DNA of 64,000 nt from Methanococcus voltae. Lineage in GTDB: Archaea; AGJL01; Methanococci; Methanococcales; Methanococcaceae. A program made the translations under genes and the position numbers. Positions 1 to 64,000 of this stretch are shown piece after piece; positions within the stretch are counted from its first letter, which is position 1; each line of letters starts with the position of its first letter. The stretch is from assembly GCF_024807655.1 (NCBI RefSeq), contig NZ_JANUCR010000003.1, forward strand, positions 186,001-250,000. The letters run 5' to 3'. The notes beneath the pieces are model-generated. The model saw only the letters and a program-made list of their open reading frames with translations. It was not told the origin of the DNA and ran no database searches.

Positions 1-2
1 AT

Positions 3-716
3 ATACCTGCAGAAACCTGGCCTGAATTCATTGCTTGGGTTAAAGAGCAAAACGCAGCAGGTAAACAAGTTAATATCGGTCATCCATTACCTGTTTCAAT
101 CCAATATGTGATGATAAAATCAGCATTGGATTACGAAAATATTACATATACTGAAAATAGCGAAGATAAAAGCGCTATGGTATACTTAATGAACTGTAAA
201 GGTCAAGGTTCAATGTCTAAATTACTTGAAAAAGGAGACTTGGATGCAGTAATTGCTTGGGAACCTACGCCTGAAATATTAAAAATAAACAATATTGCGA
301 AACCTGTAGCATACAGTGCTGAATTACCACCTGAAGGTGCTTGGATAGGTCATTCCTGCTGTGTTTTAGTTGCTTCAGAAGAAGCAATTTCAGACAACAG
401 AGATGTAGTTAAAGCTATGACTAAATTAATGTTAGCTGCAAACAAAGAAATTAATAATAACCCTACGTTAGCAGTGAACGCTTGTTCAAAACAATTAGGT
501 ACTCCTTTAGAAGTAGAAGAATTATCTATTCCTAACATCAAATTTGCTGAAAGTGTGGACAAATTACAAGTATTTGGCCCTCAATTCGTAAAAGTTATGG
601 ATGAACAAGGAATGATGCAAAATGAATTGAAAGGTTTATCTGAAAAAGAAATCCAAGATAAATTATACGATTTCTCAATATTTGAAGAAGTTTCAAAAGA
701 AGTTCAGGAAGCTTAA
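3..716 (+). CDS. ABC transporter solute-binding protein, NitT/TauT type (5' end missing)
   Basis: The reading frame is open from the left window edge, so the N-terminus and any lipoprotein signal lie outside. The visible 237 residues look like the C-terminal part of a periplasmic-binding-protein fold of the nitrate/sulfonate/taurine class: a stretch like LLEKGDLDAVIAWEPTPEILK (the ligand-cleft loop of SsuA/TauA-like proteins) is followed by a segment about dwindling prosthetic groups of helices (VVKAMTKLMLAANKEIN). Such proteins capture a small anion or cofactor precursor outside the cell and deliver it to an ABC permease. The substrate cannot be told from this piece, and no permease or ATPase gene follows on the same strand. 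Confidence 0.8.
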   Translation: MPAETWPEFIAWVKEQNAAGKQVNIGHPLPVSIQYVMIKSALDYENITYTENSEDKSAMVYLMNCKGQGSMSKLLEKGDLDAVIAWEPTPEILKINNIAKPVAYSAELPPEGAWIGHSCCVLVASEEAISDNRDVVKAMTKLMLAANKEINNNPTLAVNACSKQLGTPLEVEELSIPNIKFAESVDKLQVFGPQFVKVMDEQGMMQNELKGLSEKEIQDKLYDFSIFEEVSKEVQEA

Positions 717-837
717 TAATTTAAAAATACAATATCAATACCATAAAATAATAAAATAATAAAATAATTATCTCTTTTTTATTTTTAGTTTATAGTAATT
801 AATTACTAAGTAATAATTAAAAAAATAGAATTTAAAA

Positions 838-2418
838 TTATTGATTTTCTTTTTTACTGAATATCAATCCAAATTTAAGTAATATTTTACCAAATTCTGT
901 TAATTGTATTATCGCATTCTCTTTTTCTGCAAAACCGTGTTTTAATATAGGGTCCACCCTATCATAAGCAGAACGTCTATGAATACCTAATGCTTTAGCT
1001 AATTCTTCAACTTTAACGGAACCACCTAACTCATCAATTTTTATCAAGGTTTCTCGAGTTGCAGGGTGCTTGGTTATCATATGAATACCCTCTTTTGCAC
1101 TTATACTTACAAGGTCTGGGCAAATACCGCACATCGTAATATCATAATTCCGTATATCTCCAAAGATAATTTCCCCGTAAGTAGATAACCCCAATAAATC
1201 CCCAAGTTTATACTGTTCTAATCGGTCAGTTAGTAAATCTTTATGGGTTTCCATTAGCATTGTAGATACAGTACAAAATGTAATTGCAGGTTTATTATAG
1301 TAAGGGGGCGAATTTTCCAAAATATCAATATTTTGATTAAATAAGTCATCTACAATGTTATTATCAATTTTGATATGTTTTAATTCTTGATGATTACGAA
1401 TGTAGGATGCTGTAGCCATATGGTTATCCAATAAATTTACAGGTCCTTTTAAATAGATTTCTTCATTATTTGCAACCATACCCACGGGATTTGCTAAATA
1501 AAACTGTTTATCTTTCTTCAAATCATTTACTGAACCATTGTATTTGATAAGTTCTTTATATTGCTCTATTGCATCCTTACCATTTATTTTAATAATTTTT
1601 CTCTTTGTATTTTCAGTTATTAAAAGCTTATTTTCTAAATAATGTATATCATCAAATTTTTCGATTTTATTGTCGTTATCATCTTTAATATCTTTAATAT
1701 TTTTAGTATTTTTAATATCTTTAGTATTTTTATTATCTTTAATATTTTTAGTATTTTTATTATTTTTAACAACTTCAGTAATATTCAAATCTTCTTCAGT
1801 GTTCTTATAACGCCCATAGGAGATTTTAGGTATTAAATCACCTCCAAAAGCTACACAAACTACACTATCAAAGTAAGAATCATTACAGTATTGATACATT
1901 TTTTTAAATTCTAAATTATCTGAAGAGATGCCCCCAAAAATTGGAATGGTATATCCTACTTCATCGATTATACTTTCCATTACGCTTACTTCAGATTTAC
2001 AAAAATCCATTAATACATATATTAATTTAGGAGACATTCCTAAATTATCGATTGCATCACGAACTGCGTTTCTTCCTGCTTCTTTTGGATTTACACTCGC
2101 ACCTAAATCCACACCGATGCCTACACTAATATATTTCGAACTTAAAATACCTACTGAAACACCATTTGAAACAACTTTTTTGTTTACAATTTGAAAATTA
2201 GAGCTACTGCCTACAATTGGAGTATTTTTATCTAAAACCAATCTTACACCGTTTAAAACTTCCTCAGGATTGTATTCCGGTGAAGAATATAAAAAGGCAA
2301 TAGTCGGGCTTTCAGAATGTTTTTCTATGTTTTTTAGAGCATCAGAAGTTGCGTGAGCCCCTGCTTTTAAGGGGTTATTATCTTCAGATGTTCCAAATCC
2401 ATATTGTATAAATTGCAC
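838..2418 (-). CDS. FIST domain protein with C-terminal winged-helix domain
   Basis: The first ~200 residues fit the FIST N domain (AFLYSSPEYNPEEVLNGVR, then a GSSS motif) and the region around residues 300-430 fits FIST_C. FIST modules are thought to be intracellular sensors of small ligands, possibly amino acids. The last ~90 residues (ETLIKIDELGGSVKVEELAKALGIHR and following) read as a winged helix, so the protein may be a ligand-responsive regulator, an inference. A Lys/Asn/Ile/Asp low-complexity insert of about 45 residues (near residues 205-250, DNA about 1670-1810) separates the two FIST parts. The start is a GTG preceded by GGTG. It is transcribed divergently from the response regulator. 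Confidence 0.75.
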   Translation of the reverse strand: MQFIQYGFGTSEDNNPLKAGAHATSDALKNIEKHSESPTIAFLYSSPEYNPEEVLNGVRLVLDKNTPIVGSSSNFQIVNKKVVSNGVSVGILSSKYISVGIGVDLGASVNPKEAGRNAVRDAIDNLGMSPKLIYVLMDFCKSEVSVMESIIDEVGYTIPIFGGISSDNLEFKKMYQYCNDSYFDSVVCVAFGGDLIPKISYGRYKNTEEDLNITEVVKNNKNTKNIKDNKNTKDIKNTKNIKDIKDDNDNKIEKFDDIHYLENKLLITENTKRKIIKINGKDAIEQYKELIKYNGSVNDLKKDKQFYLANPVGMVANNEEIYLKGPVNLLDNHMATASYIRNHQELKHIKIDNNIVDDLFNQNIDILENSPPYYNKPAITFCTVSTMLMETHKDLLTDRLEQYKLGDLLGLSTYGEIIFGDIRNYDITMCGICPDLVSISAKEGIHMITKHPATRETLIKIDELGGSVKVEELAKALGIHRRSAYDRVDPILKHGFAEKENAIIQLTEFGKILLKFGLIFSKKENQ

Positions 2419-2893
2419 AATAGCACCACTATAATATTTAATAAAGTTTAGTAATTCACCACGATATATTTCTATTTAAGATATCCATAGCATTATTAAA
2501 TATTGATAATTATTTTTAATAATACTATTCTATGTCCCATCTTTTATAAACACAACAAAATTATTTTAATTTTAAATAATTTACCACATTATAATTATGA
2601 TATACATATATCTGTTGCACTAATATATTAATCATATTATTTAATTTAACACAGTATATATTATATTAGTATTATGAGTATATATGATTATTATGTAATT
2701 TATTAATTATATTTGTAATATTAATGGCAATAATTTAATACACCATATCTGTGTGAAAATTTGACAAATATTAAGTAAGATAAACATATATAACTATACA
2801 ATCAATTATTACATTTTAACAATATATCCTCAAAAATAATGTATTAATAGATTATAATATTTTAATATATGATATTATCAAATAGGTGTTAAT
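2419..2893. other. Divergent intergenic region, no gene seen
   Basis: This AT-rich stretch separates the FIST gene (minus) from the response regulator (plus) and must hold both promoters. Many TATA-like strings occur, so I cannot single out a promoter. I see no coding frame or convincing RNA. Confidence 0.4.
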
Positions 2894-3250
2894 ATGAAAA
2901 TACTTGTTGTGGAAGATGAAGAAGATATATTAAATTTAGTAAAATTAATCCTTGAAATTGAAGGACACGACGTGAAAACTGTTTCAAGTGGCTCTATGGC
3001 AATAGAAGAATTGAAAAATGGAATTCCCGACTTAATAATACTCGATATTATGATGCCTGAGATGAATGGTTGGGAATTTTTAGAAATATCTCGAGGAAAA
3101 TACGGGAAAATCCCAGTTATTGTATTTACTGCAAATGCACAATGTAATAATATAAAAATAGCTCAAGAAAAAAAAGTGGACTATTTAATAAAACCATTTG
3201 ATAAGCAAGCATTAGTTGATAAAGTAAAAGAATATGACAGTTCTTGGTAA
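2894..3250 (+). CDS. Single-domain response regulator (CheY-like receiver)
   Basis: The 118-residue protein is one receiver domain with no output domain. The acidic pocket is VVEDEED near the N-terminus, the phospho-acceptor is Asp51 in LIILDIMMPEMNG, the conserved Thr sits in VIVFTANA, and the Lys is in YLIKPFD near residue 101. It would be phosphorylated by a histidine kinase, and the kinase gene begins 305 bases downstream on the same strand, a likely partner. A clear AGGTG ribosome binding site precedes the ATG. With no DNA-binding domain it probably acts by protein contact, or hands phosphate on. A chemotaxis CheY role cannot be excluded, but no che genes are nearby. Confidence 0.9.
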   Translation: MKILVVEDEEDILNLVKLILEIEGHDVKTVSSGSMAIEELKNGIPDLIILDIMMPEMNGWEFLEISRGKYGKIPVIVFTANAQCNNIKIAQEKKVDYLIKPFDKQALVDKVKEYDSSW

Positions 3251-3555
3251 CTATTATCACGTTATAGATTTTTTATGTCTTTTTAACAAATAGGTAATTA
3301 GATAATGAAAAATAAGAAAAACAGAGCAGTAAATTAATCATTGAAATTTTAAATCTCTTAATAAGAATAAAAAAGTTATATCTATGTTATATCTATGTTA
3401 AATTATATTTTATTATATTATATTATATTATATTTTATTATATTATATTATATTATGCAAAATACGGTAAATTAATAATTATGCCAAATTGGTGTATATT
3501 AGTATATAGCATTTGTATTATACAATTGTAGTCATATCAAAATGGAGAGGATTTT
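3251..3555. other. Intergenic region between regulator and kinase
   Basis: It contains no gene. A 5-bp (TTATA-type) microsatellite occupies about 3400-3455. The kinase ribosome binding site GGAGAGG lies at its end. Confidence 0.5.
3400..3455. repeat. AT microsatellite, 5-bp unit (tatta)
   Basis: Simple tandem repetition of a tatta-like pentamer, interrupted by two ttttatta variants. It lies in the spacer between the response regulator and the histidine kinase. It is probably slippage-prone, and no function is visible. Confidence 0.7.
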
Positions 3556-5520
3556 ATGAAAAAAGTTCCACTATTTAAGAGGTTTGGCACTAAACTACTG
3601 ATATATGCGACCATTGTTGCAATTATCCCTATAATATTGTTAAGCGTTATATCAAACGGCACAATTAGCAATACTATGCAAGAACATTCGCAAAATAAAA
3701 TTAATAGTGATTTAAAAGTAGCTGAAAATATATTAAATAATAGATTAGATGAAATGGATGCAGTAGTTTATTATTCTAAAAATTCGAATTTAACAAAATC
3801 CATAATTTACGATAAAGATGAAAAAAGTATTTATGAATTGGCAATATCCATTAAGCAATCCACTAATTCAGATTTTGTAACCATTTGCGATGCCAATGGA
3901 AATTCGATTGGTGGTTCAAATACCAATGAATCAGGTTATGGAGATTTTAAATACTTAATGGATGACAATTTTAAAAAAGATGGGCATAAATGTATTGAAC
4001 TAATTAATGAAGAAATACTTAAAGAACAAAATGTTTACAATAGCAGTATTATCAAATTATCTGGCGTGGGTAATGGAGATAGATACTTGTATAAAGCGAT
4101 GGGTTTAGTTTCTGCTCAGCCAGTTTATAAAGAAGGTAAACTTATTGGTTCCATTATTGCCGTAGATATACTAAATAAAGATAACAATTTAGTAGATAAG
4201 GCAAAAGAAGTATCTGGAGAAGCTACCACAATATTTTTGAATGATATAAGGATATCCACAAATGTTAAAGATAGTGAAGATAAAAGAGCTATAGGCACTA
4301 TTGTTTCGGAAGATGTTTATAAAAAGACATTGCTTAGTGGAGAAACTTATTATGGTAAGGCTTTTGTTGTTAATGAATGGTATTTTACAGCATACGACCC
4401 TATAAAGAACTTTAAAGGCGAAGTTATAGGAATGTTATTCGTAGGAACTCCTGTAGCACCATATGAAGCTTTAAACAGCAACATTAAAGTTCAAACCGTG
4501 GTAATCGCATTCTTAGGTTTAATAATTGCGATGATTGTTTCAATTATGTTAAGTAAAAGCATAATAAGACCTATGGAAAATTTGAAAGAGGCAGCTCAGA
4601 ATTTCAGTGAAGGTCGTTATGGAACTAAAGTTCCAGTCGATAGTCTTGACGAATTTGGGGAACTTTCAAAGATATTCAACAAAATGTCTGATGAAATAAG
4701 TATATCCCATACAAAATTACAAAAACACGCTCAAGAATTGAGTAAATCATACGATGAACTAAAAGAATTAGATAATTTAAAATCTGATTTAATTGCAATT
4801 GCTTCCCACGAATTGAGGACACCCCTTACCTCAGTGAAAGGTTATGTTGAGTTAGTACTTGACGGTACGATGGGTGAGGTCAATGAAGCTCAGAGTAAAT
4901 GTTTATCAATTGCGAATGATAACATCGATAGACTAAGAAGATTAATCGATAGTATGCTTGATTTATCAAAAATTGAACGTGGAGAACTTCAAATGCAAAA
5001 AGAATTAATGAATATGAAAGTTGCAGTTGATGAAGTTTTCGAAAATTTAAAGCCATTATTTGATGAAAAGAATATACGATTAGTCAAAGATGTGCAAAAT
5101 TTAAGCTTATACGGTGATAAAGACCGTTTAATGCAAGTAATAACAAATTTAGTTGAAAATGCAATTAAATTTAATCCTACAAACGGTGAAATATATCTTG
5201 GTGCTTACGAAGACGAAGGAAACATTCACTTGATAGTACAAGACCACGGTGCAGGTATTCCCGAAAAAGACCTCGAAAAAATATTTGATAGATTTTATCA
5301 AGTTGATTCGTCATCTAAAAGACCTAAAGGAGGGTCCGGATTGGGTCTTGCAGTATGTAAAAGTATTGTGGAAGCCCACGAAGGTATTATTTGGGTTGAA
5401 AGTGAACTTGGAAAAGGTAGTACCTTCCACGTGATATTGCCAATCTTCTCCAATACTTTTGGAATCGATGACGAAGAAAATCCGTTTATAAATAAATTAA
5501 ACAAAGATAAATCAGAATAA
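3556..5520 (+). CDS. Membrane sensor histidine kinase (Cache-HAMP-HisKA-HATPase)
   Basis: This is a 654-residue membrane kinase. A transmembrane helix at about residues 12-31 is followed by an extracytoplasmic region of ~280 residues. The end of that region (GETYYGKAFVVNEWYFTAYDP, then GEVIGMLFVGTP) is typical of Cache_3/Cache_2 ligand sensors. A second helix lies at about 314-334, then HAMP, then a HisKA domain with phospho-acceptor His418 in SHELRTPLTSVKGY. The ATPase domain has an N box (NLVENAIKFN), G1 (DHGAGIPEKD) and G2 (GGSGLGLAVCKS). It would sense an external small molecule and phosphorylate a receiver protein, most plausibly the one encoded just upstream. The ligand is unknown. Confidence 0.92.
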   Translation: MKKVPLFKRFGTKLLIYATIVAIIPIILLSVISNGTISNTMQEHSQNKINSDLKVAENILNNRLDEMDAVVYYSKNSNLTKSIIYDKDEKSIYELAISIKQSTNSDFVTICDANGNSIGGSNTNESGYGDFKYLMDDNFKKDGHKCIELINEEILKEQNVYNSSIIKLSGVGNGDRYLYKAMGLVSAQPVYKEGKLIGSIIAVDILNKDNNLVDKAKEVSGEATTIFLNDIRISTNVKDSEDKRAIGTIVSEDVYKKTLLSGETYYGKAFVVNEWYFTAYDPIKNFKGEVIGMLFVGTPVAPYEALNSNIKVQTVVIAFLGLIIAMIVSIMLSKSIIRPMENLKEAAQNFSEGRYGTKVPVDSLDEFGELSKIFNKMSDEISISHTKLQKHAQELSKSYDELKELDNLKSDLIAIASHELRTPLTSVKGYVELVLDGTMGEVNEAQSKCLSIANDNIDRLRRLIDSMLDLSKIERGELQMQKELMNMKVAVDEVFENLKPLFDEKNIRLVKDVQNLSLYGDKDRLMQVITNLVENAIKFNPTNGEIYLGAYEDEGNIHLIVQDHGAGIPEKDLEKIFDRFYQVDSSSKRPKGGSGLGLAVCKSIVEAHEGIIWVESELGKGSTFHVILPIFSNTFGIDDEENPFINKLNKDKSE

Positions 5521-5748
5521 GACAATATATAATAATAAAATAATAATAAAAATAAAAATACTCCTTTTTTAATTCTTAAATTTTTAAAAAATATTAAAAA
5601 TAATCTTAGAAATGATATTTAACAATGCTAATAGTGATAATAGTAATGATATAAATATATCAATAATAGATTGTAAAAAAATAAGAAATTAATAAAACAT
5701 TAATAAGAAAATAAAAAAATTATTTTATATATTTTATAATTAGTTAAA

Positions 5749-6909
5749 TTATTGTTGTCCGCCACAAGGTGAATCCATTAATGGAGGCATTGTATCGTCG
5801 ACACCTGCTTGGTATCCTGATTCTTTTCTCGTTCTTTCCTGAACTTTGTGGAATATCTTAGCCACTGGGATTTCCATAGGGCATACGTCTGAACATTGAC
5901 CACAGTTTACGCAACTGTACGCCATATGTGCCATTCTTACACCGTGGAACATTAAAGGTTCTGGTGGTATCTGACCTTTTGTTGTGAAGTTAGGTATTGC
6001 ACATTCTACACAGAAACATACAGGACACGCATCTCTACAACCGTAGCACTTGATACATCTATTAAAGTATTCGTCCCATTCTGATAAGTCAGGGTAATCA
6101 GTCTCTAATTGAGCTTTTTTACCGCTTTCACTCATTTTTATCATAGTTTGTTCTACTTTATCTCTGATTTCAATACCTTTTGGATTTGGAGCTTTGGTTT
6201 TAATGTATCCACTTTTTTCAGCGTCTTTTATTAAGTTTTGACCCTTTTCAGTGTTTACTTCAACAAAAGTCCATTTACCAGCATCTTCGCCGATAACTCC
6301 CCAGTTTCCACAAGCAACGTCTGCTTTTCTTGGTATTTTTACATCACATCTTTGACAGTTTTCTCTTCTTCCATAACCGTCGTGCTCCAAGTCGTGCATT
6401 TTGATACCCTTGTGGGTTCCGTCTTTTAATTCTATGATAAACTTACCTTTATCGATTTCTTCCTTAACTACATCGAATGGGTCTACTTCATAGAATAATT
6501 TAATCATTTCGAGAGCTGTTTGAGGAGGTACAGTACCACCACAGTTTAAACCTATCATATAAACGTTATCGAGGTCAATTTGTGCTCTTTTAGCCAATTC
6601 AACTATTGCTTTCATATCACAAGGTTTTACCGGTACAGCTATCTTTTGGTCTTTTAAGTGTTCTTTGATTATGCCTCCCCACATTGTAGGGGCACAGTGC
6701 AATGAACCTGCAGTTTCTAAAAGGTCCTCTGAGTTTGTGATGTATGTAGGGATTGCATCATAAACATCTTGACCTTTTTTAAGTGTTAATATACCATCTA
6801 CGATTTTGTTATCTAAGAGGTATTTAAATAAGGCTGTTACTGCGCCACCGCATTCTCCCTTACTTACTATTTCGGGGTCGGAAGCTTGAACATAGTACAT
6901 ATCGCCCAT
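5749..6909 (-). CDS. fdhB: F420-dependent formate dehydrogenase, beta subunit
   Basis: The 386-residue protein is of the FrhB/FdhB family that binds FAD and iron-sulfur clusters and passes electrons from formate to coenzyme F420. The N-terminal part ([31 protein letters not shown]) is typical of FrhB-like flavoproteins. The C-terminal part carries two 4Fe-4S ferredoxin motifs, [16 protein letters not shown] and [15 protein letters not shown]. It lies 218 bases downstream of fdhA on the same strand and should work with it as a soluble FdhAB complex. An ACGGTGGAATT ribosome binding site fixes the first ATG as the start. Confidence 0.93.
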
Positions 6910-7127
6910 AATTCCACCGTTTTAATTTTATAATTTACTTTATAATTTATAATTTACATTATAATTTAAAATTCATAAATTTTTACAACTGAGTTATTTA
7001 TTATTAAATACGTTATTAGTATAATAATTATAATAAATTGTAATTTAAGGAATAAATAACTTCAAATAACTTCAATTTTTAATAATAAAGCTATTTAAAC
7101 CTTATTTTAAATCCAATATGTATGTCC

Positions 7128-9155
7128 TTAAGCTTTTTCGATTTTTACTGCACATACCTTATACTCTGGTATCTTACAGTTAGGGTCTTGTGCTGGATTG
7201 GTTAAAGTGTTTGCCGCAGTTTCTGCAAAGTGGAACGGCATGAATACAACTCCTTTCTTAATGTTAGGTGTGATTCTTGCTTTAACTACAACTTCACCCC
7301 TTCGAGTAGTTGCTTTAATTGGTTGGTTGTCCTTTATACCCATTTTATTGGCATCTTCTGGGTGAATTTCGATGAAACCTTCTGAAAGCTCTTCATCTAA
7401 GTGTTTACTTCTTCTGGTCATTGTACCTGTGTGGTAATGGAATATTACCCTTCCAGTTGTTAATATCATTGGATATTCTGCATCTGGCATTTCAGCAGGG
7501 TCTCCATACTCAATTGGGAATAAAACTCCTAAACCATCAGCAGTTAAGAATTTTTCCTTGTGTAATATTGGAGTTCCTGGGTCTTCAGGGGTTTTACAAG
7601 GCCAGTGTAATCCATCTACGCCGAGTCTGTCGTAAGTCATACCTGCGTATTGTGGAGTTACTGAAGCAATTTCATTGAATACTTCCTCAGGTGTGTTAAA
7701 TTCGAATAATTCAGGGTGTCCCATCTTTTCTCCGATTAATTTAACAATTTCCCAGTCAACCATAGCACCTTCTAATGGTTCTATAGCTTTATGTACTCTT
7801 TGAACTCTTCTTTCAGTGTTTGAGAATGTACCATCTTTCTCAGCCCAGGAAGCACCTGGTAAAACTACGTCAGCAATTTGTGCAGTTTCTGTTAAGAATA
7901 TATCTTGAACGATTAAGAGGTCTAATTCACCCAAAGCGTGTTCAACATGGTTTAAGTCAGGGTCTGAAACCATTGGGTTTTCTCCCAATACGTATAAACA
8001 TTTAACTTTTTTACCCGCTTCTTCAAGCATATCAGGGATTGCAAAACCTGCATCAGGGCTTAAATCTGTCTTCCAAGCTTCTTGGAATTTTTCCTGAGCA
8101 GCAGTCACGTTTTGGTATCCCGGATATACATTAGGTAAAGCACCCATATCACAAGCACCTTGAACGTTGTTCTGACCTCTTAATGGGTTAACACCTGTTC
8201 CTGGTCTTCCCATATTTCCGGTAATCATTGCAAGATTACAGCAAGATTTTACGTTGTCAACTCCGTGTGTAAACTGAGTTATACCCATACAGTACAATAA
8301 TGAAGCAGCTTTTGCACTTGCGTACATTCTTGCAACTTCTTCGATATCTTCCGCAGGTACGTGTGTTATCTTGGAAACATATTCTGGTGTGTAGCTTTCA
8401 ACTACTTTTTTAAGTTCTTCGTAATTTTTAGTTCTGTTTTTGATAAATTCCTCGTCGATGAGGTTTTCCTTAATAATTACGTGCATAATACCGTTTAACA
8501 TAGCGGTATTTGAACCTGGAACTAATTGCAAGTACTTATCAGCTTGTTTTGCTGTGTGGGTGTATCTTGGGTCAATAACGATAATTTTTGTACCGTTTTC
8601 TTTTGCCTTGATAATTCTTCTTGCAATTAATGGGTGTTGTTCAAATGTATTCGAACCAACGATAAGAATGCAATCTGCTTCTTCTATATCGAGTATCGAA
8701 TTTGTCATAGCTCCTGAGCCAAATGCTTGGCCTAATCCTGCAACAGTTGCGGAGTGTCACAACCTTGCACAGTGGTCAACGTTGTTAGTCTTCATGACCG
8801 CTCTTGCGAATTTCTGGAAAACGTAGTTATCTTCATTTGTACATCTTGCAGATGAGAAAAATCCGACTTCATTTTGACTGTAGGTTTTCAATTTACTTGC
8901 TACGAAATCGATTGCCTCGTCCCATGAAACTTTAACTAATTCTCCATTTTTTCTGATTAATGGACTGTTAAGTCTGTCTTCTCTGTGCACAAATTCGTGA
9001 CAGTAAGCTCCTTTAATGCAAGTTTTACCTTCGTTTACAGGGTGCCTTTTGAATGGGTTTGTACCGACTACTTTACCGTCTTTTACGACTAAATCGATAC
9101 CACAACCAGTACCACAATAAGGACAGACCGTATGGACAAATTTTAGACCTGTCAT
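7128..9155 (-). CDS. fdhA: Formate dehydrogenase, alpha subunit (selenocysteine protein, UGA at 8757-8759)
   Basis: Two adjoining open frames in the same phase are one gene. The first 132 residues end in NNVDHCARL, then comes an in-frame TGA, then [17 protein letters not shown] and the rest. This TGA sits exactly where FdhA proteins of the DMSO-reductase family carry Sec or Cys as molybdenum/tungsten ligand, so residue 133 is read as selenocysteine (675 residues in all). The N-terminus has the 4Fe-4S motif CPYCGTGC at residues 11-18. The central and C-terminal parts match molybdopterin oxidoreductase domains ([52 protein letters not shown]). It oxidises formate to CO2. A GGTGATACT site precedes the ATG. 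No SECIS-like hairpin is visible in the 3' spacer, but a strong hairpin lies upstream at 9275-9300. Confidence 0.96.
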
Positions 9156-9274
9156 AGTATCACCGTATTAAATACTTTTTAATTAGTATAATTGATATAA
9201 TTGATATATTTGACATAATTACGATAATTATTATAATTATTATAATTAGCATAATTATTATAATTATTATTGAA

Positions 9275-9300
9275 TAAAGATGCCACCGCTAACATCTTTA
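9275..9300 (-). promoter_or_regulatory. Hairpin in the fdhA 5' region, candidate SECIS or leader structure
   Basis: Read on the minus strand, an 11-nt arm, the loop GCGG and a second 11-nt arm form a continuous stem if two G-U pairs are allowed. The same bases on the plus strand leave two A-C mismatches, so the structure favours transcription in the fdhA direction. It lies about 120 bases upstream of the fdhA ATG. From memory, the M. jannaschii fdhA SECIS is also placed in the 5' untranslated region, unlike other archaeal SECIS elements. However, the GAA/A internal loop of the archaeal consensus is not evident here, so the role is uncertain. Confidence 0.35.
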
Positions 9301-9659
9301 GGATAAATTGATAAATTTGATAAATAAATAATTTTAATGGAAATATTTAGTATAAATATTACAATTAATGTAAATAGTTATTAAAAATCATTTTTAGATT
9401 ATATAAGCTAAATCTAATGTAATATTTGGTGATGAAACTGTCGATAATATCACAAATACAAATAATTGATAATTGATAATTTAACATTTATTTTTAATAT
9501 AAAACAAAATATGAGATTAATTATTAATTTATATGATTCAGGATGTATAAATCAATAATTTACCCATAATGATTGTTTTTATATTTCAAAATGTACGTTT
9601 CGTTGTATTTGAAATGTATTTAAATTTTTTAAGATTTCTTTGTATTTAATGACTTATCG

Positions 9660-9693
9660 TTTTACATAAAATTTCAGGTTATTTTATGTAAAA
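9660..9693. repeat. 13-bp perfect inverted repeat with 8-nt loop
   Basis: The arm ttttacataaaat (9660-9672) is exactly complementary to attttatgtaaaa (9681-9693) across the loop ttcaggtt. It is in the long spacer between carbonic anhydrase and fdhA. It may be a transcript hairpin or a protein-binding palindrome. AT-rich sequence makes such repeats fairly easy to get by chance. Confidence 0.5.
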
Positions 9694-9841
9694 TTAAATT
9701 TTTGAATATTTTTACATATTTTTAGATTTGATATTTTACAAATCTTTTGAATTTACTAAATTTTTGAATATGTTATTATTTTAACTGTATTAAATAGTTT
9801 AATATTTTAACATCTTTGTGATTAACACATACATTGTTAGG

Positions 9842-9997
9842 CTCGTTATGTTTATGCTAATTTAGACATTAAATAGGACTACGCAACTTCTCATAAACTA
9901 AACTAATGGGTAGCTTATAATCAATTAACGAATAACTATTTAGTAAATTTACTTTGACTCTATGTTAATTTTAAAAGGTGTCCGCAAGCATAACGAG
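9842..9997. ncRNA. Possible structured RNA bounded by complementary 9-mers
   Basis: The 9-mer ctcgttatg at 9842-9850 is complementary to cataacgag at 9989-9997. Inside them tgc pairs with gca, and ggac (9876-9879) with gtcc (9979-9982). Local base composition is richer in G and C than the surroundings, and no frame is coding. The strand is not decided. No T-rich end or promoter was assigned, so this is a weak call. Confidence 0.2.
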
Positions 9998-10201
9998 TCA
10001 TTATACTGCATCATCCAGATTTCAAAATTAACACAAATTCATTTGAAATATCCGATTTTAAATATTTAATTTTAAATACTGATTATTAAAAAATTATTTA
10101 ATGTTTTTTAAGTTCTTAAAAAGCTCTTCTCAAGTTTATAATGGAATTTAATTGGATTTACTGAAATTAACTAAATTAACTAAATTAATCAACTAATTTA
10201 A

Positions 10202-10672
10202 TTAAATTAACTTTTTAATCTCGCCAGTGTTAATGTCAATCATAAGCCCTTCAACTTCCACATCTTTAGGAATTGCAGGGTGATTTTTGATTAATTCGAC
10301 ACCTTTCAACACGTTTTCTTCTTCGTTATCCATTTTACCCATCCAAGCTTCAAAGTCTGGCGTAAAGTATGGATTTACTCCTCTTTTAATCATTTCTTTT
10401 CTTATCTCTTCAATATCTGCTCCTGCCATTCCACAGTCGGTATGACCTACGATAGCTATCTTTTCAACATCTAAACAGTATATTGCAACTACTAACGACC
10501 TTAATACATCGTCTGTAATAATATTACCTGCGTTTTTGATGACTTTTGCGTCGCCTCTTTCTAAACCCATTTTTTCAGGTAAGAAATTTACGAGTCTTGT
10601 ATCCATACAAGTTATTACTGCTAATTTCTTTTTCGGTTTGGCTTCTGCTCCGATAGTTTCACCTATACTCAA
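10202..10672 (-). CDS. cab: Beta-class carbonic anhydrase (Cab-like)
   Basis: The 156-residue protein resembles the archaeal beta carbonic anhydrase of Methanothermobacter (Cab). Zinc-site residues are visible: Cys22 and Asp24 in ITCMDTR, then His77 and Cys80 in GHTDCGM. The run KVIKNAGNIITDDVLRSL is also typical. It interconverts CO2 and bicarbonate in the cytoplasm. Its place between fdhC and fdhA suggests it deals with CO2 released by formate oxidation. The frame is closed by a stop just upstream, leaving TTG as the likely start, without a clear ribosome binding site. It is about a dozen residues shorter at the N-terminus than Cab. Confidence 0.92.
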   Translation of the reverse strand: MSIGETIGAEAKPKKKLAVITCMDTRLVNFLPEKMGLERGDAKVIKNAGNIITDDVLRSLVVAIYCLDVEKIAIVGHTDCGMAGADIEEIRKEMIKRGVNPYFTPDFEAWMGKMDNEEENVLKGVELIKNHPAIPKDVEVEGLMIDINTGEIKKLI

Positions 10673-10929
10673 TTTTTATAGAATTGTTAATGAACAATAA
10701 AAAATTAAAAAATTAAAAAATTGAAATATTGAAGAATATATTTTAAAATTTGAGATTTTACATAATACTTTAAACTATATATTAGAGAGGTTTATCAATG
10801 TTCAATGTCTTTTTTGCTAAAAGATAGCAATAATAAGGATATTAAAAATTTTGAAAAGTTAATTAATATATTTCTATATGTCTTGTTTATTTTTGATGAG
10901 TATACTAATTTACTAATTAGGCCAATTAA

Positions 10930-11472
10930 TTAATAATGCTTAATTAACCCAATACCGTATATCTTAGGCTTCCACATTTTTGGAATACCAATGAACCCAA
11001 ATAAATAATAATGTTTGGCAACTACACCATACAATTCTACAGTGTCGCCTTTTTTGATGTCTTCAGGAATCGGAGCTATTAAATTAGCGTAGATTTTCCC
11101 GGATTCATCTTTTAAACGTATAGTTGGCTTTGTAGATATCCCGTAGATAACTTTATCCAACGTTCCAACCAACTTTACTTTTTCATTTACTTTTTCCTTC
11201 GTTATTTCTGAAATGTTATATTCTTTTGTCGAATCGATGTATTGTGGCAGTAAATCGTCTGACAAACTTCTATTCATTTTAGAAACTTTCAAAGGAATTA
11301 AAGTTAAACCTAAGATGAATGGAATACATACTATGAATAGCCAGGGATTGTTTGACTGTATAGTTGCCCATACAGAAAATATTGTCCATATTATTAGAGA
11401 AGCTGTAGCTGAGGGTGTAGTTTTAGCGTGATATAGAATATTTTTGAAACTTAATCCTGCTCTTATATTCAT
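10930..11472 (-). CDS. Small membrane protein with OB-like domain in the formate cluster
   Basis: I do not recognise a named family. Residues about 22-60 form two closely spaced hydrophobic helices (ASLIIWTIFSVWATIQ and WLFIVCIPFILGLTLIPL). The rest is a soluble domain (KVNEKVKLVGTLDKVIYG; KPTIRLKDESGKIYANLIAP; KKGDTVELYGVVAKHY) that reads like a beta-rich OB/NfeD-type fold. A similar small gene sits between fdhC and carbonic anhydrase in M. maripaludis (from memory), which suggests a conserved role in formate uptake or metabolism. The ATG has an AGGTGAAACT ribosome binding site. Confidence 0.7.
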   Translation of the reverse strand: MNIRAGLSFKNILYHAKTTPSATASLIIWTIFSVWATIQSNNPWLFIVCIPFILGLTLIPLKVSKMNRSLSDDLLPQYIDSTKEYNISEITKEKVNEKVKLVGTLDKVIYGISTKPTIRLKDESGKIYANLIAPIPEDIKKGDTVELYGVVAKHYYLFGFIGIPKMWKPKIYGIGLIKHY

Positions 11473-12025
11473 AGTTTCACCTTAGATTTGAAATTAGGTT
11501 TATTTTAAAGTATTTTCGTATATTATATTTAAATTGGCGTATTTTACAAAATTATACAAATAATTTACAACATTTTATACAATTTATCAATTAAAAGTAA
11601 TTAATAATTATAAATAAATAAAATGTAAAGATTCTACATTTCGTCGTAAAATCTATTTTGAGATATATCGAGAATATATTGTTTGGGAATATTTTTGGGA
11701 ATATATTAGGAATATTTTGGGAAATGATTATTTAAAATATGCTTATTTTAGATTTATTAATTAAATACTGTAATATATAATTTTAACTTAATTTTTAAGT
11801 TAATTCTTAAGTTATTTTTTTATTCAACCCGTAATTATGAATATTTAATGAATAACTATAATCTTTATCATTTCCAAATCTAATTATCTAATTATTAAAG
11901 ATAATTTGGGGATAATTAATAACTCTTTAGTAATCAAATTTAATTAGATTTAGAATTATCATTTTGGATAAGTACTAAATTAGTTAAATTTGTAAATTTT
12001 TAGATTGTTAGATGTAATTAAATTC
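11473..12025. other. Intergenic region downstream of fdhC
   Basis: It holds no gene. A short palindrome (ttaactta/taagttaa, 11783-11803) is present. The rest is AT-rich low-complexity sequence. It probably contains a promoter for the next genes on the minus strand, but none can be singled out. Confidence 0.4.
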
Positions 12026-12853
12026 TTAGATTTTTTTGCTGTATGCGTAGTGGTAAACCATAGCTACAAAGATAACTGCACCTAAGATATTACCAATGGT
12101 TACTGGAATAATATTCCACATCCACCAGTCAGCTACTGAAACACCAGCTCCTAACATCATACCAGCAGGTATGAAGTACATGTTAGCCACACAGTGCTCA
12201 AATCCAGTAGCAACGAAGGCCATGATTGGGAACCATATCATAATAACCTTACCGAGGATACTTGTAGCAGCCATTGAACCAATTACCGCTAAGTTAACTA
12301 ACCAGTTACAACCGATACCTTTAAGCATTGCTGCTAACCAACCCATACCGCCTGCAGCCATATAAGGTAAAACCTTAGCTTCAGCTGTTGCGATAGCGCT
12401 TTGGCCGAATGCGTTAACTGTTGCTGCACCGGTTGTTTTGTCGAATGATTGTAATGGTCCGTAAGCCATTAAGAATGCGTATAATAATGAACCAATTAAG
12501 TTACCGAGGTAAACAAAAATCCATACTTTCATTAATTTTGAAAATGATGTTTTCTTTTGGAACATTGCAATTGGCAAGAGCATCATATCTCCAGTAACTA
12601 ATTCCATACCGGTTAAGATGATTAAAACCAAACCAACAGGGAACACAGCTGCTGCCATAAATTTACCAAATCCTGCACCCATTGCTGCACCAATACCAGT
12701 ACCTACAACAGTAGCAAGTCCACCGCCCATAGCAATATAGGCTCCGCCCATAATACCTCTTAAAAGAAGCTGGTCCATTGATAAATTACCTTTTGTTTGT
12801 CCTGCATTTCCTGCAATATCAGTCATTTTGTCAGGTGGGTTCATATCAACCAT
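12026..12853 (-). CDS. fdhC: Formate transporter, FNT family
   Basis: The 275-residue integral membrane protein is of the formate/nitrite transporter family, at the usual length. Family segments include RGIMGGAYIAMGGGLATVVGTG, FPVGLVLIILTGMELVTGDMML, KGIGCNWLVNLAV and GFEHCVANMYFIPAGMMLGA, with about six membrane helices. It imports formate for FdhAB, as expected at the head of this cluster on the minus strand. A GGAGGTAGT site eight bases upstream supports the ATG at 12853. A long AT-rich leader with palindromes and short direct repeats lies upstream. Confidence 0.95.
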   Translation of the reverse strand: MVDMNPPDKMTDIAGNAGQTKGNLSMDQLLLRGIMGGAYIAMGGGLATVVGTGIGAAMGAGFGKFMAAAVFPVGLVLIILTGMELVTGDMMLLPIAMFQKKTSFSKLMKVWIFVYLGNLIGSLLYAFLMAYGPLQSFDKTTGAATVNAFGQSAIATAEAKVLPYMAAGGMGWLAAMLKGIGCNWLVNLAVIGSMAATSILGKVIMIWFPIMAFVATGFEHCVANMYFIPAGMMLGAGVSVADWWMWNIIPVTIGNILGAVIFVAMVYHYAYSKKI

Positions 12854-13730
12854 AATACTACCTCCAAATATAATAATACCGTTTTTAATTTAGATAATAA
12901 CTATTTTAGGATATATTTATTAATTATTAAATATTAAATATTAAATATTTAATAGTTATTTAATAGTTATTTAACAATTATTTAACATTTTAATGGACGT
13001 ATCCAATAGAGACACGTTATACCGTTAATATTCAATATTTATTTGACATATCATTGTGATTGTGTTAAATAAATTACATAATACTTAGATATTACTTACA
13101 TATTGCAATTTATTAGTATGGTTCATTCACATATTGTCATAACTACCCTTCACAAAATATGTATTTTGTAGTTTGTGGTCTTGTGGTCTTGTGGGGTACT
13201 ATCCTCACATATGTAAGTATAAATATAAATAGGTATCAGTTGAGTTCATATCAAAAACGTTATATAGTAGATATTTAAGCATTCTACCTTGTAATTTCAT
13301 TAGATTGCATTATTAAAATAAGTAATATAATTTAGTTAACCATAGGATAATTTAATTGGGATTTTATTAAATTATGGGTCCATCTGCATAATGATAAATA
13401 ATTTTAAATGTTTACAGTTGCTCAATTAATAAATCAAATGTAGTATTTAATAATTCTAATATGTAGTATATATTATTTACTCATATGAAAGTTTCCAATT
13501 AAAAATGTGATTTAAAAATAAAAATAATATAAATAAAATAAATAATATAAATAATATAAATAAAAATAAAAATTAAATTTATGTAAAATATAATATTTTA
13601 TTAAACATAATTCAACTATTTTCTAATGTGTTAATGAATTTATGTAAATTAAATTATGCAATTAATATACAATATAACATTATTTAATAAAAATGTAAAG
13701 TATATATTTAATTATTTATTATCTCAATAC
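12854..13730. other. Long upstream region of fdhC
   Basis: No gene is supported. The notable features are an 18-bp palindrome with a 2-nt centre at 13152-13169 (acaaaata/tattttgt) and, right after it, two and a half direct copies of ttgtggtc (13173-13194). These could be regulatory sites for fdhC or only low-complexity sequence. The rest is AT-rich. Confidence 0.4.
13152..13194. promoter_or_regulatory. Palindrome plus direct repeats upstream of fdhC
   Basis: The 8-bp arms acaaaata and tattttgt flank a two-base centre. They are followed by ttgtggtc at 13173-13180 and 13181-13188 and a third partial copy. This G-rich repeat stands out from its AT-rich surroundings. It is about 300 bases from the fdhC start, rather far for a classical operator. 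Confidence 0.25.
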
Positions 13731-13982
13731 TTAACCCATTACGAACTGTCCTTCGTCTGCTTTTACAGCGGTTCCGTATCCCATCAATTCGTTATCTGTA
13801 TATACCAATGTAAATCCGATTAATGCAAATCCTTCTTTCTCTTTTACAAGTACTTCAAGAGCTTGTATAATTTCGTCAACATTTGCATTTTTTGAAGTAG
13901 CAGAAACTATGCCTAATGTGTATAGCTCCACCCCTGGAATTTGGTTGGCAGTAGTTATTATAAATGTATCTTCAAAAACCAT
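13731..13982 (-). CDS. Small YbjQ/UPF0145-like protein
   Basis: The 83-residue product starts with a segment (FIITTANQIPGVELYTLGIVSA) resembling the start of YbjQ/UPF0145 proteins and ends with their characteristic sequence pattern (GFALIGFTLVYTDNELMGYGTAV). It is shorter than the ~105-residue family members, lacking the central helical stretch. YbjQ-like proteins form pentameric rings of unknown function. An AAAGGTGT ribosome binding site precedes the ATG. It stands alone between the fdhC leader and the oxidoreductase gene. The family assignment is by pattern and is tentative. Confidence 0.55.
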   Translation of the reverse strand: MVFEDTFIITTANQIPGVELYTLGIVSATSKNANVDEIIQALEVLVKEKEGFALIGFTLVYTDNELMGYGTAVKADEGQFVMG

Positions 13983-14253
13983 TTTTTTACACCTTTGCTA
14001 TATATACAGTACCCCTAAGACCATATTATATTTTTTAAAAGATTGTATATATAATTTTCCATATGGTTTTTTATTTAATATATTCGTTTAATACCCAAAA
14101 TTAGCTTAATAAAACGTTAATATGTCCATTAATTAATAAAATAACTAAAAATTAAGAATAAAAAATAATAAAAAATAATAAAAAACTAAAAAAATAATTA
14201 AAAAATAGAAAATAAATTATTTGTTTTTATTGAGTATATCGAGTTTATTGAGT

Positions 14254-15672
14254 TTATTGATTTTTAATTTTTTCAAGAGTATTCTCTGCTGCTAAGAATA
14301 ACGGGTCTACGACCATAGAAACTGGTGGAGCGTATGAAAATTCCATATTTGCCAATTCTTCGATAGTTATACCTTTACTAATAGCAATAGACATTGCATC
14401 GACTCTTTCAGCGACACGTTCTTCACCGATTGCCTGACAACCAATTACTCTGTTATCATATTTTTTAACGATTAATTTAATATATATTGGTTTTCCACCG
14501 GGGTAGTACCTTGCTCGAGATGCTGACTTTGTAATTGTTGTAATTACTTCAATATCATTCATATTTGCCCCGATTTCAGACATACCAGTTCCTGCAATTT
14601 CTAACTTACCGATTTTAGTTACATTACTGTTTAAAACTGGTTTTGAAACTGGTGCGTTTTTCATACCTGCGATATTTTTACCAACGACTTTAGCTTGCCT
14701 AACTGCGGTAGTACCAAATGGTGAAAGTGTTTGCCCATCGGTTATAGCATCAATTACTTCCACACAGTCCCCTACTGCATAGACGTTTTTAACACTTGTT
14801 TCCATAAGTTCGTTTGTTAAAACTGCCCATCTGCCAATTTCACAGCCTGCTTTTTGAGCAAGTGCAATATTTGACCTTACACCGGTTGACATAATTACCA
14901 TTTGTGCTTCGATTGTATCTTCGCCAACCATTACACCACAAACAGCGCCATTTTTGTCTGCTACGATTTTACCGACTGGTTTTTCGAGTATGATATTTAA
15001 TTTAGCATCCTCGGAAGCGTTTTCCTCTTCAAGATAATCCTGAACGATTTTTGCCATATCTGGGTCTAATGCTCTTGGGAATATTTGAGGAACCATTTCT
15101 ATAACTGTTGTATCGATACCGATTTCTTTTAAACAGTACGCCATTTCCATACCGATAGCACCAGCACCAGCCACCACAACCTTTTTAACGCCGTTTTCAT
15201 TGATATAATTTTGAATATCCATTCCATCTTGGATTGTTCTTACTTTAAATACACCTTTAGAGTTTACACCGTCAATTGGTGGTATAAATGGAGTTCCACC
15301 GGTTGCAAGAACTAATTTATCGTATTTTATTTCCGTGGTTTCTTCTTCGGAATTTTCATTATTATCTTTATTACTATCTTTATTATTATTTATTTTTTTG
15401 TAAATAACTGTTTTTTTATCAGCATTTATGTCAACTACTTCAGAATTAATGAGAATTTCTACGTTTTTCTTTGCATAATCTTCCGGACCGTGCATAACGA
15501 TTGATTCAAAGTCTTTAATCTCTTTGCCAATTACGTATGGTATTGCACAAGGGGAGTATGCGATATAGTTTTCCTGCGTTAATACGGTTATTTCAATGTC
15601 TGAATTGTATTTCCTAATTGTAGATGCAGTTGTTAAGCCTGCTGCACCAGTTCCTATAATTAAAACTTTCAT
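14254..15672 (-). CDS. FAD-dependent pyridine nucleotide-disulfide oxidoreductase (NADH oxidase/CoA disulfide reductase type)
   Basis: The N-terminal FAD-binding site is IGTGAAGLTTAS, and the active-site cysteine is Cys42 in the motif SPCAIPYVIG, as in NADH oxidases and CoA-disulfide reductases that have one redox Cys. The second nucleotide site is VVAGAGAIGMEMAYCLKEIG. The FAD motif VYAVGDC is also present, and the C-terminal dimerisation part (CQAIGEERVAERVDAMSIAI) is complete. It probably reduces oxygen, polysulfide or CoA disulfide with NAD(P)H as a detoxifying enzyme; the precise substrate is not visible. An Asn/Lys/Glu-rich insert of about 20 residues near residue 100 (KDSNKDNNENSEEE) is unusual. 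Confidence 0.88.
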   Translation of the reverse strand: MKVLIIGTGAAGLTTASTIRKYNSDIEITVLTQENYIAYSPCAIPYVIGKEIKDFESIVMHGPEDYAKKNVEILINSEVVDINADKKTVIYKKINNNKDSNKDNNENSEEETTEIKYDKLVLATGGTPFIPPIDGVNSKGVFKVRTIQDGMDIQNYINENGVKKVVVAGAGAIGMEMAYCLKEIGIDTTVIEMVPQIFPRALDPDMAKIVQDYLEEENASEDAKLNIILEKPVGKIVADKNGAVCGVMVGEDTIEAQMVIMSTGVRSNIALAQKAGCEIGRWAVLTNELMETSVKNVYAVGDCVEVIDAITDGQTLSPFGTTAVRQAKVVGKNIAGMKNAPVSKPVLNSNVTKIGKLEIAGTGMSEIGANMNDIEVITTITKSASRARYYPGGKPIYIKLIVKKYDNRVIGCQAIGEERVAERVDAMSIAISKGITIEELANMEFSYAPPVSMVVDPLFLAAENTLEKIKNQ

Positions 15673-15962
15673 AATATAGCCTTCATAATATTTTCATAAT
15701 ATTTTCGTGATGATTATAATTATTATATAGATTATTTTTATCTTTGTGGATTAATAATCAACGATTTCAATAATTTCGATGATTTCAATAATAACTAAGA
15801 ATATATACTATATAATACTAATTTAGATTAATAATACTGTTTCATACTTTAAATAATTTTACAATGTGTATATAACAATATAATAAAATATTATTTTTAT
15901 AAAAAGAATAATCAAATAATCAATTTAAATATGTTATAAAAATTAATAAAACACGTGATAAC

Positions 15963-16511
15963 ATGGCGAAAAAAAAGGTTAAAAAAACCTCATCAGCAAA
16001 ATTAGTAGATGATAGGATTTTAGTACACGATAGGAACGCAATTTCAAGATTAAATGAAAAACGATACGGAGAATTGCACGACAATTTTTTATCACTATCA
16101 CTCGTAGAAGGATTATATCTTACATATAAAGAATGGATAGTCGTATCAAAAGGAAATAAAAAAGATGGATATACAAAAATTGATTTTGAGGAATTATTTG
16201 AACTTGTAAATGAAATAAATCCTAAATTATGCTCTAAATATCTTGTATACAGGGATTTGAGGACAAGAGGTTATACTGTTAGAACTGGTTTAAAATACGG
16301 TTCAGACTTTAGACTCTATGAAAGAAACAACATTGATGAAATACACTCAAAATATCTTGTAAAAGTGTTTACCGAAGAAATGCCTTGCGAACTTTCGGAA
16401 ATGACTGGATTTGTAAGAGTTGCACATTCTGTTAAGAAACAGCTTATTGTAGCAATATTAGATGCTGATGGAAGTGTAGTTTATTATAATATGGGATATT
16501 TAAGACTTTAA
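15963..16511 (+). CDS. endA: tRNA-splicing endonuclease
   Basis: The 182-residue archaeal splicing endonuclease is of the homotetramer-forming short type, which cuts introns from tRNA at bulge-helix-bulge sites. The catalytic triad is visible: Tyr119 in KYGSDFRLYE, His128 in EIHSKYLV, and a Lys at 158-159 in VRVAHSVKKQL. A lysine-rich N-terminus precedes the N-terminal domain. GTGAT six bases ahead of the ATG is the ribosome binding site. The RaSEA gene for another tRNA-processing enzyme follows 79 bases downstream on the same strand, a natural functional pair. Confidence 0.93.
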   Translation: MAKKKVKKTSSAKLVDDRILVHDRNAISRLNEKRYGELHDNFLSLSLVEGLYLTYKEWIVVSKGNKKDGYTKIDFEELFELVNEINPKLCSKYLVYRDLRTRGYTVRTGLKYGSDFRLYERNNIDEIHSKYLVKVFTEEMPCELSEMTGFVRVAHSVKKQLIVAILDADGSVVYYNMGYLRL

Positions 16512-16590
16512 AACTTAAAAAATTAATAATAATAATAAATTATAATAATTAAAAAAATAAAAATAAAAAGTAAAACAGCAATAGGGTAAA

Positions 16591-17775
16591 ATGATGAAAT
16601 TTATTAATATTGAAGAAATGGAAAAATTTTTAAAAGAAAATAGGGCAAGACAATTAAGAAAAAGAAGAGAAGTAGACCCTGATAGAGCAATTGCAACGTG
16701 GATACAAGACGATATATTTGTAGACCAAACGATGGGAAACAGTTTTACAATTATCTTGCGAACAAAAGGGTGTAAATGGGCTTACGTGAGCGGTGGCTGT
16801 ACAATGTGCAGTTATTTAATGGACGCCTCACCTGTCGAAATAACCACGGAAAATATAATAAATCAATTTACAAAAGCTCTTGAAAGAAATTTAAATATTA
16901 AGGAAGATGCAACTGATGAAGAAAAAGCTGAAAACATCAAATCACTTAACAAAAAATTCAAAAAAGGGTTTTCAATTAAGATGTTTACGTCAGGAAGCTT
17001 TTTAGATGAGTTCGAGATTACAAAGGATGCTCAAAAATACATCTTTAGTAAAATTTATGAATTGAGGGAAATGGGTTATAATATAAAAGAAGTAGCTATT
17101 GAATCACGTGCTGAATTTATAAATGATGAAGATATGAAATTTATAAGAGACAATCTTAAAGACATAAATATCGAGATAGGTGTCGGTATCGAGTCATTTA
17201 ACGAACAAATAAGGAATATAGCGATACATAAAGGTGTTGCAACTGAAACAATCTATAAAGCTTTTGAAGTGGCTAAAAAATACAATGTAGGTATGAAATG
17301 CTATATTTTAATAAAACCGCCTTTTATTACAGAGCAAGATGCAATAAACGATGCGATAGCTTCAGCAAACAAATGTATTGAATTAGGTAGTAGTAGAATT
17401 TCATTCTGTCCAGCTTCAATTCATAAAGGGACAATTATTGAAATGTTATGGAAAAAGAACCAGTACAGACCGCCATATTTGTTAAGTCTCTTGAAAATAG
17501 TAAAAGATGTAAAGAAAGCACATCCTGAAGCTTTGGTAATGTGTGATACATCAGGTATACCTTCAAAAAGAGGAGCTCATAATATATTAGATTGTGAATG
17601 TAATTCAAAAATTAAGGAAATTTTAGGTGATTTCACAATTACACAAGATATTGAACTTTTGGATTATGAAAATGGACAATATGATTGTTGTAAAGAAAAA
17701 TGGGAAGAATTTATTAAATTTGAAAATAATAATTACGTCCCTATTGGCGATGAAAAATTGATATTAAATAATTAA
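16591..17775 (+). CDS. raSEA: Archaeosine biosynthesis radical SAM protein RaSEA
   Basis: The 394-residue protein belongs to COG1244, the radical SAM partner of archaeosine synthase (ArcS). It converts lysine-modified preQ0 in tRNA into archaeosine at position 15. The distinctive motif TKGCKWAYVSGGCTMCSYL supplies the cysteines for the iron-sulfur cluster. A GVGIESFNEQIRN segment and a C-terminal cysteine cluster (ILDCECNSKIK; YDCCKEKW) are also typical. The start has an AGGG site, and either of two adjacent ATG codons may be used. It lies directly behind endA. Confidence 0.88.
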   Translation: MMKFINIEEMEKFLKENRARQLRKRREVDPDRAIATWIQDDIFVDQTMGNSFTIILRTKGCKWAYVSGGCTMCSYLMDASPVEITTENIINQFTKALERNLNIKEDATDEEKAENIKSLNKKFKKGFSIKMFTSGSFLDEFEITKDAQKYIFSKIYELREMGYNIKEVAIESRAEFINDEDMKFIRDNLKDINIEIGVGIESFNEQIRNIAIHKGVATETIYKAFEVAKKYNVGMKCYILIKPPFITEQDAINDAIASANKCIELGSSRISFCPASIHKGTIIEMLWKKNQYRPPYLLSLLKIVKDVKKAHPEALVMCDTSGIPSKRGAHNILDCECNSKIKEILGDFTITQDIELLDYENGQYDCCKEKWEEFIKFENNNYVPIGDEKLILNN

Positions 17776-17799
17776 AAAAGAAATATGTTATTTTTATTA

Positions 17800-17890
17800 A
17801 TTATTTATTTTATTTTATATTTATTATTCTTTATTTTTTTATTTTATATTTATTATTCTTTATTTTTTATTGTTATTTTTTATTGTTATT
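17800..17890. repeat. Imperfect tandem repeats between convergent genes
   Basis: A ~29-base T-rich unit (tattttatatttattattct and following) is present twice at about 17810-17870, followed by two copies of attgttattttt. It separates raSEA from the convergent Na/Pi transporter gene, and its T-tracts on the plus strand could terminate raSEA transcription. Confidence 0.55.
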
Positions 17891-17894
17891 TTTA

Positions 17895-19532
17895 TTAATT
17901 TCCGTGTACTGCTTCCCTAACTGATTTAGCAATGTTTGAAGAGTGGTCTGAAATTCTTTCAAAGTAGCTGATTACATCTAAAAATACAATTCCTGCTTTA
18001 GGACTGCACTGTTTTAATTTAAGCCTTTTAATATGTTTTTTACGGTATGATTTTTCTAATTTATCCACTTCGTTTTCTAAATAGATTACTTCCTCAATTA
18101 CCTCTAAACGGGTAGATTTGTATGCATCCATAGTCCTTGCATAGGTTGATACTATCATATCGTACATTTCATTTAAATCCTTAACAGCATCTTCACTAAA
18201 TGAAAGGTTTTCATCAATCATATACTGAGCTTTTTCAGCAATTTCCTCTGCAATGTCTCCGATTCTTTCCAAATCGGTAACTGTACTTGTAAGGACTGAA
18301 ATTTTAGCGTGCTGTTCGTCTGATAAACTCTTATTTGATAATTCTATGAGGTTAACAGTTAATTCGTGAGCCATATAATCGATTACTTTTTCCTTTCTTC
18401 TCACTTTTTCGACTAATTTCTCATCCTTATTCATTAACGCTTCCATTGCATAATCGATATTACTACCAACAGTTTTACCCATTCTAAGAACTTCCTTAGA
18501 AATCAAAAGTAAACCGATAGAAGGTGTTTCCTCAACGATACGTTTATCTACATACTTCATTGGCTTCATTTCTCTCTCATCTTCTTGTATTGGGAGTATC
18601 TTTTCAGCAACATATACGAAATAGCCTGCAAAAGGCAACAACATTAATGTGTTTGCAACGTTAAATAACGTGTGAGCGTTTGCGATTTGTCTTTGTATGT
18701 CTGTAGAACTTAAACTTTGTATAATGGTTATAATCGGCGTAATGTAGATTAAAATCATAAATATTGAAGTACCTATTAAATTAAACAACAAGTGCATAAT
18801 TGCCGCTCTTTTAGCGTTTCTACTTGCCCCAATACTAGAAAGGATTGCTGTAACACAAGTACCAATGTTTTGACCGAAAATTATCGGGAATGCGACTTCT
18901 AAGCTCATACCACCTGAAGCTGCAACTGCTAAAAGCAAACCTGTTGTTGCACTACTACTTTGAAGAATTACCGTAATGATAAAACCTACAAAAATACCTA
19001 AAAATGGATTTTCTAAGCCCATTAACATTTCTTCAAATGCAGGAGTACCCGCTAAAGGTTTTAAAACTGCTGACATCATTGCCATACCTAAGAACAGTAT
19101 ACCAAAACCGATTAAAACTTCCGCAGTATCTAAGTGCTTTCTTTTCTTTGAAGCAAGATATAATGCAACCCCTGAAGCTACAATTAAAGGAGCTACGTGT
19201 GTTAATTTAAATGCCACTAATTGGGCAGTTACGGTAGTACCAATATTTGCACCCATAATAACACCGATAGCTTGGTAAAGAGTCATTAATGAAGCGTTAA
19301 CAAAACCAACAACCATAACGGTGGTAGCACTACTACTTTGAATAATCATAGTAACTACAGCACCCACTAAAACGCCCATATACTTATTTTTGGTAAGTAC
19401 TTCTATCATTTTTTTAAGTCGGTCTCCAGCAACCTTTTGAAGACCATTGCCCATTAAAGTCATACCGTACAAAAATAAGGCAAGACCTCCGACAACTCCT
19501 GCTATAGTTTCAAACAAAGCACTTTCAAACAT
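17895..19532 (-). CDS. Na+/phosphate cotransporter family protein with PhoU-like domain
   Basis: The 545-residue protein has two inverted Na/Pi-cotransporter repeats, each with the QSSSATT signature (IIQSSSATTVMVVGF and ILQSSSATTGLLLAV). A C-terminal PhoU-like helical domain (about residues 340-545; KVRRKEKVIDYMAHELTVNLIE; VTDLERIGDIAEEIAEKAQ) follows. This is the bacterial NptA/YjbB-type architecture. It likely moves phosphate, out or in, using the sodium gradient. The PhoU domain suggests control by phosphate status. GAGGTAATC upstream fits the ATG. Confidence 0.9.
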   Translation of the reverse strand: MFESALFETIAGVVGGLALFLYGMTLMGNGLQKVAGDRLKKMIEVLTKNKYMGVLVGAVVTMIIQSSSATTVMVVGFVNASLMTLYQAIGVIMGANIGTTVTAQLVAFKLTHVAPLIVASGVALYLASKKRKHLDTAEVLIGFGILFLGMAMMSAVLKPLAGTPAFEEMLMGLENPFLGIFVGFIITVILQSSSATTGLLLAVAASGGMSLEVAFPIIFGQNIGTCVTAILSSIGASRNAKRAAIMHLLFNLIGTSIFMILIYITPIITIIQSLSSTDIQRQIANAHTLFNVANTLMLLPFAGYFVYVAEKILPIQEDEREMKPMKYVDKRIVEETPSIGLLLISKEVLRMGKTVGSNIDYAMEALMNKDEKLVEKVRRKEKVIDYMAHELTVNLIELSNKSLSDEQHAKISVLTSTVTDLERIGDIAEEIAEKAQYMIDENLSFSEDAVKDLNEMYDMIVSTYARTMDAYKSTRLEVIEEVIYLENEVDKLEKSYRKKHIKRLKLKQCSPKAGIVFLDVISYFERISDHSSNIAKSVREAVHGN

Positions 19533-19694
19533 GAACGATTACCTCGAGGTATCAAATTCGATTTTTTGTGAATTTACATATATACGTAATATACGTAATA
19601 TACATAATATACATAATATACATATATTTAGGAAATAATGTTTTAAATACTATTTTTAAAGAAGATATATTTTTTATTTGAATATCTTTATCAT

Positions 19695-20315
19695 TTAAAT
19701 ATATTTATCAATTATATTTCTCATTTCTTTTGAAGAATTTACAATATTATTGGAGTTTAAAATTGCGGAAATCACTGCAAGTCCTTGAATATCGCAATTA
19801 AGCACATCTTCACAATTTTGATGATTAATACCACCAATCGCCACAATTGGAATATTAACTGATTTTGAAATGTTTTTCAATCCTTCGACACCCAAATAAC
19901 GAGCATCTAACTTGGTATTTGTTGAATAAACTGCACCTACGCCTAAATAATCAGCACCTGCATTTATCCCGTAATTAGCTTCCTCAAGATTATATGCGGA
20001 AGAACCTATTATTAACTCTGGTGCCATCTCTTTTACATATTCTACAGGCATATCATCCATACCAACGTGTATACCGTCAGCGTCAGAAGCCATTGCAATA
20101 TCTAACCTGTCGTTTACAAAAAAGAGAGCATCATAATCTCTTGTCAACTTTCTTAAATCTTTAGCAGTATCTAAAAAATGCCTTGTAGATACATCTTTTA
20201 ATCGCAATTGTATCGAAGTAGCGCCTCCTTCTAACGCTTGTTTAACTTGCTCTACTTCTTTACCAAAACGACTATCTGTTATCACATATAATTTTAGTTT
20301 TTTATCAAATCTCAT
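19695..20315 (-). CDS. thiE: Thiamine-phosphate synthase
   Basis: The 206-residue TIM-barrel enzyme joins hydroxymethylpyrimidine diphosphate and thiazole phosphate. Family segments are LYVITDSRFGKEVEQVKQALEGGATSIQLRLKD, FVNDRLDIAMASDADGIHVGMDD, DYLGVGAVYSTNTK (pyrophosphate/thiazole contact) and IPIVAIGGI. The length is normal. The thiazole kinase gene thiM is the next gene upstream on the same strand, 314 bases away, so both belong to thiamine salvage/synthesis. Only a weak ribosome binding site is seen before the ATG. Confidence 0.94.
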   Translation of the reverse strand: MRFDKKLKLYVITDSRFGKEVEQVKQALEGGATSIQLRLKDVSTRHFLDTAKDLRKLTRDYDALFFVNDRLDIAMASDADGIHVGMDDMPVEYVKEMAPELIIGSSAYNLEEANYGINAGADYLGVGAVYSTNTKLDARYLGVEGLKNISKSVNIPIVAIGGINHQNCEDVLNCDIQGLAVISAILNSNNIVNSSKEMRNIIDKYI

Positions 20316-20629
20316 AGTTGCACATAGTTATTTTATTAATATTCAACACCATATTAACTGATATTAATAATCTATTTTAAACCTTATTTTATATATAGTT
20401 AATTTTAACCATTTTAAAAATATTTATTTAATTAAATATCACAAAGATGGAATTGTAATTCTCAAAATATGAAATTAATTACTCTTTTAAGATAAATGGT
20501 ATTTTAAGTATATATAATTTACTGTAAAGTAATAATAAAAATAAAATAAAATAAAAAATAAAAATTGTAAATTATAGTATTCCATATATCATAGATATTT
20601 TAATATTTTAATATTTTAGATTTTAGATT
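20316..20629. other. Spacer between thiM and thiE, no gene seen
   Basis: AT-rich sequence without a coding frame. I see no TPP-riboswitch signature. It probably has a thiE promoter of its own, as the distance is long for co-transcription. Confidence 0.35.
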
Positions 20630-21439
20630 TTAGATTTTATGATGTTCAATTTTCATACCTGTTTTTAATACGTCTTCATTCGTCAAATAAAGCCAATCGT
20701 ACATTTTTACGTTAAAACTACCAGGATACGGAGCTTCAGAATATGCTTTTTCAGCACATAATCCGTATGTTGATAAAGCTGAAGCAACAGCTTTTGGAGT
20801 TCTTTCAACGGTTAAAAATGCGCCGATTACACAAGTGCTTGCACAACCTGTTCCGGTAATCCTTCCCAACATTTCATGACCGTTTTTAACTGCAAAATAC
20901 TCATTATTTGCTTTATTCGCAACATAATCAATTTTTCCGGTGATTGCAACAGTAGTATTAAACTCTTTTGAAGCATTTAAACAAGTTTCAAGTGCTTCTT
21001 TTGAATCACATTCTGCACTATCTACACCTCTTGTTTTACCGTGTTCTCCCAAAAGTGCGGTTATTTCTCCAAAATTACCCCTAAGGGTTGTAATATTGCC
21101 CATATCTAATAATTCGAGTGCAAGATTTGTTCTTAATTTTGTAGCTCCTGCACCTACTGGGTCAATAATTATTGGCTTATCTAATTCAGTAGCAATTTTT
21201 ACGGCTTTTTTCATAGATGGTATCCAATATTCGTCGAGTGTACCAATGTTTATAACTAAACTACTGGCTATCGCAACCATTTCATCTAATTCATCTTTTG
21301 CGTGTGCCATTACTGGAGAAGCACCTAATGCAAGTAATGCGTTAGCTGTGGAGTTCATAACTACGTAATTTGTAATACTTTGAACCAATGGATTTATTTC
21401 CCGTACTTTTTTTAAATACTCGTAATAATTTAAACTCAT
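20630..21439 (-). CDS. thiM: Hydroxyethylthiazole kinase
   Basis: The 269-residue ribokinase-like enzyme phosphorylates the thiazole alcohol for thiamine synthesis. Family motifs are NPLVQSITNYVVMNSTANALLA at the N-terminus, PIIIDPVGAGATKLR, and the ATP/anion-hole sequence RITGTGCASTCVIGAFL with its catalytic Cys region. It is full length. An AGGGATATT site precedes the ATG at 21439. It is divergent from glnA and upstream of thiE. Confidence 0.95.
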   Translation of the reverse strand: MSLNYYEYLKKVREINPLVQSITNYVVMNSTANALLALGASPVMAHAKDELDEMVAIASSLVINIGTLDEYWIPSMKKAVKIATELDKPIIIDPVGAGATKLRTNLALELLDMGNITTLRGNFGEITALLGEHGKTRGVDSAECDSKEALETCLNASKEFNTTVAITGKIDYVANKANNEYFAVKNGHEMLGRITGTGCASTCVIGAFLTVERTPKAVASALSTYGLCAEKAYSEAPYPGSFNVKMYDWLYLTNEDVLKTGMKIEHHKI

Positions 21440-21678
21440 AATATCCCTTTTATCCCGTTTTATTCGTTATTTATTGTCATATGTTGTTATGTATTAGTAT
21501 TTATTGTTATTTTTAAGAAGTGATTATTTAACACTTGTTTTTAAGTTATTATATTATTTATATGTATTGTATATTTGTCATTATTATTAATTATAAATTA
21601 TAAGATATAAATTATAAATTATTAATTATAAGTAAAATAACAAAATATTATTTGTGAAAAACAAAATTACGACGTAAG

Positions 21679-21712
21679 TTATATATAGTGTATCGGAAAT
21701 ATATTTCCGATA
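21679..21712 (+). promoter_or_regulatory. glnA promoter with NrpR operator
   Basis: The 22-bp stretch 21691-21712 is a perfect palindrome containing GGAA at 21695-21698, six bases, then TTCC at 21705-21708. That is the GGAA-N6-TTCC operator of the methanogen nitrogen repressor NrpR, known from M. maripaludis glnA and nif promoters. A TATA-like ttatatata (21679-21687) lies immediately before it, so repressor binding would cover the transcription start. The gene start is 124 bases downstream of the palindrome. Derepression under nitrogen limitation is the expected behaviour. Confidence 0.88.
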
Positions 21713-21835
21713 GAATTAAATATCATAAGTACTAATTAACCACTAATAAACTAAATAATATTATAAACTAATAATTAATATAAAATAATAATTAATATAA
21801 AATAAAAAAACGAGATATGCAACGGGAGGCAAAGT

Positions 21836-23176
21836 ATGACTTCACTTGAGATGGCATTGGAGTACATCAAAATAAACAACGTGAAATTTTTAAGATTTCA
21901 ATTTGTAGACATACACGGAGAACCTAAAAACATAGCATACCCTGTAAAATTAGGAACAGCAGACGGCGAAGAAGAATTATTGGGCGTTTTAGAAAACGGT
22001 CTTTTCTTTGATGGTTCATCAATTGAAGGATTTGTGGAAATTGAAGATTCAGATATGGTTTTAAAACCTGACTTATCAACATTATCAGTTTTACCTTGGA
22101 GACCATCTGAAAAATCAGTTGCAAGAATAATCTGTGATGTATACAGGAAAAACGGAAAACCATTCGAAGGAGACCCAAGAGGTTGCTTGAAAAGAGTTTT
22201 AGGAGAATTTAAAGAAGAATTCAAAGGGGAGTACTTTGTAGGTCCAGAACCAGAATTCTTTATCTTAAAAAACGAGAATGGCAAATGGGTTCCAGGAGAC
22301 AATGCAGGATACTTTGATTTAGAACCTGTTGACGAAGGAAACGATTTAAGAAGAAATATCGTATTTGCGTTGGAAAACTTAGGTTTCCACGTTGAAGCTT
22401 CCCACCACGAAGTAGCAGATGGTCAGCACGAAGTTGACTTTAAATACGACAACGCTGTAAGAACAGCGGACAGTGTGGTAACATTTAAAACTACAATTAA
22501 AACACTCGCAAAACAAAGCGGTTCAGTTGCTACATTCATGCCTAAACCATTCTTTGGTATTAACGGAAGCGGTATGCACTGTAATCAAAGTATCTGGTTA
22601 GACGGTAAACCATCATTCTATGATGAAAACAACCCATACCAGTTAAGCGATATCTGTTTAAGCTACATTGGCGGTATCTTAGAACATACAAAATCACTTG
22701 TGTCAATTACAAACCCAACAGTAAACTCATACAAGAGATTAGTACCTGGATACGAAGCACCTGTAAACATTGCGTGGGCAAACAGCAACAGAAGTTCCAT
22801 TATTAGAGTTCCAGCTGCAAGAGGAAAAGGTACAAGAGTTGAATTCAGAGCTCCTGACCCAACTTGCAACCCATACTTAGCATTTACAGTTATGTTAGCT
22901 GCAGGTCTCGACGGTGTGAGAAAGAAATTAATTGCACCTGAACCAGTTGAAGAGAACATCTTTGCAATGTCAGAAGCACAAAAAAGAGATGCAAACATCG
23001 CTTCAGTTCCATCAAACTTATGCGAAGCTATTGAAGAATTAAAACAAGACAAAGTACTTAAAAAAGCACTTGGAGACCACATCTTCAATAAGTTCATTGA
23101 AATTAAAACACAAGAATGGGATTCATACAGAACTGCTGTCACAGATTGGGAATTCAATAAATACGTGAAATTCTAA
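21836..23176 (+). CDS. glnA: Glutamine synthetase type I
   Basis: The 446-residue enzyme makes glutamine from glutamate, ammonia and ATP and is the main ammonia assimilation route. Motifs include the beta-grasp domain (FLRFQFVDIHGEPKNIAYPV), the catalytic-loop region (DGSSIEGF), the metal/ATP segments VGPEPEFFILKN and SHHEVADGQHEVDF, the substrate motif NGSGMHCNQSIWLDGK, and NRSSIIRVPA. The length is that of the short archaeal/GSI-alpha type with no adenylylation site seen. The GGGAGG ribosome binding site is strong. The codons and GC are slightly richer than neighbours, as in highly expressed genes. Confidence 0.97.
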   Translation: MTSLEMALEYIKINNVKFLRFQFVDIHGEPKNIAYPVKLGTADGEEELLGVLENGLFFDGSSIEGFVEIEDSDMVLKPDLSTLSVLPWRPSEKSVARIICDVYRKNGKPFEGDPRGCLKRVLGEFKEEFKGEYFVGPEPEFFILKNENGKWVPGDNAGYFDLEPVDEGNDLRRNIVFALENLGFHVEASHHEVADGQHEVDFKYDNAVRTADSVVTFKTTIKTLAKQSGSVATFMPKPFFGINGSGMHCNQSIWLDGKPSFYDENNPYQLSDICLSYIGGILEHTKSLVSITNPTVNSYKRLVPGYEAPVNIAWANSNRSSIIRVPAARGKGTRVEFRAPDPTCNPYLAFTVMLAAGLDGVRKKLIAPEPVEENIFAMSEAQKRDANIASVPSNLCEAIEELKQDKVLKKALGDHIFNKFIEIKTQEWDSYRTAVTDWEFNKYVKF

Positions 23177-23215
23177 GGATATAGGTATAAACATATATTC
23201 CTTTATTTCTTTTTT
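23175..23215 (+). terminator. glnA terminator-like hairpin and T-tract
   Basis: Immediately at the glnA stop, aaggatata (23175-23183) can pair with tatattcctt (23194-23203) apart from one bulged base. It is followed by the T-rich run ttatttctttttt. This fits transcription termination of the short glnA message. Confidence 0.5.
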
Positions 23216-23405
23216 AACTTACATAATGATTTTATTTTTTTAAATTTGATTTATTTTTATTCATATCTTTTAATAAAAATTATAAAATTATATATACTAT
23301 TTTTTACTAATTTGATTAATATTTGATTAATAAAACAATTTGATAAAGGTTAATTCAGTCAAAAATTAATTTATTTACGAAATTATAAAAAATTAGGGTG
23401 TAAGA

Positions 23406-24935
23406 ATGGCAAAATTTATAATGGTTGCAGGAACGGCCTCAAATAGTGGTAAAACAGTTATGGTATCGGGTATTTGTAGAATGCTTGCCAATAAAGGCTA
23501 TAAAGTAGCCCCATTTAAATCACAAAATATGAGTTTAAATTCACGTGTGAGCAAAGAAAACGGTGAAATTGCAGTGGCTCAATATACTCAGTCTGTTGCG
23601 GCAAAAGTTGAACCTTCAATCCATTTTAACCCAGTACTCTTAAAACCAAAAGGGAATTTTATTTCGCAAATTATAACACAAGGTAAACCTTATAAAAACC
23701 TTGATTATAACGAATATAGGTATGAAAAAGACTTTTTCATTGGAAAAATAAAAGAAAGTCTTGAATATTTGGATAAAAATTACGATTATGTAATTATGGA
23801 GGGTGCAGGTAGCTGTTGTGAAATTAATCTATTAGATGACGATATAGCTAACTTAAGGGTTGCTGAAATGGCAAATGCCGACGTACTTTTAGTTTCCGAT
23901 ATAGATAGGGGCGGTGTGTTCGCATCTCTCTACGGTACTGTTGAACTTTTGCCCGAAAATTGGAGAAAACTCATAAAAGGCTTTATCATAAACAAATTTA
24001 GGGGAAATGCTGACGTTTTAACAGATGGTTTCAAAAAAATAACCGAGCTAACAAATATCGAAGTTGCAGGTCTTATCCCATATGATGAAAGTTTGATATT
24101 ACCTGAAGAAGATAGTCAAGCTATACAGTCTAAAAAAGTATTTGGAAATATGCGCAGCCCTATTGAGATAAACGTACTAAAATTCTCGAAAATAGCGAAT
24201 TTTACAGACGTAGATGCACTTTCTACAGATGCAAGGATTAAATTTATAGATTTCGATGAGGATATAACCGGAGATATGTTAATTTTACCGGGGACACGAT
24301 GTTCTACATTGGAAATGGATAAACTAAATAATAGTGGAATGAATGAAAAAATAAAGGAATATGTTAACACTGGTGGGATTTTGTTGGGTATCTGTGGGGG
24401 ATATCAAATAATGGGCACTAAATTAGTTGATGAGGATAATGTAGAGTCTGAAATAGGTACTATTAACGGTTTGGGTCTTTTTGACGTAATTACAGAATTT
24501 AAATCCGAAAATAAAAAGGTAATTAAGAATTCCAAAGGAACTTTATATATTAAAAGTCCTGAAAACGAAAATACAGTTAGTTTTGAAGTAGAAGGCTATG
24601 AATTACACGAAGGAATTACACAAGTTAGTGAATTCAGCGATTCAGAAGAATGCGAATTAATAAGACTATCTGAGGGTTTTGGGAATAATGGCAAAGGATT
24701 TGACGGTATGGTTAAATCAGACGATAAATCATTGTTAATAGGTACTTATTTCCACAGTATATTAGATAATAAAGAATTTAAAAATTATTTATTAAATTTA
24801 ATTATAAAAAGAAATAATTATAATTACACATTGTCAACTAAATCGTCAGAAGATGTATTCGATGAAAATTTGGACAAATTGGCAAAAATAATTGAAAATA
24901 ACATAAAATATGATTTTGAAGGCATTAAAAACTAA
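23406..24935 (+). CDS. cbiP: Cobyric acid synthase (adenosylcobyrate-type)
   Basis: The 509-residue amidotransferase of the CobQ/CbiP family amidates side chains of the corrin ring in coenzyme B12 synthesis. The N-terminal dethiobiotin-synthetase-like nucleotide site is [21 protein letters not shown], followed by the motif [11 protein letters not shown]. The C-terminal class I glutaminase domain carries the Cys nucleophile in [14 protein letters not shown] and the His in [13 protein letters not shown]. Methanogens need corrinoids for methyl transfer. The gene follows glnA with a 229-base gap and its own GGGTG site. Confidence 0.94.
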
Positions 24936-24981
24936 ATTAAACTAAATTAAACTAAAATAAAATAAAATAATTAGGGATACT

Positions 24982-26214
24982 ATGGATAAAAACATTAAAA
25001 AAAGCGTAGAATTATTATCTCCTGCAAGAGACCTATCTGGATTAATTACTGCATATAATAACGGTGCTGACGCAGTATATTGCGGATTAAAAGAGCTTAG
25101 TATGCGTGCAACCACGAAAAACTTTGAAAGAGACGAACTTATTCGAGGCGTAAAAATAGCACAGGAAAACGATAAAAAAGTATACCTATGTACGAATACC
25201 GTTTTATATGAAAAAGACCTACAAAAAGCACTTGAAATATTAGACTTTGCGAAATCTGCGGAAGTTAACGCCGTAATAGTAAGTGATTTAGGACTTATGC
25301 AAGAAGCAAAAGAAATGGGACTCGAAGCACACGTTAGTGTACAAAATAACATCACAAATTCACTTTCTGCAAAATTCTTCTCAAAATTTGCCGATAGGGT
25401 GGTATTATCAAGAGAATTGAGTTTAAATCAAATAAAAGAAATAAAAAATAATCTTAATGCTCAGAAGATTAATTTAGAACTTGAAGGATTTGTTCACGGT
25501 GCTCTATGTGTTGCTATGAGTGGAAGATGCTTCTTAAGTTCTTATCTATTCAATAGGCACGCTAATTGTGGAGATTGTCTACAACCTTGCCGTAGAAATT
25601 GGAAATTAGTAAATGAACATTCGGACGGTACGCACGAATTAATCTGTGAAGGTAAATATTTATTGTCCCCTAAAGATTTATGTACTATTGAGTATGTACC
25701 AGAGCTTATGGACGTATTTAACTGCTTTAAAATTGAAGGTAGGGCTAAAAACCTTGATTATGTAATGAAAGCTACTAAAATATATCGGGAAGCTATTGAT
25801 TCAACGTATGACGGCACCTACTTGGAAAAAATCCCGTATTTTAAGAAAGAGCTTCAAAAAATATATAACCGTGAATATGACACAGGATTCTACTTTAGGG
25901 ATACTTGTAATGCCTCTCACGATTTACAGTACGAAATAGAAGGTAATGCCTCACCTTATCGAAAAATTGAAGCTGGAAAAGTTGTAAATTACTATAAAAA
26001 GGTCGGAGTTGCCGAAATTAGTTTAATGAACGATATTGAAAACGGAGATGAGCTAATAATAACTGGTGAAACTACGGGTTGTGTTGAGCAAGTTGTTAAA
26101 TCAATGCAAATTGAGGGAACAATTGTTGAAAAAGCTTTGAAAGGTCAAAATGTCGGTTTAAAAATCGACAATCTCGTGAGGGAAAATGATAGAGTATTTT
26201 TATTAAAAAAATAA
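24982..26214 (+). CDS. Peptidase family U32 protein
   Basis: The 410-residue protein carries the U32 signature: ELLSPARDLSGLITAYNNGADAVYCGLKELSMRA, the motif ELEGFVHGALCVAMSGRCFLSSYL, cysteines in NCGDCLQPCRRNW, and FKIEGRAKNLDYV. Despite the name, studied members (TrhP, UbiU/UbiV) act with iron-sulfur clusters in tRNA or quinone hydroxylation, so the peptidase role is not certain. The cysteine cluster here fits a cluster-binding enzyme. It is 46 bases downstream of cbiP and probably co-transcribed. Confidence 0.85.
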   Translation: MDKNIKKSVELLSPARDLSGLITAYNNGADAVYCGLKELSMRATTKNFERDELIRGVKIAQENDKKVYLCTNTVLYEKDLQKALEILDFAKSAEVNAVIVSDLGLMQEAKEMGLEAHVSVQNNITNSLSAKFFSKFADRVVLSRELSLNQIKEIKNNLNAQKINLELEGFVHGALCVAMSGRCFLSSYLFNRHANCGDCLQPCRRNWKLVNEHSDGTHELICEGKYLLSPKDLCTIEYVPELMDVFNCFKIEGRAKNLDYVMKATKIYREAIDSTYDGTYLEKIPYFKKELQKIYNREYDTGFYFRDTCNASHDLQYEIEGNASPYRKIEAGKVVNYYKKVGVAEISLMNDIENGDELIITGETTGCVEQVVKSMQIEGTIVEKALKGQNVGLKIDNLVRENDRVFLLKK

Positions 26215-26224
26215 GATAATAAAG

Positions 26225-26340
26225 ATATTTAAATTAAATCTTTATTTTTTATTATTATCTTATTATTATTATTATTATTATTACTTTATTATCTTATTAT
26301 TTTATTATCTTATTATTTTATTATCTTATTATTTTATTTT
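26225..26340. repeat. T-rich simple repeats between convergent genes
   Basis: Tandem ttattat/ttattatcttattatttta units fill the gap between the U32 gene and convergent hemB. On the plus strand they are T-rich and could stop U32 transcription. Confidence 0.5.
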
Positions 26341-26342
26341 TA

Positions 26343-27320
26343 TTACTTATTTAACCATTCAGCAACTTCTTTTGCCCAATAAGTGATTATGAAATCTGCT
26401 CCTGCTCTTTTAATACATAAAAGTGTTTCTATTATTGTTTTTTGTCTATCCAACCATCCGTTTTGAGCTGCTGCTTCAACCATTGAATACTCACCACTTA
26501 CACAATAGCCACCAATTGGTATATTGTAATTGTCTTTTGCAAGTCTTATGATGTCTAAATAAGGTAAAGCTGGTTTTATAAGCAATAAATCTGCTCCTTC
26601 TTCGATATCGAGTTCTATTTCTCTAAGTGCTTCTTTTGAATTAGCTACATCCATTTGATAAGCTTTCCTATCCCCAAATTGTGGTGCACTATCTGCTGCG
26701 TCCCTAAAAGGTCCATAGAACGCTGACGCATACTTTGCTGAATAACTCATAATTGAAACGTTTTTATAGTTATTTTCTTCGAGAGTCTTACGAATTTCGT
26801 ATACTCTGCCGTCCATCATATCTGAGGGGGCTACAATATCCACGCCAGCTTTTGCATAAGAAAGTGCTATTTTAGCCAAAATAGGGAGTGTTTCGTCATT
26901 TAAAACTTCCCCATCTTCTGCGATTATACCACAATGTCCATGACTCGTGTATTCGCACATACAAACGTCCGCAATTATAATTAAATCGTCATTTAATTTT
27001 TCTTTTACGTTTCGTATTACTTTTTGAACTCCGCCGTTATCGTCATAACCTGAAGAAGCTATTTCATCTTTTTCTTTTGGAATACCAAATAAAATAACTG
27101 CAGGAACGCCTAATTTAGCTATTTCTTCACATTCTTTAACTGCTGTGTTTATTCCAAATCTATATTGATTAGGCATTGATTTTATTGGCGTTTTTTCATC
27201 ATCATTTAATGTTTCGTCAATAAATACCGGCATTATTAAATCATTTACTTTTAAATCATTTTCCCTAACTAAATCTCTAATTTTTTGAGTCTTTCTCAAT
27301 CTTCTTGGCCTAATTATCAT
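26343..27320 (-). CDS. hemB: Porphobilinogen synthase (delta-aminolevulinic acid dehydratase)
   Basis: The 325-residue enzyme condenses two 5-aminolevulinates to porphobilinogen, feeding coenzyme F430 and corrinoids. Diagnostic parts are the zinc-site type sequence [49 protein letters not shown] with a Schiff-base lysine, and [11 protein letters not shown] with the second lysine, then [16 protein letters not shown]. The GGTGATTTT site before the ATG is clear. It is convergent with the U32 gene. Confidence 0.96.
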
Positions 27321-27607
27321 AAAATCACCGAATTAATTATTATATTAACTTTATAGCGTATTATTTTATTATTTTATTATTTTATAATTATTAGTATTAC
27401 TTTATAATTATTTTATTATTTTATTATTTTATTTAACTTTAGTTTTAGAGTATATAAATTACATTATATGGTTATTATGCAGGACTTTATATATATTTGA
27501 AATTATAAACTAATATACATTTAGTAATAAAATTAGAATAATATGACAAATTATAACTATAAATATTAAATAAATTATTATAAATTACATTGTTTTGAGG
27601 TTAAAAT

Positions 27608-28180
27608 ATGAGAATGAATTCTGTTGATAATGAGGATAAAGAAGTGGTTATACGATTTATGCGACCTGTTGACCAAAATTCAATCACTTCACTAATTACA
27701 GCTATTGATAAAGAAATGAGTAGCGGAGTATATCGGTTTAAATTGCTTATTTCATCACCCGGGGGTGATGTAACAGCAGGATTAAGCGCATATAATTATT
27801 TAAAGGGAATACCTGCTTATGTAACAACCCATAATTTTGGTAGTGTTGATTCTATTGGTATTGTAATATTCTGCGCCGGTCAAGAACGATATGCTTCACC
27901 ACAATCAAGGTTTTTAATCCACGATGTAAGGTCAGTTTTTAGTAGTACATCTAATTTAGGCGAAAAAGATATCGAAGAACGTTTAAAATCATTAAAAGTA
28001 GATATGGAAAATATTTCAAAGGTTATATCTTCAAATAGTAATTTAGAAGCTTCCCAAATCCAGGAGTTTATGCTCGAAAGAACTACGTTAAATCCAGAAG
28101 AAGCGGTTAATATGGGATTAATAACTGAAATACGTTCTGAATTGTATTCCAAAAGAAGTAAAATAATATCTATACACTGA
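27608..28180 (+). CDS. ClpP-like serine protease family protein
   Basis: The 190-residue protein has the ClpP/crotonase-like fold signature: KLLISSPGGDVTAGLSAYNYLKG, then GSVDSIGIVIFCAGQERYASPQSRFLIHDV. Ser82 and His105 align with the catalytic Ser and His of ClpP. The third residue is doubtful: the usual RD before the EEA motif (ERTTLNPEEAVNMGLITEI) is replaced. Cytosolic ClpP is uncommon in archaea, which rely on Lon and the proteasome. No ClpX/ClpA gene is nearby and no membrane segment is seen. Whether it is an active peptidase is unknown. A GAGG site precedes the ATG. Confidence 0.75.
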   Translation: MRMNSVDNEDKEVVIRFMRPVDQNSITSLITAIDKEMSSGVYRFKLLISSPGGDVTAGLSAYNYLKGIPAYVTTHNFGSVDSIGIVIFCAGQERYASPQSRFLIHDVRSVFSSTSNLGEKDIEERLKSLKVDMENISKVISSNSNLEASQIQEFMLERTTLNPEEAVNMGLITEIRSELYSKRSKIISIH

Positions 28181-28494
28181 AATATCTACACTTGCATAAT
28201 TGCATTATATTATGCAAATTATTGCATAATCAAATTTTTATTAAAATTTATTACTATTTTATTAAGAAATTATAACATTGTAATTCAAAATCTATAAATA
28301 TAATAAAAAGTTTAATATCTTTAAAGATTTAAAGATTATAGGTATTGGTACGATTACGACAATTTAAGATTATTAAAATTATTAAAGTTAATAAGCTTAT
28401 TATAAATTGGTAAGTTGGATATACTTTAAAATTTAATCAAATAGGTTATGTATTATTAGACAATAAATTTATAAAATTTACAATGAGGAAAATT
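28181..28494. other. Intergenic region, no gene seen
   Basis: AT-rich spacer between the ClpP-like gene and the DUF106 gene. There is a short inverted arrangement of tgcataatt-like strings right after the stop (28191-28228), otherwise nothing. Confidence 0.3.
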
Positions 28495-29112
28495 ATGTTT
28501 GAATTTATTACTTCAATTTTTGATAGTATATGGAATGCGTTTATAGGGGCAATGAACATTGTATTTTTGCCTTTGGTAAATAGCATGGACCCTGCGCTAT
28601 TTATTTTAGCAACTGCATTCATAGTATCATTTATCATCAATTTAGCAACTAAATTTTTGGTTAACCAAGATAGAATGGCCGAAATAAAAGAAGAGATGCA
28701 GGCTTTCCAGAAAAAAGCAAAAGCTGCGGGAAGAGACCCTGAACAGATGCAAGCATTACAAGCTGAACAGATGAAAATGATGGGAACTCAAATGGAAATG
28801 ATGAAAATGAGTTTTAAACCTATGATTTACACCTGGGTTCCAATTATTGCAATATTTGCTTATTTAAGATACATTTTTGATGTAAATGGAGTTTATCATT
28901 TAGCAAATCCTGAGTGGAACGGTGCAATTGTACAATTACCGGTAATCATCTCAAAAATATTATTTATTGATATTTGGCATTGGATAGGTGGTATATTCTA
29001 TAGGGGAGGCTTTGAAATAATTTCTGGAGCAGTATTGGGCTGGTTAGGCTGGTATATCCTCTGTTCAATGGGTACATCTATGTTATTAAGGAAACTTATG
29101 GGAATTAAATAA
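28495..29112 (+). CDS. DUF106/YidC-Oxa1-like archaeal membrane insertase protein
   Basis: The product fits the DUF106 family (archaeal Ylp1, MJ0480-like), which is related to Oxa1/YidC and helps insert membrane proteins. It has an N-terminal hydrophobic helix ([24 protein letters not shown]), then a charged, Met/Gln-rich cytoplasmic coiled segment ([31 protein letters not shown]), then two further helices ([34 protein letters not shown]). This topology is characteristic. The ATG at 28495 is preferred over the one at 28483, since GAGG overlaps the earlier ATG and lies six bases from the second. Confidence 0.85.
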
Positions 29113-29376
29113 TAAAACTAATAATTAATAAACTAATAATTAATAATTAATAAATACTCTTTTTATTTTTTTACAACGTTGTAATAATTTAATAATATCC
29201 GATTAGATTTTAAGTTATGATTATTTTTAAATTAAAATTAAATAAAATTAAATAAAAACAAATATATCCAATAAAAATAATAATTAAAAAAATAGAGAAA
29301 TATATAAAAAATTGCAATATATCCTATTATATGCTACCGAATTGTATAAATTACTATAAAAACTACTGGTGAATGT

Positions 29377-29892
29377 ATGGTCAATATTAAACCCTACAAA
29401 GTTATTTCAGAACTTAATGAACAACATAAATTATCCAATGTTGAAAAAATATTGCTTGGTACGGATGGAAGTATCACTAACTTATTAGAAATCATTTTCG
29501 AAGGCAAAGTCGCCGTAAAAACAGTTTATCAAGAAATAATCGATAATGTTAACTACAGGGCAGTTGCCCTTAGTGTTAAAGATATCCCTTTAATATATGC
29601 TACATCAAAAACGCCATTGAGCAACATTGAAGACTATTATATCAGAGAAAGTGTTAAGAAAGACCTTCTTTCTGCAGATATACCCATTGGAAAAATTTTA
29701 AAAATTCATAATTTAGAAACTCGTAGAGAAATTGAAAACATATCTGTTTCAGAAGTTCCCGAGGATGCTAAAAAGTTGTTAAATCCACTTAGGGAAGAAT
29801 TACCTCAAAGAAAATACTACATAATCCATAATAATAAACCGATTATGGAAATTGATGAATATTTCAATATTGAAGACCACCTAACAAAATAA
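29377..29892 (+). CDS. Chorismate pyruvate-lyase family protein (DUF98)
   Basis: The 171-residue protein looks like the UbiC-related family of Rv2949c and methanogen DUF98 proteins (KILLGTDGSITNLLEIIFEGKVAVKTV; ALSVKDIPLIYATSKTPL; IPIGKILKIHNLETRREIE; REELPQRKYYIIHNNKPIMEIDEYF). Such enzymes make 4-hydroxybenzoate from chorismate. In methanogens that product may feed methanopterin synthesis. Function is inferred from family only. The GGTGA site fits the ATG. Confidence 0.75.
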   Translation: MVNIKPYKVISELNEQHKLSNVEKILLGTDGSITNLLEIIFEGKVAVKTVYQEIIDNVNYRAVALSVKDIPLIYATSKTPLSNIEDYYIRESVKKDLLSADIPIGKILKIHNLETRREIENISVSEVPEDAKKLLNPLREELPQRKYYIIHNNKPIMEIDEYFNIEDHLTK

Positions 29893-29921
29893 AAATAAAA
29901 ATAAAAATAAAAAAAATTGAT

Positions 29922-30620
29922 TTATTCTATTTTTAAAATTTTTAAAATATTACTTAAATCTTTTTCGTCAATACAATAATCTGCCCTATCTTTTAATATA
30001 GGTTTTGCACAGAATGCAATCCCCAAACCTGCAATATTAAACATACTGATGTCATTTGCACCATCGCCAACTACTACGGTATCTTTTAAATCAATATTTT
30101 CTTTTTCAGCGATTTTCGTTAAGATTTCTCCTTTAGCAAGTTTGCTTGAAACATTTTTTATAACTTCTCCAGTGAGTTTTCCATCTTTATATACTAATTC
30201 ATTTGCAAATTGATAATCTAAATTTAATACATCCTTAATTCTTTCTGTTGCAAATGTAAAACCGCCACTTACAACACCTGTAATATATCCATTTTCCTTT
30301 AATTTAAAAAGTGTTTCTTTTGCCCCATTCATTAATTGAATACTTTCTAAAAATTCCAAAATTTGTTTTTCAGATAATCCTTTTAATAATTGCACTCTTT
30401 TTTCAAGAGCTTGCTCAAATTCTAATTTGCCATCCATTGCATCTTTTGTAATTTGTTCGACTTCTTTTTCAACGTTATTAAGTCTTCCCAATTCATCAAT
30501 TACTTCACAATCGATTAATGTGCTGTCTAAATCAAATAAAATTATTTTTCTCTTACTACAGGGTTTTTTTTCATCTTTTGTATTATCGTTTATATTTTTT
30601 TCTTGCTTGTTATCATTCAT
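29922..30620 (-). CDS. serB: Phosphoserine phosphatase
   Basis: The HAD-superfamily enzyme carries out the last step of serine synthesis. Motif I is ILFDLDSTLID with nucleophile Asp30 and Asp32 (numbered from the ATG at 30620). Further motifs are TGVVSGGFTFATERI and VVVGDGANDISMFNIAGLGIAFCAK. A short hydrophilic leader (NDNKQEKNINDNTKDEKKP) precedes the catalytic domain. A GTG at 30629 is part of the CGGTGA ribosome binding site, so the ATG nine bases later is the better start. It is convergent with the chorismate-lyase-like gene. Confidence 0.93.
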   Translation of the reverse strand: MNDNKQEKNINDNTKDEKKPCSKRKIILFDLDSTLIDCEVIDELGRLNNVEKEVEQITKDAMDGKLEFEQALEKRVQLLKGLSEKQILEFLESIQLMNGAKETLFKLKENGYITGVVSGGFTFATERIKDVLNLDYQFANELVYKDGKLTGEVIKNVSSKLAKGEILTKIAEKENIDLKDTVVVGDGANDISMFNIAGLGIAFCAKPILKDRADYCIDEKDLSNILKILKIE

Positions 30621-30880
30621 TAAATTCACCGAAGTTATTAATTATTAAAAAATATGGTTGATATATGCGTTAACATATGCGTTAATGTTTAAGATAATAG
30701 TTATTTTCTCTATCTATTAATAGCATATATCGATTAGAGGATTTAATTATTTAAATTTTATCTAAAACCATCTAAATATTTATATAGTTTTCAAAGATAT
30801 GTAAATTAAAGTAAATTAAATTAAAATCAAAACAAATAATTTAATTAAAATAGATAATATATGTACTATATTGTGATAAA

Positions 30881-31720
30881 ATGGATAATGTTGAAAAATA
30901 TGATAAAAAATTTGATATTAAAAATTATGTTTTAATTTCCTCGAAACAAGACCCTGCGAGCCAGAATTTAAAAGAAGAAATGGAAAAAAAAGGCTATAAA
31001 ATTTTTGAAATTGATGAAAGAACGACGAGAACAGATAAAACCATATATCCTAAAGCAGAATGCTACATTTTTTTATCAAAACACGCCAGTGCGACAGGCA
31101 AGCCGACACTTACCGTACATACACAAGGAAATCTTACGGAAGACAATTCACACGGTGGAAATCCTGAAGAAATACCTTATTGTATGCCCGAGTTAAACAC
31201 GATTCTCTTGCAAAAAATAAATGACTATAATAACGAATATAATAAAGAATATAATAAAGAATACGTCGAAAACAAAGCTGATGAAAAAATAACCTTTGAA
31301 GTTAGCTTCGAAGTACTACATCACGGCCCTACGGATTTAGATGCGCCTTGTGTATTCGTAGAAATAGGTAGTACTGAAGAACAATGGCAAATGAAAGACC
31401 CTGCAAGAATAATTGCTAATGCACTTGATGATACATTGAATATTTTATTAAAAAACGAACAAAAACCATTAAAAAAAGCAATTGGACTTGGAGGTGGTCA
31501 TTATAGCCCAAAATTCACAAAATTAGCTTTAAAAGATGAATATTATTTGGGTTATTTAGTACCAAAACACGCCAAGTTGTCAAAAAATATGTTTATGCAA
31601 CTTTTAACAAAACAACCTGTAGATGTTGTTTTAATCGACTGGAAAGGATTATATGGTGAAGATAAACGTAGATATATCCAATGGCTCGAAGACTTAGGTA
31701 TTGAATGGTTAAGAATTTAA
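30881..31720 (+). CDS. dtdA: D-aminoacyl-tRNA deacylase (archaeal/plant DTD2 type)
   Basis: The 279-residue protein is of the DtdA/GEK1 family, which hydrolyses D-amino acids mischarged on tRNA. Typical motifs are ECYIFLSKHASATGKPTLTVHTQGN, FEVLHHGPTDLDAPCVFVEIGSTEEQW, and IGLGGGHYSPKFTKLAL. A low-complexity NEYNKEYNKEY insertion lies near residue 115. GTGAT is the ribosome binding site. Confidence 0.94.
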   Translation: MDNVEKYDKKFDIKNYVLISSKQDPASQNLKEEMEKKGYKIFEIDERTTRTDKTIYPKAECYIFLSKHASATGKPTLTVHTQGNLTEDNSHGGNPEEIPYCMPELNTILLQKINDYNNEYNKEYNKEYVENKADEKITFEVSFEVLHHGPTDLDAPCVFVEIGSTEEQWQMKDPARIIANALDDTLNILLKNEQKPLKKAIGLGGGHYSPKFTKLALKDEYYLGYLVPKHAKLSKNMFMQLLTKQPVDVVLIDWKGLYGEDKRRYIQWLEDLGIEWLRI

Positions 31721-31755
31721 AAAAGAATATTTATTTTTATTTTATTTTATTATTT

Positions 31756-34125
31756 TTAATATCTCCTAAAATGATTAAAAATTTTCCTTAAATTCCTAAA
31801 TGCGTGATATCTCAAAATTCTACGATTTTTAGGTTTTTTCACAACAATTACCGATGACAAACCTACTGCAAAACTTATTACTGTTAGTATCATATATAGA
31901 ACTACTGAATTAGGCGATATTACTTCAATTTTCTTTGTAATTTCATATTCTTTTACTTCAGGTATTTTATTTACTTTAAAAGTCATTTCTTGATTGCCTA
32001 AATTGATATCCCTGTAATTTGAACTACTACTTAATGAAGATATGACCCCTTCGAGTGATTTTTCCACAAAATTCCACTCGTAATATTGCAAATAAAATTC
32101 TTCATCTTGTGTTTTAGAACTCGGATAATATCTAACATCAAATTTCAAATCAAATGGCTTATTTGACGAAGACGTAATAATCATTGTAAGATTTCTTGAT
32201 TCATTTGCCGGAATCATCACTTCTTTACTACTTTTAGTAATTGCACTATTTTCTATTACTTTGTATGCAGAAGGGTTTTTAAATGATACAAAAGCACTTA
32301 CATCTGCACACAACGGATTATATAGCTCAAAAGTTGCTAAATAAGTGATATTTGTATTTTCGCTATTATTATCATTAATATTGTCATTACTGTTAGTATT
32401 ATTATTATTATTATTATCTGCAAGTGCAAAGGAGTTATTCACCTTTTCGATTGTGTAATTTAAAACGTTATATTCTTTTAAAACTAAATAACCTTGCATA
32501 TTTCCTGTTGCGTTTAATTTATCTTCTACGGTGCAAGATACAGAATACTGACCGTAATCATACCTGTGAGAAGGTTCTTCCGTAGTAGATTCCTCATCAT
32601 CTCCAAATTTCCACTCATAGTCTAAATCGTCTATGTCATCATCAGGGTCATAGGGGAATGGAAGAAATGAGACATAGTTATTATCTGAAATTACATACCC
32701 TGCTGAAATAGTAGGTGCTACATTCGCATCTTTTTCAAATATATTAATGGTAATATCCTCTAAATCAACATTGACTACCGATTCATTATTAGATACGCTG
32801 AAATTTCCCAAAATTAATGGCGCACTTGAATTTTGATTGCTTGCAGGCGTTAATCTAAATTCTAAAACGGAATAATCATCTTCTTCAATTCCCTTCTCTA
32901 ATGTAATATTATAAATTAAATAACTCTCATTTATCTCTAATTTTGAATAATTTACTTTTTCATAAACTTCAGAAAATTGAGATATTTTAAATTCATCTGC
33001 GGAGAATTTATTTTCATCTACGTAGATATAACCGGAAAACTTAGTTAAGTTATTGTCTTCCATATTATATGCCTTAAGCCTAAATTTTTCGTATTGACAA
33101 AATGTTAAGTCTGTAGATGATACAGCCGTTGAAGAACTGGCTGGAACTACTGCAAAGTACGGTTTATCATCTACTATTACGCCTCCTGCGTACGAAACTG
33201 ATTTATTACCTATTGGAGTGTTTCCCACGCTTACATTGTAGGTTATCACACTTTTTAGGTCATCTATTGGATTATTTAATTTTAAAGGTATTGATATAAT
33301 TTCACTATAAGTATAACTTTTATCATATTCATCATCAGAAGTATTTTTTAAAGAAATAAGAAATGAATTTTTTGAATTATCGATAATATAATAATTATAC
33401 TGAGAATTTGCAACTTTAATATCATAATTACCGATTATTTCAACATTATCATTCCCATCGTTGTTAAAATTAAAACTACCGGATATATTACCCAAATTTG
33501 GATTAGATGCATCAATGCCATAAATTTTTAAAACGGCTTCGTTATCTACGTTGGGTGTTGCCTTGTTTATAATTAATTCGGCTTTCATACCTTCTGAAAC
33601 TGATATATTGGCTTTATTAATAACAGGAGTTATTGAAACACCAGTATTATCTGAAAACTCATAATTTCGAGGAACTATTGACGTATTACCGCCTTTTAAA
33701 ACTTTAAATGATAACGTTGCAATTTTATAATAACCTTCAGGTGCAGTACTTGGGTCAAACCACAACATAGTTATTAATGACGATGAAACCTCTGCACGTT
33801 TACTTGATGCAGTATCTGCAATCGTACCAAGTTCTATATCAGTTAATTCCAACATAGCAGTATCATAATTAAATTTTGACTGTATAGCAGATACTTTTGG
33901 AGTATTACCCCATAAAGTTAATTCAAAGGAGTCCCCTACTCCCGCTGATTTAACTGTGGGGCTTAAAGTCATTGAATAATTTGTATTCGCATTTTCGTTG
34001 AGTGCAAATGTATTTGGGATAGCAATTAACATAATAAATAAAAAAATTGCAAATAATAATTTAGAATTTAATTTTAGATTTTTACTTAAATTTGTATTTT
34101 TACTTAAATTTTTATCTATTTTCAT
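31756..34125 (-). CDS. Large surface protein with signal peptide, cohesin-like and PKD domains, C-terminal anchor
   Basis: From the ATG at 34125 the protein has 789 residues. A signal peptide (LNSKLLFAIFLFIMLIAIPNTFA) precedes a cohesin-like domain (VGDSFELTLWGNTPKVSAIQSKFNYDTAMLELTDIEL). A middle region of beta-rich repeats is followed by a PKD domain (DPDDDIDDLDYEWKFGDDEE... SHRYDYGQYSVSCTVED), an Asn-rich stretch, then a membrane helix (VVLYMILTVISFAVGLSSVIVV) and a very basic cytoplasmic tail. It should sit on the cell surface. GGGGGTAA upstream of this ATG supports the start; the previous gene's stop is one base away, so translation is coupled. Confidence 0.8.
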   Translation of the reverse strand: MKIDKNLSKNTNLSKNLKLNSKLLFAIFLFIMLIAIPNTFALNENANTNYSMTLSPTVKSAGVGDSFELTLWGNTPKVSAIQSKFNYDTAMLELTDIELGTIADTASSKRAEVSSSLITMLWFDPSTAPEGYYKIATLSFKVLKGGNTSIVPRNYEFSDNTGVSITPVINKANISVSEGMKAELIINKATPNVDNEAVLKIYGIDASNPNLGNISGSFNFNNDGNDNVEIIGNYDIKVANSQYNYYIIDNSKNSFLISLKNTSDDEYDKSYTYSEIISIPLKLNNPIDDLKSVITYNVSVGNTPIGNKSVSYAGGVIVDDKPYFAVVPASSSTAVSSTDLTFCQYEKFRLKAYNMEDNNLTKFSGYIYVDENKFSADEFKISQFSEVYEKVNYSKLEINESYLIYNITLEKGIEEDDYSVLEFRLTPASNQNSSAPLILGNFSVSNNESVVNVDLEDITINIFEKDANVAPTISAGYVISDNNYVSFLPFPYDPDDDIDDLDYEWKFGDDEESTTEEPSHRYDYGQYSVSCTVEDKLNATGNMQGYLVLKEYNVLNYTIEKVNNSFALADNNNNNNTNSNDNINDNNSENTNITYLATFELYNPLCADVSAFVSFKNPSAYKVIENSAITKSSKEVMIPANESRNLTMIITSSSNKPFDLKFDVRYYPSSKTQDEEFYLQYYEWNFVEKSLEGVISSLSSSSNYRDINLGNQEMTFKVNKIPEVKEYEITKKIEVISPNSVVLYMILTVISFAVGLSSVIVVKKPKNRRILRYHAFRNLRKIFNHFRRY

Positions 34126-34126
34126 A

Positions 34127-35041
34127 TTATTTACCCCCAAAACGTGAGAATAAACCGAAAGCTACCCCTGAAATTAAACCCATTCCTATTGCTAAAAATA
34201 CTAATTTAATATCAAAAACTGTCTCCGTATCTACATTTACACTTATTTTGGGTTCTATTTGTGAAACATTAATTTCCTGCACATGAACCACAGTTTCGCC
34301 TTGATTTACACGAATATTCAAACTTGAAGAGTCGGCCATATCTGTATTTTGGCTTGATTCATCTACTTTTTCAGTAGTTTTTGTTTCTCCGGTGTAATTA
34401 GCTTCTTTTTTAATATCCAACTTTAAATCATAATAGTTTATAGAAGGATAACGCCCTGCAATTTCTACTTTTTCTATATCTTTGTAATAGGGGTTATTTC
34501 CATTATAAGACAATCCATAGTTAGATGTTATGTCCCCGCCCATAGTTAATTCGGTTTCCCCAGCTTTTATTGGCGTATAAATAATTGTACCTAAAATGAA
34601 GTCTTTTTCAACAACATCTTCAAATGAAATCGATAAATCAAGTTTTCCATCTTCCATTTTATAACGCTTAAGTTTTGTGTCTTTAAAATCTTCACTCCAA
34701 TTAAAACTTACAGGTTTTAAATATTCTTCAGAGTAGTTCATTAACACATCTAAACCTTTACAACCGCCGTCCTTTTCATCAGAACGTTCAGAATAACCTA
34801 AATTAGTGGGAATGTTTTCCACAACCACGTCAAGAACTATATTAGTACCATCGTACTCTAATTCTTCACGATATTTTGTTTTATCGTGTTCTATTAATTT
34901 AACTCGCAAATTGTCCTTTTCATCGTCATCACTGGATGCGGGGGCAATATTACAAGTAGCTAAAAAAAATACCAACAATATACATAATATGAAATATTTA
35001 TTTTTTCCATTAATGCCATAGTTTTTAAGATTTAATTTCAT
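34127..35041 (-). CDS. Secreted, membrane-anchored cohesin-like surface protein
   Basis: The protein has 304 residues from the ATG at 35041 (GGATGG nearby). A signal segment (YFILCILLVFFLATCNIAPASS, with a Cys that could suggest a lipoprotein-like site) leads into one cohesin-like, beta-rich domain (DGTNIVLDVVVENIPTNLGYSE; KDFILGTIIYTPIKAGETELTM). A linker rich in Ser/Thr/Glu (TGETKTTEKVDESSQNTD) follows, then a C-terminal membrane helix (VFDIKLVFLAIGMGLISGVAFGLF) and a basic end. It stands between two similar genes, 110 bases after the first and one base before the next. Confidence 0.75.
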   Translation of the reverse strand: MKLNLKNYGINGKNKYFILCILLVFFLATCNIAPASSDDDEKDNLRVKLIEHDKTKYREELEYDGTNIVLDVVVENIPTNLGYSERSDEKDGGCKGLDVLMNYSEEYLKPVSFNWSEDFKDTKLKRYKMEDGKLDLSISFEDVVEKDFILGTIIYTPIKAGETELTMGGDITSNYGLSYNGNNPYYKDIEKVEIAGRYPSINYYDLKLDIKKEANYTGETKTTEKVDESSQNTDMADSSSLNIRVNQGETVVHVQEINVSQIEPKISVNVDTETVFDIKLVFLAIGMGLISGVAFGLFSRFGGK

Positions 35042-35151
35042 AGTAAACCATCCAATATCAAAAATAATCAAAAATATAAACAATACAACAATTAAAAAGG
35101 TAAAGAAAGTTATTGAAAGTTATTAAATGTTATTTAATCGTTATTTAATCG

Positions 35152-35724
35152 TTATTTAAAAATACTTAATATCATATCAATTAATGAATCAATAAAACCT
35201 TTATCACTGGTTTCTTCCCCTTTAACATTTATTTCACTCTTTAAATATTCTGTAGGGGTTGAATCACCCTTACTATTGGAATATTCATACTTTAAAAGTG
35301 AATAATAATCCCCTGGGGCATTTGCTTTGACTTTAACAATATACAAATCTGCACTTTTATCTATTGTTCCATCAAAAACTACAAATGAATTTATTATGAT
35401 ATTATTATTTGTTTTTAATTTATAGAATTGTTCGGTTGCCAATTCTTTTAAGTGGTCATTTCCGGTGAGGGATATTATTTCTAAACTGCCTGGAAGTTCT
35501 AAACTTGTTTCAACGCCTGCTAAATCATCAATACTTTGGTCATACTTAACAGTTATCTCGAATGTTTGTCCAACGCTTATATTGGTCAAATCGGTGCTTG
35601 GAATTACTTCTACATTAAAATTAGAATTTTGAGAATCTTCCGGAGTTTCTGCAGATACTACGGACATTCCAAGTCCTAATAATAAAATTAAGCCCATAAT
35701 TAAGCTTATTTTTATATTTTTCAT
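35152..35724 (-). CDS. Small secreted cohesin-like protein
   Basis: The 190-residue protein starts at the ATG at 35724 behind a strong GGAGGT site. A classical signal peptide (MKNIKISLIMGLILLLGLGMSVVSAE) precedes a single cohesin-type domain (STDLTNISVGQTFEITVKYDQSIDDLAGVETSLELPGSLEIISLTGND; KVKANAPGDYYSLLKYEY). The C-terminus is a short amphipathic helix (SLIDMILSIFK) and not a clear anchor. It is the first gene of a three-gene set encoding surface proteins of the same fold with increasing size. Confidence 0.72.
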   Translation of the reverse strand: MKNIKISLIMGLILLLGLGMSVVSAETPEDSQNSNFNVEVIPSTDLTNISVGQTFEITVKYDQSIDDLAGVETSLELPGSLEIISLTGNDHLKELATEQFYKLKTNNNIIINSFVVFDGTIDKSADLYIVKVKANAPGDYYSLLKYEYSNSKGDSTPTEYLKSEINVKGEETSDKGFIDSLIDMILSIFK

Positions 35725-35874
35725 AGTGATACCTCCCATTTTTGGGTAATGTGCTTAAAAAATATAGGTGTATGTATATAATAAGCATATATAAAGTTAA
35801 TTTTAACGAATATAAAGTAAGCTATAACAAATTATGATATTATTGTATATTATAATATATATAACTTTACTATA

Positions 35875-35965
35875 ATTAAAATAAAGTAGAATAAAATAAA
35901 AAAATAGAAAGATAAAAATAAAAATATTAAAAAATATAAGAATAAAATAAAAAAATAAAATAATA
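35875..35965 (-). terminator. T-rich tract after mcm
   Basis: On the minus strand this stretch just after the mcm stop is a succession of T-runs broken by single A, C or G bases. Archaeal transcription ends at such oligo-T sequences. No hairpin is needed or seen. Confidence 0.4.
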
Positions 35966-35974
35966 TATAAAATT

Positions 35975-38125
35975 TTAAGTAAGTCGGTATTTGCCAAATT
36001 TAGGCGAGAATACTTCTGCATTCTTAGCTAATTTTTCCAACAAGTCTTCGACTTCAACTTCTTTTATATGGCACTCTTCCGCCCTATTAATAATATCATC
36101 TTTATTAGCAAGTTTAGTCTCGCTTAATGCAGATAATTCTCGGATAATTTCCATCACTACGTTCATTTTATCCATTTTTGACTTTGGAATCTTACCCATA
36201 CCTTTATCAATATCAAAAGTACCGGTTTCTGGGTCAAAAGCTACCTGTCGTAAACATTCGTCAATTATGTCAATAGCCACTTTCGTGTCTTTTTCGTTTA
36301 CTTTATCAGATAATCTTGCCTTTGCGTGCATTTCGGATATCCTAACGACTGCTTCGAGCTGTCTCGCAGTTATCGGTATAGGATTGTTTCCCTCACCGTG
36401 CTTACGCATGTCCACATAGAAATCTTTAATCATTTTCATAGAATTTTTATTCAAATTAGGCGTCTTTATAAGTTTTGAATCAGTTTCTCGCAAATATAAG
36501 TTTTTATTGTCTTCCATATAAGCGCAAGTCCTTGCAAAGATGATATAATTCTTTAAAAGCTCGTCATCAACCGTTATACCGCCAATATTTAAATCTGCCA
36601 ACACATCGTACTGTTTAGTAGCACTTTCATAGTGAGTACTTAAAATGTGGTCTGCAATCTCTGCATCCCTCTTTCTGTCAGGGTTGTCCTTCAATGGGAA
36701 AATTAAATCAAATCTACTTAATAAAGGTTGGGGCATATTTAATTGTTCCACTACGCCTAAATTTCTGTCAAATCTACCATATTTAGGGTTGCAAGCTGCA
36801 AGAACGGCACATTTTGCAGGTAATTTAACATTTATACCCCCTTTGTTAATATGTATAGTTTGGCTTTCCATAGCTTCTAATATAAACTTCATAACGTTTT
36901 TATCAACTGTTAACTCATCAATACAAGCTGTACCTTGGTTTGCTTTAACAAAAACCCCTGGTTTAACTACCCAACCATCACCTATTTCCGTAGCTTCCCT
37001 TACTACGTTAGCAGTTAAACCTCCCCCTGTAGCCGTAGTAACAGAGGCATAACCATTTTGAGGGAATAATCTTGCGATTCTTCTTAACATTGTAGATTTA
37101 CCGATACCCGGGTCGGTAATTAATAAAATGTGGCTATCATTTCTTAATTCTGAACCGTCAGGTAGGTACTTAATACATCCTTTCACTTGTTGCAATAAAA
37201 TTGCCTTTTTTACTAAATCGTGCCCTTTAATTTGAGGTATAAGGAATTTTGAAAGAATATCTATGATATTTTTATTTTTGCCGAGTTCCTTAAGCAAATC
37301 TACTTTTTCGCCATCTCTTAAAAGGTCCTTAACTTCTATTTTTTGGAAATTTTCACTTAAATTTACGTGATTACTCCTCGTATAAATCTCATAAACTGGC
37401 ATATTAGGACGAGATTGTTTTTTCATCACCGTTCCCACTACGTCAACCCTACCCGAGTAAATTCCGTTTGAATTTTCCAAAAAAGTCCTTATGCTCCTTG
37501 GTGGGTCGTCAGGATTTTTCATTAAATCGATTGGTTGCTGTATCTCTAACTCTTGGATATTTGCATAAGTTGAATTTTCCTGGTCGAGTCTCATTTCAGT
37601 TCCGCAGTTTTGATTTCTACAGTACATCTTTAAAGGCGTAAAATAATCACGAACTGTTTTATACTGGATATTTCCACAACTTGCACATACAAAACAAGCT
37701 CTTTTTAATAAAGCGCATACTTTAGCTGCTTTTATAATATTGCCCTCAAATTTAACCAAATTATTAATTTCGGAGGATGTAATTTCATCTATCTTTCTAT
37801 CGCAACCGATTGGATTTTTGAATGCAATTTGTATTTTTTCGAGTTCTTTCTCTACTTTTTTAGAGTTATCTATAGGGAAAAGCTCTAAATAAGCCTCTTT
37901 AAAGATTTGAAAAATGGTATCTTCGGATAATTTTGGATTTTCGTATATATGGTCTGTAATGTCGCAGGCTTCTATATTTTCGTGTAAAAATTTTTTAATA
38001 TCAAATTCAAAAACGTTATCACGAACCGTATTTATCGCTAATTCGTCCTTTATGAATTTTTTAATTTTTGAACCGTACGTATTTACGAAATATTCTTCAT
38101 CAAAGTCTAATTCAAGGTTATACAT
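35975..38125 (-). CDS. mcm: Replicative DNA helicase MCM
   Basis: The 716-residue protein is an MCM AAA+ helicase. The N-terminal part contains a zinc ribbon (CASCGNIQ... CRNQNCG). Then come Walker A (LLITDPGIGKSTML), Walker B (GTACIDELTV), sensor 1 (AACNPKYGR) and the arginine finger (LLSRFDLIFPLKDN), and a C-terminal winged helix (LSETKLANKDDIINRAEEC). It unwinds DNA at replication forks as a hexamer. Methanococcus genomes usually hold several mcm copies, some from mobile elements, so whether this is the main one is open. No origin repeats or cdc6 are close by. Confidence 0.95.
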   Translation of the reverse strand: MYNLELDFDEEYFVNTYGSKIKKFIKDELAINTVRDNVFEFDIKKFLHENIEACDITDHIYENPKLSEDTIFQIFKEAYLELFPIDNSKKVEKELEKIQIAFKNPIGCDRKIDEITSSEINNLVKFEGNIIKAAKVCALLKRACFVCASCGNIQYKTVRDYFTPLKMYCRNQNCGTEMRLDQENSTYANIQELEIQQPIDLMKNPDDPPRSIRTFLENSNGIYSGRVDVVGTVMKKQSRPNMPVYEIYTRSNHVNLSENFQKIEVKDLLRDGEKVDLLKELGKNKNIIDILSKFLIPQIKGHDLVKKAILLQQVKGCIKYLPDGSELRNDSHILLITDPGIGKSTMLRRIARLFPQNGYASVTTATGGGLTANVVREATEIGDGWVVKPGVFVKANQGTACIDELTVDKNVMKFILEAMESQTIHINKGGINVKLPAKCAVLAACNPKYGRFDRNLGVVEQLNMPQPLLSRFDLIFPLKDNPDRKRDAEIADHILSTHYESATKQYDVLADLNIGGITVDDELLKNYIIFARTCAYMEDNKNLYLRETDSKLIKTPNLNKNSMKMIKDFYVDMRKHGEGNNPIPITARQLEAVVRISEMHAKARLSDKVNEKDTKVAIDIIDECLRQVAFDPETGTFDIDKGMGKIPKSKMDKMNVVMEIIRELSALSETKLANKDDIINRAEECHIKEVEVEDLLEKLAKNAEVFSPKFGKYRLT

Positions 38126-38220
38126 ATTATTATCCCTACAATGAGATGTTTTTAAATTAAAATATGAGAATTATTAAGTATATTTTCTATATTTTTATTT
38201 CTTTTTTTTAATTATTATTT

Positions 38221-38330
38221 TATTTTATTCTTATTTTATTCTTATTTTATTCTTATTTTATTCTTATTTTATTCTTATTTTATTCTTATTTTATTCTTAT
38301 TTTATTCTTATTTTATTCTTATTATTATTA
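38221..38330. repeat. 11-bp tandem repeat (tattttattct), about 9-10 copies
   Basis: The unit tattttattct is repeated almost perfectly from 38221 to about 38320 in the short spacer between mcm and the preceding gene. Copies are identical, so it is a recent slippage-type minisatellite. It may vary between strains and could alter spacing of the mcm promoter, which lies on its far side. Confidence 0.9.
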
Positions 38331-38371
38331 CTATTGTTTATTTCTTAGTTTTATGATTCTTTCTTTAATCT

Positions 38372-38887
38372 TTAATTCAATAATTCACTTTCAAATTCAC
38401 AGTTTCTAAGTCTTTGGATAATTTTAGTTAATTCGGGGTTTACCGTAATTTTTACATCTTTTTTTTGCGGAAAACCAAATGCTATTTTTTCAAATAAGCA
38501 AGCTGTTTCAGGCATTTTCATAAGAACGTTATGTGCACATATTTTTGATATACGGGTGCTTAGTAAATCGTCTAAATGATTTATACAAGCGATAGTGGCC
38601 ATATCTTGATTTGATATTAAAGTTCCCGAACTTTCAGAATTTAAGAAAGATATTCCAACCAGTATTTCCTCAAGATTTAAATAGGTCAAATCAGGATTTC
38701 TTCTCTGGTCTTTGAGTATATCAAACAAAGTTATTGCCAAATCTTGAATACTTGACCAAGGTAAGTCAAAATTTACATTTTTGGCTTTTATATCTTCTTT
38801 TGTGATTTGCCAGAGTGGAACCTTTGTTTCTCCTTTGTAAACCTCGTATTCCGTACATTTTAAAAATAATAACGAATAAGCATCCAA
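38372..38887 (-). CDS. Unrecognised 171-residue protein upstream of mcm
   Basis: I do not recognise a family. The protein is soluble, with no membrane segment, and mostly helical by composition (WSSIQDLAITLFDILKDQRRNPDLTYLNLEEILVGISFL; NPELTKIIQRLRNCEFES). The real-gene evidence is a good GAGGATGAT ribosome binding site before the ATG, a full frame of normal codon use, and no overlap. It is on the same strand as mcm, separated by the 11-bp repeat array, so a replication-linked role is possible but unproven. Confidence 0.6.
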   Translation of the reverse strand: MDAYSLLFLKCTEYEVYKGETKVPLWQITKEDIKAKNVNFDLPWSSIQDLAITLFDILKDQRRNPDLTYLNLEEILVGISFLNSESSGTLISNQDMATIACINHLDDLLSTRISKICAHNVLMKMPETACLFEKIAFGFPQKKDVKITVNPELTKIIQRLRNCEFESELLN

Positions 38888-39241
38888 AATATCATCCTCA
38901 AGTTTATGTCTTATTATTATGTCATACTATTGTTTCTTAATCTTACGTATGATTTTTATTGTAAATTAAATATGGGTAAAAATAATATATAAACATTATA
39001 TACTAAAATTAATCGTAGTACTTACTAATTAATTTATAATATTACAGTATTGTATAATTATAAAAATTATCGTAATTATCGTAATTATCGTAATTATAAT
39101 AATTATAATAATTATAATAATCGTAGGATTTAAATATCTAATTAAGTTATTATAATATGTTAAATTCTTGATAAAAGAAATAACACTAATAATACTAAAA
39201 ATACCAAAATAAAATTAAAAAAAATACTTGTGAGGAAAATT
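38888..39241. other. Divergent spacer before argD
   Basis: No gene was seen. A 9-bp repeat (aattatcgt three times, then aattataat three times) covers about 39064-39125. Confidence 0.5.
39064..39125. repeat. 9-bp tandem repeats upstream of argD
   Basis: aattatcgt is repeated three times, then aattataat three times, before the pattern decays. It sits about 120-180 bases before the argD start. Simple slippage repeat, with no other role seen. Confidence 0.7.
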
Positions 39242-40468
39242 ATGCCGAATTTAGAAAGATTATCAGAAAGGACTCAAACAATAATTAACGATGAAAGAGA
39301 AAATATAATCCATACCTATGGACGATTACCTGTCGTACTTACAAAAGGAAAAGGTATGAAAGTTTATGACATTGACGGGAATGAATACCTTGACTTTTTG
39401 GGCGGTATTGCTGTTAACAATATGGGGCACTGTAATCCTGAAATTGTGGAAGCCCTAAAATCACAGATTGACAATTTGATGCATATTTCAAATATTTATT
39501 ACAATGTTCCACAGGTTGAACTTGGTAAAATGCTTGTCGAATTAAGCGGTTTGGACAAGTCATTCTTTTGCAACAGCGGTGCAGAAGCAAATGAAGCTGC
39601 AATAAAGCTTGCTCGACGATATGGTAAACAAATTAGTAGCAAAAAAGGATTTATTAAAAGTGGAGAAGTTATATCCATGGAGCACTCTTTCCACGGTAGA
39701 ACATTAACGACCGTTACTGCTACGCCAAAACCAAAATATCAGGAAGGTTTCGAACCATTACCTACAGGTTTTAGATATGCTCCTTTCAATGATATAGAAG
39801 CGCTTAAAAGTATGGTTTCAGAACATACCTCTGCAATAATCATTGAACCTGTTCAAGGTGAGGGTGGAATTTACCCTGTTGATAAAGAATACTTAAAAGA
39901 AGTTAGAAAAATCTGCGATGAGCTTGATATCGTATTGATATTTGATGAAGTTCAATGCGGTATGGGCAGAACTGGCAAAATGTTTGCTTGCGAGCACTAC
40001 GGCGTAAAACCAGACATTATTACACTTGCTAAGGCACTTGGAAATGGTTTCCCAATCGGTGCAATCATTGCTAAAGAAGAAGTTGCGGAAGCTTTCCAAC
40101 CTGGAAGCCACGGCACCACATTTGGAGGTAATCCAATGGCTTGCGCTACAGCAATAAAAACTTTAGAATTACTTAAAAATCAGCTTGATTATACATTGGA
40201 AATAGGTAAATATTTCAAAATGAGATTAGAAGAATTAAAAAATAAGTACGGATTTATAAAGGAAGTAAGAGGATTAGGTCTTATGTTGGGCATAGATTTG
40301 TCATTTAATGGCTCAAATATTGTGCCTGAAATGCTTGAAAAGGGATACCTTATAAATTGTACGTCTGATACAGTATTAAGATTCTTACCACCATTGATTG
40401 TTGAAAGGGAACATATTGATGGATTAATAAACTCATTAGATGAAATATTTTCAAAAATAGAACAATAA
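39242..40468 (+). CDS. argD: Acetylornithine aminotransferase
   Basis: The class III PLP aminotransferase of arginine synthesis has 408 residues from the ATG at 39242. A GTG at 39230 in frame is the likely annotation trap, since TGAGG lies just ahead of the ATG. Motifs include YLDFLGGIAVNNMGHCNPEI, SGAEANEAAIKLARRYG, FHGRTLTTVTAT, EPVQGEGGIYPV, FDEVQCGMGRTGK and the PLP lysine region ITLAKALGNGFPIGA. In methanogens this family may also act in lysine synthesis. Its neighbours do not belong to the arginine pathway. Confidence 0.93.
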   Translation: MPNLERLSERTQTIINDERENIIHTYGRLPVVLTKGKGMKVYDIDGNEYLDFLGGIAVNNMGHCNPEIVEALKSQIDNLMHISNIYYNVPQVELGKMLVELSGLDKSFFCNSGAEANEAAIKLARRYGKQISSKKGFIKSGEVISMEHSFHGRTLTTVTATPKPKYQEGFEPLPTGFRYAPFNDIEALKSMVSEHTSAIIIEPVQGEGGIYPVDKEYLKEVRKICDELDIVLIFDEVQCGMGRTGKMFACEHYGVKPDIITLAKALGNGFPIGAIIAKEEVAEAFQPGSHGTTFGGNPMACATAIKTLELLKNQLDYTLEIGKYFKMRLEELKNKYGFIKEVRGLGLMLGIDLSFNGSNIVPEMLEKGYLINCTSDTVLRFLPPLIVEREHIDGLINSLDEIFSKIEQ

Positions 40469-40620
40469 TAAAATAACTATAATAAATAAAATAATTAATA
40501 TAAACTAACTAATATAAACTAACTAATATGAATAAAATAGATAAATTAAAAAAAAATTATTTTTATATTTTATTTTTTTATTTTAATTTAATTTTCTTTT
40601 CTTCTTTTTTTCGTGTTTAA

Positions 40621-41589
40621 TTAATCTTGAATACCTTTTTCAGTAATTCTAAATATTGCTTCGGAATCAGGTAAGTGAGGTGAGTCGTACAATTTAGCAA
40701 CTCTTTTGTCGCCTTTTCCTTTTCTAACAAAGAATCTGAATGTAGCTGCGTGCCCTACGATGTGTCCACCGATTGCTTGCTCTGCCATACCAAAGAATGC
40801 GTCCGGTTTTGCTGAAACCTGGTTTGTAACGAGTACTACACAGTTGAAAAGGTCTGCTAACTTGTTTAATGTTGCCATATGCCTACCTAATTTTTGCTGT
40901 CTTTCAGCTAATTTTCCTCTACCGGTGTATTCATTTCTGAATGTACTGGTTAAAGAATCAATTACGACTAATTTAATGTTGTTTCCATCATTTATAAGGT
41001 CTTCTATCTTTTCAGCAAATAACATCTGCATATCTGAGTTATAAGCTCTTGCTACAAATGTATTATCCAAAATTGTTTGACCTTCAATTCCTGCGTGTTC
41101 TGCCATTTGCATAATTCTCTCAGGTCTAAATGTACCTTCGGTATCGATGTAAACAGCTTTTGGTGCAGCTAATTCCTCATCCGAAACTGCACTTTCGTCA
41201 AAGAATATGCAATCAGGACGTTGTAAGTTTACACAGCTTTGGTGCATAATCTGAGTTTTACCGCTTCCGAAAACCCCTGCAAATTCAGTCACTGATTGAC
41301 TTTCTAATCCGCCACCTAAAACGTTGTCTAATTCTCCGCTGTTAGTGGATAATTTCCATACTGTGCTTCTTTGTTTCAATAAGTCTATACCACTTTTAAA
41401 ACCCAAATCACATAAGTCTCTTGCACCCATAATCATTTTAGCGGCTGCTTTTTCACTTATGCCTTCAATATCGGTTAATTCACCCACTGTAGCAGTAGCT
41501 ATTTTCATAAAATCTATGTATCCACCTTCTGCTAATTTTTCAGCGGTTGAAGGACCTACTCCCGGCAAATCAGTTAAATTATCACTCAT
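40621..41589 (-). CDS. radA: DNA recombinase RadA
   Basis: The 322-residue archaeal RecA/Rad51 homologue is at the same length as the well-studied M. voltae protein and very similar to it as I recall it. The N-terminal helix-hairpin-helix domain is [15 protein letters not shown], Walker A is [14 protein letters not shown], Walker B is [21 protein letters not shown], and the L2 region [12 protein letters not shown] and the ending [10 protein letters not shown] are typical. It forms filaments on single-stranded DNA for homologous recombination. The GGTGAG site precedes the ATG. Confidence 0.97.
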
Positions 41590-42240
41590 AAACTCACCTT
41601 ATTATTAACTTGTAATATATTAACAAATACAAATATAATAATTTTTATGTTCATTATATTCAAAGTATTTAATTTTAGGTTTTTAATTTTAGATTTTTAA
41701 GTATGGGTTTAAAAATAGAACGATATCCATTAAATTTTACTAAAATTGATTTTTATTCGTTGAAATTATAATTTTAGTAATTGCTCTTTGCGATACACAT
41801 TAAATTGTTATTAACTTATTTTAAATAGTATTCATATGTCTCGAATGTGTATAAATTTTTATTAATAACTACAGAATATTAATAATAATTTCATATATTT
41901 TTAAAATTATATATTATTTTGTAATTAATTTTATTTTATTTGCAAATGGATATAAGTTCATAAAGCTGTTTAAATTTATTTAAAATGTATTTATAATATA
42001 TTTAACCATATTATAGATTAGTCCTAAGAACTATATAATCGTAAATCTAAATTTATTTATTTTTTGTAAATTTATTCATTTTATAGATTGATTATATAGT
42101 ATATATATTTTATTAATTAAAAAATATGGCGATTAATAAATATAATAAATCTACTGAAAAACTAAACTACAAATAATTATGATAAAATAAGATAAAATAA
42201 GATAAAATAATATAAAATAATATAAAATAAAAAAAGGTAA
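41590..42240. other. 651-base AT-rich intergenic region, no gene seen
   Basis: It lies upstream of radA and downstream of a small membrane protein gene. An 11-bp inverted repeat (ttactaaaatt/aattttagtaa, 41737-41780) and short AT repeats are present. No frame or RNA was supported. It probably holds the radA promoter near its left end. Confidence 0.35.
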
Positions 42241-42624
42241 TTAATAAAGTAATTCATAAGTTGCCGAATAAATATTTTGCCCGTCAGCAATTGATAAGCC
42301 TATCACAATTGCAATAAGTATGATTCCTAATATTAACGAAGGTATTTCGATAATAAAACCGTTTTTATAGGTTGTTTTAAAGAATTCTTTATTTATGTAG
42401 AAATTCATCACATAACTTAATATAACCCCTAAAGGAACGTATGCAAAGACTATTCCCACAAAAAATTTGATAATAGACACTTTAGTAATTAATGTCATAT
42501 CACTATCCATTTTAGCAATTTTTACCCCCAAATAAGTTAGAAAAATTTGCAAAACCATTCCAATTAATAATAATGCAACAATAAAAACCGCAGAAAGTCC
42601 TGCAACAATTTCAAAAGTATTCAT
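42241..42624 (-). CDS. Small membrane protein, paralogue of the next gene
   Basis: The 127-residue protein consists of about four hydrophobic helices. It shares the motif IKFFVG…NFYINKEFFKTTYKNGFIIEIP with its neighbour, so the pair arose by tandem duplication. It has a GGTGAAATT site before the ATG. It is not a member of any family I recognise. Charged residues are few and no catalytic motif is seen. It lies 138 bases downstream of its paralogue. Confidence 0.65.
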   Translation of the reverse strand: MNTFEIVAGLSAVFIVALLLIGMVLQIFLTYLGVKIAKMDSDMTLITKVSIIKFFVGIVFAYVPLGVILSYVMNFYINKEFFKTTYKNGFIIEIPSLILGIILIAIVIGLSIADGQNIYSATYELLY

Positions 42625-42761
42625 AATTTCACCAAACTATAACCCGTATATATTAATTCTAACTATATATTATCATAAATTATATAGTTTTTCATAGGGT
42701 TTAAAAATACAGAACTTTAATAAATATATAATATATAAAAAATAAAAAAATAAAAAAATAG

Positions 42762-43172
42762 TTAGTTAAGTTGAGTAACCGTAGCTGAAGATGGGTCAAG
42801 GGTTAAATAACCTACCCCGAGTACCATAAGGATTATTAATACGATTCCCAAGAGTATTCCAAAGATTATTAATGGTAATTCGATAATAAAACCATTTTTC
42901 CAGTCTGTTTTAAAGAATTCTTTATTTATATACGTTGCAGCCAATAGGGCGAGTATAAATCCCATTGGAAACATATTTAAAATTGCACTGGCTAACGATT
43001 TATACAAAGATACTTTAGCAATTTCTTTAAATTCAGAATCTATTTTAACGATTTTTAAACCAATACATGTATTTATAAGCTCTAAAACAAAACTAATAAC
43101 AAAAGCTAACGCGAAAACTGCTATTACGCCCATTCCCAAAAATCCAAGTCCTAACATAGTGTCTGCAGGCAT
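42762..43172 (-). CDS. Small membrane protein, paralogue of the neighbouring gene
   Basis: The 136-residue, four-helix membrane protein carries the segment TYINKEFFKTDWKNGFIIELP and a similar KIVKIDSEFKEIAKVSLYKS region to the downstream gene (AKMDSDMTLITKVSIIKF). A GGTGAGAAA ribosome binding site precedes the ATG. The two genes probably form an operon and a duplicated pair. The function is not known, and the rest of the neighbourhood (radA, cbiT) gives no help. Confidence 0.65.
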   Translation of the reverse strand: MPADTMLGLGFLGMGVIAVFALAFVISFVLELINTCIGLKIVKIDSEFKEIAKVSLYKSLASAILNMFPMGFILALLAATYINKEFFKTDWKNGFIIELPLIIFGILLGIVLIILMVLGVGYLTLDPSSATVTQLN

Positions 43173-43422
43173 TTTCTCACCAACATTATAATTTTTTTAA
43201 TAGAATTAATTTATTTATTCCACATATTATATAGGTAATATATCCCAAATTTTATTTATTATCCAATATTCTATATTCCATATTTTAGCAATTTTATTAA
43301 TTTTATTAATAAAATATAATTTAAATTAAATTATGTTATTATATATACCATTAATTATGTACTTAATAGTATAAAAGTAATTAGTAATTAAAATATCAAA
43401 TAAACAATATAAAGGCGATAAG

Positions 43423-44010
43423 TTGATTAAAGATGAAGATTTTATTAGGAACGAAAGTGTACCTCTTACAAAAGAAGAGATTAGAGCATTAAGTTTATCA
43501 AAACTAAATTTAACACACGACGATATTGTTATAGACATTGGTTGCGGTAGCGGAGGAATGACTGTTGAGATAGCTACTATAGCTAAAAAAGCTTATGCGA
43601 TAGATAATAATGAAGATGCAATCAATACTACAAACGCCAATTTGGAAAAATTTGATATAAAAAACTGTGAAGTAATATCTGGGGACGCTAAAGAAGAATT
43701 GGAAAAAATACTAAATAATATATCCTCCGAAACTGTCAAAACTGAGGAAACTGCTAAAAATTTAAAAATATTTATCGGCGGTACTCAAAATATTGAAGAA
43801 ATTTTAAGCATAATAAATAAGTATGGTATAAAAACAGTTGTATCAAATACCATTGTTGTGAATACGGGCTTAAAAATTGCTGAAATATTGGAAAACTATG
43901 ATTATGAAATTGATTTAATTAATATGACTGTTTCATACGGTAGAAGGATAAAATCAGGATATATGATGATGGCAAGGAATCCTATTACCATAATAACGGC
44001 TAAAAAATAA
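43423..44010 (+). CDS. cbiT: Cobalt-precorrin-6B/7 C15-methyltransferase (decarboxylating)
   Basis: The 195-residue SAM-dependent methyltransferase of anaerobic corrinoid synthesis contains the SAM motif IDIGCGSGGMTVEIA, the segment KLNLTHDDIVIDIG, and IFIGGTQNIEEILSI, as in CbiT/CobL C-terminal domains. It starts with a TTG (LIKDEDFIRNESVPLTKEEIRAL family start) behind GGCGAT. It works in the same pathway as cbiP and hemB in this window, though unlinked to them. Confidence 0.9.
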   Translation: MIKDEDFIRNESVPLTKEEIRALSLSKLNLTHDDIVIDIGCGSGGMTVEIATIAKKAYAIDNNEDAINTTNANLEKFDIKNCEVISGDAKEELEKILNNISSETVKTEETAKNLKIFIGGTQNIEEILSIINKYGIKTVVSNTIVVNTGLKIAEILENYDYEIDLINMTVSYGRRIKSGYMMMARNPITIITAKK

Positions 44011-44031
44011 ATATGAAAAAATTAAGTATAA

Positions 44032-44445
44032 TTAATCATATTTACCTACGAGTGCTATTTTGTAGCCAGTAGACTGAATTACCTTTAATAACGTATCTAT
44101 TCGGGGTTTATACTCCTTATCAGATTTAAGACGATGTGCAATTGAAAAAGATATGCCATTTTCCTTAGATAAGCAGTATGTAGATTTATCTTTTAAAATT
44201 TGACCAAATTCCTCCTTAAATCCTTGAAAGTCATCTATTACAAATATTTCACATATTTCAGAATATAATTCTGAATTTATTGAGTTATTTAAAACATTAT
44301 TATTAGTTTTATTAATTTTGCTAAGTTTATTATTAATATTATTTCTATTAATATTTTTATTAGTTTTATTATTTTTATTAGTTTTATTAGTTTTATTATT
44401 TTTTTCCATATTTTTATTTTTCGTGAGATTTTTAATGATATACAC
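44032..44445 (-). CDS. Helix-turn-helix-like protein with Asn/Lys-rich N-terminus
   Basis: The 137-residue product has an N-terminal half that is low complexity (runs of Asn, Lys, Thr, Ile). Its C-terminal half (FKEEFGQILKDKSTYCLSKENGISFSIAHRLKSDKEYKPRIDTLLKVIQSTGYKIALVGKYD) resembles HigA/XRE-type helix-turn-helix antitoxins or regulators. No toxin gene is adjacent. The start is uncertain: the GTG at 44445 or a later ATG (MEKNNK). It is convergent with cbiT, with 22 bases between their stops. Confidence 0.5.
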   Translation of the reverse strand: MYIIKNLTKNKNMEKNNKTNKTNKNNKTNKNINRNNINNKLSKINKTNNNVLNNSINSELYSEICEIFVIDDFQGFKEEFGQILKDKSTYCLSKENGISFSIAHRLKSDKEYKPRIDTLLKVIQSTGYKIALVGKYD

Positions 44446-44707
44446 CCCCGTGAGAGAAAGATATGAGTGTGTATTTTAAGTACATATATGGAGTAATTAG
44501 GCATTTGAATTCATTAAAAGCCTTATATATATTAAATTCCGAAGACTCTTTATAGTTTTCTATATATAATATCATAATGAAATTAGTTAATAATTAATAA
44601 TTAAGAAGTAATAATTAAGAAGTAATAATTAAATAATAGATATTAAAATTTAAATTTAAAATTTTAAATAAGAATTATCGATTAATCAGTTTAGCAAAGT
44701 GATATTT

Positions 44708-46015
44708 TTGAGTAGTATGTGTTCAATTTGCAAAGGTAGAAAGAATTTATGTGGTAGAAGTAAATGTTTAATTCTTCAAAAATTCAGAATTTCCAAAAAA
44801 TTTAAAGGATTAATCGAAAAAAAGGAATTCTTTGGAGCATCTCCTCCGAGTTTATTTGTAGGAGAATATGGATACCCTAAAGTACGTATTGGCCCTATGT
44901 TGCCAACTTTTGGAGATGTGGAACAAGTAAATGAACTATTGAATGAAAATACAAATACAAATATCGAATCTAAATCGGAATTCGATATAAGCAAGCTTGA
45001 AAATCCTAAAAACTGGACAAATAGCTCCATTGATGAGATTATGCACTATCGGTCAATGTTGGTTATGGGAGAAACCAAATCAAACGTTAAAGTTGAAAAT
45101 AATTATAGAGACGCTAATTTACCAACTTCTACGAAATATATAGATAATATACAAGAAATTGCTATGTCGATAAAACCTGTGGATAGTGAGATGAAACTAC
45201 TAAAAAATCCTAAAATGGTTTTAGGTATGAGCTCTTATACATCTCCCATGGGTGCAAAAGAAAACCTTTTAAAATTTGATATTGCAGAGAACCCAAAAAT
45301 TCCTAAAAAAACGGATAGTGTTGTTAATGATGAATTAAAAGCATTAGAAGGTGTTATGAGTCTTTACAATTCAGGATTTGACGAATATTATATTATAAAA
45401 CTACTGTCTACCGGTTTGATGGGTGTTGACAAAAAAATTGTACCTACAAAATGGAGTATAACTGCTGTACAGGATATGATTGGCAAGGAATTACGTAAAG
45501 AAGTAATTGGATACAATGTAATTAATAATTATGAGCTATACCACGCTGAACTATTGGGAAACAGATATTTCATACTATTGATACCTGATTTATACGCCTT
45601 TGAAGCTATGGAAGTATGGTTAAAAGGTTCATTGTATGGTAGGGTAGCGGAATACCATGTATGTGGAGATTATGAAGGAATTAAAGGATTAAAAGGATAT
45701 GTAAAAGAAACTGCGGGAGCTTTTCACGCTTCACGGTTAAGTGTTATGGAAAATCTACATAAACGGAAAAAACAAGCTAAAATCGTTGTAATAAGGGAAA
45801 TTACGCCAGATTATTATGCTCCAGTAGGAGTTTGGCAAATTCGACAAGGTGTTAAACTTGCAATGGATAGTAAAAAAATTGGCGAATTTGACACCTTAAA
45901 ATCAGCCCTTTTGGGTTTAGAACAGTATTTGATAGTTCCAGTTGATAAATACGTTGAAAAAAGTAAAATATTAAAAATAACAAATAGACAGACATTATTA
46001 GAACAATTTCTTTAA
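44708..46015 (+). CDS. nreA: Archaeal DNA repair protein NreA
   Basis: The protein matches the Nre family (COG1602): an N-terminal zinc-binding motif (CSICKGRKNLCGRSKC), then FFGASPPSLFVGEYGYPKVRIGPMLP, SKWSITAVQDMIG and YAPVGVWQIRQGVK. The C-terminus RQTLLEQFL fits the PCNA-interacting PIP box (Q..L..FL), as known for NreA. The family is linked to repair of damaged DNA. GTGAT at 44699 looks like part of the ribosome binding site, so TTG at 44708 or ATG at 44717 is the probable start. It is next to radA within 3 kb, consistent with a repair cluster. Confidence 0.85.
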   Translation: MSSMCSICKGRKNLCGRSKCLILQKFRISKKFKGLIEKKEFFGASPPSLFVGEYGYPKVRIGPMLPTFGDVEQVNELLNENTNTNIESKSEFDISKLENPKNWTNSSIDEIMHYRSMLVMGETKSNVKVENNYRDANLPTSTKYIDNIQEIAMSIKPVDSEMKLLKNPKMVLGMSSYTSPMGAKENLLKFDIAENPKIPKKTDSVVNDELKALEGVMSLYNSGFDEYYIIKLLSTGLMGVDKKIVPTKWSITAVQDMIGKELRKEVIGYNVINNYELYHAELLGNRYFILLIPDLYAFEAMEVWLKGSLYGRVAEYHVCGDYEGIKGLKGYVKETAGAFHASRLSVMENLHKRKKQAKIVVIREITPDYYAPVGVWQIRQGVKLAMDSKKIGEFDTLKSALLGLEQYLIVPVDKYVEKSKILKITNRQTLLEQFL

Positions 46016-46151
46016 TTATTGGTCGTATTTATTATTTTATTAGTTTATTAGTTTATTATTTTATTATCTTTTATTCTTTTTTATTTATTCTTTTTTATTT
46101 GAGTAATTAGTAATTCTTAATTATTAATCATTAATTATTAGTTTTTTATAA

Positions 46152-46421
46152 TTAATATCTCCAATATTTTATGAAATTTCCTTTATTTTTAACATTTAAA
46201 ATTAATTTACATCCTTCTGTCCAACTATCCGATTCAGTCCTTAAAAAAACAAGGTCATCAAACACATTCTCTATTTCTGATTTTTCTATCTCGACTACTT
46301 CCCCCGTATCTACCCAAGAACCAGAGACTTTTTCGAGACTTTTCTTATCGAGTAAGCTTTCAGCCTTTATTTTTGTTAAATCGCTTAACCTATCAATTTT
46401 TTGGATTCTTCTAACCTTCAT
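46152..46421 (-). CDS. Unrecognised small protein, 89 residues
   Basis: I do not recognise a family. The start at 46421 is supported by GGTGGGT a few bases ahead, although an in-frame ATG lies 12 bases earlier. It is basic at the N-terminus (MKVRRIQKIDRLSDLTKIKAESLLDK) and has a small beta-like C-terminal part (TGEVVEIEKSEIENVFDDLVFLR). No membrane helix is present. It is convergent with nreA, and ftsY lies upstream on the same strand. Confidence 0.5.
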   Translation of the reverse strand: MKVRRIQKIDRLSDLTKIKAESLLDKKSLEKVSGSWVDTGEVVEIEKSEIENVFDDLVFLRTESDSWTEGCKLILNVKNKGNFIKYWRY

Positions 46422-46625
46422 ATTACCCACCATTTTTAAATATGCAAGATATTAAACAGTAATAAATATTTTAAATTTAAAGTATTAAAAGTTAATTATT
46501 TTAATCGAGGATATTAATGTTTTATAGAATACTATTTAAAAAATAGTGAAAAATAAAATATAATAAAATATAATAAAATAATGAAAAAATAATAAAAAAA
46601 TAAGGCAATTTAATTTAAAAATATA

Positions 46626-47825
46626 TTAGAATTCTCTTTCAACAGATAATTTCTCTTCATTTTCAGAGAATAACTTATTTACCATCCAATCGACGTCAAA
46701 CTCTTGTAAATCAGAATATCTTTGACCTACGCCCATATATAATATAGGTTTTCCGATTGAGTGTGCAATGGATAAAGCTGCCCCACCTTTTGCATCGGCG
46801 TCTGTTTTAGTCAATATTGCTCCGTCAATGTTAACAGCGTTGTTAAATTCTTCTGCCTGATTTATTGCATCGTTTCCAGCTAATGAATCACCTACAAATA
46901 CCACTAAATCGGGTTTTGTCACTCTAACAACTTTTTTAATCTCAGACATTAAATTTATATTTGTTGTTTGTCTTCCGGCCGTGTCTGCAAGTACTACGTC
47001 AATTTTTTTAGCTTTTGCGTGCTGTATTGCATCAAAAATAACCGCTGCACTATCTGCACCTTTCTGATGTTTAATAACTTTGACTTCAAGATTATTTGCG
47101 TGCTCTTCAAGTTGTTCAATTGCTCCAGCTCTAAATGTATCCCCTGCTGCCATTACAATGCTATGACCATTTTGTTTTAATTTATACGCTAATTTAGATA
47201 TGGAGGTAGTTTTTCCAGTTCCATTTATTCCTAAAAATATGATTACGGCAGGTTCTCCATTTTTATTTTTATTTTGGATTAATTCCTCAATATCAATTTT
47301 TTCCTGTGCCAATATGTTCCTAATTGAGTTTTTAAGGGCTGTTTCTATAATTTCCTCAGGATTGTCCTCACTTGTAATTTTTAAACCGATTAAGCTTTCT
47401 TTAAGTGATTCGATTATATTTTCTACGGTATCGTACGCTACATCAGCCTCTAAAAGTTCTAATTCTAATTCTTCTAATATATCCTCAATATCATCTTCTG
47501 TAAGTATTACTTCCTTACTTAAAACTTTCTTAATACTTTTTGTAATTTTAAATTTGTCTAAAAACCCTACTTTTGTTTTTTCAAATTTATCTAAAACGTT
47601 ATTATTTTTAATTTCTTCATCTTTCTTATGTTCTTTATTTTCATCTTCTTTATTTTCATTATTTTTAATTTCTTCAGTATTTGTATTATCTTTTATATAT
47701 TTTTCTTGTGTTGTTTCTTGTTTTTCGGTTTCGATTTCCTTATCTACCGCTTCGCCCTTTTTATATATTTTATTAGATAATTTACCCATAGTACTTGTTA
47801 ATTTTGATTTAAGGCTTCCAAACAT
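46626..47825 (-). CDS. ftsY: Signal recognition particle receptor FtsY
   Basis: The 399-residue GTPase docks SRP-ribosome complexes at the membrane. Residues ~30-90 are an acidic, low-complexity Lys/Glu/Asn A-domain ([24 protein letters not shown]). The N domain follows, then G motifs: [19 protein letters not shown] (G1), [30 protein letters not shown] (G3), [17 protein letters not shown] (G4) and [13 protein letters not shown]. The GGTGAAATA site precedes the ATG. It is transcribed divergently from nop5. Confidence 0.96.
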
Positions 47826-48219
47826 TTATTTCACCAAAATGGATTATATAAAATATTAAATATCACATATTAAATATCACATATTAAATATTAAAATATT
47901 TATTTTACCATATTTATTATTATATTACTATATTTTATTACTATATTTTATTATTATATTACTTTGATTATTATATATTACTTTGTTATTCAAACTTATT
48001 TAAGTACATATTTTTATATACTCGATTTCCATATATTAGAGAGATATAGATATAAGATTACATAAAATTTTATTATATTATTTATGTATTAATCATATAG
48101 TTTAATCAAAAATATTATCAAAATTATTATCAGTAATTCTAATCAATAATGTTAATTATTTTAATTTTATTAAATGGAAGGATTATCATTAATAATCTGT
48201 TATTATAACGGTGAGTATA
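47826..48219. other. Divergent intergenic region ftsY/nop5
   Basis: AT-rich, with short repeats (tatcacatattaaa, 47859-47890). The promoters of ftsY and nop5 must lie here. No gene was seen. Confidence 0.35.
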
Positions 48220-49815
48220 ATGCTTAGTGCAATTTTAGTGCCATACGGTATATTTATAGTTAAAAAAGACGATGAAACACAAAATTTTGAAGATATTACA
48301 AACAATATCGTATACTTTAAAAAATTTGATGAAGAAGAAATTCCATCAATTATGTATGAATTAAGGCAAGATGCCAATGAAAAGAAAGAAGAATTAAAAA
48401 ATGCTTTAATTGAAGAAATTAAAGAACTTAAAGAAACTAACGAAAATAAAGAAGATTTAGAAGAAAAAGACGAAAAAGATGAAAAAGATGAAGAAATTGC
48501 TAATTTAGAAAGTTTAAAGATTTTAAACCTTGAAGAATTAGAATCCATCACTTTTGAAGGTTCAAAAATTAAAGCTGAAAATGACGCTATTAGAAACGTT
48601 ATGTATGAATTAGGCGTTCAATATGGCGTATTTGAAGATTTAGAAGATGACTTTTTAAATAAAATGAATGAGTGGACAGTTCAATATACAAAAATGATGA
48701 TGAAAAGAAGTTCACAGGCAAAAGACAAGTTAATTGTACAAACTGTTAACGCATTGGACAACCTCGATGAAACTTTAAATTTATTCTCTGAAAGATTAAG
48801 AGAATGGTATTCATTATATTTCCCTGAAATGGACAACATTGTTAAAAAACAGGACGCATATGTTCAGTTAGTTTCAGAATACGGATTTAGAGAAAACTAT
48901 ACAAGAACAAGGTTAAAAGAAGAAATGCCTCAAAACTTAGCAAGAACTTTATCAGTTGCTGCAAAAAAATCTATGGGTGCTGAAATTTCAGAAGTAGATT
49001 TGCAGATTATAAAAAGCCTTGCTAATGAAATACACAATTTATACAAGTACAGAGAAGAATTATTGGCATATTTAGATAATTCTATGACGGAAGTCGCACC
49101 TAACTTAACCAAAATTGCAGGTCCTTCAATCGGTGCAAGACTTATAAGTCTCGCAGGTGGTATGGACAGACTTTCAATATTGCCTGGTTCAACAATACAG
49201 GTAATCGGTGCTGAAAAAGCATTGTTTGCACACTTAAGAGAAAGGGCAGACTCTCCTAAGCACGGTATCATATTCCAACACCCTTATATCCAAGGTGCTA
49301 CCGGCTGGACACGTGGTAAAATATCAAGAGCTATTGCTTGTAAAATGTCAATTGCGATTAAAGCAGATGTAAGCGGTAATTATATTGCAGACGATTTATC
49401 TGAGCAGATTGATAAAAAAGTAGCAGATATTAAAACCAGATTCCCAAAACCACCTATTAAAAAGAAATCAAAAAGACCTCAAGGAAAAGGAAGACCTGGA
49501 AAACCTGGAGATAGAAGACCTCAAGGAAAAGGAAAACCTCAAAGAAGAGATGGAAACAAAGACGGAAGAGATAGGGGAGACAGAAACGATAAAAAAGACG
49601 GAAGAGACGGAAGAGATAGAAGGGATAGAAGAGATAATCGAGATAATAAAAATAGAGATTCCAGAAATAGACCGGACAATAAAAACAAGAACAATGATAA
49701 AAATATGAATAAAGGCGGTAAAGGTAAAAACAACCAAGGTCAAGCTGGCAAAGGAGAAAAACGTAAAGTTGAAAGAGTTGTTATCGGAAAAACGTCTTCA
49801 AAAATTAACAAATAA
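48220..49815 (+). CDS. nop5: Nop5 (Nop56/58) C/D box RNP scaffold protein
   Basis: From the ATG at 48220 (GTG at 48211 is likely the ribosome binding site) the protein has 531 residues. It has an N-terminal fibrillarin-binding domain with a Lys/Glu/Asp-rich insertion, a coiled-coil, and the Nop domain (GPSIGARLISLAGGMDRLSILPGSTIQVIGAEKALFAHL; GIIFQHPYIQG), which holds the L7Ae-RNA complex. A basic tail of about 100 residues is rich in Lys/Arg/Asp/Gly (RPQGKGRPGKPGDRRPQGKG, then RDR/GRD repeats). Archaeal Nop5 usually has a shorter tail. The fibrillarin gene follows at 80 bases, as is general in archaea. Confidence 0.95.
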   Translation: MLSAILVPYGIFIVKKDDETQNFEDITNNIVYFKKFDEEEIPSIMYELRQDANEKKEELKNALIEEIKELKETNENKEDLEEKDEKDEKDEEIANLESLKILNLEELESITFEGSKIKAENDAIRNVMYELGVQYGVFEDLEDDFLNKMNEWTVQYTKMMMKRSSQAKDKLIVQTVNALDNLDETLNLFSERLREWYSLYFPEMDNIVKKQDAYVQLVSEYGFRENYTRTRLKEEMPQNLARTLSVAAKKSMGAEISEVDLQIIKSLANEIHNLYKYREELLAYLDNSMTEVAPNLTKIAGPSIGARLISLAGGMDRLSILPGSTIQVIGAEKALFAHLRERADSPKHGIIFQHPYIQGATGWTRGKISRAIACKMSIAIKADVSGNYIADDLSEQIDKKVADIKTRFPKPPIKKKSKRPQGKGRPGKPGDRRPQGKGKPQRRDGNKDGRDRGDRNDKKDGRDGRDRRDRRDNRDNKNRDSRNRPDNKNKNNDKNMNKGGKGKNNQGQAGKGEKRKVERVVIGKTSSKINK

Positions 49816-49895
49816 TTATAATGAAAATAATAATGAAAAATATAATAAATATTTTTAAAAATATTTTATTTTAAATTTAAAATGTCGGTGGTCAT

Positions 49896-50582
49896 ATGGC
49901 AAAAGTTAAGGAAAAATTTGATAACGTATTTGAATTAGATTTGGGCGATGGAATCAAGAGAATTGGTACAAAATCGTTAGTACATAATAAAAGGGTATAC
50001 GGCGAAAAATTAGTTAATATTAAAAATACCGAGTATAGGGTATGGAATCCGAATAAAAGTAAATTGGGAGCTTCCATTATTAATGGATTAAAAGAAATGC
50101 CGATTAAAAAAGGTAGTAAAGTTTTATACCTGGGAGCTTCTGCAGGTACAACACCTTCACACGTTGCAGACGTTGCGGAAAATTCGCCTGTTTATGCCGT
50201 TGAGTTTGCACCAAGAATTATGAGGGAGTTTGTTGAAAGTTGCGAAGGTAGGAAAAACCTATTTCCTATTTTAGGCGATGCAAACAAGCCAGAAGAATAC
50301 GCAAACATTGTGGAAAAGGTAGATGTAATATTTGAAGATGTTGCACAACCTAATCAAGCTGAAATATTGATTAAAAATGCTAAATGGTTCTTAAAAGAGG
50401 GCGGTTTTGGTATGATATCAATCAAAGCGAGAAGTGTTGACGTTACTGAAAATCCTAAAGTAATATTTGAAGCTCAAAAAGAAATTATGGAACAAAATGG
50501 TTTTACAATTATAGATGCTATTAACATTGAACCTTTCGAAAAAGACCACATTTTATTTGTTGGAATTTGGAATGGTCAATAA
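49896..50582 (+). CDS. flpA: Fibrillarin, rRNA/tRNA 2'-O-methyltransferase
   Basis: The 228-residue SAM-dependent methyltransferase is the catalytic subunit of archaeal C/D box ribonucleoproteins. Motifs are YLGASAGTTPSHVADVAENSPVYAVEFAPRIMREFV and IFEDVAQPNQAEIL, and the ending EPFEKDHILFVGIW. A GGTGG site precedes the ATG. It belongs to the nop5-flpA pair. A guide RNA of the kind it uses is encoded just downstream on the other strand. Confidence 0.96.
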   Translation: MAKVKEKFDNVFELDLGDGIKRIGTKSLVHNKRVYGEKLVNIKNTEYRVWNPNKSKLGASIINGLKEMPIKKGSKVLYLGASAGTTPSHVADVAENSPVYAVEFAPRIMREFVESCEGRKNLFPILGDANKPEEYANIVEKVDVIFEDVAQPNQAEILIKNAKWFLKEGGFGMISIKARSVDVTENPKVIFEAQKEIMEQNGFTIIDAINIEPFEKDHILFVGIWNGQ

Positions 50583-50688
50583 CTTAAATTATAATTACTT
50601 TTATTTTTATTTTTATTTTTAATTATTAAACTTATTTTTAAAATAGTATTTTTATATTATTATATTGTATTATATTATTATATAAAAA

Positions 50689-50750
50689 TAGGATTCAGCA
50701 TAGGTGTAATCATCATAAAATCAGATAACCCTCTTTTCATCACAATCCTA
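50689..50750 (-). ncRNA. C/D box sRNA (2'-O-methylation guide)
   Basis: Read on the minus strand, the element has every part of an archaeal C/D guide: terminal stem arm aatccta complement (taggatt), C box GTGATGA (50737-50743), a 12-nt guide, D' box CTGA (50721-50724), a 4-nt spacer, C' box ATGATGA (50710-50716), an 11-nt guide UUACACCUAUG, D box CTGA (50695-50698) and the second 7-base stem arm, fully complementary to the first. All spacings are standard. The guide bases should direct methylation opposite position 5 upstream of each D/D' box; the targets were not determined. It lies 107 bases beyond the fibrillarin stop on the opposite strand. Confidence 0.88.
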
Positions 50751-50824
50751 ATCAAATCTTATTTAAACCTATTATTATATAATATTATCCATTAGATAAC
50801 GATAACAAACTACGTAGGGATAGT

Positions 50825-51664
50825 ATGGAAAATACTAAAAATAACATTGTTAAAAGTAATAAGCCTAATAAATGTAATAAAACAAGCCGTATGGAAAGAT
50901 ACAATAATTTAGACAAAGAAATTAAAGATACTATCACATTACGAGATGCTTATTCCTGGGATGAAGAAAAAGGATTGCAAAATAAAAAAGATATAGTAGT
51001 AGTTGAACAAATTTGCGAATTTTATAAAAATGATGAATTTAAAGGTAAAGTTTTAGCATCACCTCACGGATTAAAGGAATTATTGGTGGGGCACATTATA
51101 AGTGAAGGGAATTTTAAAAAAGATGAATCAATTACAGAGATTAAAATAATTGAAGAAAATGAAAAAATAATTAAATTAAAATTATATATGGAAAATAAAC
51201 AATTTACTAATGAAAATAATAAAATAATTGAAGAAAATGAAGATAATGACTTAAATTTAAAATTAAGTACTGTAAAAAAGATTATGGTACAAATGCCGAC
51301 TATGTCAAATATTTGGGAGTTAACCGGTGGCGTACACTGGGCAGGTTTATTCGATATGGAAGGAAATAAACTAATATACTATGAAGATATCGGTCGCCAT
51401 AATGCGATTGATAAGGTTATTGGATATGCAAAACTAAATAATTTGGACATTTCTAAGTGCATAATCGTTTCAAGTGGAAGACAACCTACGGCAATGGTTA
51501 AAAAGGTTATAAACGCAGGCTGTAGGGTCATAATTACAAAATCACCGTCTACAAATCACGGGATAGACCTTGCAAATAAAGAAAAAATAGTATTATTGTG
51601 TTTTGCGAGAATTAATAGATTTATGGTTTACAGTGGTTTAGAATATATAAATTTTGAAGAATAA
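50825..51664 (+). CDS. fdhD: Formate dehydrogenase accessory sulfurtransferase FdhD
   Basis: The 279-residue protein fits FdhD, which transfers sulfur to the Mo/W-bis-PGD cofactor of formate dehydrogenase. Key signatures are ASPHGLKELLVGHIISEG, LTGGVHWAGLFDMEGN and YEDIGRHNAIDKVIGYA, then IVSSGRQPTAMVKKVINAG. A CxxC pair that is important in bacterial FdhD is not visible between residues 95 and 150; that region is an Asn/Glu-rich stretch. It is ~41 kb from fdhAB. The start has an AGGG site. Confidence 0.9.
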   Translation: MENTKNNIVKSNKPNKCNKTSRMERYNNLDKEIKDTITLRDAYSWDEEKGLQNKKDIVVVEQICEFYKNDEFKGKVLASPHGLKELLVGHIISEGNFKKDESITEIKIIEENEKIIKLKLYMENKQFTNENNKIIEENEDNDLNLKLSTVKKIMVQMPTMSNIWELTGGVHWAGLFDMEGNKLIYYEDIGRHNAIDKVIGYAKLNNLDISKCIIVSSGRQPTAMVKKVINAGCRVIITKSPSTNHGIDLANKEKIVLLCFARINRFMVYSGLEYINFEE

Positions 51665-51768
51665 ATAATGAATAAAAAATATAATAAACAAAAAAATAAG
51701 TAATTGTTTTATTAGTTTATTTTTTATTCTTTTTTATTAGCTATTTTATTTTTTATTAGTTTATTATT

Positions 51769-52788
51769 TTATTTTAAACTTATTTTCTCATTTTTAGAAT
51801 TTTCTTTTAATTTAGACTTCCGAACTAATCTCGACAAAGCATAATTAGATAAATCATAATTATTAGCCAATTCCTGAATAGTATGCTTAAATATTACGCT
51901 ATTACTACCATATTGTAATAGGTATTTTTCCAAAAATGAAACTCTGGAATATGTAATATCAGGGTACTTTTTAGTAATTTCATAAATTGCATTCAAAGCA
52001 GAATTTCGAATTATTGTACTCCTCGAACAAGATAACTCCAATAATCTATCAAAATTGCTGGAAATATTATCTCTTCCAGAATTCTGAATACTTGAAATTT
52101 TACATACTAAATCCATAGGGTCTAATTCTTCAAAATCAGTGTGTAATGAATTTAAATCTACTTTTTGAGAGGATATCTTTTCCTTTTCAATTATCCTATT
52201 TAATTTATCTTTTGAAATTTCTATATTACTTGTTTCCGGGTTAATATCTTGAATATATTCAGAAATTTCTTTTAATTTTACAACCAAGGTAGATTGAGAT
52301 TCATTATCAATTATTTTCTTAAATTTTTCACGCAAAACTTCGTGTCCGTGTTCTACTTTTTTACCTTTAAATGTACCATAAGTCTTAATTATCTCATTAG
52401 TATATTCCCTAATCTCTAAATCAATTGTACCATTATGTAATGCAACTATTGACGACTCAAATTCAGGGTATGCTTCCGAATAGCTTTTTAAGAATATTTT
52501 TACACAAACTAATGTTGTAAGTACGACGTGTCTTTCAGGGTCCGCCAATAATCTTCGTATTGGGTTAATCAACGCTTTTTGATTAAAAGATTTATCTTTA
52601 ATTGCTAATTTTGTAAGCACGTGTATGGAATTAGCTCTAAGTTTAGAGACTTTAGATTTTAGCATTGCATATAATTCTTCTTGCAAAGATTCATCCAACT
52701 GTACTTGCTTTAGTGCTTCTGCAATAAGACCATCTTCGAGTAAAGTCCTAAATTTCCTATTTTTTGAAAATATATTTTCAAATATCAT
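51769..52788 (-). CDS. Unrecognised HEAT-like helical protein
   Basis: From the ATG at 52788 (GGTGG upstream; an earlier in-frame start adds six residues) the protein has 339 residues and no membrane segment. It is helical throughout, with HEAT/armadillo-like repeats (SKVSKLRANSIHVLTKLAIKD; HVVLTTLVCVKIFLKS; SCSRSTIIRNSALNAIYEITKK). Such repeats usually mediate protein or nucleic-acid contact. I know no specific function, and the neighbours (fdhD, a further unknown) give no hint. Confidence 0.55.
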   Translation of the reverse strand: MIFENIFSKNRKFRTLLEDGLIAEALKQVQLDESLQEELYAMLKSKVSKLRANSIHVLTKLAIKDKSFNQKALINPIRRLLADPERHVVLTTLVCVKIFLKSYSEAYPEFESSIVALHNGTIDLEIREYTNEIIKTYGTFKGKKVEHGHEVLREKFKKIIDNESQSTLVVKLKEISEYIQDINPETSNIEISKDKLNRIIEKEKISSQKVDLNSLHTDFEELDPMDLVCKISSIQNSGRDNISSNFDRLLELSCSRSTIIRNSALNAIYEITKKYPDITYSRVSFLEKYLLQYGSNSVIFKHTIQELANNYDLSNYALSRLVRKSKLKENSKNEKISLK

Positions 52789-53150
52789 TAAACCACCGTA
52801 TACCAAAGCCTATTGGGAACTTTATAACCTAAAAGGTTAATTTATTGCTCCGTATACTTCACTATCATATTTAGTATATTTCTAATTTCGATATACTTTT
52901 CAATATAAATCGCCACATATTATGTATATATAATATGTATGTAATATTAAACATATTATTTAATAGTTAGGTTAGTAAATATAATATATTAAATTTATTA
53001 TCAAATGTATTATTAGTTTTATTAATTATATTCTTATTAGTTTTATTATTAGTTTTATTACCAATACTATACATAATTTACATAATTTACATAATTTACA
53101 TAATTAAATAATTGTTAGTAAATTATTTGGCATTAAATATTATAATCCAT
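52789..53150. other. Intergenic region with short repeats
   Basis: It holds a small hairpin (taacct/aggtta around aaa, 52825-52839), which lies just before the helical-protein gene, and four copies of acataattt at 53071-53106. No gene was seen. Confidence 0.4.
53071..53106. repeat. 9-bp tandem repeat acataattt, four copies
   Basis: Exact head-to-tail copies in the spacer after an unrecognised gene. A slippage repeat with no evident role. Confidence 0.7.
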
Positions 53151-53657
53151 TTAATCAAATTCTGAGCTATTTGTTGGAGTTATTGAATATTTTAATTCCG
53201 AATTCTTTCTCATTAAGTCCATAAAAGATATGCTGTGTAATGGGTTTTTACTTGAGGTCAATATTTTCAAATCTGCGGTACATAAATCTACTGATTCTAA
53301 TTCTGTTTTTAAAGGAATTGCTCCATATTCCAATAAATTTTGCAATAATTCTTCCTGAATATCGATGCAGTCAGGTAAATTTCCAGAAATCTTTAATAAA
53401 TATGCGTTAAATACAAGGTCTATACAATCTAAGATGATTAAACCAGCGTTTTGTAATTGTTGGCATAAAAAGGTATAATCTTCTTGAGTAGCCTTTGTAA
53501 TAAATTTTACTTGGTAGTATTTATGATTTAAAATATTTGTAATTTTTAAATTGTAAAATTCTGTTGAATTACTGTTTGAAAGTATCCTTTTAAAATTTGA
53601 AAATGCTTCAAACTCACATACTGCTTTTGTGGAATAGTACTTCGGTACACTTGCCAT
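53151..53657 (-). CDS. Unrecognised 168-residue protein
   Basis: I recognise no family. It is a soluble protein with a good CGGTGG ribosome binding site and a full frame. Its first half (FNLKITNILNHKYYQVKFITKATQEDYTFLCQQLQNAGLIILDCIDLVFN) looks like an alpha-beta domain and its end is a flexible Ser/Asn-rich tail. The gene lies alone between two long AT spacers and is divergent from the histone gene. Confidence 0.55.
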   Translation of the reverse strand: MASVPKYYSTKAVCEFEAFSNFKRILSNSNSTEFYNLKITNILNHKYYQVKFITKATQEDYTFLCQQLQNAGLIILDCIDLVFNAYLLKISGNLPDCIDIQEELLQNLLEYGAIPLKTELESVDLCTADLKILTSSKNPLHSISFMDLMRKNSELKYSITPTNSSEFD

Positions 53658-54112
53658 TTAAACCACCGTCAACGTTTTAATACGCATATTGTTAATATTG
53701 AATAAATATAAAAATATATGGGAATATTCTATAATTTATAATTGAAATACTTTGAAATATATTGAAAACTTTAAGAATTAGATTAGTTAGGTTATATTAA
53801 CTTAAAAAATTAATTATAATAGTGGATTATATGCTTTTAAAGTATATATTATTTATTCTTTAATTTGAATTAAACAGACAATTTAAACATACAATTTAAA
53901 TGAGTGTTTAAAATTAGATAAAATAATTATAAACCCTTAATTCATCGAAATATAACATAAATAACATAGGTTTAAATAATTTAAAGGCATATGTAATATA
54001 AACGATTATAAAAATTACATTGTATTTTTGATGAATAAAATCATCTTTGTTAAAATTATAAAAGATTAATCGTAAATTAACTCTATTTTACAATAAATTA
54101 TGGGTGAATGTT
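53658..54112. other. Intergenic region before the histone gene
   Basis: About 450 bases of AT-rich sequence with no gene. It must contain the divergent promoters of the histone and the preceding gene. I could not name a single TATA box with confidence. Confidence 0.35.
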
Positions 54113-54412
54113 ATGATACCAAAAGGAACCGTTAAAAGAATTATGAAAGAAAACACTGATATGTACGTGTCTACAGAGTCCGTTGTTGCTTTAGTTGATA
54201 TTCTTCAAGAAATGATTATCACCACAACCAGAATCGCAGAAGAGAACGCTGCAAAGGATAAAAGAAAAACCATTAAAGCAAGAGACATTGAAGAATGTGA
54301 TGCTGAAAGATTAAAAGAAAAGATATTGCAAGTTTCTGAAAGAACAGAAAAAGTTAATATGTTAGCTAACGAAATATTACACGTTATTGCTTCAGAATTA
54401 GAAAGATACTAA
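54113..54412 (+). CDS. Archaeal histone with C-terminal extension (MJ1647 type)
   Basis: From the ATG at 54113 (GGGTGA just ahead; a GTG at 54104 is not needed) the protein is 99 residues long. The histone fold occupies about the first 68 residues (MIPKGTVKRIMKENTDMYVSTESVVALVDILQEMI, then KRKTIKARDIEECD). A C-terminal helix (AERLKEKILQVSERTEKVNMLANEILHVIASELERY) follows. It closely resembles M. jannaschii MJ1647, whose tail forms tetramers that bridge two DNA duplexes instead of wrapping them. It stands alone, with long spacers on both sides. Confidence 0.92.
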   Translation: MIPKGTVKRIMKENTDMYVSTESVVALVDILQEMIITTTRIAEENAAKDKRKTIKARDIEECDAERLKEKILQVSERTEKVNMLANEILHVIASELERY

Positions 54413-54699
54413 ATGAAGAATACTATAATATATTAAAAAGATATTAAACGTAATAACTTAAATTAAAATTAAATATTATCTCTAAAATAGTCAAATTAAA
54501 TATTATCGTAAATATTAGTTAAATACGATTTTAAATTGTTTTTAAAATATAAAATGTAATAATGTTATATTTTATATTTATTCAAATATTAATTTAACAT
54601 TATCATATTATTTTATTATTTATTATTATTATTATTTTATTCAAATTAATACAATAAATTATGTTATTTTTCATACCATATGCTTAAATATTTTATAAA

Positions 54700-55047
54700 T
54701 TATTTTCGTGAGTTGATTGTCCGATTAGGCACTTTATCAAAATTCCCAGGGAATTCGTTATAAGTACACTCCAAACATTTATTTTCTAATAAATCAACAT
54801 CTTGGTAAATACTTAGTGCATCTTTTCCCAAGTCTGTAATACTGTAATACACCTTTGGCAAATTTTTTTCAATATCTTCAGACCTTTTAGATACTAAACC
54901 TTTATAGTATAATTTATTTAAGTCTTCAGATAAATTACCTGTATTTATACCAGTATTTTTTGAGATTTCTCTAAAGTACAGTTCTTTTTCCCGTTCTAAG
55001 ATGTCCAGTATTTTCCTTACATTCTTTCTTGCCAATAATTTAATCAT
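54700..55047 (-). CDS. Winged-helix transcriptional regulator
   Basis: The 115-residue protein has an MarR/ArsR-like winged helix: ARKNVRKILDILEREKELYFREISKNTGINTGNLSEDLNKLYYKGLVSKRSEDIEKNLPKVYYSITDLGKDAL. A short tail with two cysteines (NKCLECTYNEF) could bind a metal or respond to redox. The ATG at 55047 is preferred over a TTG nine bases ahead. It is transcribed away from a possible small RNA locus on the plus strand, with which it may share a TATA-rich promoter region (55083-55096). Confidence 0.75.
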   Translation of the reverse strand: MIKLLARKNVRKILDILEREKELYFREISKNTGINTGNLSEDLNKLYYKGLVSKRSEDIEKNLPKVYYSITDLGKDALSIYQDVDLLENKCLECTYNEFPGNFDKVPNRTINSRK

Positions 55048-55111
55048 ACATACCAACTTCTATAAATGTTCTCTCCCGAATGTAAGAATATATATACAAT
55101 TAAACCGTGCT

Positions 55112-55300
55112 ATGCAACTTTTCGTAAGGAGGTAAAACTCGATAAGTTTAAAATATTTAAAAATTAATTGCCCACCTAACTATTAAAGCATATGCACAAG
55201 TACAAATGTATATATATCAAAAATTGATATATTATTCTCGAGTGTAAAATTACACTCATTACGTGAGATTGATATACTCCCCATTAGGGGATTTTTTTTC
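55112..55300 (+). ncRNA. Possible small RNA with three hairpins and T-tract
   Basis: A TATA-like aatatatatac at 55087-55097 is followed about 25 bases on by ccgtgctatgcaacttttcg, then aaggaggta without any start codon in range. Three hairpins follow: tatatcaa/ttgatata (55213-55231, loop aaa), gagtgtaa/ttacactc (55240-55257) and tcccc/gggga (55278-55291, loop atta). The last is followed by eight T and a T-rich tail, like a terminator. No coding frame exists. The strand and ends are inferred from the T-tract. Confidence 0.35.
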
Positions 55301-55312
55301 TTTTTTATTTTT
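55278..55312 (+). terminator. Terminator-like hairpin with T-tract
   Basis: The stem tcccc (55278-55282), loop atta and gggga (55287-55291) are followed by tttttttt, c, tttttt. This GC stem plus T-run stands out in AT-rich sequence and would end a plus-strand transcript. No plus-strand protein gene precedes it. Confidence 0.5.
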
Positions 55313-55554
55313 TAAGATATAGTTTTATTAATAATTATCTATTTGTGATACCACAATATAAAATTTATTTTAATATATATTAATAATACACTGTTTAAAC
55401 TTAATAAACATTGTAGACACTTTAGATACTATTAATAAATTTATTAATAAAGTTATTATTAATTTATCGCATCAATAACGTATTTTATACCATTGACTAA
55501 TTCAAACCTTAGGTACTATAATGATAAAATTATTTATTAAATTATATACGTTAT

Positions 55555-55606
55555 TGAAATATAATGTACTTATTCGTCAAATATCAAATAAGTACATTAT
55601 ATTTCA
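55555..55606. repeat. Perfect 20-bp inverted repeat with 12-nt loop
   Basis: The arm 55555-55574 (tgaaatataatgtacttatt) is exactly complementary to 55587-55606, with the loop cgtcaaatatca between. A perfect 20-bp stem is unlikely by chance even in this AT-rich DNA. It lies beyond the ehbD stop in a long spacer. It may be a hairpin at a transcript end, a protein site, or a mobile-element remnant. No transposase is near. Confidence 0.85.
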
Positions 55607-55764
55607 CTTCCCACTATATAATATATTTACCCTATAAGTAAAAATTAAACTAAGGTTAATCCATTAAATAATGTAAAATAAAAAAATGTATTATACAGAA
55701 TATAAAATTAATCCATAATACAAATATATGTTATAAGTTTAATTAAAAAAATAAAAATATAAAT

Positions 55765-56022
55765 TTATTCATCAATTCTTTGAGTTCTCTTTACAGTAAA
55801 CGCAAAGAAAGCTGGTAAAACTGCACCTCCTAATATAGCCTCGGTCACAGCTACATCAGGCGCAAGTAAACTACTAAATAAATATGCCAATCCTAAACCG
55901 CCTAAACCAGTTAAAACGACACATTTAATTAAATCTTTCTGTATTAATGCCCCAACGTATGACAATAATACCAAAAACATTATAAAAACATCTAATATAT
56001 TTATAATTCCTATGTTTACCAT
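55765..56022 (-). CDS. ehbD: Ehb energy-converting hydrogenase subunit D (MbhD-like membrane protein)
   Basis: The 85-residue protein has three hydrophobic helices (FIMFLVLLSYVGALIQ; CVVLTGLGGLGLAYLFSSLLAP; AILGGAVLPAFFAF). It contains the conserved sequence DVAVTEAILGGAVLPA typical of MbhD/DUF4040 subunits of membrane-bound hydrogenases and Mrp antiporters. Ehb couples ion flow to ferredoxin reduction for biosynthesis in methanogens. The gene is preceded by ehbC on the same strand. The remaining ehb genes are not in this window. The subunit letter is from memory and could differ. Confidence 0.75.
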   Translation of the reverse strand: MVNIGIINILDVFIMFLVLLSYVGALIQKDLIKCVVLTGLGGLGLAYLFSSLLAPDVAVTEAILGGAVLPAFFAFTVKRTQRIDE

Positions 56023-56058
56023 TTTTTCACGAACTACCCGTTTACATTTAATTAAAAA

Positions 56059-56118
56059 TTATTATTAGTATTATTATTAGTATTATTATTAGTATTATTA
56101 TTAGTATTATTATTAAAT
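56059..56118. repeat. 12-bp tandem repeat (attattattagt), five copies
   Basis: Nearly perfect copies in the gap between ehbC and ehbD. A slippage repeat of the kind seen elsewhere in this window. It might alter spacing between the two genes. Confidence 0.75.
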
Positions 56119-56171
56119 TTATTAATTATTACTTATTACTTATTAAATAGTAATTAATCAGTAAATATTCG

Positions 56172-56453
56172 TTAATTTGAAATTTCGTCATTATAATTGG
56201 CATTTGCAATCGCATGGGCTGAAAAAGGCGACAATATCAAATAAACTAGTGCTAAAAGTGGCTGGTTGAACATAAATAATATAACAATACAAGATATATC
56301 TACAATACCCACGATATGAAGTCTTGCATAAACTATATTTTTACTGATATCCCTTTGAGTCCAAAGTTTTATGGAAGCAATTAAAATACCTAAAGAAACC
56401 AAAGTTAAAACCAAATTTTGCAAAAAATCCCGTATTAACAAAAAATCGAACAT
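56172..56453 (-). CDS. ehbC: Ehb hydrogenase subunit C (MnhG-like membrane protein)
   Basis: The protein has 93 residues from the ATG at 56453 (GGGTGA overlaps a GTG four codons ahead). Three hydrophobic helices and the segment YARLHIVGIVDISCIVILF match the MnhG/MrpG-type subunit of ion-translocating hydrogenases (RLH-x-x-D pattern). It lies immediately upstream of the MbhD-like gene, as in known ehb/mbh orders, so a membrane arm of Ehb is split off here. The subunit name is inferred. Confidence 0.72.
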   Translation of the reverse strand: MFDFLLIRDFLQNLVLTLVSLGILIASIKLWTQRDISKNIVYARLHIVGIVDISCIVILFMFNQPLLALVYLILSPFSAHAIANANYNDEISN

Positions 56454-58247
<1,794 letters not shown>

Positions 58248-58483
58248 TCGATTAGTAAGTGTTAATTAATACTTAGCAATAATTATTAATTGATTAATTA
58301 ATTAGTTATTTTTTCAAAATTTAGTATTTTTCTTTTCTTTTTCTTTTTTAATAAACTATAATAGAGTATTAAAAATGTTATTACAAATGTTATTAAAAAT
58401 ATTATTACAATTTAATACATCTATTAATAGATAAATTTATATGTACAAATATATAAAATTATAATATAATTTGAAGCGATAAT

Positions 58484-60181
58484 ATGATTTTAGGAATTAA
58501 TGACGGGCATAATTCGAGCATTTCATTGTTTAATGATGGAAAAACTAAGAATAATCGAATAGAATATGCCATAAGCGAAGAAAGGATTACCCGAATAAAA
58601 AATATTCGAGGATTTCCCAAAAATTCAATAAATGCAATATTAAACTATTATGAAACTGAAATAACTGATAAAAAAAATAATTTTGATTTAATAACCGTCG
58701 GGGGCAAATTTAGAAAAAATAACCGGTTAAACAAATTAAAAGAATTTTCGGACAATCAAAACGCTCCATTATTATATTTTGACCATCATTTATGCCATAC
58801 TTCATTATATAAACTAAATTATGACTTTAAAAAAGGAAAAGAATATATGGTTATTACACTTGACGGTGCGGGCGATGGTTTATCTTCTACCGTGTCAATT
58901 GCAAAAAATAACAAAATAGATACGATTGCTCAAAGTGATAATATCAACTCCATAGGGGATATTTACGCTTCTTTTACTGAATTATTGGGTTTTAAACCTA
59001 TGGAAGATGAAGGTAAAGTAATGGGTTTAGCAGGCTATCAAATGGATTCCGAACATAACGAAACGTATGAAAAAATTCTTTCAAACGTTGAAAATAAGAT
59101 TATTGGATACAATACTAAAACTAAGACTTTTAAAAATTATTTGGGCGTAATAGGTAATCAATCAACCAAAGAATTAGAAAAATTGTTTAAACTGCAAGGC
59201 ATTTGCAATTTTAAAAATATGGATTTGAATAATAAAGTAATTATTTCAAAGATTATTCAAAGAAAATTGGAAGAAACTGTTAAATTAATGGTTGAAAACT
59301 TCGTAAAAGAGACGGGTATTAGTGATATCGTGCTTTCAGGCGGTGTTGCTCAAAATGTTAAGCTAAATATGGAAATAAGCGATATGGATTGTGTAAATTC
59401 TGTATATGTGCCCCCTTTTCCATCTGATGAAGGTTTGAGTATTGGTTCTTGCATATTAGCATCTTCAATTCATAATAAATCGGATATTGGACTTCAAAAT
59501 ACCTATTTGGGTAATGATATTGAAAATTCTAAAATTGATAATAACAATATTTATGAAAATAATATTAATAATATTAATAATAATAATAATATTAGTATTA
59601 ATAATCTATCTAAATTCAAAATTACAAATTTAGAAGAAAATGAAATACCTGATGTTATTGCTAATTTATTAATGAATAATAAAATAATTTGCGTTTGTAG
59701 GGGTCGTATGGAATTTGGACCTCGTGCTTTAGGGAATAGGAGCATTATAGCGTTGCCAACCCGTGAAAATGCTCAAAAAATTAATCGATTACTTAATAGG
59801 TATGAACATATGCCTTATGCACCAACCATATTATGGGAATACGCCTCGGAATATGTAAAAAACCCATTTTATAGCCCACATATGGCGTTTTTGTTTAAAA
59901 CCAAGGATAATTATGATAATAAATCGAATATAAATGGCGTTATACATCAAGATGGTACTACAAGACCTCAAATGTTAAAAAAAGAATATAATACAACGTA
60001 TTACGAAATTATTCGGTCATTAGGAGATAATTTTAGTTCAAATTCTCAATCTTGTTATTCAGTGCTAAATACAAGTTTTAACCTACACGGCGAACCTATT
60101 GTTTGCAGTTTAGACGATGCAGTTCACTCTTTTGTAGGCGATGCTTTACTATTAGGTAATTTATTAATTGAAAAATTGTAA
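58484..60181 (+). CDS. NodU/CmcH-family carbamoyltransferase
   Basis: The 565-residue protein has the carbamoyltransferase fold: N-terminal IGINDGHNSSISLF and DHHLCHTSLYKLN (metal-binding His residues), ITLDGAGDGLSSTVSIA, VLSGGVAQNVKLN, and a C-terminal domain with CRGRMEFGPRALGNRSI, as in TobZ/NodU. These enzymes use carbamoyl phosphate to carbamoylate a hydroxyl on sugars or antibiotics, so it may modify a surface glycan or a cofactor; the acceptor is unknown. A long Asn/Ile low-complexity insertion lies near residues 345-382 (NNNIYENNINNINNNNN). It is unlike HypF in domain content. Confidence 0.85.
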   Translation: MILGINDGHNSSISLFNDGKTKNNRIEYAISEERITRIKNIRGFPKNSINAILNYYETEITDKKNNFDLITVGGKFRKNNRLNKLKEFSDNQNAPLLYFDHHLCHTSLYKLNYDFKKGKEYMVITLDGAGDGLSSTVSIAKNNKIDTIAQSDNINSIGDIYASFTELLGFKPMEDEGKVMGLAGYQMDSEHNETYEKILSNVENKIIGYNTKTKTFKNYLGVIGNQSTKELEKLFKLQGICNFKNMDLNNKVIISKIIQRKLEETVKLMVENFVKETGISDIVLSGGVAQNVKLNMEISDMDCVNSVYVPPFPSDEGLSIGSCILASSIHNKSDIGLQNTYLGNDIENSKIDNNNIYENNINNINNNNNISINNLSKFKITNLEENEIPDVIANLLMNNKIICVCRGRMEFGPRALGNRSIIALPTRENAQKINRLLNRYEHMPYAPTILWEYASEYVKNPFYSPHMAFLFKTKDNYDNKSNINGVIHQDGTTRPQMLKKEYNTTYYEIIRSLGDNFSSNSQSCYSVLNTSFNLHGEPIVCSLDDAVHSFVGDALLLGNLLIEKL

Positions 60182-60310
60182 ATAATATTATAAAAATAAA
60201 TCTAAAAATAAGCTAAGTACCATACATAAAATATACGTAAAATATACGTAAAATATATGAAATAAGTAAAATAAGTAAAATATATTAGTGAATTTAAAAG
60301 TAGGGATATT

Positions 60311-61900
60311 ATGAAAAATTCAAAAAAAGTAGTTGTATTCGACACAACTTTGAGAGATGGAGAACAAACACCTTCTATATCGATAACACCCAGTAATAAG
60401 TTAGAAATAGCTATGGAACTTGACAAATTGGGCGTTAATATTATCGAAGCAGGTAGTCCCATAACTTCAAAAGGTGAAAGAGAAGCAATAAAACAGATTA
60501 TAAATCAAAAATTAAACGCTGAAATATGTTCATTTGTTAGAGCCTTACCTTTAGATATTGATAAAGCCTTAGAATGTAATGTCGATAGCGTACATATTGT
60601 AATCCCTACGTCAGAAATTCATATGAAGTATAAAATGAAGAAATCCAAAGAGGAAATAGTTGAATCGGCTTTAAATTCAATAGAATATGCCAAAGAACAC
60701 GGTTTAATTGTAGAACTTTCTGCGGAAGATGCTACAAGAAGCGAATCAGACTTTTTAATAGAGTTGTTTAAGACTGCTGAGGAGTATAAAATCGATAGGG
60801 CGTGTATATGCGATACTGTGGGGATACTTACCCCCGATAAATCAAGTTTATTGGTTAAAAAAATTGTTGAAAATATTAAAACACCTCTTTCTATACATTG
60901 TCATAATGATTTCGGTATGGCTACGGCTAATACTGTGGCAGGAATAAACGCAGGTGCAAAAGAGTGCCACGTAACGGTTAATGGACTTGGCGAGCGTGCG
61001 GGAAACGCACCCATTGATGAAGTTGTAATGACACTCGATAAGTTGTATGGCATAAAATCAGATATTAATCACAGTCAATTATCTAAAACTTCTCGTTTAA
61101 TATCCAAACTTGTAAAAGTACCCATTCCAGCTAATAAATCAATAGTTGGGGAAAATGCGTTTTCTCACGAAGCGGGCATACACGTTGACGGCTTAATTAA
61201 AAATACAAGTACATATGAACCGATATTGCCTGAAGAAGTAGGCAATAATAGAAAAATAATTCTTGGAAAGCATAGTGGTAAGTCTGCTTTAAAATACAAG
61301 CTTAGTTTAATGAATATTGGGTTAAATAATAAAGAATTTAATCAGGTATATGACAAAGTAAAAGCTTACGGTGATTTGGGTAAATACATATCAGATATAG
61401 ACTTAAAAACAATAATCAGTGAAATTAAAGGCGTTAATATTGCCAAAAAGGTTTATTTAGATGAATTAACAGTCATATCCGGTAATAAAATAACACCTCT
61501 TGCATCTATAAATTTGAAATTTGCGGAAGATTATAATCCAAATGGAACTTTTAAAGTTGATAATCCCATAAATATTGGAAAATCGACAGATGTTCGTAAA
61601 AAAGGAGACGATAGAAAGATATCAAAAGAAATTAAACTTGATAATATCCGAGAAGCTGCTTACGGGGTTGGTCCGGTAGATGCTGCAATTAACGCCGTTA
61701 GAAAAGCATTGACTGGTGTTGCAGATATAGAACTTGAAGATTATACTGTAAAAGCTGTAAGTAGTGGTACTGACGCCTTAATCGAAGTAATTGTTAATTT
61801 AAGACGTGGTAATGAAGTAGTTCAGGTTAAAAAAGCTCATTCCGATATTATTGAGGCATCTGTTGAGGCGCTTATGGACGGAATTAATTTATTGCTATAA
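60311..61900 (+). CDS. cimA: (R)-citramalate synthase CimA
   Basis: The 529-residue enzyme condenses pyruvate and acetyl-CoA to citramalate, starting the pyruvate route to isoleucine. Motifs are FDTTLRDGEQTP, IEAGSPITSKGER, ELSAEDATRSESDFL, SIHCHNDFGMATANT, GERAGNAPIDEVV and FSHEAGIHVDGLIKNTSTYEP. The C-terminal regulatory domain (LDELTVISGNKITPLASI; AYGVGPVDAAINAVRKALTGVADI) is complete. As I recall MJ1392 (491 residues), it matches along its length. About 40 extra residues (EDYNPNGTFKVDNPINIGKSTDVRKKGDD) interrupt the regulatory domain. LeuA and AksA are the alternatives I considered. Confidence 0.88.
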   Translation: MKNSKKVVVFDTTLRDGEQTPSISITPSNKLEIAMELDKLGVNIIEAGSPITSKGEREAIKQIINQKLNAEICSFVRALPLDIDKALECNVDSVHIVIPTSEIHMKYKMKKSKEEIVESALNSIEYAKEHGLIVELSAEDATRSESDFLIELFKTAEEYKIDRACICDTVGILTPDKSSLLVKKIVENIKTPLSIHCHNDFGMATANTVAGINAGAKECHVTVNGLGERAGNAPIDEVVMTLDKLYGIKSDINHSQLSKTSRLISKLVKVPIPANKSIVGENAFSHEAGIHVDGLIKNTSTYEPILPEEVGNNRKIILGKHSGKSALKYKLSLMNIGLNNKEFNQVYDKVKAYGDLGKYISDIDLKTIISEIKGVNIAKKVYLDELTVISGNKITPLASINLKFAEDYNPNGTFKVDNPINIGKSTDVRKKGDDRKISKEIKLDNIREAAYGVGPVDAAINAVRKALTGVADIELEDYTVKAVSSGTDALIEVIVNLRRGNEVVQVKKAHSDIIEASVEALMDGINLLL

Positions 61901-62114
61901 TATTTTATTTTTATTATTCTTTTATATTTTATTTTTTATTTTTTATTCTTCATTTTCATTATATTATACATATTTGTTTTTATAAATCAGTAAATTTAAA
62001 AATAATGGCAAATATAATATCTATAATATTAAAATGATAATAAGCATACTATTATTATTACTATTATTATTACTATTATTAATAAAATTTAATTAAGAAA
62101 AAACTCGTGAAAAA
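61901..62114. other. Spacer with 12-bp tandem repeat before the CARF-HEPN gene
   Basis: A T-rich run after cimA may terminate it. At about 62047-62085, tactattattat is repeated three times. GTGA shortly before the ATG at 62115 may act as a weak ribosome binding site. Confidence 0.5.
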
Positions 62115-63356
62115 ATGTCCAAATTAATATCTGTCGAAGAATACGCCATATATATTTATAATATAGAAATTACAGATGATAAACCCAATAAAAACTGTAA
62201 TTTATTAAAATATAAGTTATCGGAGTATAAAAACAGTGATACAAAAATAATCAAGTTTCGACCTACTAATTACGATATGGACAACGAAATATGGAAATTA
62301 TTTGACAAATTGTACGATATAATAGATAATGAAGAAACAATTTACTTAAAACTGTCAAATAAGGATAATTTAATTCCAATATTGGTTATTACAATAATTA
62401 ATTATTTAAAAGTTGTAAAAAATATAAAAATTGGATGTATTAGTTATGAAGACAGCAAATCAAATTTAAAACCAGTTTTTGATATTACAAGCCTTGATAT
62501 AATACTTTCTTGGACAAAAGCGATTGATAAGTTTGTTCATAATGGGGATTCCAAAGAAATACACGAATTAGCTGAAAAAAGAGGCAATATGATATCTAAA
62601 ATATCTCACGGCGAAAATAAGTATGGTTCTTATTTGCGTAGCTTTGGCAATAATATTGAAAATTTTACGGAACATATTCAAAGTTCACGAGGTTATGAGA
62701 TTGATACATTTCAATATGATAAATTAAAATACTATATCGAAGAGGTTAAACTTGGGAGCCCCCTGCCTCCTATGAAACCACTATTAGATATGATATTGGA
62801 TAAAATAGAAGATTTTAGCACTGAAAACTTGTATAATGGACTAAATGCGGTTAAATGGTGTATAGATAACAATTTAACACAGCAAGGTTATACATTATTG
62901 CGAGAAAACATTATAAATATTATTATTTATCAAATTGTGTATCATTTGGACATTGAAAATTTTACAATTGAAGATTTGAAAAATTCAAATATCCGGGAAG
63001 CTATTGAAGATGCTTTGATATATAAGTTTATAATGGAGCATAATTTAGAAAATAATAGGGATACAGAAGTGTATACTTTTATTAAATATGTTAATGATGG
63101 TGAAAATAATATTAAAAACGATATTAAAAATAATATTGTTTATAAATTAGATGTTAAAGAAATTTCAAAATCGATTGATTCAAAAATTTGTAATATTTAT
63201 AAAAGTGTTTCAGATTTGCGAAATGATATAAATCACGCTGGATATAAAATAAATCATATACAAAATCCGCAAAAATTTAAGGATAATTTAGAAAGACATT
63301 ATATTCAGCTACTTGACTACATATACAATACAAATAATACTAAACGGAATAAATAG
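62115..63356 (+). CDS. CARF-HEPN protein, Csx1/TM1812 (DxTHG) family, degenerate CARF motif
   Basis: Residues 71-150 (NEETIYLKLSNKDNLIPILVITIINYLKVVKNIKIGCISYEDSKSNLKPVFDITSLDIILSWTKAIDKFVHNGD) match the Csx1/TM1812 CARF pattern: beta strand, DxTHG-like loop, long helix, GIYYGA-like strand, ending with AVDaF..Gd. Here the DxTHG loop is replaced by KLSNKD. The C-terminus has a HEPN RNase motif R-x4-H at R369/H374 (LRNDINHAG). In CRISPR type III systems such proteins are cyclic-oligoadenylate-activated RNases. The first Rossmann strand normally at the N-terminus is not evident. No cas genes or array are in the window. A UPF0114 gene follows nine bases after the stop. Confidence 0.72.
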   Translation: MSKLISVEEYAIYIYNIEITDDKPNKNCNLLKYKLSEYKNSDTKIIKFRPTNYDMDNEIWKLFDKLYDIIDNEETIYLKLSNKDNLIPILVITIINYLKVVKNIKIGCISYEDSKSNLKPVFDITSLDIILSWTKAIDKFVHNGDSKEIHELAEKRGNMISKISHGENKYGSYLRSFGNNIENFTEHIQSSRGYEIDTFQYDKLKYYIEEVKLGSPLPPMKPLLDMILDKIEDFSTENLYNGLNAVKWCIDNNLTQQGYTLLRENIINIIIYQIVYHLDIENFTIEDLKNSNIREAIEDALIYKFIMEHNLENNRDTEVYTFIKYVNDGENNIKNDIKNNIVYKLDVKEISKSIDSKICNIYKSVSDLRNDINHAGYKINHIQNPQKFKDNLERHYIQLLDYIYNTNNTKRNK

Positions 63357-63365
63357 GGGGATTTT

Positions 63366-64000
63366 ATGGTTAGATTGTTTAGAAGTACGATGAAAGACAA
63401 AAATTTAAGAGAAGAATATCTTAAGGGTAATAAATATCTTGATGAAAAAATTGGGGAAGAATCAGAAACTAAAACAAGTGATAATACTACAAAAGAAACA
63501 AATAATACCGTAAAAGAATTATTCACTCATTTGGTAGAAGAAGATGAGCACGATAAAAAAATGAGGGAAAGATTAGGAATTAAAAAACCTGCTGAACAGA
63601 GCTATATTGAGCGAAACTTTGAAGCTGCCCTTTGGAATTCTCGTTATATTGTAATTTTATCGGTAATTTTTGGGATAATAAGCGCAATATCTTTATTCTT
63701 GGCAGGTTCTTATGAAGTAATTCATACCGTGATAGAAATAACATCTGATAAAATTATTACACTTGAAGAACTACATAATGGATTATTAATGGGTATAATT
63801 GGCTCAATTGACCTTTATTTAATAGGATTAGTATTGTTAATCTTTAGTTTTGGTATTTATGAACTTTTTGTTTCTAAAATAGATATCGCTTGGGAAGATG
63901 GAAAGGCTAAAAACATTTTGGAAGTCTTCAGTTTAGAGGAGTTAAAAGCTAAAATCTTAAAAGTTATTATTATGGTGTTAATAGTAAGCTTATTCCAAAA
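63366..64000 (+). CDS. UPF0114 (YqhA-like) membrane protein, cut by window end
   Basis: GGGGGATT and the ATG at 63366 come nine bases after the CARF-HEPN stop, so the two are surely co-transcribed. The first ~85 residues are a hydrophilic extension (LFRSTMKDKNLREEYLKGNKYLDE and following) that YqhA proteins do not usually have. Then follow helices and the family signature: ALWNSRYIVILSVIFGIISAISLFLAGS, IGSIDLYLIGLVLLIFSFGIYELFVSKID, and HSLEELKAK-like EVFSLEELKAKILKVIIMVLIV. The function of UPF0114 is not established. The gene continues past 64000. Confidence 0.85.
   Translation, partial: MVRLFRSTMKDKNLREEYLKGNKYLDEKIGEESETKTSDNTTKETNNTVKELFTHLVEEDEHDKKMRERLGIKKPAEQSYIERNFEAALWNSRYIVILSVIFGIISAISLFLAGSYEVIHTVIEITSDKIITLEELHNGLLMGIIGSIDLYLIGLVLLIFSFGIYELFVSKIDIAWEDGKAKNILEVFSLEELKAKILKVIIMVLIVSLFQ

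Follow-up and report, generated by a model that had tools for sequence, protein, structure and literature searches.

A Csx1-derived CARF-HEPN protein without ligand motifs and its UPF0114 membrane partner in three Methanococcus genomes

Introduction

What could a protein built like a type III CRISPR ancillary RNase do when it is encoded next to a membrane protein and away from any CRISPR locus? This question is raised by two adjacent genes in Methanococcus voltae, located at the end of the stretch of 64,000 nucleotides analysed here (the window; positions 186001-250000 of contig C3) in a genome of 1.86 Mb on 18 contigs (G000). The first gene encodes a protein with a CARF region and a HEPN RNase motif, and the second a membrane protein of the UPF0114 family. 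A sequence-only reading of the window had suggested that the two could form a stand-alone, two-component module of defence or stress response, and had implied that the module senses cyclic oligoadenylate.

The locus and its surroundings

Both open reading frames are on one strand, the first at 62115-63356 (413 amino acids) and the second from 63366 onward, and these coordinates bear out the nine-base spacing that had been noticed earlier. The second frame is cut at the window end; its stop lies at window-equivalent position 64097, about 100 bp further, giving 243 amino acids in all. The features are as follows.

62115-63356, plus strand: CARF-HEPN protein, Csx1-derived, 413 amino acids, with a degenerate CARF sensor and an intact HEPN RNase motif (PADLOC E 7.8e-61; TIGR02221 below cut-off; dN/dS 0.10-0.15)
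62115-62246, plus strand: shortened CARF N-terminus, residues 1-44, with about 37 residues gone relative to Csx1 relatives (alignments)
62337-62372, plus strand: residues 75-86, TIYLKLSNKDNL, at the strand-4 position that holds the ligand signature D-[IVF]-[ST]-H-x-[FYL]-R in relatives (0/3 here, 10/10 controls)
63219-63242, plus strand: HEPN catalytic motif RNDINHAG with R369 and H374 (R-N-x3-H in 13/13 proteins)
63357-63365, no strand: nine-base gap with a GGGGA Shine-Dalgarno-like motif (similar in three genomes)
63366-64000, plus strand: UPF0114 membrane protein with an N-terminal extension, continuing to window-equivalent 64097 (PF03350 E 4.7e-31; hydrophobic segments from about residue 87)
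63366-63599, plus strand: lineage-specific N-terminal extension, residues 1-78 (only in three pair-bearing genomes; dN/dS below)

Contig C3 ends 6.2 kb beyond the window, and this tail contains an endonuclease III/DUF123 gene, an AIR-carboxylase-like gene, two open reading frames of secreted or membrane type and a MacB/FtsX permease. It had been considered that cas genes might lie just past the window; this is excluded as far as the contig end, since none is present in the 6.2 kb. Neither cas1 nor cas10 was found on C3, and the Cas1 and Cas10 genes of M. voltae are located on contigs C6 and C8. Neither the window nor the remainder of C3 beyond it showed a CRISPR-like array in a simple scan, and the locus contains no candidate for a ligand-making gene.

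Distribution and independence from CRISPR

Among 36 Methanococci genomes, close relatives of the CARF-HEPN protein (81-83% identity) were found only in two others of the same genus, G019 and G020, and the pair is absent from the rest of those sampled. All three genomes share the gene order aspartokinase, carbamoyltransferase, leuA family, CARF-HEPN, UPF0114 and nth. The intergenic gap is eight bases in G019 and G020 compared to nine in M. voltae, with a comparable ribosome-binding-like motif in each. Co-occurrence across Methanococcales, which the sequence-only reading had proposed as a check, thus takes the form of identical synteny in three Methanococcus genomes and in none of the others sampled. 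The three most likely constitute one subclade, and the joint presence of the pair and the extension should therefore be counted as one evolutionary event, not three. Beyond Methanococci, the distribution was sampled by a genome-wide scan for close relatives, and viral contigs scanned with three queries yielded no relatives. The carbamoyltransferase (window 58484-60181), of the NodU/HypF type, separates the aspartokinase from the leuA-family gene in each genome that has the pair; in the four Methanococcus genomes without the pair, it was not seen beside the matching leuA-family gene.

The stand-alone status and tight pairing that had been suggested are substantiated by this one locus in three species, especially by G019, a genome 98% complete that possesses the pair without Cas1 or Cas10. 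It follows that the gene is independent of a type III system in G019. Cas10 genes are present in the other two genomes, two in M. voltae and one in G020.

Identity of the CARF-HEPN protein

The best PADLOC matches of the first protein are CARF2-CARF_HEPN (E 7.8e-61) and Csx1/Csm6 (E 2.9e-54), followed by several further Csx1 models. These models align to residues 19-403, indicating that the CARF plus HEPN architecture is present, and together with R369 and H374 in place they uphold the assignment made from the sequence. The HEPN R-x4-6-H motif is found within RNDINHAG, and all 13 proteins compared carry R-N-x3-H. NCBIfam TIGR02221 matches residues 29-154 with 55.8 bits, which is under its curated cut-off of 76.25, and Pfam gives no match for this protein. 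The CARF-like region had been placed at residues 71-150; its CARF nature stands, while its extent has to be revised to a remnant of approximately residues 1-154.

Structure prediction was another check proposed earlier. A weak AlphaFold2 model from a two-sequence input (pLDDT 46) showed four strands in beta-alpha alternation ahead of the helical part, compared to six strands in the Rossmann-like core of the CARF superfamily, and its best fold matches were to Marinitoga Csx1-Crn2, with probabilities of 0.99-1.00 and low TM-scores. A second weak model, from a one-sequence input (pLDDT 64), had no reliable fold match, and a PDB sequence search with either protein of the pair as query returned nothing useful. 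In the tree, the stem leading to the three stand-alone proteins is long (1.28 substitutions per site, support 100), which is consistent with a change of role; other long branches exist in the same tree.

Loss of the CARF ligand motifs

The strand-1 and strand-4 sites of CARF domains make up the ligand pocket (PMC4012209). Both sites were compared in a panel of 13 proteins, consisting of the three stand-alone proteins and ten CRISPR-linked or csx2-annotated relatives, seven of which are csx2-annotated plasmid genes, mostly from type III loci. At strand 4, every one of the ten relatives has the signature D-x-[ST]-H-x-x-R and none of the three stand-alone proteins does, and the form [DN]x[ST]xxx[RK] described for CARF domains (PMC4012209) gives the same counts; DITHSFR of the type III-linked relatives is replaced by KLSNKD(N/Y). 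At strand 1, about 37 residues have been deleted from each of the stand-alone proteins, among them the G-[TA]-G loop behind the polar residue and the helix next to it, whereas nearly all of the ten relatives retain this G-rich loop. What is left at these sites is one serine at the end of strand 1 and another in the strand-4 region, S6 and S81. The nearest full-length Methanococcales relatives, in G014 and G035, are 31-38% identical and adjoin type III genes; these two proteins and that of Fonticella, which is also beside type III genes, start with [LI]SF[LV]G[TA]G and carry DITHSFR at strand 4. Judged from the alignments, none of the three stand-alone proteins retains the motifs of the cyclic-oligoadenylate pocket, and binding of cyclic oligoadenylate has probably been lost with them, contrary to the sensing implied by the sequence-only reading. 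Because the three-dimensional model is poor (pLDDT 46), this loss is read from sequence.

In the csx2 gene on a Deinococcus radiophilus plasmid (L105), the strand-1 motif is missing and DITHGLR is kept; a transposase-type gene overlaps its N-terminus as annotated, and an insertion has probably shortened this csx2 gene.

The degenerate CARF region is far from being free to drift. In comparisons between the three pair-bearing genomes by the Nei-Gojobori method, the CARF-HEPN gene as a whole has a dN/dS of 0.10-0.15 and HEPN one of 0.12-0.15; the value falls to 0.01-0.07 for CARF residues 45-125, which are among the most constrained parts of the protein, and rises to a lax 0.27-0.57 for residues 1-44. 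The strong purifying selection on the CARF remnant indicates a selected role instead of decay.

This constraint would also be expected if the divergent CARF senses a different nucleotide ligand, for example a linear RNA end, with UPF0114 as a second effector or a co-transcribed neighbour. Such a reading, the chief rival to the one preferred below, gains from the view that CARF families without the strand-4 K/R bind other ligands (PMC4012209), and from RtcR, which binds 5' tRNA fragments with a cyclic phosphate (PMC7790460). RtcR resembles the present protein in that its CARF serves outside CRISPR and lacks the basic residue usually found in the pocket; it differs in being a sigma-54 activator that binds tRNA fragments and not a nuclease. 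We regard a different ligand as unlikely here, considering that an entire stretch with the strand-1 loop is gone, beyond the basic residue alone, and that no ligand-making candidate accompanies the genes.

The UPF0114 partner and its extension

The second protein belongs to UPF0114 (PF03350, E 4.7e-31; 107.9 bits against a gathering score of 23.1), and its hydrophobic segments start at about residue 87. The family and the soluble N-terminal extension had both been recognised correctly; the length, previously given as about 85 residues, is about 78 when measured against relatives. A profile of the 78-residue extension matched only the three pair-bearing genomes, and the extension is absent from 11 other Methanococcales UPF0114 proteins. 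Four other Methanococcus genomes have no CARF-HEPN gene, and three of them encode UPF0114 elsewhere, after uvrABC-type genes and without the extension; eight further Methanococcales UPF0114 genes likewise have no extension and have different neighbours. Within the extension, residues 49-78 are strongly conserved (dN/dS 0.07-0.13) and residues 1-48 are lax (0.47-0.71), compared to 0.05 for the membrane part. The extension is predicted to be on the cytosolic side.

These data bear on two further readings of the pair. One is that the genes are co-transcribed neighbours unrelated in function, in agreement with the occurrence of UPF0114 next to other genes elsewhere, after uvrABC and near other housekeeping genes. 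It appears rather improbable, given that the N-terminal extension occurs only with the CARF-HEPN gene and that its residues 49-78 are highly constrained. The other is a toxin-antitoxin-like pair, in which a HEPN toxin would be neutralised by sequestration at the membrane through the extended UPF0114. The adjacent genes, the gap of eight or nine bases, the HEPN toxin domain and the lineage-specific soluble extension of the partner would all suit such a pair. Nevertheless, the toxin gene would come first, and a fixed chromosomal site with both genes strongly constrained contrasts with patchy mobility; the phage collection gave no matches, and plasmids gave only csx2-type or unlabelled homologues of <30% identity. 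A toxin-antitoxin function is therefore considered improbable.

Possible signal sources

If the CARF-HEPN protein were an ordinary Csx1 serving, in trans, type III-B systems elsewhere in the genome, the Cas10 genes of M. voltae and G020 could supply its signal. This is very improbable, because G019 keeps the gene without Cas10, which makes a general in-trans source of cyclic oligoadenylate unlikely, and because the ligand motifs are lost. Moreover, the Cas10 loci inspected in M. voltae and G020 have a CorA-like neighbour with a GMN signature, the one in M. voltae being confirmed by profile, and CorA-type proteins are tied to SAM-AMP rather than to cyclic oligoadenylate (PMC10600005). In a search for SMODS domains, a CBASS-type cyclase with Cap15 was found only in M. 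voltae among the three pair genomes. The above-cut-off matches in the three look like CCA-adding enzymes, as confirmed for M. voltae and G019, and accordingly no shared CBASS signal source was found.

Several observations were made on these defence loci in their own right. On contig C6 of M. voltae (L051, 2586-18871, and L052) there are a gene set with cas8b, of type I-B, and a Cmr locus, of type III-B, which also encodes a large membrane protein resembling CorA; in appearance, this Cmr locus is a system of the SAM-AMP type. Another locus with Cas10 is found on C6 at a distance of about 24 kb. Near position 11155 of C6, the CBASS cyclase adjoins a Cap15-type effector with two transmembrane segments (L111, 438-1938). 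Small proteins of the PADLOC Mvol_0529 family are encoded within Cmr loci (L051, 9475-9882; L060, 7691-8050).

Finally, a decaying Csx1 remnant or an assembly error, to which the missing CARF segment might point, is barely credible in view of one architecture in three genomes, no stops and dN/dS of 0.10-0.15, the last of which refutes a pseudogene.

Proposed mechanism and comparison with known systems

The explanation that we tentatively favour is that a Csx1 RNase was exapted from type III CRISPR, freed from cyclic oligoadenylate, and is now probably under the control of UPF0114, which would hold or trigger it at the membrane. It is preferred because of the Csx1 kinship, with motif loss in 3/3 stand-alone proteins versus retention in 10/10 relatives; the purifying selection on the CARF remnant, the HEPN domain and the transmembrane part, with shared synteny in three genomes; the persistence of the pair in G019 without Cas1 and Cas10, with above-cut-off SMODS matches that are CCA-adding enzymes in the two genomes checked; and the nearest full Methanococcales relatives, which adjoin type III genes and keep the motifs. 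The partnership with UPF0114 is favoured because the N-terminal extension is found only together with the CARF-HEPN gene. While the anatomy of the pair can be read directly from the genomes, the mechanism below is what we infer from it.

A Csx1 gene would have become fixed between a leuA-family gene and nth in the ancestor of a single Methanococcus subclade, and its CARF domain has lost the strand-1 loop and the strand-4 basic signature of the cyclic-oligoadenylate pocket. The CARF scaffold and the HEPN R-x4-H site, on both of which selection is evident, would have been retained, the scaffold probably still as a dimer platform. The N-terminal extension of UPF0114 most likely binds to either the CARF remnant or the HEPN linker and could thereby keep the RNase at the membrane, where a change of membrane state may release or activate it. 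Perturbation of the membrane by a virus or by envelope stress would then lead to RNA cleavage and growth arrest, making the pair a two-protein analogue of membrane-tethered HEPN/Ire1-type RNases. The stronger claim, that the pocket was deleted and control moved to UPF0114 with a dedicated docking tail, so that a CRISPR RNase was captured by a membrane sensor, is possible but doubtful; if true, it would represent a new, two-component and nucleotide-free way of firing a Csx1 RNase. A new signal, possibly one that comes from the membrane, may thus have taken over the control of Csx1.

Stand-alone CARF-HEPN proteins are already known. What is new, as far as our searches reach and with a wider spread or an earlier listing possible, is that the ligand motifs are consistently lost while the RNase site is kept, and that the protein is invariably paired with a UPF0114 protein having a lineage-specific tail. 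The locus is a clean natural experiment on the survival of a type III CRISPR effector after CRISPR itself, its pocket gone, its RNase site kept and both genes under selection, and from it one would learn how ancillary nucleases of CRISPR are put to new uses. UPF0114 is a widespread membrane family that is seldom named in the literature searched, and never in a title or abstract, and the pair provides its first functional context.

Compared to Csx1/Csx2 (TIGR02221, PADLOC CARF2-CARF_HEPN), the ancillary RNase of type III CRISPR, the stand-alone protein shares CARF and HEPN over most of its length together with R-N-x3-H, and its top matches among profiles and in the fold library are of this type. 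It differs in lacking about 37 residues and the strand-1 and strand-4 ligand motifs, in scoring below the TIGR02221 cut-off, in lying outside any type III locus and in being paired with a membrane protein. The partner belongs with UPF0114 (PF03350) by its membrane domain, which far exceeds the gathering score, and is set apart by its 78-residue N-terminal extension, which the 11 other Methanococcales members do not have. Membrane-tethered HEPN RNases acting like Ire1 have been predicted, and CARF nucleases have also been found as stand-alone genes (PMC3710099). The likeness to these membrane-associated HEPN and Ire1-type RNases (PMC3710099, section 15) lies in the proposed membrane control of a HEPN RNase; they combine HEPN and transmembrane helices in one polypeptide, whereas here the two parts are encoded by two adjacent genes and the HEPN domain is of the Csx1 type.
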